This document shows, piece after piece, positions 1 through 32,747 of a stretch of 32,747 nt of DNA. The translations under genes were made by a program, and so were the position numbers. Below the pieces are notes generated by a model. It made no database searches, had not been told where the DNA came from, and saw only the letters and a list, made by a program, of their open reading frames with translations. The stretch lies in assembly GCA_030018435.1 (NCBI GenBank), contig JASEEY010000013.1:1-32747 (forward strand), in the 5' to 3' direction. Source of the stretch: Methanocellales archaeon (lineage in GTDB: Archaea > Halobacteriota > UBA148 > JAUWXC01). The stretch's first letter is position 1, and every line of letters begins with the position of its first letter.

Positions 1-2
1 AG

Positions 3-110
3 AAACTGGGGCTTGACCAGATGCCGCACTTCACCACGTTGCACAAGTTTCTCCAGAGGTTCAACTCCATCCTCTTCGACGCCGTTTCAATGGATAGACT
101 CATAAAATGA
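3..110 (+). pseudogene. Transposase remnant (DDE, IS4/IS5-like), 5' end outside window
   Basis: An open frame enters from the left edge and ends in TGA, giving 35 residues that include QMPHFTTLHKFLQRF. That wording is typical of the N-terminal part of IS4/IS5-like DDE transposases of methanogens. It stops right after DAVSMDRLIK, well before any catalytic domain could be complete, and nothing transposase-like follows in any frame. I read it as a truncated or degraded insertion-sequence remnant; the family assignment is from memory of the motif. Confidence 0.5.
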
Positions 111-337
111 GGATTGAAAGGAGGATATATAACACACTATATACCAGTATTCATAATAACTCTTGGCTAAAGAAGGGTCCTTATAAGGCTTCCAAGCCCA
201 CAGTCCACTTAGCACTCCGATATCTCTAGCGTTTTTCGCCCCATTACCTTACCTTTATTCTAGTATTCTCGTCCCATCCGAAGCTTTTCACGATATCCAT
301 GGAGAGAGTTACCATATAGCTGGATCCAACCCTCAGG
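111..337. other. Gene-free stretch
   Basis: No open frame with a coding look and no recognisable RNA was found here. It separates the transposase remnant from the promoter of the small zinc ribbon gene and may contain the rest of a decayed insertion sequence. Confidence 0.5.
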
Positions 338-428
338 CTATAAATAGATTGGGATAAACTGATATTGTAAAAGGTGCATATTCTAAACCTGCTTTAGCCG
401 TCCCTCCGACGGCTCTGTGAGGGTTATT
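338..428 (+). promoter_or_regulatory. TATA box plus leader hairpin upstream of small zinc ribbon gene
   Basis: CTATAAATAG at 338-347 is a good archaeal TATA box, predicting a start near 370 and a leader of about 60 nt. In the leader, 396-414 forms a perfect 7-bp hairpin (AGCCGTC / GACGGCT, 5-nt loop). It ends 14 nt before the ATG and just ahead of the GAGGG ribosome-binding site, so it could affect translation of the following two genes. Confidence 0.45.
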
Positions 429-593
429 ATGACAGAAGAAAGATTGGTGGATGCCGACAAGTGGAAGAGCGAAGAACTATGCCCAAACTGTGGCGCAAAA
501 CTGAGAGTCGATACCAAAAAGGTGGACCCAGATACGGGCAATCCATGTAGATACTGTCCTAAGTGCGAGTATGAAGAATACAAACATCACTGA
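429..593 (+). CDS. Small zinc-ribbon protein (54 aa)
   Basis: ATG at 429 follows a GAGGG ribosome-binding site. The 54-residue product has two knuckles, CPNCG (residues 18-22) and CRYCPKC (about 40-46), that would bind one zinc ion. The N-terminus is acidic/basic and there is no membrane segment. The protein is soluble and of unknown function. Its stop lies 6 nt before the yjbQ start, so the two genes are probably co-transcribed and translationally coupled. Confidence 0.6.
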   Translation: MTEERLVDADKWKSEELCPNCGAKLRVDTKKVDPDTGNPCRYCPKCEYEEYKHH

Positions 594-599
594 CGCGTG

Positions 600-995
600 A
601 TGGGCATGAATATAGAGGTCCAGACATCTCAGGAAACCGAACTGGTTGATATTACGCAAAGGGTAAAAGAGACCGTGGGAGGTGCCGGGATAAGGAATGG
701 TCTCTGCGTCGTCTACACGCCTCACACGACGACGGGCATCATCATCAACGAAAATGAAGCAAGACTGAGAGAAGATATATTGTCCGCGTTGGACAAAGTC
801 GTTCCCAAGGGAGCGGGCTATCAGCACGATCAAATCGATCATAATGCACACTCCCATCTTAGGGCAATCCTCTTGGGACCTAGCGCAATCATACCAATCG
901 AAAATGGCTCTCTTGCGTTAGGAACCTGGCAGAGCATTTTTCTCGTGGAGTTGGACGGTCCAAGGAAGAGGACCGTTCATGTGAGCGTACGTTAA
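600..995 (+). CDS. yjbQ: YjbQ / UPF0047 family protein
   Basis: About 131 residues covering the whole UPF0047 (YjbQ) fold. Family signatures are TPHTTTGIIINE, NAHSHLRA and GTWQSIFLVELDGPRKR. Bacterial and archaeal members are annotated as secondary thiamine-phosphate synthases; the His-rich motifs form the metal-binding active site of the trimer. The physiological role in archaea is uncertain. A GTG at 597 directly precedes the ATG at 600, and another ATG lies at 606; none has a clear ribosome-binding site, which fits coupling to the upstream zinc ribbon gene. Confidence 0.85.
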   Translation: MGMNIEVQTSQETELVDITQRVKETVGGAGIRNGLCVVYTPHTTTGIIINENEARLREDILSALDKVVPKGAGYQHDQIDHNAHSHLRAILLGPSAIIPIENGSLALGTWQSIFLVELDGPRKRTVHVSVR

Positions 996-1055
996 ACCAA
1001 TCCTGAGCGTGACCGATAAATACATTTAAGACCAAAATCAACTTTTAAAAGGTTG

Positions 1056-1285
1056 GCGGGGGTAGCCAAGTCAGGTCAATAACCTTTTTGCAAGCAAAAA
1101 GGTGGTTTCTGTTTCGTTCCAGATGGAACATCTGGAACTGCCCGCGAATCTTTGATTCGGGGCACACAGAAACAGCCTCTTTCTACGCAAGTAGAAAGTT
1201 GCTTAACCAAAAAGGATTGGCTAAAGGCGGTAGACTCAAGATCTACTCTCGCAGGAGTTCGTCGGTTCAAATCCGGCCCCCCGCA
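1056..1285 (+). tRNA. tRNA-Leu(CAA) with a 145-nt D-loop intron
   Basis: The exons form a class II tRNA-Leu. The acceptor stem pairs 1056-1062 (GCGGGGG) with 1278-1284 (CCCCCGC), followed by A1285. The anticodon arm pairs 1230-1234 with 1242-1246 around anticodon CAA at 1237-1239. There is a long variable arm (CTC/GAG) and a T-arm 1261-1277. The anticodon loop is uninterrupted. The D-arm is split after GGTCAA (1079) and resumes at AGGC (1225); joining gives GGTCAAAGGC, the normal leucine D-loop, and an 85-nt tRNA. A relaxed bulge-helix-bulge can be drawn (GTCA 1075-1078 with TGGC 1218-1221). A TATA-like stretch lies about 30 nt upstream. Confidence 0.88.
1080..1224 (+). other. tRNA-Leu intron at a non-canonical D-loop position
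   Basis: A 145-nt insert at about tRNA position 20/21. The base helix pairs CCTTTTTG (1083-1090) with CAAAAAGG. Inside, GGTTTCTGT pairs with ACAGAAAC and encloses two further hairpins (TTCCAGAT/ATCTGGAA and CGAATC/GATTCG). A separate hairpin CTTTCTAC-GCAA-GTAGAAAG follows. Several blocks are shared with the tRNA-Glu intron at 12240-12334. No open frame for an endonuclease is present. Confidence 0.8.
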
Positions 1286-1359
1286 TTTCCATAGAAAAAT
1301 CGTGTTTGGAGTAACAAAGCTATCTTTAAATATCGGAGTTGAGAATGTTATCGTGTATC

Positions 1360-1590
1360 ATGTCAATCGCTGGGTATGTGGATTACAAACAGAGAGAATT
1401 TTGTAGCGATGTTAAATGTCCGGTACAGCTAGATTTGAACGCTCAAAAACGAGAATCAGAGGAATATCAAAAAATAAGGCAAACTTGTAGAACTAATTGT
1501 AAATTTACCACATGGCAATTTCATCACTGGCTGATGGAAAAAGGCTATTTAATCGTTAGACCTGAAAATAAAGGGGTGCATATAGGAGGC
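1360..1590 (+). CDS. Small Cys4 module, in frame with and lacking a stop before lsrF
   Basis: The frame opens upstream (possible ATG at 1339 or 1360) and runs without a stop into the lsrF-like frame. The 77 residues have FC-x4-C (FCSDVKC) and C-x3-C (CRTNC) pairs, then a conserved-looking FHHWLMEKGYLIVRPE ending. They resemble stand-alone small archaeal proteins of unknown function that end near this RPE sequence. Four cysteines suggest a zinc or Fe-S site. A TATA-like TCTTTAAATA lies at about 1322. Either the small gene lost its stop codon and makes a fusion, or both products are made, because an independent ribosome-binding site precedes 1591. Confidence 0.55.
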
Positions 1591-2397
1591 ATGAATATGG
1601 ATTGGGGGATGAAAAACAGGCTTTCGCAACTGATTCAATCTGATGGTAGAGCTCTCTTTCTGCCCATAGATCATGGGTATTTCCAAGGACCCACACACAA
1701 ATTAGAAGAGCCAGGCAAAACTATTAAACCCCTCCTCCCCTACGCGGATGCGATTATGCTCACGAGGGGCATACTGCGCTCATGTGTTGATCCAGCCAAG
1801 ACGAAACCGATTATTCTCAGGGTTTCCGGTGGCACGAGCATGGCCAGAAAAGAGGAACTATCTCACGAAGGGATTACCACCTCTGTCAGAGAAGCCATCA
1901 GGCTCAATGCCAGCGCTGTATCCCTTTCTATCTTTGTGGGCAGCGAACACGAGCACGAGTCGTTGTTAAACCTATCGAACCTTGTTAACGAGTGCGAAGA
2001 GTATGGCATCCCGGTAATGGCAGTCACAGCTGTCGGAGCGGAGTTGGAGAAGCGCGAGGCACGATATCTCGCCTTATGCTGCAGGATTGCTGCCGAGTTG
2101 GGCGCACGAGTGGTAAAAACGTACTATGTTGAAGAAGGTTTTGAAAAGGTCGTTCGTGGCTGTCCGGTACCGGTCGTTATGGCAGGTGGGCCCAAAGTGG
2201 ACTCTGAGCTCGAGACCTTCGAGTTTGTTCATGATGGCATCCAGAAAGGTGCCATAGGCGTAAATTTGGGAAGAAATGTATGGCAATCGGATTACCCGGT
2301 GGCGATGATCAGAGCCATCCGTGCCATCATTCATGAAAATGCCACTCCGAAGGAGGCGCATGAGTTGTTCAACAGCATTAAAAAGGGCAAACAGTAG
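1591..2397 (+). CDS. lsrF: LsrF-type 3-hydroxy-5-phosphonooxypentane-2,4-dione thiolase / class I aldolase
   Basis: 268 residues matching the full length of the DeoC/LsrF (beta/alpha)8 family. Diagnostic pieces are DWGM near the start, PIDHGYFQGPT, LTRGILRS, VKTYYVEEGFE (active-site lysine), PVVMAGG and GRNVWQSDYPVAMIRA. LsrF transfers an acetyl group from the autoinducer-2 breakdown product to CoA. In archaea the true substrate is unproven, and related enzymes act in aromatic amino acid synthesis. ATG 1591 is chosen because AGGAGG lies directly upstream and this is where homology starts. The frame continues upstream into a Cys4 module (see 1360). The gene ends TAG-TAA. Confidence 0.85.
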   Translation: MNMDWGMKNRLSQLIQSDGRALFLPIDHGYFQGPTHKLEEPGKTIKPLLPYADAIMLTRGILRSCVDPAKTKPIILRVSGGTSMARKEELSHEGITTSVREAIRLNASAVSLSIFVGSEHEHESLLNLSNLVNECEEYGIPVMAVTAVGAELEKREARYLALCCRIAAELGARVVKTYYVEEGFEKVVRGCPVPVVMAGGPKVDSELETFEFVHDGIQKGAIGVNLGRNVWQSDYPVAMIRAIRAIIHENATPKEAHELFNSIKKGKQ

Positions 2398-2450
2398 TAA
2401 TGCACACGGAACGACCGAAGACCGCGTGCCCGAGCCCGACCACACATACT

Positions 2451-2510
2451 CTATAAAAGGCGTTTGGCGAAGGAATAATAAAGCGCAATGGCGGTACAGG
2501 TGAATCGAGC
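2451..2510 (+). promoter_or_regulatory. Promoter and ribosome-binding site of the recombinase gene
   Basis: CTATAAAAGG at 2451-2460 is a strong archaeal TATA box. AGGTGA sits about 8 nt before ATG 2511. Because recombinase and cassettes lie on the same strand, this promoter could also read into the cassette array. Confidence 0.5.
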
Positions 2511-3580
2511 ATGGCAGAGATAAAGATCAGTAAAAGTACAGACAACAGGATAAAAGTCATCTTTCCATACAACCCTTCTTACATTGCAAAATAAAAACCA
2601 TCAAAGGCTATAGGTGGCACCCAGAAGAAAAATACTGGAGTCTTCCAACTGGTGATGGTATTGTGGAAAAGCTCGCGTCAGTATTCGATGGTGAGAAGTT
2701 TGATATCGACCCTTCTCTAGAAACCCCGAAAGAAGAATTTGAATATCTGAGAAGGGAACTCGTCTCAAGAAAATACAGCCCAAAGACGATTAAGGCTTAT
2801 ATTCACTACAACAGAGACTTTCTGAGGTTTATCGAGAAGAAGCCAGAAGAAGCCGCTAATGATGACATAAAGAACTACCTGTTTCATCTTGCAGACAAGA
2901 GGGGGTTATCGGCGTCTACCCTGAACATCGCGATCAATGCGCTGAAGTTCTATTACGGTGGGGTCTTAAAGCGAAATTTTGCCTTTGAAATCAAGAGGCC
3001 GAAGAAGGACAAGAAATTGCCTGTTGTGTTAAGTCAGAAGGAAGTTGCTAAAATTCTCTCGTCTGTCGCCAACATTAAGCACAAAGCGGTCTTAATGCTT
3101 ACCTATTCAGCGGGGTTGCGGGTAAGTGAAGTAGTAAAGTTGAAAGTAGAGGACATTGATTCTCAAAGGAAATTGATTCATATTCGGGGCGCGAAAGGGA
3201 GGAAGGATAGGTACACGATACTTTCTGATGTGGCGCTGATAACATTAACAGAATATTGGAGGGAATTTGGTCGATCAAAGTGGTTATTCCCAAGCCAAGA
3301 TAAGGAGAATCACATAACAACTCGAACAGTTGAGAAGATATTCACAAATGCTTGCAAAAAGGCTAACATTAAGAAAAATGTCACAGTTCACTCGCTACGC
3401 CACAGCTTTGCAACACATTTATTGGAGAGCGGTACAGATTTGAGATACATTCAGGAGTTGTTAGGGCACGAAAGTTCAAGAACGACGGAAATTTATACTC
3501 ATGTCAGTAATAAAGACCTGGGCAAGATAAAAAGTCCTTTAGATAGTGTAGATATAAAAGAGGTGAAAATGAAGAAATAG
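2511..3580 (+). CDS. Tyrosine recombinase of the integron-like element, with a -1 frameshift near the N-terminus
   Basis: The main frame (from 2591; internal GTG at 2663) carries an SAM-like core-binding domain and a complete catalytic domain. Counting from 2663, the catalytic residues are R153 (AGLRVSE), K178/K181 (GAKGRKDR), H243 and R246 (HSLRH), H269 (GHESS) and Y278 (EIYTH). The C-terminus carries KIKSPLDSV, an SPLD ending shared with IntI proteins. The roughly 35-residue IntI-specific insertion between the lysine hairpin and the HxxR box is absent. The first 27 codons (2511-2591, with TATA and ribosome-binding site) encode RIKVIFPYNPSYIAK and hit TAA at 2592; a -1 shift at GCA-AAA gives IKTIKGYRWHPEEKYW, the expected continuation of this N-terminal arm. 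The full protein would be 356 residues. Confidence 0.85.
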
Positions 3581-3585
3581 TTCGG

Positions 3586-3601
3586 ATATAAGTAGTTATA
3601 T
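3586..3601 (+). other. attI-like recombination core
   Basis: ATATAA-GTAG-TTATAT is a 6-bp inverted repeat with a 4-nt spacer, 5 nt after the recombinase stop. It contains G3595|TTATAT, matching the G|TTRRRY-type crossover site, and marks the left end of cassette 1. The 17 nt from 3595 (GTTATATGAAATGGCGG) match the reverse complement of 4583-4599 at 16 of 17 positions. Confidence 0.65.
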
Positions 3602-3632
3602 GAAATGGCGGAAAAAATTGAGTGGTGATAAA

Positions 3633-4568
3633 ATGGGATACAAAGTCGCATTAAGTAAAATTGAGGACATAATTTCAAAAACACATTTTGCTAATGATGG
3701 CGATAGTTACGAAAGATTATATTGGACTTTTTTCAAAGAGAGATTTCCTAAGTGCGAGACTTTCTGGAGATATTTTGTAGTTCCTTTCACCAAGAGGATC
3801 GAGCTTGAAATCGAAGATCCAAATGAAAGGATTCATCCCAGAGATGGTATCTCTGAAGACATAAAAGACATTGCCTCTTTTCATTATTCGATGTTTTTAA
3901 ATCTGATATATTCCTATGATCACTTGCAGAATTTTAGGCTATCATCATTTGAAGATTTTTATACGCATTTAGGCTCTGCTTGCGATTTGGCCGAAGAGTT
4001 TCTGCTAAAAACTTATTTGCTAATCCTTGAGTGTACAGATCAAAAAAGTGAGATTTTACAGGAATTGAAGAAAGAGGATTTTCTAAAGCTGGCCGAAAAG
4101 TGGTATGACGATAATTTTTCAAAAGTTTATAGAGATTATCTTGAAAAAGGAAAACCTGCACAAATAAAACTTCCTAGCAGAAAGAACGTGTTAGATGAGT
4201 ATTTTAAAGACCAAGAAGATTGGAGGCAATACAAAAGATATAGTCAGAAGATTAGAGAATATAGAAACATTATTGTGCATGACATTCAGATAGGTAAGAT
4301 CATCAGCTTTGGTGGCATTCCGTTAGTTCCGAAGAAGGAAAAGATACAGAATTACAAGAAATGGTCTTATGCTTTTGTGGTTCAACAAGATATACAAAAA
4401 TTAAGAAATGACTTTATCAATATGAAAGAGCAAATGATCTTAGATATTGGAAGCCTTGAGATTATTCTTAATAATTTATGGGCCAAACCAATTAATGACC
4501 TAAGAAAGTTGTTCTTTGACGATAAAAATAAAATCCTTTTAAGGAAATACAATATTGACTTAATATGA
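3633..4568 (+). CDS. Cassette 1 protein: HEPN-like, unknown function
   Basis: About 311 residues, mostly alpha-helical, charged and soluble, from AT-rich DNA unlike the flanking chromosome. Near the middle (residue about 211 from this start) is EYRNIIVHD, an R-x4-H motif of the kind found in HEPN ribonucleases and HEPN-like toxins; the rest is not recognised. ATG 3633 is preferred because GGTGATAAA precedes it; ATG 3600 would lie inside the recombination site and add 11 residues. It is the only gene of the cassette and ends 25 nt before the attC-like repeat. Cassette position next to the recombinase suggests the most recently inserted cargo. HEPN assignment rests on one motif. Confidence 0.55.
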   Translation: MGYKVALSKIEDIISKTHFANDGDSYERLYWTFFKERFPKCETFWRYFVVPFTKRIELEIEDPNERIHPRDGISEDIKDIASFHYSMFLNLIYSYDHLQNFRLSSFEDFYTHLGSACDLAEEFLLKTYLLILECTDQKSEILQELKKEDFLKLAEKWYDDNFSKVYRDYLEKGKPAQIKLPSRKNVLDEYFKDQEDWRQYKRYSQKIREYRNIIVHDIQIGKIISFGGIPLVPKKEKIQNYKKWSYAFVVQQDIQKLRNDFINMKEQMILDIGSLEIILNNLWAKPINDLRKLFFDDKNKILLRKYNIDLI

Positions 4569-4592
4569 TTAAGAAGAGTATGCCGCCACTTC

Positions 4593-4681
4593 ATATAACA
4601 CAGCATAAAAGGCTCGTGCCTTACGGCACTTACCCAAATTTTTGCTTCGCAAAAACTTCTTTTATGCTGGGAACGTTATAC
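4593..4681 (+). other. attC-like site 1 (89 bp)
   Basis: The R'' box ATATAAC (4593-4599) faces R' GTTATAC (4675-4681), with crossover between G4675 and T4676. Inner arms CAGCATAAAAG (4601-4611) and CTTTTATGCTG (4659-4669) are a perfect 11-bp inverted repeat. The arm spacers are unequal, 1 nt on the left and 5 nt on the right. The centre holds two small hairpins (GTGCC/GGCAC and TTTTTGC/GCAAAAA) around CCAAATT. Confidence 0.8.
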
Positions 4682-4748
4682 GCAATTCCGCCATAGAATC
4701 TTAGGGTGAGCACACCTATGAATAAAATTCAAAAATGGAGGTAAAAAA

Positions 4749-6740
4749 ATGCAGAAGGAAATAAAATCTATGATAGAAGATGAGAGGGTATTTTACCCTC
4801 CTGAAGAGTTGAGCGAGAAGGCTTACATCGGGAGTATAGAGGAGTATGAACGGCTTTATAAGGAGTCAATAGAAGAGCCTGAAAGATTTTGGGCAAGACA
4901 GGGAGAAGAGAATATTGTGTGGTTCAAGAAGTGGGATAAGGTGTTAGAGTATGACTTTTTAAGTATTGGAGAGACTGAAAAGCCCTATGTTAAGTACTTC
5001 GAAGGCGCAAAGCTTAATGTCTCTTATAACTGTCTAGACAGGCATCTTAGCTCTGGGAGGAGAAATAAGGCTGCCATCATCTGGCAGGGAGAAAAAGAGA
5101 AGGAAAGCCGCACCATCACGTATCAACAACTGCACACCGAAGTATGTAAATTTGCCAATGTGTTAAAGAAACACGGTATACGAAAAGGAGATAAGGTAAC
5201 TATCTTTTTACCTATGATTCCGGAGTTACCTATTGCCATGCTTGCGTGCGCGAGAATTGGGGCTGTGCACTCGGTTGTTTTCTCAGCATTCAGTTCTGAA
5301 GCACTTGCAACTCGTGTAATAGACTCCAACTCCAAATTGATAATAACCACAGATGTGGGTTTCCACGGGGGACGGGTTATAGAGCTTAAAAGAAAAGTAG
5401 ATTATGCGATTAAAGAGTGTAGTTGTGTGAGAAAGGTCATTGTTTATAACTATGGTAATATGAAAGTAGATATGACACCCGGTAGAGACTTCTGGTGGCA
5501 TGAAGAAATGATAGCAGAAGATATAAAAGCTATTTGTGAGCCTGAAGAGATGGATGCAGAAGATCCGCTTTTTATCCTCTACACAAGTGGAACAACTGGT
5601 AAGCCAAAAGGAGTGGTGCATACTACAGCAGGATATCTGCTTCATGTTCACCTTAGTTTCAAATGGGTATTCGACGTAAAAGATGAGGATATCTTTTGGT
5701 GTACAGCAGACATCGGGTGGGTTACAGGGCATTCATATATCGTGTACGGACCACTATCAAATGGGGCAACATCACTTATGTACGAAGGTACTCCTACCTA
5801 CCCTAAGCCAGATAGGTTCTGGAAGATAATAGACGATTATAAAGTTAATATATTCTATACTGCCCCGACAGCTATTCGGACGTTAATGCGATTGGGAGAT
5901 GAATGGCCCAATAAGCATGATCTATCAAGCATTCGAATACTTGGAACAGTTGGTGAACCTATAAACCCAGAGGCGTGGTTGTGGTACCATAGAGTGATTG
6001 GAAAAGAGAGATGTGTGATAGTAGATACTTGGTGGCAGACAGAGAGTGGTGGGATCCTGATTACTCCTCTTCCAGGGGCTATTCCAACTAAACCGGGCTC
6101 TGCCTCAAAACCTTTTTTTGGTGTTGTGCCTGAGGTTCTAAGAGATGATGGAACGAATGCCGATGTAAATGAAGAGGGAATTCTTGTGATCAATCGTCCT
6201 TGGCTGGGAATGTTCAGATGGATGCAAGGCGACCATAAGAATCAACTTGTGAAAGAGATATATTTCTCTATGTACCCTGGCAAGTATTTTACAGGAGACG
6301 CATGTAAGATAGACCAAGATGGGTTCTATTGGCTAATGGGACGTACCGACGATGTCCTTAATGTCTCAGGTCATAGGCTCAGTACAGCTGAAGTAGAAAG
6401 TGCTTTAGTTTCTCACAAGTCAGTAGCAGAGTCCGCAGTGGTTGGCGTTCCACATGAGGTTAAGGGGCAGGGGATCTATTGCTATGTTAGCTTGAAGAAA
6501 GAATATGAGCCATCGGATATGCTTAGGAGGGAATTAATCACCCATGTGCGACAGGTAATTAGTCCAATTGCTACACCCGATAAAATACACTTTGCTGATG
6601 CCCTACCCAAAACTCGATCGGGAAAAATAATGCGTAGAATTTTAAGAAAGATAGCATCGGGAAAAATAGATGAAGTAGGCGATATAACCACCTTAGCCGA
6701 TCCATCTGTAGTGGAATCCCTTATAAAAACAAGAGTATAA
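4749..6740 (+). CDS. acs: Acetyl-CoA synthetase (AMP-forming), cassette 2
   Basis: 663 residues, the usual length for Acs, of the ANL superfamily. It activates acetate with ATP and CoA to acetyl-CoA, AMP and pyrophosphate in the cytoplasm. Visible motifs are the P-loop-like [15 protein letters not shown], the acetate/adenylate-binding [17 protein letters not shown], and the catalytic lysine in the C-terminal [14 protein letters not shown] lies 8 nt before the ATG. It shares its cassette with an acetate transporter gene 23 nt downstream, giving an acetate uptake-and-activation pair. No frameshift is seen and codons are intact. A large two-gene cassette (2.7 kb) is unusual for an integron. Confidence 0.95.
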
Positions 6741-6763
6741 AAAATTAGGATGGTGATGAAATC

Positions 6764-7282
6764 ATGCGTATGACAACTGTCTTGTTGAACTTGCACAATG
6801 CTGGCCTCTTCACATTAGGGTCTATGATATTATCTATGGGTATATTTTATGGTGGGTTAGCGCAGGTTTTTGCAGGGATAATGGAATAGAAGAAAGGCAA
6901 TACATTTGGTACAACAGCATTTACATCCTATGGTCTTTTTTGGCTCTCTTTAGTTGCTCTGGTAGTGATGCCAAAGGTAGGATGGGGCGAAGTTCCTGAG
7001 AGTTCTGCGATGGCTGCGTATCTATTTATGTGGGGCATATTCACGGCGGTTATGTTCATAGGCACATTAAAGATTGATAGGGCACTACAATTGGTATTTG
7101 GATCATTGGCGTTATTGTTCTTCTTGTTAGCTCTTGGAGATGCTACAGGTAACATCATAATAACGCGTATTGCAGGTTACGAGGGACTTATCTGCGGTTT
7201 TTCAGCAATTTATGCAGCCTTAGCTCAAGTGTTGAATGAGGTGTACGGAAAAATCATAGCTCCGATGGGGTCGGTAAAATAA
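6764..7282 (+). pseudogene. satP: Acetate transporter, GPR1/FUN34/SatP family, interrupted by an in-frame TAG
   Basis: Reading from ATG 6764 gives [14 protein letters not shown] and [12 protein letters not shown], then TAG at 6887-6889, then [18 protein letters not shown] and the rest of a six-helix SatP/YaaH protein in the same frame to 7282 (172 codons plus stop). Homologues usually have an aromatic residue at the TAG position (ME-W/Y-KKGNTFG), so a single TGG to TAG change explains it. The family moves acetate or succinate with protons across the cytoplasmic membrane. GGTGAT precedes the start. Other genes here end in TAG, so it probably is a true stop. Pyrrolysine or suppression readthrough remains possible. 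Confidence 0.85.
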
Positions 7283-7335
7283 ATTACCATTCCCATACAA
7301 GTGCTTAATTAAGTTAGAGAAGAAGGCGAAACAGC

Positions 7336-7417
7336 GTATAACACGGTGTAAAAGACTATGCTTCGCTCTATCCAAATTCGGCTTCGCCGAACTTCTTTTA
7401 CACCGAAAACGTTAGGC
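7336..7417 (+). other. attC-like site 2 (82 bp)
   Basis: R'' GTATAAC (7336-7342) and R' GTTAGGC (7411-7417), the latter a perfect GTTRRRY; crossover between G7411 and T7412. Inner arms CGGTGTAAAAG (7344-7354) and CTTTTACACCG (7395-7405) are a perfect 11-bp inverted repeat. Spacers are again 1 nt left and 5 nt right. The centre has CCAAATT and the hairpin TTCGGC-TTC-GCCGAA. R'' matches the 5' end of cassette 2, not the adjacent R', as expected for cassettes. Confidence 0.8.
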
Positions 7418-7487
7418 GAAATGCTCACTACGAGGTACAAAAACAGGAAACTAATTAATTTATCATTCAAAAAGGAGAGAATAAATA

Positions 7488-8264
7488 ATGACTCAGAAAA
7501 AAGGCTATGAACTGTTGAAAGAAAAGGTCCCAGAGTTTAGAATCCCTTGGAAAAGCGCAGCTATATTCATCATTTGGTTTCTGCTTTTCATGTTATGTAT
7601 GGTCTTCTTCTGGTGGTTTGATTCTTTAGTATGGTATGGAGCCTTAATCAGTCAACTCGTTGTCGCATTAGTTTGCTGTGTCTTTGCCTATGGTCACATG
7701 AAAAATGCCAAGAAATATCGAGAGAAGTATGGAGAGCTAGCATATCGGTACTTCTTTTTTCATTTCATTATGCCTATATTCGCAACTTGGTTTGCCTGCA
7801 TTTTTCACCCTCTCTTAGTAGGAGGGGAAGCTCTACTTCCCTTTTGGCTTGCGATAGTAATTGGTGTCTTTCTTATAATCTTTAGACCTCTTACAACCCT
7901 GCATATACGAAAATCAGGATTCGATACTGTTGGACATGGGCTTGGGATATACACCGTCTACCCCGAAGAAGGAACAGGGGTTTCTTCTGAGATATACTCC
8001 TACATCAGACATCCTATGTACCTTGGCTCTTTTTGTGCCACTCTAGCATTTGCCTTCTTCAAAAATAACATACTATCTCTTCTTACTGCTCTAATTTTCT
8101 TAATTCCAGTTCTCGTTGCGGGATGGCTGGAAGATAAAGAATTGACAAAAAGATTTGGAGATGAGCACAAAAAATACATCAAAAATACTGGAGCATTGTT
8201 TCCATGTAAAAATATATGGAAGTTTCTCAAACTTTTGTTTTTCTTTAAGAGGGCAGATAAATAA
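7488..8264 (+). CDS. Cassette 3: isoprenylcysteine carboxyl methyltransferase / phospholipid methyltransferase-like membrane protein
   Basis: 258 residues with about five to six membrane segments. The first is near residues 24-45 (AIFIIWFLLFMLCMVFFWW), with others around 50-68, 90-108 and 115-133, and a C-terminal helical hairpin. The C-terminal half has YSYIRHPMYLGSF and EDKELTKRFGDEHKKYIKNTGALFP, the SAM-binding RHPxY and E-x-x-L signatures of the ICMT/PEMT family. The acceptor substrate (lipid or protein) cannot be told. AAGGAGAG precedes ATG 7488, and a TATA-like TAATTAATTTAT lies about 30 nt upstream, so the cassette may carry its own promoter. It is the only gene in the cassette. Confidence 0.75.
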   Translation: MTQKKGYELLKEKVPEFRIPWKSAAIFIIWFLLFMLCMVFFWWFDSLVWYGALISQLVVALVCCVFAYGHMKNAKKYREKYGELAYRYFFFHFIMPIFATWFACIFHPLLVGGEALLPFWLAIVIGVFLIIFRPLTTLHIRKSGFDTVGHGLGIYTVYPEEGTGVSSEIYSYIRHPMYLGSFCATLAFAFFKNNILSLLTALIFLIPVLVAGWLEDKELTKRFGDEHKKYIKNTGALFPCKNIWKFLKLLFFFKRADK

Positions 8265-8309
8265 TGAGTCCTCAAGTACTAAAAATTAATCCTCTCCGTT
8301 CGCACTATC

Positions 8310-8395
8310 GCCTAACAGCGGATAAAAGGCTTCGGTGCTTCGCACCTTCGCCCAAATTGCCTTCGGCAACTTCTTTTAACCATAATACGTTATAC
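8310..8395 (+). other. attC-like site 3 (86 bp)
   Basis: R'' GCCTAAC (8310-8316) matches the start of cassette 3, and R' is GTTATAC (8389-8395). Inner arms around ATAAAAG (8322-8328) and CTTTTAAC (8373-8380) pair less perfectly than in sites 1 and 2. The centre has GGTGC-TTC-GCACC, CCAAATT and TTGCC-TTC-GGCAA. No partner R'' for the sequence right of G8389 is found downstream, so this is the last attC-like site. Confidence 0.78.
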
Positions 8396-8450
8396 GTCAT
8401 TTCGCCAAGTGCCGAAAAATCCTTTAACACAGAAACCATTAAAAGCGTTT

Positions 8451-9476
8451 ATGCGCGTCGCAATGTACTACAACAACAAGGACGTGCGTTTAGAGGAAAT
8501 GCCAACTCCACAAATCGGTCCAGGGGAGCTGCTGGTAAAAGTAATTGCCAGCGGTATCTGCGGCAGCGATGTCATGGAGTGGTACCGTATTAAAAAAGCG
8601 CCTCTGGTACTCGGACACGAGATTACTGGAGAGATCGTTGCGATCGGAAAGGATGTTAAAAGGTACAAAAAAGGCGATAGGGTTTTCGTCTCTCACCACG
8701 TTCCTTGCAATACCTGCCGTTACTGTCTTAACGGTCATCATACTGCTTGTGAAACCCTGCACAAGACGAATTACGATCCTGGTGGTTTTGCAGAGTTTAT
8801 CCGGGTTCCACAGATAAATGTTGATAGAGGTGTGTTTCTGCTTCCTGAAGAGACATCCTTCGAAGAGGGGACCTTTATCGAGCCATTGGCTTGTGTCGTG
8901 CGAGGGCAGAGAATGGCACATATACAACCAGGCCAGAGCGTATTAGTCATAGGCAGCGGCATTTCCGGATTACTGCATATACAATTAGCTAAAGCACTTG
9001 GAGCAGGAAGGATCATTGCAACGGATATCACCGAATATCGCCTTAAAGCAGCAAAAAAATTCGGAGCAGATGCAACCATACATGCCGAGGAAAATGTGCC
9101 GGCCGAAGTGCGCAAGGTGAATGAAGACAGGCTGGCAGATCTTGTGATAGTTTGCACTGGGGCATTTTCAGCTGCTGTGCAAGCGTTGCAGTCCGTTGAC
9201 AGGGGTGGCACTGTTTTATTTTTTGCGGTACCCGAGCCAGGTGTAGATATCCCCGTCCCAATGAACGAGCTTTGGCGCAACGAGATAACCCTAATGACCT
9301 CCTATGGCGGCAGCCCTAAGGACATTCAAACGGCGATGGAACTGATCCGCTCTAGAAAGATCAATGTCAATGATATGATAACGCATAGACTAAGCTTGAA
9401 AGACGCAGCTAAGGGTTTAAAGCTTGTGGCAGATGCGAAGACATCTCTTAAGGTGATTATCGAGCCACAGAGATGA
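8451..9476 (+). CDS. Zn-dependent alcohol/polyol dehydrogenase (MDR family)
   Basis: 341 residues of the medium-chain dehydrogenase family, related to threonine and sorbitol dehydrogenases. Catalytic zinc ligands are in GICGSD and LGHE, plus FIEPLACV. The structural zinc loop PCNTCRYCLNGHHTAC is intact. The Rossmann fold shows VLVIGSGISG, and D of ATDITEYR suggests NAD(H) preference. The start is placed at ATG 8451 (MRVAMYYNNKD), where family homology begins; an upstream in-frame ATG at 8409 would lie only 14 nt after the recombination site. It leads an operon with an aldolase (1 nt gap) and DeoC, suggesting oxidation of a sugar-derived alcohol followed by aldol cleavage. Confidence 0.85.
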   Translation: MRVAMYYNNKDVRLEEMPTPQIGPGELLVKVIASGICGSDVMEWYRIKKAPLVLGHEITGEIVAIGKDVKRYKKGDRVFVSHHVPCNTCRYCLNGHHTACETLHKTNYDPGGFAEFIRVPQINVDRGVFLLPEETSFEEGTFIEPLACVVRGQRMAHIQPGQSVLVIGSGISGLLHIQLAKALGAGRIIATDITEYRLKAAKKFGADATIHAEENVPAEVRKVNEDRLADLVIVCTGAFSAAVQALQSVDRGGTVLFFAVPEPGVDIPVPMNELWRNEITLMTSYGGSPKDIQTAMELIRSRKINVNDMITHRLSLKDAAKGLKLVADAKTSLKVIIEPQR

Positions 9477-9477
9477 T

Positions 9478-10035
9478 ATGGAAATGTTAAAGGAGATGGC
9501 AAAGTTCGGAAAGAAGCTCGTAGAGAGTGGCTTGGTAAGCTCTCAGTTCGGCAACATCAGCGTCAGGGTTGACAACAAGATGATCATAACCAAGCGCGGT
9601 GCGATGCTGGATGAGATATCTGATGGCGGCGTTATTGAGATTGATCTGGAGGAATCAAAAAATTTTGACCTGAAAGCATCAATAGAGGCGACAGTTCACA
9701 GGGAGGTATACAGGAGCACGTCTGCCCTTGCTGTGATCCATGCACACCCCCCGTATGCAGTGGTAGGGTCATTGATGGTGAGAGGGAAGAACATAAAGCC
9801 CATGGACTGCGAGGGCCTTTATTTACTCCATGAGATACCTATAGTCGAGGGCGAGACGGGCACAAAACAGCTTGCAGAGGTTGTTTCATATGCACTGCAG
9901 GACCACAAGGGCGTTATAGTAAGGGGGCACGGCACATTTGCCATCGGAGAAACTCTTGAGGAGGCATACGTCGTAACTTCGATGATCGAGCACAGCTGTA
10001 AGGTAAAATATCTTTGCTCAATGGTGATGAGATGA
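9478..10035 (+). CDS. Class II aldolase/adducin family protein (fuculose-1-phosphate aldolase-like)
   Basis: 185 residues. The class II aldolase fold is recognised from [21 protein letters not shown] (phosphate-binding side), the zinc site [10 protein letters not shown] with a third histidine in [12 protein letters not shown], and the upstream acidic residue in [14 protein letters not shown]. Such enzymes cleave sugar phosphates such as L-fuculose-1-phosphate to dihydroxyacetone phosphate and an aldehyde; related archaeal members act on other substrates, so specificity is open. It begins 1 nt after the dehydrogenase stop and overlaps deoC by the ATGA motif, so the three are one translationally coupled unit. 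Confidence 0.85.
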
Positions 10036-10709
10036 TCACGAGAGAACAGCTGGCAAAGACGATTGATCATACCTTGCTAAGGTCAGATGCAACAGCTGAT
10101 GACATCAGAAGGCTTTGCATCGAAGCAAAAGAATACCATTTCGCATCAGTTTGCGTCAATCCCATCCATGTTTCCCTGGCTACAGGGTTGCTGAAGAAAA
10201 CCGACATTAAAGTATGTACGGTCATAGGCTTCCCATTAGGAGCAACTACATCGGATGTCAAGGCATTCGAAGCAAAGAATGCCATAGAAAATGGAGCCAG
10301 AGAGGTTGACATGGTGATGAACATAGGGGCCTTTAAATCCGGCGATTATGATGTAGTAAAAAAAGACATAAAAGCTGTGGTCGATGCCGCCGATGGCAGG
10401 ATCGTCAAAGTCATCATCGAAACCGGACTTTTGACAGACGAAGAAAAGATAAAGGCATGCCAACTAGTCAAGGAGGCTGGTGCGGATTTCGTGAAGACTT
10501 CCACTGGTTTTTATGGCAAGGCAACCGTTCGCGATGTTGCATTGATGCGAAAGGCGTTCGGTAAAGGCGTCAAGGCGTCTGGTGGTATTCGCACATGGAA
10601 GGATGCAATCGCTCTTATCAAGGCTGGAGCCACCAGAATTGGAACGAGCACTGGGGTCGCCATAGTTCAGAGCACGGAAACCGCGGGATGCAAGTTCAAG
10701 TCCATCTAA
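10032..10709 (+). CDS. deoC: Deoxyribose-phosphate aldolase
   Basis: 225 residues, standard DeoC length. It splits 2-deoxyribose-5-phosphate into glyceraldehyde-3-phosphate and acetaldehyde. The catalytic triad is visible: D93 (EVDMVMN), Schiff-base K155 (FVKTSTGF) and K181 (VKASGGIRT). Other family motifs are [14 protein letters not shown] and GTSTGVAIV. The start ATG 10032 overlaps the aldolase stop (ATGA). Released acetaldehyde could be handled by the dehydrogenase of the same operon, which would link the genes functionally; that is inference. Confidence 0.93.
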
Positions 10710-10744
10710 GCGGCATAGAAGCCTGATGGGATAATAGGGCAAAA

Positions 10745-11089
10745 TCATGTTATGACCATCAGGACGGTAACGAGGAAGAAGAACACGACTGTGACTATTA
10801 CGAATAGGACGAACAGCAATGGCTTCTGGAGGGACAAAACCTCTACCCAGGATGTGGTCCTGAGATCTATCCATTCCTCTTCATACCATTTCCCTGGTCT
10901 TCTGATAAAGCAGGTGGGTGGGCGAAGTGCTGAGATGGTTTTGGGAATTTTCTCTGGGTTTTTTGGGCATGCTTCAGCAGGGGCTATGCATACTACTTTA
11001 TAGGGGCATTCTAAGGGATGGTATCTGGCAAAATGGCTGACCATATCTCTAAATCTCTGCTCTGCTCTGTTTTTTTCTACCATTTTCAT
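10745..11089 (-). CDS. Small Cys-containing protein with C-terminal membrane anchor
   Basis: 114 residues on the minus strand. The N-terminal part has cysteines in ECPYKVVC, AEACPKNP and PTCFIRRPGKWYEEEW, and the last 30 residues (PLLFVLFVIVTVVFFFLVTVLMVI) form one strong membrane helix with almost nothing after it, a tail-anchored layout. No family is recognised. It lies between deoC (convergent, 35 nt gap) and a divergent membrane gene. Codon choice looks normal and the strand has no competing gene, which supports it being real. Confidence 0.55.
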   Translation of the reverse strand: MKMVEKNRAEQRFRDMVSHFARYHPLECPYKVVCIAPAEACPKNPEKIPKTISALRPPTCFIRRPGKWYEEEWIDLRTTSWVEVLSLQKPLLFVLFVIVTVVFFFLVTVLMVIT

Positions 11090-11138
11090 CCCATAGGCAA
11101 CTTATGTTTAACAGATATAGATTTATCCATTGAGTTAA

Positions 11139-11181
11139 CTTATAAACCATGAGGATTATATTCCAATGAGGGGGGAGATAA
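11139..11181 (+). promoter_or_regulatory. TATA box and strong ribosome-binding site ahead of an ATT start
   Basis: CTTATAAAC at 11139-11147 predicts transcription from about 11168. GGGGGGAG follows at 11170-11176, and the first in-frame codon at normal spacing is ATT 11182, with a stop codon just upstream at 11179. Confidence 0.45.
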
Positions 11182-11592
11182 ATTAGGGAAATTAGGTCCA
11201 ACTACTTTGTTGAAGCGCTGGTAATTTCCATTGCTATGGCGCTGGTAATGCTTGGAATCGCGTTTGGAGTGCTGTATTTATTCGAATCTGGGCTTCCAAT
11301 ACATCCAGCATTCGTGTTGATGATAGGGGCGTTCTCCTTCATCATCGGCTCTGTGTTCTTTGATGCAAAAGGGGCATCTCAACTCCGGTCGTTGATTGGC
11401 GGGGGCGTTATTGCAGTTTCATCTGCGTTCATCATCACAGCGATCGTAGGCAGCGTCAGGTATTGCATAGAGGGCAAATTACCTGGATGGGAGATAATGG
11501 TCTCTTCGCTGGCGGTTTGTATGGTTGCTAGCACTGTCATCATATTATTCATGATACATGGGCTACCTGCTCGCTCCAGATCTCGCGGTTAG
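11182..11592 (+). CDS. Four-helix integral membrane protein, unknown
   Basis: The reading frame opens after TAA 11179. The first helix (YFVEALVISIAMALVMLGIAFGVLYLF) only makes sense if translation begins at ATT 11182 (REIRSNYFVEAL...), five nt after a strong ribosome-binding site; the first ATG (11236) would cut the helix. Three more membrane segments follow (AFVLMIGAFSFIIGSVFF, SLIGGGVIAVSSAFIITAIVG, and IMVSSLAVCMVASTVIILFMI). About 136 residues in all. No family recognised. Its 3' end overlaps the convergent DUF371 gene by 30 nt. Confidence 0.6.
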   Translation: MREIRSNYFVEALVISIAMALVMLGIAFGVLYLFESGLPIHPAFVLMIGAFSFIIGSVFFDAKGASQLRSLIGGGVIAVSSAFIITAIVGSVRYCIEGKLPGWEIMVSSLAVCMVASTVIILFMIHGLPARSRSRG

Positions 11593-11997
11593 CCTTATCT
11601 TTATCAGGGTATCCCTATGTTGAATCTTTTTTACAAATTCTCGATTGAGATGAAATGCTGCTTTATCAGTGCGAATCATCAGCGTTCTGGCGCATATGTA
11701 TGAGCTCGTTCGTCCAACCAGATCCTTTGGATCAAGAAACCTCAGATCAGGATGTCCACATCCGATTATTCGTTCATGCACTCCACTCGCCCAGAGATCA
11801 ACCACGATTAATGCATCAGGTCGACTCGCTACATTTTTAAATTGTCGGGAGAGATCGCTTGCTCCTTTTTCAGCCGACACGGCGATGATACAATCTGCCT
11901 TCTTTGCAATCTCAGGATCCTTGGTGATCTCAAACGTGGTTTTGTGCTTGGCTGTGATGTTCTCGTGCCCAAACGCACGAATGACCTCTATGACCAT
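11563..11997 (-). CDS. DUF371 family protein
   Basis: 144 residues matching the archaeal DUF371 family: an N-terminal GHENITAKHKTTFEITKD, then CIIAVSAEKGASDL, and later HPDLRFLDPKDLVGRTSSYI. The family is conserved in archaea and compact, with no known function. A TATA-like AATAAATAAAGG lies about 30 nt before the start on the minus strand, so the transcript would be nearly leaderless. The C-terminus overlaps the 3' end of the convergent membrane gene. Confidence 0.8.
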   Translation of the reverse strand: MVIEVIRAFGHENITAKHKTTFEITKDPEIAKKADCIIAVSAEKGASDLSRQFKNVASRPDALIVVDLWASGVHERIIGCGHPDLRFLDPKDLVGRTSSYICARTLMIRTDKAAFHLNREFVKKIQHRDTLIKIRLTARSGASR

Positions 11998-12094
11998 GAT
12001 TATCTCTTTATGTGGTGTTGCCTTTATTTATTGTGGTTCCGTACGTGCTACCGATTAGATTTAAGTGTAACCAAATAGTATATCTAATGTCACG

Positions 12095-12197
12095 GGGCCC
12101 GTAGCTTAGTCTGGTTAGAGCGCTCGGCTCATAACCAACCTTTTTTGAGGGTTGTGGTGATACCGAGTGGTCATGCGTTCGAATCGCATCGGGCCCA
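12095..12197 (+). tRNA. tRNA-Met(CAT), elongator type, with a 28-nt anticodon-loop intron
   Basis: The acceptor stem pairs GGGCCCG (12095-12101) with CGGGCCC before A12197; the T-arm is ATGCG-TTCGAAT-CGCAT. The anticodon stem CTCGG/CCGAG encloses CTCATAA with CAT at 12130-12132. The intron is about 12134-12161 (canonical 37/38; the repeated A/ACC makes the boundary ambiguous by up to 3 nt, with the same product). Mature length is 75 nt. The intron contains AACCTTTTTTG, as do the other two tRNA introns in the window. CAT could in principle be an isoleucine tRNA read by a modified C34; no bases exclude this. Confidence 0.85.
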
Positions 12198-12199
12198 TT

Positions 12200-12369
12200 G
12201 CTCCGGTAGTGTAGTCCGGCCAATCATTCCGGCCTTTCGAGCAACCTTTTTTGGAAAAAAAGCGGGTTTCTGCTTTGCGGAAACACCTTCTGTCTGCGAA
12301 GCAGACCGAAGCTTGACCAAAAAAGGGCGAAGAAAGCCGAAGACCCGGGTTCAAATCCCGGCCGGAGCA
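12200..12369 (+). tRNA. tRNA-Glu(TTC) with a 95-nt anticodon-loop intron
   Basis: The acceptor stem pairs GCTCCGG (12200-12206) with CCGGAGC (12362-12368) before A12369. The T-arm is CCGGG-TTCAAAT-CCCGG. The anticodon is TTC at 12236-12238. The intron spans 12240-12334 at the canonical 37/38 position, with a clear bulge-helix-bulge: CTTT pairs with GAAG (12329-12332), and the 3-nt bulges are CG|A and AA|A. Mature length is 75 nt. One C-A mismatch (27-43) is left in the anticodon stem. The gene starts 2 nt after tRNA-Met, so the two are probably co-transcribed. Confidence 0.9.
12240..12334 (+). other. tRNA-Glu intron, homologous to the tRNA-Leu D-loop intron
   Basis: It folds into a base helix CCTTTTTTGG/CCAAAAAAGG, a hairpin GTTTCTGC-TTT-GCGGAAAC and a hairpin GTCTGC-GAA-GCAGAC. 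The last 48 nt before the end of the base helix align without gaps to the same region of the tRNA-Leu intron (see findings). Confidence 0.8.
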
Positions 12370-12370
12370 T

Positions 12371-12595
12371 TCATCCAACTAAAAACTCATCCAAGAGCTT
12401 CTTCAAACTGTCTTCGTACTCCGGATATGTATATATCATGACCTCAAAGCCACGTTCCGTGTTAACGGTCTGCGTCTGGAATGGGATACCTTGCTCGCCA
12501 ACTTTCGTGGGAAAATCCTCTGGGAACCTCTGCGCCTGTTCCTGGGACAGGCGTGCGATGCATTTGCCCCTCCTTTTCATGTCCAGCGATACCAT
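12371..12595 (-). CDS. Small conserved-looking protein downstream of htpX
   Basis: 74 residues starting at ATG 12595 (TTG 12601 and ATG 12583 are alternatives), 2 nt after the htpX stop on the same strand, so probably co-translated. The sequence runs KCIARLSQEQAQRFPEDFP, then FQTQTVNTERGFEVMIYTYPEYEDSLKKLLDEFL; it is soluble with a mixed alpha/beta look and one cysteine. No family is recognised. Its stop abuts the 3' end of tRNA-Glu (opposite strand, 1-nt gap). Confidence 0.6.
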   Translation of the reverse strand: MVSLDMKRRGKCIARLSQEQAQRFPEDFPTKVGEQGIPFQTQTVNTERGFEVMIYTYPEYEDSLKKLLDEFLVG

Positions 12596-12597
12596 GC

Positions 12598-13449
12598 TCA
12601 AAGCTCCATCTTTTCAAGCCGTTCGATTCGTTTTTCTATCGGAGGGTGCGTGGAGAACAGGTTCATGAGCGAACCTTTCGATAGGGCGGGAATGATGAAG
12701 AATGCGTTCATGCCCTCCGTCCTCCTGAGCTCTTGCGGTGGCACTCGCTTAATTGATCCGCTGATCTTCAGGAGTGCGGAGATGAGGTTTGATGGTTTGG
12801 CCGTGATGAGCGCTGCACCTCTGTCAGCCGAAAATTCCCTATACCTCGATAGCGTCCTGATCAATATGAAACTGATCAGCCAAACTGATATGGAAGCTGC
12901 CCAGATCAGCATGAGGTTACCCCTCCTTCTATCCCCGAAGAAAATCAGGTATCTCATCAGGAAGAACGCAATCGTGGAGAAGAAACTGGCAAGAGTCATC
13001 ACGAACATGTCTCTATGCTTGATGTGACTCAGCTCGTGCGCCAACACCGCTTCCAACTCTGGTTGACTGAGTTTGTCCATTAATGAGCTCGTTACTGCTA
13101 CCACAGCATTCTTCTTATTTCGACCGGTTGCGAATGCGTTTGGGATTGGACTGTTCACAATTGCAATTTTCGGCTTGGGCAGGTTTGCCTCTGCACAGAG
13201 ATGCTCGACCGCGTCGTGCAATCTCGGCGCCTCTGTAGCATCTACGATCTTGGCGCCCATACTCCACAGCACGAGTTTGTCCGAGAAGTAAAACTGTATG
13301 CCTAGCGTGAATCCCACAAATATGAGAATGGGCCCGATGCCATATCCCGCATACGAAAGTATGGAGATGAAGGCAAGATACACCACTCCCAGCAGAAACA
13401 TCGTCAGGAACATCCTGGCTGAGAGCCCCCAATCCCTATACCCTTTCAT
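12598..13449 (-). CDS. htpX: HtpX family membrane zinc metalloprotease
   Basis: 283 residues, M48B family. Two N-terminal membrane helices (about 13-33 and 37-56) precede the catalytic HELSH (H138, E139, H142), with the third zinc ligand E205 in RYREFSADRGAA. Two more hydrophobic segments lie between them, and FSTHPPIEKRIERL closes the fold. HtpX degrades damaged membrane proteins at the cytoplasmic face. It is divergent from rlmE, with an 87-nt shared promoter region, and is followed at once by a small gene on the same strand. Confidence 0.95.
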   Translation of the reverse strand: MKGYRDWGLSARMFLTMFLLGVVYLAFISILSYAGYGIGPILIFVGFTLGIQFYFSDKLVLWSMGAKIVDATEAPRLHDAVEHLCAEANLPKPKIAIVNSPIPNAFATGRNKKNAVVAVTSSLMDKLSQPELEAVLAHELSHIKHRDMFVMTLASFFSTIAFFLMRYLIFFGDRRRGNLMLIWAASISVWLISFILIRTLSRYREFSADRGAALITAKPSNLISALLKISGSIKRVPPQELRRTEGMNAFFIIPALSKGSLMNLFSTHPPIEKRIERLEKMEL

Positions 13450-13536
13450 ACGTTATCCTAATTACATGGCCTTATCTTAACATTTTCGTCATGAAAAACT
13501 TTAAAGATACTTCAACCACATTAACTCACAGAGATT

Positions 13537-14118
13537 ATGCCGCGCCGCAAGGACCATTTTTACAGAAAAGCCAAGGAAGAAGGTTACCGCTCTAGGGCAT
13601 CTTATAAACTTTTGCAGATCAATCAAAAGCATAGCGTGATCAAAAAGGGTGATACGGTCGTTGACCTTGGCGCCGCTCCAGGAGGATGGCTTCAAGTTGC
13701 GAAAGAAATCTCAGGTGGTTTTGTTTTGGGTGTCGACATCCAGAACATTGCACCTTTGAGTGGTGTGGAGACGCTTAGGGGAGACATAACTGACCCCTCC
13801 ACCATCGAATCCATTAAGGGCATGATTGAAAAGACAGGTGGTGCAGATGTGGTCATTTGCGATGCATCTCCAAACCTTTCGGGCAACTGGAGCTTAGATC
13901 ATGCGAGGTCAATCGATCTGTGCAGGTCTGCGCTAGATGTTGCAACGAAGATATTAAAACCAGGTGGAAATTTTGTCGTGAAGGTGTTTCAGGGCGACAT
14001 GTTCTCTAACTTTCTTGCTGCGGTGAAGAAACATTTCAGTTTTGTCAAGGTGTATGGTCCCCAAGCATCCAGAAAGGAGAGCGCAGAAATCTACATCATC
14101 GGCAAAGGGCTTCTTTGA
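13537..14118 (+). CDS. rlmE: RlmE/FtsJ-type 23S rRNA 2'-O-methyltransferase
   Basis: 193 residues, single-domain RrmJ/FtsJ. The SAM-binding motif is VVDLGAAPGGW (41-51), and the catalytic K-D-K-E tetrad is K24 (SYKL), D109 (CDASPNLSG), K149 (VVKVFQG) and E181 (SRKESAE). It methylates the ribose of the A-loop uridine in 23S rRNA. A TATA-like ACTTTAAAGAT lies about 35 nt before the start. The 3' end overlaps convergent trm1 by 23 nt. No C-terminal TRAM extension, which some archaeal homologues have. Confidence 0.93.
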   Translation: MPRRKDHFYRKAKEEGYRSRASYKLLQINQKHSVIKKGDTVVDLGAAPGGWLQVAKEISGGFVLGVDIQNIAPLSGVETLRGDITDPSTIESIKGMIEKTGGADVVICDASPNLSGNWSLDHARSIDLCRSALDVATKILKPGGNFVVKVFQGDMFSNFLAAVKKHFSFVKVYGPQASRKESAEIYIIGKGLL

Positions 14119-15220
14119 CGTTCTCCAGCGGTGCATCAGTCTTAAAGGAAACACCAGAGAAATGGGTTCTGGATGATTTAAAACCATCTCTGCGTAGCGC
14201 TTCTATGACGTTATTCATCGGTGGTGGCGCGATTTTTAACTCCTTGCAGATCTTATGCAGGTCGTAGTAGGTAGGAATGTCCAACTCTTCAGCGCACAGG
14301 CGTACGAGTTTCGTCGCTCTTTCTAGGGTGCCCAATTTTCTGGACCCTAGTTCGCCTAGGACCAACTTGCAAAATTCTTTGTCGTGCAATTTTCCCAGCC
14401 AGAGGGGACCGGCCAGTGATATGTGCTCAGCGCAGGAAGGGCACGTTTCCGGCACGTGGGCTGCCAAGCCGTACTTCCAGCTTCTAAAGCCGCAGTAAAA
14501 ACAATGGCATATAAAACCCACTTGCTTCATCATCTCATTCGACTTTGCGGCGCCCTTTTCCACAGCCAGATAAGCTCTAAAATGGTGCTCCATGGCATAG
14601 GATAACAAAGGCGACATCGATTTGTCATATCTTGCCAGATTTCTGGCGATTGCGCCCAGAAGGATGCGTACGCCCATCTCAGGGTGGTATTCCGTTTTTA
14701 GAGGGATGGCACCATATTTCCTGATGCCCGATGCCCTGTGCGCGCCACATAGTGGCGCTGTATCCGTGGCAGTTATGCAGAGCATCTTGTTCGCGGACCG
14801 ACAGGCGGCATCCAGAAATGGCGCAGGCGAACCAAATGGGTCCAGGTCGACGATGTCGAAGTACGACTCGGAAAGCAGTACATTCGCATTTTTTCTCAGG
14901 GCCTTGGCGCTTGATCGATTTAACTCCACGTTCTTCACGATCAATTCATGCGCTTGTTGGCTCCAATCGTTGATGGCGACTTCCAGCCCCACTTCGTTTG
15001 CTATTCTTATGCCGCGTATGCCGGTTGCGCCGAGTACATCCACATAAGAGAGCTTGCGCTTGCCTGCAAACGCCGCCACGCATGCAACGCCAAGGTCTCT
15101 GCTCAATTCCATCCTTGGGTTGTAGAATACCGGTGCGCTGGAGGGAGGGTAATTTGCCCTTTTTTCCAATACAGGGACCACGATTTTTGTGCTGCCTTCC
15201 TGGATTATCTCGGTTTGCAT
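14096..15220 (-). CDS. trm1: tRNA (guanine(26)-N2)-dimethyltransferase Trm1
   Basis: 374 residues, full length for archaeal Trm1. It makes m2,2G26 in tRNA. Visible are the N-terminal EGSTKIVVP and VFYNPRMELSRDL, SAM-binding DVLGATGIRGIR, catalytic DLDPFGSPAPFLD, TATDTAPLCG, and a C-terminal zinc site CHCFYCGF/CPSC. It is the most distal gene of a six-gene minus-strand run that starts with the archaeosortase, and overlaps the upstream NTPase gene by 16 nt. Confidence 0.95.
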   Translation of the reverse strand: MQTEIIQEGSTKIVVPVLEKRANYPPSSAPVFYNPRMELSRDLGVACVAAFAGKRKLSYVDVLGATGIRGIRIANEVGLEVAINDWSQQAHELIVKNVELNRSSAKALRKNANVLLSESYFDIVDLDPFGSPAPFLDAACRSANKMLCITATDTAPLCGAHRASGIRKYGAIPLKTEYHPEMGVRILLGAIARNLARYDKSMSPLLSYAMEHHFRAYLAVEKGAAKSNEMMKQVGFICHCFYCGFRSWKYGLAAHVPETCPSCAEHISLAGPLWLGKLHDKEFCKLVLGELGSRKLGTLERATKLVRLCAEELDIPTYYDLHKICKELKIAPPPMNNVIEALRRDGFKSSRTHFSGVSFKTDAPLENVKEALCR

Positions 15221-15714
15221 ATCTCCTCTATTATCCTGTTGGCGATAGCATCTCTATTCTCCTTGGTTATCCCCATCACCTTGAACCCTGACCTAATGCG
15301 TTCAGCCAACGGATGTCTTGACCGCTGATGCAATGTGACCAGCATGGGTCTATCTGAGCTCAGCGCCATTTCCACGGCGTGAACAAATCTCTCGGACTTC
15401 AGCTCCATCGGTCCTATCTCATCGATGATGATCAGCTCTGCGTCTAAGGCGTGCTCGATGGCCCTTGCGCCGATGTTATCTAAATCTGCTAGGTTGACAT
15501 GATATTTTCCAATCATTGGACCAGGGCCATGGACATGTGCAAGCGTGCCAGTTGCGCCGGTCATCAAATCCGTGATTCGAAATCCGATTCTATCATCGTC
15601 TCTGATTTCTGAGGTGCTCATTCCTCCGACTTTGCGGCCCAGAGATTCTGTGACACTCTTACATATCGTGGTCTTTCCGATCCTTGGTGGACCGGTTATG
15701 GCAATTCTGCACAT
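15205..15714 (-). CDS. THEP1-type nucleoside-triphosphatase
   Basis: 169 residues. The P-loop GPPRIGKTT (8-16), KVGGMSTSEIRDDDRIGFRI and the Walker B-like LIIIDEIGPMEL identify the NTPase family of Aquifex THEP1 and human cancer-related NTPase. It hydrolyses NTPs slowly in vitro; the cellular role is unknown, though the P-loop kinase fold suggests nucleotide handling. It overlaps both neighbours (mptD by 19 nt, trm1 by 16 nt). Confidence 0.9.
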   Translation of the reverse strand: MCRIAITGPPRIGKTTICKSVTESLGRKVGGMSTSEIRDDDRIGFRITDLMTGATGTLAHVHGPGPMIGKYHVNLADLDNIGARAIEHALDAELIIIDEIGPMELKSERFVHAVEMALSSDRPMLVTLHQRSRHPLAERIRSGFKVMGITKENRDAIANRIIEEICKPR

Positions 15715-16046
15715 GGTTCCACAAACATCATCGGGTAATCGCGCTCTTCATCGTATTTTATCCGTCCCACAATCCTTGCAGATTTATATCGCACCTCGAC
15801 CTTGACATCCAGCATTTTTCCCTCTAATTCGCAGTAGCCAAACTCGTTGAGACGTTTCCGCACCGCCTCCCTGTCTATCGACACCTTTACAGAGCTCACA
15901 TACGGCTGCAGCGAAACACTTTTTTCAATCACATGCTCTAACTCGTCCAGCATATCTGCATTTATGGGCATTCCCACGTATTGGTGATACAGCGCCCCCA
16001 ACTTGATCCCAACCTCAAATAATGCCCGCTCTTTATCGGATGCCAT
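15696..16046 (-). CDS. mptD: Dihydroneopterin aldolase, archaeal MptD family
   Basis: 116 residues. The opening FEVGIKLGALYHQYVGMPIN and the later LQPYVSSVKVSID, LEGKMLDVKVEVRY and DYPMMFVEPC match the archaeal MptD (former DUF372) family. It converts 7,8-dihydroneopterin to 6-hydroxymethyl-dihydropterin plus glycolaldehyde, on the way to methanopterin-type C1 carriers. It overlaps pssA by 14 nt. The assignment rests on remembered family sequence, which is distinctive. Confidence 0.82.
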   Translation of the reverse strand: MASDKERALFEVGIKLGALYHQYVGMPINADMLDELEHVIEKSVSLQPYVSSVKVSIDREAVRKRLNEFGYCELEGKMLDVKVEVRYKSARIVGRIKYDEERDYPMMFVEPCAELP

Positions 16047-16704
16047 GTCTCCTCCTCAACACTAATGGGCTAAGGATGTAGCCTCCCATCAATCCTATCC
16101 CCATGATGATGCACCAGTACAGCTCCCTGAGCGCCACATAGGATGCTACAGACGTGATGAACACAACTCCAGTTGGAATCATGACTCTTTTATCCCTGAT
16201 CTTGCTATATTCAATGTCGCTGACCATCAATATCGGCAAAATTACAAATGAGCCTATCAGAATCAATGCGTGAGCCCTCGCCATGACCAATAGCGCAACC
16301 CATATGCCACATGCTGTCATCGGGAGTCCGAGAAACACGTCTGTTTTTGCTGAAACGTTGAACCTAGCTAGCCTCAAGGTGCCGCAGACCAAGTATGCGG
16401 CTGAAAGGGCAGACGCTACATAAGGGCTCACTTCCTTCATCAATAGATACCCTATCATGGCGGGCGCCACCCCGAAGGAGACCAAATCTGCCAATGAATC
16501 CAGATTTATTCCGAAGGCGCTGTGCTCGATCTCTCTCGCCACGACACCATCCACCCCATCTGCCACGACTGCGAGCACGACCAGCGCTGCAGCGTTTGAT
16601 AGGTTTCCATACACTACCATCAGTATGGCCGTGAAGCCCAGAAGCGCATTTACAACCGTCACCAAATCCGGCAGTTTAATCATCCTAAGTATGTTTTCGC
16701 TCAT
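16033..16704 (-). CDS. pssA: Archaetidylserine synthase (CDP-alcohol phosphatidyltransferase)
   Basis: 223 residues with about six membrane helices. The CDP-alcohol phosphotransferase motif D-G-x2-A-R-x7-G-x3-D-x3-D is complete (D52, G53, A56, R57, G65, D69, D73). It transfers serine onto CDP-archaeol, giving archaetidylserine in the cytoplasmic membrane. It sits directly after the decarboxylase that would use its product (4-nt overlap) and in the same operon as an archaeosortase. Confidence 0.92.
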   Translation of the reverse strand: MSENILRMIKLPDLVTVVNALLGFTAILMVVYGNLSNAAALVVLAVVADGVDGVVAREIEHSAFGINLDSLADLVSFGVAPAMIGYLLMKEVSPYVASALSAAYLVCGTLRLARFNVSAKTDVFLGLPMTACGIWVALLVMARAHALILIGSFVILPILMVSDIEYSKIRDKRVMIPTGVVFITSVASYVALRELYWCIIMGIGLMGGYILSPLVLRRRHGIR

Positions 16705-17279
16705 ACCAACCTCGCGATTATTGACCCTCCTGCTCTAACCCTGTCTCCTTTTTTAACGACGACATTGAACGCATCTGGAATTGTCACCTCCACCCTTGAT
16801 CCAAAGCGAACCATGCCTATCCTCTGTCCCTTTGCTATGACCTCTCCCTCTTTTACGTGACAAACGATTCTCCTTGCTAGAATGCCTGCAATCTGGGTCA
16901 CGATCACCTCTCCATATTCAGTTTCTATCGTAATCCTATTCTGCTCGTTTTCGCTCGAGCCTTTTGAAAATGCGGGTCTATGTTCTCCTTTCTTGTGTTC
17001 AATTTTCTTCACAACTCCTGAGATAGGTGCCCTGTTAACATGAACATCCCTAAACCTCATAAATATGCTCACTTTTTCGCCCGCCTGGAGCACCACACCG
17101 TCTGCAGGCGAGGCCATACCATCTCTTGGTGCTACGCGCTCGGGATCCCTAAAAAAGATCGTGAAAAAAGCTGTCATGATGACTCCGATGACCGTAATCG
17201 GGTACAACTTTAGGAGCCAAGCACCGACTGCTATGACCAGTGGCATCAAAATCCAATTAATCGAACCCTTTGCCAGCAT
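16701..17279 (-). CDS. asd: Archaetidylserine decarboxylase proenzyme (PssD/Asd)
   Basis: 192 residues, the short PSD type. An N-terminal hydrophobic hairpin (about 8-43) is followed by FFRDPER, SPADGVV and DVHVNRAPISG. The self-cleavage site is VRFGSRVEV: cleavage between G160 and S161 would leave a pyruvoyl group on the small C-terminal subunit. It makes archaetidylethanolamine from archaetidylserine. The start codon overlaps the end of the archaeosortase gene. In Haloferax, this enzyme and PssA are needed for archaeosortase-dependent lipid anchoring. Confidence 0.93.
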   Translation of the reverse strand: MLAKGSINWILMPLVIAVGAWLLKLYPITVIGVIMTAFFTIFFRDPERVAPRDGMASPADGVVLQAGEKVSIFMRFRDVHVNRAPISGVVKKIEHKKGEHRPAFSKGSSENEQNRITIETEYGEVIVTQIAGILARRIVCHVKEGEVIAKGQRIGMVRFGSRVEVTIPDAFNVVVKKGDRVRAGGSIIARLV

Positions 17280-18121
17280 CAGCTCCCTCCGAGATTTTTG
17301 AACATCCTCGCAACGTCTGCGATCAAATCCACCAGTTCAGGTAGGATTCGTAGCACTGCATATGCTATGACAAGCAGCGCTACGGTTGAACCAATCTTTG
17401 CGATGAGGTGGTGAGCTATGTAGAAGCTCTTATCCACGGGGCCGAACCACTGATATCCAGAAGCCACCACGACGAACACGTTTCTAAGTAGATTTAGCAA
17501 GTATATCCCTGGCACGGAAATCATGAAAGCCTTGATCCTGCGCTTGGTGGGTGCTTCAACCGCCCCTATCACTCCTGCGAATAGTGCCATGCTTTCAATG
17601 CCCGTACATGCAAGGATTATTTCGATATCATAGCGATTGACAAAGATGTGCTTGCCCGAGAATGTTGCTAGGACGCCCAACGAACGCAAAATCCAGACAG
17701 TTTGACTAGTCACAACATCTATTAGCCATGTATTTAGCGTGGAAACCTCGGCGAACGAGAAATAGAATACCCCACCAATTGCAGCCGCACATGTAATGGT
17801 ATACAGCGACTCCGTCGCTTTAAGCACCTTCGGTGCGTACAGTGTCTTCGACACCTTCTTCGACGCTTTCTTCGATACGTTCGAGAGATATGCCTTGGTG
17901 TTGAGGAGCGCAATGAATATGCAGAATATGCTGGTCAAAAACGTCAGCGTAGCGTTGTAAAAATCCCCTATTCCCAGATAGTACGTTGGTTCTATGGCCC
18001 AGTATATAGTAAAAAGTGCCCATCCAATGGCACCTACCAAGAACGAAGGCCTCTTGTTTCTGGGTCCTAGTGATGCAATTACGAATAATCCAAGCGCTAC
18101 CCAAAGGAAAGTCTCGAGCAT
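17279..18121 (-). CDS. artA: Archaeosortase A-like transpeptidase
   Basis: 280 residues with about eight membrane helices. The catalytic cysteine is C172 in ILACTGIES and the arginine R213 in LLNLLRNVF, at nearly the positions reported for Haloferax ArtA; H237/H238 (IAHHLIAKIG) or R258 would be the third polar residue. ArtA cuts surface proteins at a C-terminal PGF tripartite signal and joins them to an ether lipid. A lysine-rich cytoplasmic loop (KKASKKVSK) lies at about 84-92. First gene of the run artA-asd-pssA-mptD-NTPase-trm1. No PGF-CTERM substrate is seen in this window. Confidence 0.88.
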   Translation of the reverse strand: MLETFLWVALGLFVIASLGPRNKRPSFLVGAIGWALFTIYWAIEPTYYLGIGDFYNATLTFLTSIFCIFIALLNTKAYLSNVSKKASKKVSKTLYAPKVLKATESLYTITCAAAIGGVFYFSFAEVSTLNTWLIDVVTSQTVWILRSLGVLATFSGKHIFVNRYDIEIILACTGIESMALFAGVIGAVEAPTKRRIKAFMISVPGIYLLNLLRNVFVVVASGYQWFGPVDKSFYIAHHLIAKIGSTVALLVIAYAVLRILPELVDLIADVARMFKNLGGS

Positions 18122-18136
18122 TGCAACACCATTATA

Positions 18137-18194
18137 GGCTATGGGTTTATTAAGACTATTGAGTTGAGTTTATTATGGTTATAGGTTTATTAAG
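18137..18194. promoter_or_regulatory. Divergent artA / nudix promoter with an 18-bp direct repeat
   Basis: GGCTATGGGTTTATTAAG (18137-18154) and GGTTATAGGTTTATTAAG (18177-18194) agree at 16 of 18 positions and start 40 bp apart. The left copy reads CTTAATAAAC on the minus strand, a possible TATA element for artA. The repeats may bind a common regulator. Confidence 0.4.
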
Positions 18195-18203
18195 GGTGTC
18201 ATC

Positions 18204-18623
18204 ATGGTCCTGATTGATGGGATGTTAGCAGTCGACGCGATAGTTCTGCTAAATGGCAAGGTCGTATTGATCAAGCGAAAGAATCCGCCGTTTGAGAACT
18301 GCTATGCGCTTCCCGGCGGCTTTGTCGAGAAGGGCGAAACCGTGGAGCAGGCGTTGGTCAGAGAGGTAAAAGAGGAAACCGGATTGGATGTAGACATCGT
18401 AAAGCTAGTAGGCGTATACTCTGAGCCGGATAGAGACCCAAGAGGAAGGGTGATATCGTTGTGCTATTTGGCAAAGGCAATAGGTGTGCCCGCTCCAAAA
18501 ACAGATGCAAAGGGAATTGCACTCTTCGACCTTTCTGAGTTGCCCGAGCTAGCATTTGATCACGAGCAGATGATTCGCGATGCTAAGGAGGATATCGATG
18601 AGATTTTGTCCCAAGTGCGGTAG
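18204..18623 (+). CDS. Nudix hydrolase, ADP-ribose pyrophosphatase-like
   Basis: 139 residues. The Nudix box GGFVEKGETVEQALVREVKEETGL (written here by its ends: GGFVEKGE ... REVKEETGL) is complete, followed by VGVYSEPDRDPRGRVISLCY, which resembles archaeal ADP-ribose pyrophosphatases. It would cleave ADP-ribose or similar nucleoside diphosphates using Mg2+. The 3' end overlaps tfs by 26 nt, coupling their translation. Confidence 0.88.
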   Translation: MVLIDGMLAVDAIVLLNGKVVLIKRKNPPFENCYALPGGFVEKGETVEQALVREVKEETGLDVDIVKLVGVYSEPDRDPRGRVISLCYLAKAIGVPAPKTDAKGIALFDLSELPELAFDHEQMIRDAKEDIDEILSQVR

Positions 18624-18906
18624 TATGCTGTTGCCGTCAGATGATGGGCTGAGCTGTCGAAGGTGTGGGCACACTGAAAAAAGAGGCAGAGCACCATTCG
18701 TCTCTAAAGAACCCATACGGGAAAAGGAGATCCCCGTCATCGAGGGAGAAGAGCGCGTAGGACTGCCCACCACGAAGGTACGCTGTCCAGAATGCGGTAA
18801 TGATAAGGCATACTGGTGGTTCCGTCAACTACGATCTGCGGATGAGGGCGAGGTACGATTTTTCAGGTGCACGAAGTGCGGCAAAACCTGGAGAGAATAC
18901 GCTTGA
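18598..18906 (+). CDS. tfs: Transcription elongation factor S (TFS)
   Basis: 102 residues with two zinc ribbons. The N-terminal one is FCPKCGSML ... CRRCG; the C-terminal one is RCPECGNDKAYWW ... FFRCTKCGKTWREY. The acidic pair DE in RSADEGE that reaches into the RNA polymerase active site to stimulate transcript cleavage is present, so this is a functional TFS rather than an inhibitory paralogue. ATG 18598 is chosen because it opens directly on the first zinc knuckle (MRFCPKCG). Confidence 0.93.
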   Translation: MRFCPKCGSMLLPSDDGLSCRRCGHTEKRGRAPFVSKEPIREKEIPVIEGEERVGLPTTKVRCPECGNDKAYWWFRQLRSADEGEVRFFRCTKCGKTWREYA

Positions 18907-18922
18907 TGTTTGTTATCAAAAT

Positions 18923-18933
18923 AATTATAAGCC
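18923..18933 (+). promoter_or_regulatory. TATA box of pcn
   Basis: AATTATAAGCC lies 31-41 nt before the pcn ATG, predicting a short leader that still includes the AAAGGGTG ribosome-binding site. Confidence 0.45.
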
Positions 18934-18963
18934 GATAGGTCAGTATCGAGAAAGGGTGTAAAA

Positions 18964-19704
18964 ATGTTCAAGGCTGTAATCAACGCAGACATATTGAAGG
19001 ACTCAATCGAGGCAATCTCCACTCTCGTGGATGAGGCGAAACTTAAGCTTAGCAAAGATGGTATCAGCATCAATGCAGTGGATCCGGCAAACGTTGCAAT
19101 GATCTCTTTTGGTCTTCATCCAGATGCGTTTGAATCCTATGAATGTACAGATGGTGAGATTGGACTGAATCTAGAGACGCTCGTGGATATCTTGAGTATG
19201 ACTGAAAGATCGGACAAGATAGAGATCGAATTGGATCCAGAGGAACATAACTTGCTCCTCAAGATGGGTGGGCTGGCATATACACTCTCGCTGATTGATC
19301 TTGCAGCGATGCGAAAGGAGCCAAAGGTGCCAAGTCTGGAGCTGCCTGCAAAGGTGACATTAAAGGGAAGTGACTTGCGTCTTGCCATCAAGGCAGCCGA
19401 GAAGGTGAGCGATCACCTAGCGCTTGGTGTGGATGGAAGCACGTTTTTTATGGAGGCAGAAAGCGATACAAATCGGGTTAGGTTTCAACTGACTAAAGAC
19501 GAACTGATTAGTTTGGATGCATCCGGTCCAGCACGTTCTCTGTTCTCGCTTGACTACCTGAGTGATATGAGCAAGGCGATCAGCAAGGCAAACGAGGTTA
19601 CAGTTCACCTTGGGAAGGACTATCCTGTTAAGATTAACTTCAGCGTAGCGGGTGGCAAGGGCAAGGTTGAATACCTACTTGCTCCTAGAATTGAATCGGA
19701 TTGA
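18964..19704 (+). CDS. pcn: DNA polymerase sliding clamp (PCNA)
   Basis: 246 residues, the usual archaeal PCNA length, two-domain clamp subunit forming a homotrimeric ring around DNA. Seen are FKAVINADILKDSIEAISTLVDEAKLKL, INAVDPANVAMISF and the C-terminal VEYLLAPRIESD, where the APR segment binds partner PIP boxes. It has its own promoter. It is followed immediately by priL (2-nt gap), so clamp and primase subunit are co-expressed. Confidence 0.96.
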   Translation: MFKAVINADILKDSIEAISTLVDEAKLKLSKDGISINAVDPANVAMISFGLHPDAFESYECTDGEIGLNLETLVDILSMTERSDKIEIELDPEEHNLLLKMGGLAYTLSLIDLAAMRKEPKVPSLELPAKVTLKGSDLRLAIKAAEKVSDHLALGVDGSTFFMEAESDTNRVRFQLTKDELISLDASGPARSLFSLDYLSDMSKAISKANEVTVHLGKDYPVKINFSVAGGKGKVEYLLAPRIESD

Positions 19705-19706
19705 AT

Positions 19707-20735
19707 ATGGAGTTAAGGCTTGCGTACTACCCTTTTACTTCTAAAGCATCCGATTATGTAAAACGCTCGGGTAAATCACTGGAGAGTTTCTTAAGCGGTG
19801 GCGAGTTTGGAAAAGCTGTCATTGCCAGGGCAAAGGAAAGAGTGATTCAAGCTATGGAGGGGGAAATAAAAAAGCCGTTTAGCGGCGACGTCTTGGCTGA
19901 GGTAGAACTTTTCTCTTACCCGCTTGTCAGACTTTTTATCTCGTGCATAGGAGACTACTATCTCATCAGGAGATGTGCATTGATAGAAGCTAAGGCAGCG
20001 TATGCGCAGATGAGGTTCGAATCCCCTGAGTTTTTAGAAGAAGTGGGGAAGGAGTTTGGCATTCACTGCACCATCCTAGGGAACGAGCTTCAAATGCACT
20101 TCACCGATTATCTGCGGTTTGCCAGCAGGATGAGGGACCCAAAATGGAAGTTGGCAAATCGCCGTTTGGAGAAAAGTTACGTGCTCATGACCAAGGAGGA
20201 GTTTGCAAGATTGCTTCAAGAGGCGATACGGGAGAAAATACAGGCATCGCTTCCTATGGAAGTTCCAGATGTGGTGCAAAAATCACTATCTTCACACATT
20301 GAGGAAATCAGACGGCATCTGGAAAAACGAAAATCCGAGTTCAAAATGGATGAGTTTGCTGAAATCGATTCAGAATGTTTTCCGCCGTGCATCAGGCATC
20401 TTTTGGCTGCGGTTCAAAGTGGGCAAAATATCGCACACTCTGCACGATTTGCACTTACGTCATTCTTGGCCAACATAGGGATGAGCGCGGACGAAATAAT
20501 CGACATATACAGGGTATTGCCCGATTTTGATGAAGAGAAGACAAGGTACCAGGTACAGCACATTCTTGGCTCGACCGGGACGGCATATACCGCGCCTTCA
20601 TGCGCGACGATGGCGACATATGGAAACTGTATTGGGAAAGAGGCGTTGTGCGAAAAAGTTTCACATCCACTGAGTTTCTATCGCAAAAAGCTGTATTATG
20701 TGTATAGGGGCAAAGAGGGCGAGAAGCCTGAATAG
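19707..20735 (+). CDS. priL: DNA primase large subunit PriL
   Basis: 342 residues. PriL binds and regulates the catalytic PriS subunit; its C-terminal domain carries a [4Fe-4S] cluster. The four ligands are visible as C228 (CFPPCIRHLL), C299 (APSCATM), C308 (YGNC) and C315 (ALCEKVSHPLSFY). ATG 19707 (MELRLAYYPF) is preferred over an in-frame TTG at 19701 that overlaps the pcn stop. No priS is visible in the window. Confidence 0.94.
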   Translation: MELRLAYYPFTSKASDYVKRSGKSLESFLSGGEFGKAVIARAKERVIQAMEGEIKKPFSGDVLAEVELFSYPLVRLFISCIGDYYLIRRCALIEAKAAYAQMRFESPEFLEEVGKEFGIHCTILGNELQMHFTDYLRFASRMRDPKWKLANRRLEKSYVLMTKEEFARLLQEAIREKIQASLPMEVPDVVQKSLSSHIEEIRRHLEKRKSEFKMDEFAEIDSECFPPCIRHLLAAVQSGQNIAHSARFALTSFLANIGMSADEIIDIYRVLPDFDEEKTRYQVQHILGSTGTAYTAPSCATMATYGNCIGKEALCEKVSHPLSFYRKKLYYVYRGKEGEKPE

Positions 20736-20745
20736 ACACCCAAAC

Positions 20746-20772
20746 CTTTATATTTTTTGGCATCCCTAAAAA
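20746..20772 (+). promoter_or_regulatory. TATA box and 19-bp DtxR-type operator candidate
   Basis: CTTTATATTT (20746-20755) overlaps a 19-bp interrupted palindrome TTTTTGGCATCCCTAAAAA (20754-20772; 7-bp arms with one mismatch, 5-nt centre). It ends 9 nt before the regulator's ATG, so binding would block transcription initiation. Nineteen base pairs is the usual DtxR-family operator size; autoregulation is inferred. Confidence 0.5.
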
Positions 20773-20781
20773 TCTGGTTAC

Positions 20782-21213
20782 ATGAGCGAAGAGCGATTTG
20801 AGGAATATCTTGAGGCGTTATACACCTTGACCGAGGGTGGAAAACCAGCAAAAACCACCGAAATTGCATCCTTTTTAGGGGTGGCGCCCGCAAGCGTAAC
20901 AGAGATGTTGCAGAAGCTGGCTGATATGGGATACGTAAATTATCAGCCGTATTATGGAGCATTGCTAACAAAAAAGGGGCTGGATGTTGCCCTGAAGGTC
21001 AAGCGAAGACACAGGTTACTGGAACGATTTTTGGTCGATTTTCTGGGGATGAGGGAAGGTAACGCACACAAGGAGGCTTGCAAGCTGGAGCATGTGGTAT
21101 CTGATGACATGGAGCGACGATTTTGCTCGCTGATGGGACACCCCAAAAAATGCCCTGATGGAAATCCAATTGCGCGAGCATCATGTTGTATCAAAAAGGA
21201 GAGATTTCCATGA
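20782..21213 (+). CDS. DtxR/MntR family metal-dependent regulator
   Basis: 143 residues. The N-terminal winged helix (ERFEEYLEALYTLTEGGKPAKTTEIASFLGVAPASVTEML) is followed by the dimerisation/metal domain (RHRLLERFLVDFLGM, EACKLEHVVSDDMERRF, GHPKKCPDGNPI). It resembles DtxR/IdeR iron sensors but lacks an SH3-like third domain. The stop overlaps feoA by ATGA, so it very likely controls this feo operon in response to ferrous iron. Confidence 0.92.
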   Translation: MSEERFEEYLEALYTLTEGGKPAKTTEIASFLGVAPASVTEMLQKLADMGYVNYQPYYGALLTKKGLDVALKVKRRHRLLERFLVDFLGMREGNAHKEACKLEHVVSDDMERRFCSLMGHPKKCPDGNPIARASCCIKKERFP

Positions 21214-21440
21214 TACCATTGACCGAGCTGGATACGGGAAAAGTTGCAATAGTAAAACATCTCGAAGGCGGAATAGGATTTCAGAGACGCGTAGCATCGT
21301 TAGGCATCAGAGTCGGGAAGACCATTCGAAAAATAACTTCTGCCCCTCTGAGAGGACCGATCGTTGTTGAAGTAGATGGAGCCAGGGTTGCGATCGGGAG
21401 GGGGATGGCAGCGAAAGTCTTTGTGGAAGTGAAGAAATGA
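21210..21440 (+). CDS. feoA: FeoA family protein
   Basis: 76 residues with an SH3-like fold: PLTELDTGKVAIVKHLEGGIGFQRRVASLGIRVG, then PLRGPIVVEVDGARVAIGRGMAAKVFVE. FeoA is a cytoplasmic helper of FeoB in ferrous iron uptake. ATG 21210 overlaps the regulator stop and has AAAGGAGAG upstream. The stop overlaps the first feoB gene by 4 nt. Confidence 0.93.
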   Translation: MIPLTELDTGKVAIVKHLEGGIGFQRRVASLGIRVGKTIRKITSAPLRGPIVVEVDGARVAIGRGMAAKVFVEVKK

Positions 21441-21928
21441 AATTACTCCTTATGGGAAATCCCAACGTGGGTAAGAGTGCTATATTCTCCAGGCTGACAG
21501 GTGTGAACGTCATAGTTTCAAACTATCCTGGCACTACTGTCGAACTCAAGAAGGGCGCGATGAAGCTCGGAGATCAGTGGGCGGAGGTAATTGACGTGCC
21601 TGGAACGTACACCTTAGAGCCAATCTCCAGGGCAGAGGAAGTGGCTGTTGAGATGCTGAAAAAGGGAGATGTGGTCATCAATGTGGTTGATGCCACAAAC
21701 CTGGAGAGGAGCTTATATCTGACACTTCAGTTGCTGGAAAGAAAAACACCGGTAATCGTAGCGCTTAACATGTGGGATGAGGCAAAGCACAAGGGCATCG
21801 TCATCGATGTGGAGAAACTCGAAAAACTTCTAGGTGTTCCAGTCGCGCCCACAGTTGCCATCACGGGTGAGGGAATCAAAGAACTTGTTTCCAGATTACC
21901 AGGGGTCGTACTTCGTACGGTCACGTAG
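21437..21928 (+). CDS. feoB: FeoB G-domain protein (split FeoB, N-terminal part)
   Basis: 163 residues, only the GTPase domain of FeoB: G1 GNPNVGKS (7-14), G2 NYPGTTVE, G3 DVPGTYTL, G4 NMWDE and G5 near VAITGEG. In most organisms this domain is fused to the membrane permease; here the frame ends in TAG right after the helical G-domain end (LVSRLPG). The separate gene for the permease starts 10 nt later in another frame with its own GGAGG. GTP hydrolysis would gate Fe2+ transport. Confidence 0.9.
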   Translation: MKLLLMGNPNVGKSAIFSRLTGVNVIVSNYPGTTVELKKGAMKLGDQWAEVIDVPGTYTLEPISRAEEVAVEMLKKGDVVINVVDATNLERSLYLTLQLLERKTPVIVALNMWDEAKHKGIVIDVEKLEKLLGVPVAPTVAITGEGIKELVSRLPGVVLRTVT

Positions 21929-21938
21929 GAGGGCTAAG

Positions 21939-23165
21939 ATGTCGGTCGACGATGAACGTAGTGATGAGCAAAGGTGGGCTGAGGTTGGCAGGATCGTCAG
22001 CCAGGTGCAAACCGTGACCCATCGTCACCACACCCTTTTGGAGAGGATAGGGGACGCGAGCATCAAGCCCTTGACCGGCATCCCCATAGCTATAGTGGTA
22101 CTGCTTCTAACCTTCCAGGTCATAAGGTTTATCGGTGAAGGACTAATCAGCTACGTATTCGAACCGATCTTTGATATCTACACCCCTTTAGTGATGAAAT
22201 TGAGCGAACTACTGGGCCCTGGTTTTGTCCATGACGTTTTGATCGGAACGCTAATAGAAGGAAAAGTAGATTATGTACAGTCCATGGGTTTATTAACCAC
22301 CGGGCTTTATGTTCCTTTTGCAATGGTTTTGCCTTATGTGTTCGCCTTTTATCTGGTACTGGGTTTTCTAGAGGACAGTGGGTATTTGCCTAGATTGGCT
22401 GTGCTCGTAGACAGCCTAATGCACAGAATAGGCTTGCATGGCTTCGCCATAATCTCCTTCCTGCTCGGTTTGGGGTGCAACGTTCCTGGTGCTCTGTCCA
22501 CCAGGATCTTGGAGACGAAGAGACAGGTTTTCATCGCTGCGACCCTCATGGCGATAGCAGTTCCATGCATGGCTCAGCTCGCCATGATAGCTGGCATAGT
22601 TGGTAAACATGGTGCGAAAGGTCTGGGAATCGTTTTTTTCACACTTTTTATGGTATGGATGGTTCTTGGATATTTACTCAATAAAATTTTGAAGGGTAAA
22701 AGTCCAGAGATATTCATGGAGGTTCCACCTTATCGGATTCCATACTGGGGCGCATTACTGAAGAAGTTATGGATGAGGATAAGGTTCTTTCTGGGGGAAG
22801 CAATTCCATATGTGCTGCTGGGAGTATTCATCGTAAATGTTCTTTATGTCTTGGGAATCATCGAATTCATAGGCAAAATTGCCGCTCCTATCGTGGTGGG
22901 CTTGCTTGGACTACCAGAGGGGGCAGTTGCAGCGCTCATAGTTGGCTTCTTACGAAAAGACGTGGCTATAGGGATGCTTTTGCCCCTAGGCCTGACGATG
23001 TCCCAAGCGATAGTGGCTAGCGTGGTATTAGCGATGTATTTCCCATGCGTGGCTACATTTGCCGTTTTAACTAAAGAGCTGGGAATAGTGGATATGGCAA
23101 AATCCGCTGCAATCATGATCGCTTCGGCTTTGATGGTAGGCGGTTTGCTCAATCTCATATTATGA
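21939..23165 (+). CDS. feoB: FeoB permease domain (split FeoB, C-terminal part)
   Basis: 408 residues. A soluble start ERSDEQRWAEVGRIVSQVQTV corresponds to the linker helices of fused FeoB, then ASIKPLTGIPIAIVVLLLTF opens the membrane part. Gate motifs include LPYVFAFYLVLGFLEDSGYLPRLAVLVD, LLGLGCNVPGALSTR and FLRKDVAIG, and the Cys/Pro motif MYFPCVATFA. About eight or more helices. The ATG is chosen on the GGAGG seven nt upstream. Full-length and intact, so the split is stable, not a decaying gene. Confidence 0.92.
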   Translation: MSVDDERSDEQRWAEVGRIVSQVQTVTHRHHTLLERIGDASIKPLTGIPIAIVVLLLTFQVIRFIGEGLISYVFEPIFDIYTPLVMKLSELLGPGFVHDVLIGTLIEGKVDYVQSMGLLTTGLYVPFAMVLPYVFAFYLVLGFLEDSGYLPRLAVLVDSLMHRIGLHGFAIISFLLGLGCNVPGALSTRILETKRQVFIAATLMAIAVPCMAQLAMIAGIVGKHGAKGLGIVFFTLFMVWMVLGYLLNKILKGKSPEIFMEVPPYRIPYWGALLKKLWMRIRFFLGEAIPYVLLGVFIVNVLYVLGIIEFIGKIAAPIVVGLLGLPEGAVAALIVGFLRKDVAIGMLLPLGLTMSQAIVASVVLAMYFPCVATFAVLTKELGIVDMAKSAAIMIASALMVGGLLNLIL

Positions 23166-23184
23166 TGCGAAACGTTTTAATACA

Positions 23185-23204
23185 TTATGAATATATATTC
23201 ATAA
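23185..23204. promoter_or_regulatory. Perfect 20-bp palindrome at the DUF134 start
   Basis: TTATGAATATATATTCATAA is a perfect 20-bp palindrome ending 1 nt before the GTG start at 23206. TTTTAATA at 23175-23182 is a TATA candidate about 27 nt upstream, so the palindrome overlaps the likely transcription start of a near-leaderless message and is a strong repressor-site candidate for the cluster that follows. Confidence 0.55.
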
Positions 23205-23205
23205 C

Positions 23206-23652
23206 GTGGTTAGGCCTAGAAAGAGTAGACGAGTCTGGTTTGAACCAGGGATTACATATTTTAAGCCAAGAGGAGTGCCCCTAGCAGACTTGGAAGAAGT
23301 TAGTTTAGCGGTTGATGAACTCGAAGCGATCAGGCTTAACGATGTGGAGAAACTGGAGCAAAAAGAAGCGGCTGAGAAAATGAACATTTCACAGCCAACG
23401 TTTCACAGGCTCTTGGAATCTGCCAAAAAGAAAATTGCAGATGCCCTGGTCAACGGCAAGGCCATAAAAATTCATGGGGGGAATTATGAGATGGCAGCGA
23501 GGAGATTCGAATGCTATGACTGTGGCATTGAATGGGAAGAACCATACGGAACGGGAAGGCCTGGCAAGTGTCCTAAGTGTAGCTCGACGAACATTCACAG
23601 GGCACTTGGAGATAGGGGTTATGCAAGACGTGGAAGAAGGGGACGTATTTGA
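23206..23652 (+). CDS. DUF134 family DNA-binding protein with zinc ribbon
   Basis: 148 residues. The N-terminal [23 protein letters not shown] and the sigma-like helix-turn-helix ([48 protein letters not shown]) define DUF134. A C-terminal zinc ribbon CYDCG ... CPKC follows. The GTG start at 23206 lies against a perfect palindrome, suggesting that this protein controls its own promoter and the downstream metallocluster genes. Its stop overlaps the next gene. Confidence 0.9.
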
Positions 23653-24440
23653 CGGGTGTAAATGTGACGTTAGGGAACATAAAACATATCGTAGTGGTGA
23701 TGAGTGGCAAGGGTGGCGTTGGAAAGACGACGGTGGCGGTTAACCTAGCTTTTGCCCTCTCGATGAGGGGGTATAAAGTTGGGTTGCTCGATGCAGACAT
23801 AACTGGACCGAATGCCCCTAAGATGCTGGGGATTGAAAATGAAAAGCTGCACAGCGATGGTGCATATATCACACCGGTCCTCATACCAATCGATGGTGCG
23901 CCCAGCATGAAAGTAGTTTCCATGGCATTTTTGATGGAAAAAGATTCTCCAGTCATATGGCGCGGCCCCCTCAAGATGAAGGCGATAGAACAATTCATCA
24001 AAGAGGTAAGATGGGGCTTGCTGGACTATCTAATAGTAGACCTGCCGCCTGGAACGGGCGACGAACCACTCAGCCTGGCACAGTTGATCCCAGATAGTGG
24101 CGCGCTCATCGTAACGACGCCGCAAGATGTTGCTCTATTGGATTCAAGGAGAACGGTCAACTTCGCGAAGCAGCTCAAAATGCCGGTGATTGGAATTGTG
24201 GAGAACATGAGTGGTTTCACCTGTCCCCACTGTGGAAGCGCTATTGATCTTTTCAAGACGGGCGGCGGTGAGAAAGCAGCTAGGGAATTAGGTGTGCCAT
24301 TCCTCGGCAGCATTCCGATTGACCACAAGGTCTGCGAGACAGGGGACGCGGGAAAGCCCCTTATGTTAGAACATAATTCACGTGCTGCAAAGTCGTTTGT
24401 GAAGATTGTAGACAGGATAGAAGCATCGCCAAAAGAGTGA
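23649..24440 (+). CDS. mrp: Mrp/NBP35-type Fe-S carrier P-loop ATPase
   Basis: 263 residues. Deviant Walker [12 protein letters not shown] (18-28), [24 protein letters not shown] and the C-terminal CPHC (C192/C195) that bridges an Fe-S cluster between two subunits. ApbC/NBP35 proteins hold and pass on [4Fe-4S] clusters. TTG 23649 overlaps the DUF134 stop; GTG 23664 is the alternative. First enzyme gene of the metallocluster run. Confidence 0.93.
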
Positions 24441-24450
24441 GATGATAAAT

Positions 24451-24624
24451 ATGCCAGCAAAAGTTGACGTGAGTATGTGTGTGGGGTGTGGAGTGTGCGT
24501 AAACGAGTGCCTTTTGGGCGCTATTTCACTGAACGACGAAATCGCCTCAGTTGACGAGACGCTATGCACAGAGTGTGGCGCATGTATCGATGCTTGCCCA
24601 AGCGGTGCAATTTCGTTAAAATAG
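24451..24624 (+). CDS. 2x[4Fe-4S] ferredoxin
   Basis: 57 residues with two classical cluster motifs, CVGCGVCVNEC and CTECGACIDACP, and the pseudo-twofold GAISL repeat after each. The second C of the first motif is followed by L rather than P. It is a small electron carrier, likely serving the Mrp and MinD-type ATPases beside it. An in-frame ATG at 24442 overlaps the mrp stop region and may be used instead. Confidence 0.9.
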   Translation: MPAKVDVSMCVGCGVCVNECLLGAISLNDEIASVDETLCTECGACIDACPSGAISLK

Positions 24625-24636
24625 GATGTGAAAAGA

Positions 24637-24891
24637 ATGCCAAGAGGATTCGGAAGAGGAAATCCATATCCATTCTGCAGACGATTTCCATGGCTACCTA
24701 GATGGTGGTGGACGGGTATGTATGGACCGATAACACCGTATGAATATGACATTCCCGCCTCGATGCTACCAGCGCCGATAGCACCTTGGTTTACCAAGGA
24801 GCAGGAAATCCAGATGTTGGAAAGTCAGGCAAAAGTGATAGAACAGCAATTAGAAGAAATTAGAAAACGGCTCAAAGAGCATCAAAAATGA
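24637..24891 (+). CDS. DUF5320-like coiled-coil protein 1
   Basis: 84 residues. An arginine/tryptophan/proline-rich N-terminus (MPRGFGRGNPYPFC, then WLPRWWW) and a C-terminal coiled coil (KEQEIQMLESQAKVIEQQLEEIRKRLKEH). This is the layout of DUF5320 proteins, found in anaerobes next to NifX-like and ferredoxin-ATPase genes; function unknown. The coiled coil is nearly the same as in the next two genes, suggesting they assemble together. Confidence 0.72.
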   Translation: MPRGFGRGNPYPFCRRFPWLPRWWWTGMYGPITPYEYDIPASMLPAPIAPWFTKEQEIQMLESQAKVIEQQLEEIRKRLKEHQK

Positions 24892-24898
24892 GGTGAAA

Positions 24899-25471
24899 AT
24901 GAAAATCGTAGTTGCAACGACCGTAGGGGGTTTAGACGACACGGTATCCCTCGTGTTTGGAAGATGTCCGACGTTTACGGTCGTAAACGTTGAAGGGAAG
25001 AAGATTAAGAATAGTTCCGTGATTCGGAATCAGTACGCAGGTGCAATGGGTGGTGCCGGCATTCAGGCAGCTCAGCTGGTCGTTAATCAAGGTGCAAAGG
25101 CGGTGATAGCTGGTAATTACGGTCCCAATGCATCCATGGTATTTAACCAGGCAGGAGTTGAGATTGTATCTGCACAAGGAATTAGCGTGAGAGATGCGGT
25201 GAAGAAATACCTAGAGGGGGAACTCCCTCCAATCACCGCAGCAACGATGCCAATGTTCGGTGGCATGGGAATGGGTGTAGGCAGGAGACGTGGAGGCGGT
25301 GGGAGAATGGGCATGGGGTTCATGCAACAGGCACCTACACCCCCTCCGATAATGCCGCCAATGCCTCAGGTGCCCAAAGGGCAAGAACTGCAGATGCTGG
25401 AAACTCAGATAAAGACATTCGAACAGCAGTTAGACCAGATCAAGAAAAGGCTCGAAGAGCTTAGAAAATAA
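24899..25471 (+). CDS. NifX/NafY-like domain fused to a Gly/Met-rich linker and coiled coil
   Basis: 190 residues. Residues 1-105 form the dinitrogenase iron-molybdenum cofactor-binding fold (KIVVATTVGGLDDTVSLVFGRCPTFTVV ... GAKAVIAGNYGP). A flexible stretch rich in G, M, R and P follows, then a C-terminal coiled coil like that of the DUF5320 neighbours. The usual HFGR is VFGR here, so the histidine is lost while a cysteine follows. GGTGA precedes ATG 24899. Confidence 0.85.
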   Translation: MKIVVATTVGGLDDTVSLVFGRCPTFTVVNVEGKKIKNSSVIRNQYAGAMGGAGIQAAQLVVNQGAKAVIAGNYGPNASMVFNQAGVEIVSAQGISVRDAVKKYLEGELPPITAATMPMFGGMGMGVGRRRGGGGRMGMGFMQQAPTPPPIMPPMPQVPKGQELQMLETQIKTFEQQLDQIKKRLEELRK

Positions 25472-25487
25472 AAAGGAGGTGATTTGA

Positions 25488-25820
25488 ATGCCAAACGGAT
25501 GGTTTGGATGGCGCAGATTTCAAGGATCGTGGCCTGGCAGAGGACCCTTCAGCCACCTACCACCTTGGGAAAGGCCAGGATGGCTTTACGGAAGAGGGGC
25601 TTGCTGGTGGCTTTTCGGACCACGAGGATATCCACCGATACCGGCGCCCTATGGATACGATATCCCAACCACAGCACCGGCACCCACAGGATATCCTTGG
25701 GCCCCGGCAACTCCAGCGATATCAAAGGAGCAAGAACTTGCTTGGCTGGAGGAGATGTTAAAGGCCTTAGAGCAAGAGCTAGAGCAGATTAAGAAGAGGC
25801 TGGCAGAGCTTAGAAAATAG
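25488..25820 (+). CDS. DUF5320-like coiled-coil protein 2
   Basis: 110 residues. AAGGAGGTGA, a full anti-16S match, precedes the ATG. The N-terminus is rich in W, G, P and R (WFGWRRFQGSWPGRGPF), followed by a proline-rich middle, then a coiled coil KEQELAWLEEMLKALEQELEQIKKRLAELRK (written by its ends KEQELAWLEE ... IKKRLAELRK). It ends in TAG. Same class as the gene at 24637. Confidence 0.72.
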   Translation: MPNGWFGWRRFQGSWPGRGPFSHLPPWERPGWLYGRGACWWLFGPRGYPPIPAPYGYDIPTTAPAPTGYPWAPATPAISKEQELAWLEEMLKALEQELEQIKKRLAELRK

Positions 25821-25840
25821 ATGCTAAATAGGAGGGTAAA

Positions 25841-25993
25841 ATGGCTGGACGAGGAAGAATGGGTGGTTTTGGTTTAGGTCCTGGTGGCAATTGCGTATGT
25901 CCAAATTGTGGGCATAAAACTCCACATGTAGCAGGGACGCCATGCTTTGACCAAACCTGCCCAAAATGTGGAAGTAAGATGACAAGAGAATGA
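25841..25993 (+). CDS. Small glycine-rich zinc-ribbon protein (50 aa)
   Basis: ATG 25841 follows AGGAGGG. The 50 residues start MAGRGRMGGFGLGPGG, then carry CVCPNCGHKTPH and CFDQTCPKCGSKM, a rubredoxin-like zinc or iron knuckle pair. This family accompanies DUF5320 and NifX-like genes in anaerobes. Function unknown; possibly metal delivery. Confidence 0.75.
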   Translation: MAGRGRMGGFGLGPGGNCVCPNCGHKTPHVAGTPCFDQTCPKCGSKMTRE

Positions 25994-26008
25994 TGGGAAT
26001 TCATAGGG

Positions 26009-26380
26009 ATGGGTGATAGCACGAAGGTATGTGTACCAACAATAGGGTTGGGCGGCATGAACGATACAGTGTCTCCGCATTTTGGGAGAGCGCCAACGTT
26101 CACCATAATTGACACGGAGACAAACGAAATAGAGGTATTGCCAAATACAGGTGAGCACATGGGCGGCATTAGGCTTGCACCAGAAATCATTGCAGAAACA
26201 GGCGCACACATAATGCTATGCTCTGGGCTAGGACCAAGGGCAATCCAGATGTTCGAGCAATTTGGCATCGAAGTCTTTGTCGGTGCTAGTGGAACTGTGA
26301 AGGATGCAATCAGCGCTTGGAAATCCGGAAAACTCCAAGTGGCTACTGACGAAACCGCCTGTAAAGAACACAGACACTGA
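26009..26380 (+). CDS. NifX/NifB-type dinitrogenase cofactor-binding family protein
   Basis: 123 residues: CVPTIGLGGMNDTVSPHFGRAPTFTIID, then HMGGIRLAPEIIAETGAHIMLCSGLGPRAIQMFEQFGIEVFVGA. The HFGR motif is intact, unlike in its relative at 24899. The tail CKEHRH may bind metal. Without nifHDK nearby, the role is probably carrying an Fe-S or related cofactor outside nitrogen fixation. Confidence 0.9.
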   Translation: MGDSTKVCVPTIGLGGMNDTVSPHFGRAPTFTIIDTETNEIEVLPNTGEHMGGIRLAPEIIAETGAHIMLCSGLGPRAIQMFEQFGIEVFVGASGTVKDAISAWKSGKLQVATDETACKEHRH

Positions 26381-26403
26381 ATTAGAGGGATAAGGGACCA
26401 TTG

Positions 26404-27237
26404 ATGATCATCTCCATAGCGAGTGGAAAGGGTGGTACTGGAAAAACCACAATAGCCACAAACATGGCACTATCTCTTAAAAATGTCCAACTCCTGGACT
26501 GCGATGTCGAAGAGCCAAATGCACACATTTTCCTAAAACCAGAAATTAAACAGCAGATATCAGTCTACACATCAGTGCCAAAGATCGATGAAACCAGGTG
26601 TGACTACTGCGGAAAATGCGCTGAATTCTGTGAGTTTAACGCACTTGTTGCGCTCAAGAACAAGATCATGGTGTTCCTAGAACTATGTCATGGATGTGGT
26701 GGCTGCCCAATCGTTTGTCCGAAAAATGCAATTACCGAGGAGGATAAAGAGGTCGGTGTGGTCAAAAAAGGAGTGGCTGGAGACATCGAATTCATATGTG
26801 GCGAACTCAATATAGGCGAGCCCATGGCAGTTCCAGTGATAAGGAGGGTGAAGAATGAGATCGACGATGATAAAACCGTAATCATCGATGCTTCACCCGG
26901 GACATCTTGCTCTGTGGTAGCGGCTGTGCATGGAACCGATTACTGCATACTTGTAACCGAGCCAACCCCTTTCGGTCTGCACGACCTCAAGCTGGCCGTA
27001 GAAGTGCTGAAGAAATTGGGAATCCCGTTTGGGGTTATAATAAACCGCGAGGGAATCGGAGACCAGAACGTCCAGGGGTACTGTAAAGAAGAGGGCGTTC
27101 CAATCTTGCTCACAATCCCCATGGACAGAAGGATCGCAGAGGTATACTCGCGCGGCGTACCATTCATCCTGGAGATGCCGGAATGGAAAGAAAAATTCTT
27201 AGAACTATTTGATAAGGTACAATCCATGCGTAGCTGA
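26404..27237 (+). CDS. MinD/ParA-type ATPase with inserted 2x[4Fe-4S] domain (1)
   Basis: 277 residues. Walker A ASGKGGTGKTT (6-16) and DCDVEEPNAH start a MinD-type fold; a ferredoxin domain is inserted at about 60-110 (C66, C69, C72, C76 and C95, C98, C101, C105). The ATPase fold resumes with VIIDASPGTSCSVV and TEPTPFGLHDL. Such proteins occur in pairs in anaerobes and are thought to couple ATP hydrolysis with Fe-S cluster or electron transfer. ATG 26404 is preferred over TTG 26401. Confidence 0.92.
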   Translation: MIISIASGKGGTGKTTIATNMALSLKNVQLLDCDVEEPNAHIFLKPEIKQQISVYTSVPKIDETRCDYCGKCAEFCEFNALVALKNKIMVFLELCHGCGGCPIVCPKNAITEEDKEVGVVKKGVAGDIEFICGELNIGEPMAVPVIRRVKNEIDDDKTVIIDASPGTSCSVVAAVHGTDYCILVTEPTPFGLHDLKLAVEVLKKLGIPFGVIINREGIGDQNVQGYCKEEGVPILLTIPMDRRIAEVYSRGVPFILEMPEWKEKFLELFDKVQSMRS

Positions 27238-27246
27238 GGGACATAT

Positions 27247-27936
27247 ATGAAATTGATAGATGACATACTAAGCTCAATAGACGAAGGACCAGCGGATGAC
27301 ATCAGGGTGGGGCTGAAATATACTGCAGTCCAGATTGGAAGTAGAATAGGCTTAGCGTACACATTTCCGGAATTCGGTTCACCTCCAAAAAATGTTGGGA
27401 ATCTCATCGGAACGAATACCCTGCCATTGGCAAAATCATGGAACCTTATTGAGGCATCGATTGGCGTCGCGAGCATAAATGCGCTTCTGACGCCGAGAGA
27501 TTATAAAGTTATGAACGTATTTGATCGCATCCTAGCGATTGCTCGAGATTATGATAAGATAGGAATCGTTGGTCGCTTTCCCTTCATTGATTCACTTGAT
27601 AAAGACGCATTTGTATTTGAAAGACGACCTATACATGGAACACTGCCAGATACGGCTGCAGAGGCATTGCTACCAAAGTGCGATCTGGTCGTGATATCAG
27701 GGAGTGCATTCGTCAATAAAACCCTACAAAGGCTATTGGAGATCAGCAAAGGCTATACATTAGTAATTGGACCTACTACACCCCTAACACCTATTCTATT
27801 CGAATATGGGGCTGATGTACTTGCCGGAGTTCAAGTTCACAATAAAAAAGCATTAGAAATCGTTAGCCAAGGTGGTGGTACACCTGACCTAAAGAGTGTG
27901 GTCGAGTTCATCTGTATGGAGGCTGATAAGCCGTAA
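27247..27936 (+). CDS. DUF364/DUF4213 putative heavy-metal chelation protein
   Basis: 229 residues. An N-terminal DUF4213-like part (VGLKYTAVQIGSRIGLAYTF, SWNLIEASIGVASINALL) and a C-terminal Rossmann-like DUF364 (KIGIVGRFPFIDSL, VFERRP, LPDTAAEALLPKCDLVVISGSAFVNKT, GPTTPLTPILFEYGADVLAG). Proposed to bind metal ions or metal cofactors. It lies between the two ferredoxin-ATPases, which points to a shared task. Confidence 0.88.
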   Translation: MKLIDDILSSIDEGPADDIRVGLKYTAVQIGSRIGLAYTFPEFGSPPKNVGNLIGTNTLPLAKSWNLIEASIGVASINALLTPRDYKVMNVFDRILAIARDYDKIGIVGRFPFIDSLDKDAFVFERRPIHGTLPDTAAEALLPKCDLVVISGSAFVNKTLQRLLEISKGYTLVIGPTTPLTPILFEYGADVLAGVQVHNKKALEIVSQGGGTPDLKSVVEFICMEADKP

Positions 27937-27952
27937 ATAAAGAAGTGGTCAC

Positions 27953-28810
27953 ATGAAACAGATAACGGTTGTAAGTGGAAAGGGTGGAACTGGAAAAACG
28001 ACTATTGCCGCCTCTTTTGCTGCGCTGGCGCACAATCATGTTATAGCGGACTGTGATGTGGATGCACCCGACCTTCATCTGCTTTTCGAGACGTGCCTGA
28101 AGGAAAAAGAGGAGTTTAGAGGTTCGAAAGAAGCAGTGGTAGACGAGGAAAAATGTATAGATTGTGGGAGATGTGAGAAAGCATGCAAATTTGGCGCGAT
28201 AGACGGTCATACGATAGACCCCATTTTATGCGAGGGCTGTGGCGTATGCGCATACGTCTGCCCTGAGAACGCCATAATGCTCAGGAAAAAGATTTCTGGA
28301 TATGCATTCATTTCTGAAACCAAATACGGTCCCATGATCCACGCCATGTTGAACATCGCTGAAGAAGCATCTGGAAAACTGGTCGCTCTTGTCAGAAATA
28401 AGGCACGAAAAATAGCAGAGGAGCAGGGAAGAGAGTTAATCTTGATAGATGGTCCACCCGGCATAGGCTGTCCTGTGATAGCATCTCTTACCGGAGTTGA
28501 TATGGCGCTGATCGTCACCGAACCAACGATGTCAGGTTTATATGATTTGGAAAGGATTTTGGAGCTAACTCACTATTTTGGCATAGTCTCTTTAGTATGT
28601 ATCAACAAATATGATATCAACAAAGAAAATACCAACCAGATAATCGAGTTCTGTCAGAGAAATGGTGTGAATGTGATAAGTAAAATTCCATACGATCCAA
28701 TTGTTACGGAGGCCATGGTCGCCGGAAAGCCCGTAGTTGAATTCTCTGATGGGAAAGTCTCAAGAGACATAGGGGAGATGTGGGATAATGTAATGTATGC
28801 TTTGAAGTGA
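27953..28810 (+). CDS. MinD/ParA-type ATPase with inserted 2x[4Fe-4S] domain (2)
   Basis: 285 residues, paralogue of the gene at 26404. Walker A VSGKGGTGKTT, DCDVDAPDLH, ferredoxin insert with C68, C71, C74, C78 and C93, C96, C99, C103, then LILIDGPPGIGCPVIASL and TEPTMSGLYDLERIL. The GPPGIGCP segment (ASPGTSCS in the first copy) is typical of this pair. The two probably form a heterodimer, as deviant Walker ATPases dimerise. Confidence 0.92.
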   Translation: MKQITVVSGKGGTGKTTIAASFAALAHNHVIADCDVDAPDLHLLFETCLKEKEEFRGSKEAVVDEEKCIDCGRCEKACKFGAIDGHTIDPILCEGCGVCAYVCPENAIMLRKKISGYAFISETKYGPMIHAMLNIAEEASGKLVALVRNKARKIAEEQGRELILIDGPPGIGCPVIASLTGVDMALIVTEPTMSGLYDLERILELTHYFGIVSLVCINKYDINKENTNQIIEFCQRNGVNVISKIPYDPIVTEAMVAGKPVVEFSDGKVSRDIGEMWDNVMYALK

Positions 28811-28816
28811 GAAAGT

Positions 28817-29659
28817 ATGATTCCAGAAATTCTTTCAGGAACTCTTATCGAGACTCTAAAAATACTTTTGATAGTTTTAGCATTGATGGTATTGATCGAG
28901 TACTTGGAGTTGAGATTTAAAGATAAGATTAGAGAAAAGATTACCAAAAAACCCTCAAATCAATATATAATCTCCTCCTTCCTTGGAGCGGTGCCCGGTT
29001 GTGTTGATGCATTCTTCATAGTCTCCCTGTACGTTCATGGTATGGTTGGTTTTGGAGCCCTAGCAGCGGTGATGATCGCCACTGCTGGAGACGAGGCATT
29101 TGTGATGCTTGCCATGATGCCAGGAACAGCTTTATCGATCTTTGCCATCTGCTTGGTATTGGGGATAATTGCCGGTTTCTTGGCCGATGGGATTGCCAGA
29201 AAGGTCAAATTGAAGACATGCCAGCCCTGTGAGATCGAGATTCATGAAGTAGAAAGGTTGGACCTCAAACATTTTTTTAGAGAACATGTGTATGATCACA
29301 TCGTTAAAATACACATGCCAAGGCTGTTCCTATGGTTGTTTTTCACCATGCTGGCGATTAACATTCTCATGACTAAGTTCGATTTGGGGGGAATTCTGCC
29401 CCAAAATAAACTCTTATTGATCCTTTTAGCTGCCTTGGTTGGAATCATCCCCGAGTCCGGGCCACACTTGATCTTCCTTTTGTTATTCGTCGAGGGACTC
29501 ATCCCCTTCTCCGTCTTGCTCGTCAATTCCATAGTCCAGGACGGTCATGGCTTACTACCTCTGCTTTCCTACTCTGTCAGGGACACGTTTTACGTCAAAA
29601 TCTTCAACGTTGCATTCGGCTTGGTTATCGGATTGATATTGTTCTTTATTGGTGTTTAA
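28817..29659 (+). CDS. Putative metal/arsenic efflux membrane protein
   Basis: 280 residues with about eight to ten membrane segments. Two related motifs, GAVPGCVDAFFIVSLYVHG with GDEAFVMLAMMPG, and GIIPESGPHLIFLLLFVEG with IPFSVLLVNSIVQDGHG, match a family annotated as putative manganese transporters or arsenic efflux proteins. The substrate is unproven. It is 6 nt after the second ATPase and 0 nt before the MBL gene. Confidence 0.75.
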   Translation: MIPEILSGTLIETLKILLIVLALMVLIEYLELRFKDKIREKITKKPSNQYIISSFLGAVPGCVDAFFIVSLYVHGMVGFGALAAVMIATAGDEAFVMLAMMPGTALSIFAICLVLGIIAGFLADGIARKVKLKTCQPCEIEIHEVERLDLKHFFREHVYDHIVKIHMPRLFLWLFFTMLAINILMTKFDLGGILPQNKLLLILLAALVGIIPESGPHLIFLLLFVEGLIPFSVLLVNSIVQDGHGLLPLLSYSVRDTFYVKIFNVAFGLVIGLILFFIGV

Positions 29660-30316
29660 ATGAGGATTACAATAATTTATGACAACGAGTTGCATGTGCC
29701 AAAGTTGAAGTCTGGTTGGGGCTTTTCATGTCTCATCGAAAATGAAAAAAAGGTTTTGTTTGACACAGGCTGGGACTGTGCGATATTGCAGTCCAACTTG
29801 AAGGCGCTGGACATCAATTCCAGGGACATAGACATCATCGTGTTATCGCACGACCATTGGGATCACATCGGTGGACTGGCGTGGTTGCTGGATGCAAATC
29901 CGGATGTTGAGGTTTACGTGCCCTCATCCTTTTCAAAGCGCTTGAAGGATGAGATAATATCGAGGGCCGAGTTGACCGAGGTTGATGGACCCACAAAGAT
30001 ATGTGATCGTATTTATACGACGGGCGTACTTGGAACCAGCATAAAAGAGCAATCCCTCGTTCTCAAGACAAAGGAAGGAATGATTGTAATAACGGGCTGC
30101 GCCCATCCCGGACTGTCTGCAATCCTAGATAAGGCATCATCGTTTGGACACGCATATGGCGTGATTGGGGGATTTCATGGATTTGATGATTATGATGTCC
30201 TGAATGATACGTCTCTAATAGTCCCATGCCACTGCACGGCGCGCAAATCAGAAATTGCGCGACGTTTTCCCGATACCTATAAAAAAGATGGCGCTGGGTG
30301 GAGCATGGAGTTTTGA
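29660..30316 (+). CDS. MBL-fold metallo-hydrolase
   Basis: 218 residues. The di-metal site is visible: H64-D-H66-W-D68-H69 in SHDHWDHIGG, later TGCAHPG, and FHGF near the end, followed by CHCTARKSEIA. The layout matches COG1237 proteins, some annotated as dihydropterin-6-yl-methyl-aminobenzene phosphate synthase-related. Substrate unknown. The start overlaps the upstream stop. Confidence 0.85.
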   Translation: MRITIIYDNELHVPKLKSGWGFSCLIENEKKVLFDTGWDCAILQSNLKALDINSRDIDIIVLSHDHWDHIGGLAWLLDANPDVEVYVPSSFSKRLKDEIISRAELTEVDGPTKICDRIYTTGVLGTSIKEQSLVLKTKEGMIVITGCAHPGLSAILDKASSFGHAYGVIGGFHGFDDYDVLNDTSLIVPCHCTARKSEIARRFPDTYKKDGAGWSMEF

Positions 30317-30320
30317 TGTG

Positions 30321-31274
30321 ATGAGTCAAAAAAGACACATCTTTGGACCGGTGTCATCCCGACGGTTGGGCCTTTCTTTAGGACTGGATATAGTTCCATA
30401 CAAGACGTGCTCTTTTGACTGCGTGTACTGCCAGTTGGGAAGGACGACGAACAAGACGATACACAGGAGGGAATACGTTCCCAAGCAGTTGCTTACAAGT
30501 GAGCTAAAAGATTATCTTGCTGAAGACCACGACAGAATAGATTATATCACGTTTTCTGGCTCTGGTGAGCCGACGTTAAACTCAAAGATTGGCGAAATGA
30601 TTGGGGAAATCAAGCAAATGACCGATATTCCGATTGCTGTTTTGACAAATGGCTCGCTGCTCTTTGAAAAGGAGGTGCGAGATGAATTAAAAAACGCCGA
30701 TATAGTTCTCCCCTCTATGGATGCTGTGACGCAGGACACTTTTGAGATGGTGAACAGACCGCATGATGGCTTGAAGATAGAAAATATCATCGACGGATTG
30801 AAAAAATTCAGAAAAGAGTTCGATAACGAGATGTGGCTGGAGGTCATGTTGGTGAAAGGGATAAATGATGGCGGGGGCGAGATAGAACGAATGGCTAGTG
30901 CCATCAGCGAAATAAATCCAGATAAAATTCAGTTGAACACGGTTGTTAGGCCGCCGTGCGAATCTTTTGCCATGCCCGTAGACGCCGGTGAAATGAGAGA
31001 GATATGCAGAATGCTTGGCAAAAAGGCGGAGATAATCATGCCGCGCGCCAGGAAGGCGATGAAGGCGTATGAAAAAGGTGTAGAGAATGAGATATTAACA
31101 CTTTTGAAACGAAGGCCATGCACGGTGGGGGACATCTCAAATGTGTTGGGAATTCATCGAAATGAGGTCGTCAAATACCTCGAAGTGCTGGAGGAGGACA
31201 GGCGGGTTGCAAAAAGGATGCATAAAAACCAAACCTATTTTGTGGTGAGTAAAGATGAAATGCGCTCTATGTGA
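30321..31274 (+). CDS. Radical SAM protein with C-terminal winged helix
   Basis: 317 residues of the COG0731 type. CSFDCVYCQLG gives the C-x3-C-x2-C cluster that binds SAM, after FGPVSSRRLGLSLGLDIVP; FSGSGEPTLN and VLTNGSLL are further family motifs. The last 60 residues (LLKRRPCTVGDISNVLGIHRNEVVKYLEVLEEDRRV, split here for brevity) form a winged helix. Reaction unknown. ATG 30321 is chosen over an upstream in-frame start inside the MBL gene. The 3' end overlaps the next gene by 20 nt. Confidence 0.88.
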   Translation: MSQKRHIFGPVSSRRLGLSLGLDIVPYKTCSFDCVYCQLGRTTNKTIHRREYVPKQLLTSELKDYLAEDHDRIDYITFSGSGEPTLNSKIGEMIGEIKQMTDIPIAVLTNGSLLFEKEVRDELKNADIVLPSMDAVTQDTFEMVNRPHDGLKIENIIDGLKKFRKEFDNEMWLEVMLVKGINDGGGEIERMASAISEINPDKIQLNTVVRPPCESFAMPVDAGEMREICRMLGKKAEIIMPRARKAMKAYEKGVENEILTLLKRRPCTVGDISNVLGIHRNEVVKYLEVLEEDRRVAKRMHKNQTYFVVSKDEMRSM

Positions 31275-31836
31275 TGATAAGACGTGCTATCAGGGGAAAG
31301 ATTGTACCGCTCTCAAAGAAAAAGTTATGAGTAAATGTAAAGCTGAAACCAAGAACCTAGAGATAATGGCAACTGCAGCCAACCTTGGGGCAAGACACTA
31401 CATGAAACTTACACGGCTGGAAGAATTGATAACGTTTTGTAAGAGCATGGGATACAAAACACTTGGGATTGCATTCTGCATTGGATTGGAGTCAGAAGCC
31501 AAGGTATTGCATGAACTCTTGGAAAAGGACTTTAAAGTTTACTCTGTTTGCTGCAAAATCTGTGGGATCGACAAGGAGGATTTTGGCTTGGAGAAGATCA
31601 AGGATGGCAGATACGAGGCAATGTGCAATCCAATAGGGCAGGCGATTGTGCTAAATGAGAAGGGCACAGGTCTGAACATAATCTGTGGCTTGTGCCTCGG
31701 ACATGATATCCTATTTTCAAAATATTCAGAGGCGCCAGTAACTGCGTTCATCGTGAAAGACAGGGTGTTGGCGCATAATCCTGCAGGGGCAATCTACTCG
31801 AGGTATTACCGAAGAAGGTTTGGAATAGACAAATGA
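31255..31836 (+). CDS. DUF1847 family cysteine-rich protein
   Basis: 193 residues: MKCALCDDKTCYQGKDC at the start, GYKTLGIAFCIGLESEA, SVCCKICGID, MCNPIGQA and CGLCLGHDILFSKYS, 13-14 cysteines in all. DUF1847 is believed to bind metal or Fe-S. It overlaps the radical SAM gene and gives way to the next by ATGA, so it belongs to the same transcript. Confidence 0.87.
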   Translation: MKCALCDDKTCYQGKDCTALKEKVMSKCKAETKNLEIMATAANLGARHYMKLTRLEELITFCKSMGYKTLGIAFCIGLESEAKVLHELLEKDFKVYSVCCKICGIDKEDFGLEKIKDGRYEAMCNPIGQAIVLNEKGTGLNIICGLCLGHDILFSKYSEAPVTAFIVKDRVLAHNPAGAIYSRYYRRRFGIDK

Positions 31837-32204
31837 AGGGCACATATGTTTTACTCATAGAACTTCCCAAGAGCACGAAAGTTCAAGTTGGCAAGTTGGG
31901 ATACATAGACTTCCAAGTGGGCTTCTACGCATATGTCGGCTCTGCCCTGAACGGATTGGAGGCAAGGATAGCGCGGCATCTACGAGAGGAGAAGAAATTA
32001 TATTGGCACATCGATTATCTGCTTGCGCATGCAAGGATAAAGGAGATTCTCTACGCAGAGGGTAGCGAGAAAGGGGAATGCGACATCGCGAGAAATCTGG
32101 CCGCACGCTTCTCATCCATAAAAGGCTTTGGCTCGAGCGATTGTGATTGTAAAAGTCATCTGTTTTACAGCGCTGATAAGTGTAAACTCGAAGAACACGC
32201 TTAA
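31833..32204 (+). CDS. DUF123 / GIY-YIG nuclease-like protein
   Basis: 123 residues: GTYVLLIELPKSTKVQVGKLG, GFYAYVGSAL (the GIY-YIG counterpart), LEARIARHLREEKKLYWHIDYLL, and FGSSDCDCKSHLFY. DUF123 proteins have a GIY-YIG fold and are found alone or fused to endonuclease III; activity is unproven. Last gene of the plus-strand run, convergent with nikR (9-nt gap). Confidence 0.9.
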   Translation: MKGTYVLLIELPKSTKVQVGKLGYIDFQVGFYAYVGSALNGLEARIARHLREEKKLYWHIDYLLAHARIKEILYAEGSEKGECDIARNLAARFSSIKGFGSSDCDCKSHLFYSADKCKLEEHA

Positions 32205-32213
32205 TCGTGTGGC

Positions 32214-32636
32214 CTACAACCCTTCTCCTGGCGAGGTAATCGTCAGCTTCACGTGCTTCACGCCCTTCAGCGCCATCGTCTTTTCCGCGATGTTTTTTAC
32301 ATCCTTTGCATCGCCTCTGACCAGGACGACCTCCAGGCAATTGTCCTCATCGAGGTGCACATGCAATGATGATTCGATTAGCTTTGAGAATTTGTGCTGC
32401 AGGTTCGTGAGCGTATCGACCAAGCCGCGCTGGTGATGGTTGTAGATGAGCGTTATCACGCCGACCTTCTCACCCTTCTCGCCACTCAGCCATTCATAAT
32501 CCACGATGTAGTTCCTAATTGCATCCCTTATCCCCTCCGAGCGGGAAGAATATCCTCTCCGTGCTATGATCTCATCGAATCTAACCAACAGATTGGCTGG
32601 GAGCGATACGCCTATCCTCATTAATTCCTGTTCCAT
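32214..32636 (-). CDS. nikR: Nickel-responsive regulator NikR
   Basis: 140 residues. An N-terminal ribbon-helix-helix (MRIGVSLPANLLVRFDEIIARRGYSSRSEGIRDAIRNYI, shown by its ends MRIGVSLPAN ... GIRDAIRNYI) and a C-terminal ACT-like nickel domain. Ligands H81, H92, H94 and C100 have exactly the E. coli spacing (11, 2, 6). NikR represses nickel uptake genes when nickel is sufficient; methanogen-type anaerobes need nickel for F430 and hydrogenases. AAGGTGAT lies upstream of the ATG. Confidence 0.95.
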   Translation of the reverse strand: MEQELMRIGVSLPANLLVRFDEIIARRGYSSRSEGIRDAIRNYIVDYEWLSGEKGEKVGVITLIYNHHQRGLVDTLTNLQHKFSKLIESSLHVHLDEDNCLEVVLVRGDAKDVKNIAEKTMALKGVKHVKLTITSPGEGL

Positions 32637-32747
32637 AATATCACCTTGCTACATTCATGTATGATTCGTGGCAATAAATAACACTTTGCCTCGTTGTTCC
32701 TACAATCTTTCCTCGATCCGTGAACTTACATGATTCAATTTACCAGC
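32637..32747 (-). promoter_or_regulatory. nikR upstream region
   Basis: Read on the minus strand, TTATTTATTG about 40 nt before the ATG is a TATA candidate. TCATACATGA, a small inverted repeat near the expected transcription start, may be a NikR half-palindrome but is not the E. coli-type GTATGA-N16-TCATAC operator. No gene is seen up to the window edge. Confidence 0.3.

Follow-up and report, generated by a model that had tools for sequence, protein, structure and literature searches.

We consider it somewhat probable that the intron bodies in the tRNA genes of this Methanocellales archaeon are mosaics built of small hairpin modules, that these modules have spread by copying at the DNA level, and that they are neutral to the host. 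According to the mechanism that we propose, an old hairpin core would supply the stem adjoining the splice bulges, and a two-hairpin module would later have entered the apical loop of this core and come to occupy many tRNA introns, RNase P RNA, and the protein gene hisD. EndA would remove the introns, and RtcB would join the exons.

Interrupted tRNA genes of the window

The window is the whole 32,747-nucleotide stretch analyzed here, contig C4 of a 1.02-Mb draft genome in 29 contigs, whose sequence, like that of the congener G003, was read in stretches. ARAGORN, run without its intron option, found no tRNA in it. The features relevant to the argument are the following:

1056-1285, plus strand: tRNA-Leu(CAA) gene, interrupted in the D-loop, recognized from its sequence and from the orthologue in the congener G003, which has a different intron body
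about 1079-1223 (ends ambiguous by 1-2 nt), plus strand: D-loop intron of tRNA-Leu, consisting of the core and a module with two nested hairpins
1116-1163, plus strand: the two nested hairpins of the tRNA-Leu intron, situated within the P1 loop of its module (GTTCCAGATGGAACATCTGGAAC; GCCCGCGAATCTTTGATTCGGGGC)
12134-12161, plus strand: 28-nt intron of tRNA-Met(CAT), gene at 12095-12197 (ARAGORN with introns; Rfam, 57.7 bits)
12200-12369, plus strand: interrupted tRNA-Glu(TTC) gene (Rfam RF00005, 40.9 bits; orthologues in relatives)
12240-12334, plus strand: 95-nt intron of tRNA-Glu at the canonical position 37/38; the joined exons correspond to the intronless orthologue of G006
12243-12263, plus strand: left arm of the hairpin core (AACCTTTTTTGGAAAAAAAGC) in the tRNA-Glu intron, known free of the module from the tRNA-Glu of G004 and from tRNA-Leu genes on contigs C23 and C26 of this genome
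12264-12308, plus strand: two-hairpin module inserted in the tRNA-Glu intron (covariance model match at 12255-12322, E 1e-19)
12309-12326, plus strand: right arm of the hairpin core (AAGCTTGACCAAAAAAGG) in the tRNA-Glu intron

The initial annotation had placed the tRNA-Glu intron at exactly 12240-12334, and its excision restores a tRNA like that of G006. The joined product measures 75 nt and differs from the intronless G006 tRNA-Glu at 3 of 75 positions, none of them at the exon junction (CCTTTCGAGCCG), which is identical in both. A BHB drawn by hand has the central helix CUUU/GAAG and two 3-nt bulges at 37/38; the minimum-energy fold of the pre-tRNA, which surpasses 200 of 200 shuffles (z -4.3), pairs the splice-site region otherwise. 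Inside the intron, as in that of tRNA-Leu, a module of about 45 nt sits in the loop of a hairpin core of about 35 nt (AACCTTTTTGCAAGCAAAAAGCTTGACCAAAAAGG). The helices of the tRNA-Glu module are P1 (GTTTCTGC/GCGGAAAC) and P2 (GTCTGC/GCAGAC), and 4-nt direct repeats, AAGC, border it at 12260-12263 and 12309-12312.

Excision of the tRNA-Leu intron leaves 85 nt, the length of an intronless tRNA-Leu on C26. Several relaxed BHB pairings are possible at its splice sites, and we assume that the alpha'2-like EndA splices this D-loop intron. It matches the covariance model at 1094-1212 (E 3e-15). Two extra hairpins attributed to the Leu copy do exist, at 1116-1138 and 1140-1163 (fold z = -8.1), and G006 has the second one too, in a tRNA-Arg intron and likewise in the loop of P1.

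The initial annotation gave the interval 12240-12334, outside which the Leu copy falls, and derived the common ancestry of the two introns from shared pieces that we recovered: AACCTTTTT(T)TG/AACCTTTTTG, GGTTTCTG at 12265 and 1104, GAAACA, and a 3' hairpin (GTCTGC/GCAGAC versus TTTCTAC/GTAGAAA) followed by GCTT[G/A]ACCAAAAA(A)GG. The 3' regions can be aligned as it described, except that the hairpin loop requires a gap of 1 nt. By itself, the pairwise likeness reaches significance but is modest, with a direct local alignment score of 31 that exceeds all 2000 dinucleotide shuffles (maximum, 30). The homology is secure because relatives hold intermediate copies. The tRNA-Met intron of the window, too, contains the shared arm AACCTTTTTTG.

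In this genome, 28 of the 45 catalogued tRNA genes are longer than 90 nt; among 30 orthologous pairs with G003, 2 are equal in length and 19 differ by at least 10 nt. The genome encodes a two-domain, alpha'2-like EndA, closest to 1r0v, and RtcB (E 2e-172); judging from these genes, the tRNA introns would be excised by splicing. A DPANN/ARMAN host with an epsilon2 endonuclease was considered and rejected, as the nearest match of EndA is the Archaeoglobus-type 1r0v and the relatives are of the methanogen type (Halobacteriota-like).

Core and module across the order

Close relatives show the tRNA-Glu gene without an intron (G006), with the core only (G004), and with core plus module (this genome and G002), the exons being nearly identical throughout this series. 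The bare core of G004, a member of another family of the order, is AACCTTTTTGCAAGCAAAAAGCTTGACCAAAAAGG, and the module enters it after AAAAAGC in both this genome and G002. Diverged cores occupy the tRNA-Glu genes of family f3, and the outgroup G012, like G006, has no intron there. In this genome, the tRNA-Leu D-loop introns on C26 consist of the core, and that on C23 does likewise, slightly shorter at the end. What varies from one orthologous site to another is the hairpin module and not the whole intron.

The core is hosted by tRNA-Glu at 37/38 (G004), the tRNA-Leu D-loop, tRNA-Ser (G003), and RNase P RNA. Strict copies of the core or hairpin lie in or beside stable RNA genes in 14 of 14 cases, such loci making up about 1% of the genome. 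Reverse-oriented core copies occur in tRNA-Leu and RNase P RNA, and the core of the C26 tRNA-Leu stands in opposite orientations in this genome and in G003. The presence of one core in different RNAs, together with the likeness of modules within a genome, upholds the claim of common ancestry across different tRNAs and positions.

A covariance model search of this genome and its relatives, which had been proposed as a check, yielded further copies and a positive answer on homology. The model (R1), built from 13 module copies, found 6 copies in this genome, 6 in G002 (63% complete), 8 in G004, and 1 in G009, with weak matches in G006, G007, G008, and G010. E-values reach 4e-24, and the module is restricted to the order. 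The congeners G001 and G003 gave no match, and in the outgroups, the remaining genomes of the phylum, no match surpassed E 1e-4; the weak matches outside the order (E 1e-4 to 4e-3) were taken as chance.

The hosts in this genome are the Glu, Leu, and Met introns, hisD, and two tRNA flanks on C26. All copies in G002 (Thr, Ile, Met, Gly, Asp, and Glu) and in G004 (two Leu, two Gly, Arg, Thr, Tyr, and Ile) lie within tRNA introns in sense orientation, so that across genomes the module is seen in Glu, Leu, Met, Thr, Ile, Gly, Asp, Arg, and Tyr introns. Module identity within a genome is 91% (G002) or 93% (G004), compared with 81% between the two, and copies in the same tRNA of two genomes are no closer (Gly module, 84% identical). 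Since identity is higher within than between genomes, the modules spread or were homogenized inside each genome.

Compensatory changes bear out the retention of a paired structure, which the initial annotation had read from two introns. Over 17 module copies, paired cells amount to 92.9%, compared with 88.1% in shuffles, and in six pairs both partners change (2.7 +/- 0.9 such pairs in shuffles). The covariation score, in which relatedness is not fully controlled, is 0.158 compared with 0.069 +/- 0.010 (0 of 500 shuffles as high), and covariation is seen in both module helices. Furthermore, the inner strand of the G004 module mostly varies with the arm of its host intron (AAGG...CCTT versus AAGT...ACTT); the hairpin is therefore kept paired or re-copied in place.

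Copies outside tRNA introns and other palindromes

The hisD gene of this genome has gained 51 nt (17 codons) in frame that are 96% identical to the module of the tRNA-Glu intron. Relatives read ...DQPFEKSLTKTATIIASDM... at this site, and this genome reads ...DQPFEKKRVSALQKHLLSAQQTEALTKTATIIASDM..., with AAGC direct repeats of 4 nt again bordering the module. The empty site of G001, CAACCTTTTGAGAAAAGCTTGACCAAAA, resembles the intron core (CAACCTTTT, then AAAAGCTTGACCAAAA), a likeness that G003 otherwise shows only within its tRNA genes and RNase P RNA. This core-like empty site is as predicted by copying guided through short homology. The insert directly precedes the AQAEH motif, and HisD chains of known structure align there in two pieces. 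Over the part that was compared, a partial HisD of Methanocellales archaeon CSMAG_2674 agrees with the G002 protein.

Two other accounts of the hisD insert were rejected. It is not a whole intron, as relatives without it already have core-like flanks. As a BHB mRNA intron, it would have a base helix of only about 5 bp, and it keeps the reading frame; because of this reduced helix and the kept frame, translation is likelier than splicing. To judge from the sequence, the hisD copy is thus probably translated.

Stable RNA genes other than those for tRNA are also occupied. The P3 region of the G009 RNase P RNA hosts the module in antisense orientation, and G003 has a bare core there, also antisense. 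In this genome, two further sites belong here:

C12, near 2300-2400, minus strand: two other inverted hairpins of the tRNA-intron kind in P3 of the RNase P RNA
C29, 3592-3643: core-like insertion of 52 nt within the 23S rRNA gene; G003 lacks it

Two further palindromic families, A and B, are dispersed in this genome, many copies having clean empty sites in G003 and several lying in frame in proteins. In-frame gains relative to G003 comprise HisD (+17 amino acids) and, from these two families, the CCA-adding enzyme (+17), a radical SAM protein (+9), and an IMP cyclohydrolase-like protein (+8); insertions at C24:44623-44773 lie where the reading frame is ambiguous and are at most candidates for such gains. 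Family A consists of tandem modular palindromes (TACGCGAAGCTTAAACGAAGTGTA), found among the matches listed at 13 places, many of them empty in G003, including C22:11081, C22:71781, C24:35240, and C27:54314. A CRISPR-like repeat, ATTTCAATCCCACTATGGTCTGATTTTA, forms an array at a contig end (C3:37840-38124), and a single repeat at C24:59091 adjoins a family A element. The family B palindrome (TGTTGAAATCCC..GGGATTACAACTCTCGCAGAT..) accounts for 17 in-frame amino acids of the CCA-adding enzyme (C27:25174-25221), absent in G003, and for an in-frame stretch of a MinD-like ATPase (C11:77358-77409) that G003 has too; its insertion at C28:48516 introduces a stop codon into a PIN-like ORF. In the window, a palindromic 48-nt in-frame insertion relative to G003 (17809-17856, about SKKVSKTLYAPKVLKA) lies in a minus-strand ORF (17279-18121) for an exosortase-like membrane protein. 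The window also holds three neighboring genes for ParA/MinD-like P-loop ATPases (23649-28810), two of them with 4Fe-4S domains.

Possible routes of copying and relation to known elements

DNA is most likely the level at which the modules were copied, a view that we favor with moderate confidence. Near-identical short arms (CAACCTTTT...AAAAGSTTGAYCAAAA) would have guided the process, either ectopic gene conversion or template switching. The modules are probably useless to the host and would persist because a hairpin is tolerated in an excised intron, an RNase P stem, or a protein surface loop.

A DNA element of the MITE or REP kind, mobilized by a trans-acting transposase with a preference for AAAAGSTTGAYCAAAA and target duplications of about 4 bp, is a distinctly minor possibility. 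The 4-nt repeats at the junctions (AAGC in tRNA-Glu and hisD, AAGG in tRNA introns of G002) could be target-site duplications, and the other hairpin families are scattered through this genome as clean insertions. However, families A and B lack a clear target duplication, and a search for transposases, limited to the Y1 family, gave no match above the cut-off. The inner strand of the G004 module, CCTT or ACTT, moreover fits the host-intron arm, which is unexpected for a fixed transposed unit.

Movement as RNA by reverse splicing, which the initial annotation had suggested, seems quite unlikely. Excised and probably circular introns would be reverse-spliced by EndA and RtcB into other structured RNAs, after which a DNA copy would enter the genome by recombination. 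The confinement of core and hairpin copies to stable RNA genes and their borders would agree with this, as would the finding that the module is in sense orientation in every tRNA intron where it was read, and the precise presence or absence of an intron between congeners (tRNA-Arg(TCT), 62 nt versus none). Against it, no reverse transcriptase (RVT_1) was found in this genome and 12 relatives, a set that includes 11 order members, and the Methanosarcina acetivorans control was positive. It is the module, not the intron, that moves; nested module insertions and the hisD copy are not bounded by splice sites, and copies also lie in tRNA flanks. The copies that stand reversed in tRNA-Leu and RNase P RNA point the same way, although an antisense orientation is by itself weak evidence, since a small hairpin can invert in situ, as the C26 tRNA-Leu illustrates in comparison with G003. 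It is very doubtful that the excised tRNA introns of the order act as mobile RNAs whose targets are tRNA, rRNA, RNase P RNA, and mRNA; hisD and RNase P RNA would then represent captured landing sites. Convergence, in which the likeness would stem merely from the need for U-run/A-run stems and simple hairpins, could accommodate the modest Glu-Leu score and is hardly tenable in view of the identical 35-nt cores across different tRNAs and genomes, the near-identity of the Glu module and the hisD insert, and the order-only distribution with its low E-values.

DNA-level copying of nested hairpins has partial parallels. In Thermoproteales, near-identical introns in different tRNAs indicate recent spread by a mechanism that is unknown, and the DNA level has been proposed (Fujishima et al. 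2010, as summarized in PMC4090602). Here too, near-identical introns occupy different tRNAs and positions and are gained or lost among close relatives. The present case, however, belongs to a different phylum, and what spreads is a nested hairpin module, shorter than the intron that holds it; RNase P RNA and a protein gene also carry copies, and close relatives have empty sites. For Caldiarchaeum, a tRNA disruption model invokes a 1.8-kb mobile element bearing a recombinase (PMC3293823). Both cases ascribe tRNA intron gain to mobile sequences at the DNA level, but the hairpins here are non-coding and without a known enzyme. Archaeal BHB introns are known in tRNA, rRNA, and cbf5 mRNA (PMC2738675, PMC4090602); the tRNA-Glu intron sits at the canonical position 37/38 in a genome encoding EndA and RtcB, whereas the hisD copy, unlike BHB mRNA introns, is in frame and probably translated.

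Rickettsia palindromic elements, 105-146 bp long and of unknown mobility mechanism, occur in proteins, tmRNA, and RNase P RNA (PMC2229807); the fusion of repeats into protein genes is also on record for archaea (Suyama et al. 2005, as cited in PMC2229807). By behavior alone, the elements described here resemble those of Rickettsia, as short palindromes in frame in conserved proteins and also in RNA genes, including RNase P RNA; they differ in measuring about 45-51 nt and in that hairpins of the same sort also form spliced tRNA introns. The archaeal work on fused repeats reportedly concerned M. jannaschii. A literature search short on subscription journals found no paper linking tRNA introns with palindromic elements, and the occurrence of nested hairpin modules in tRNA introns as well as in RNase P RNA and a protein gene is apparently new.

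For the origin and spread of archaeal tRNA introns, one case of large-scale transposition had been described, without a mechanism. Here, close relatives supply the intronless, core-only, and core-plus-module states of one tRNA, and the module in hisD and RNase P RNA ties the growth of tRNA introns to dispersing palindromic elements. The copying route thereby becomes testable in closely related genomes.
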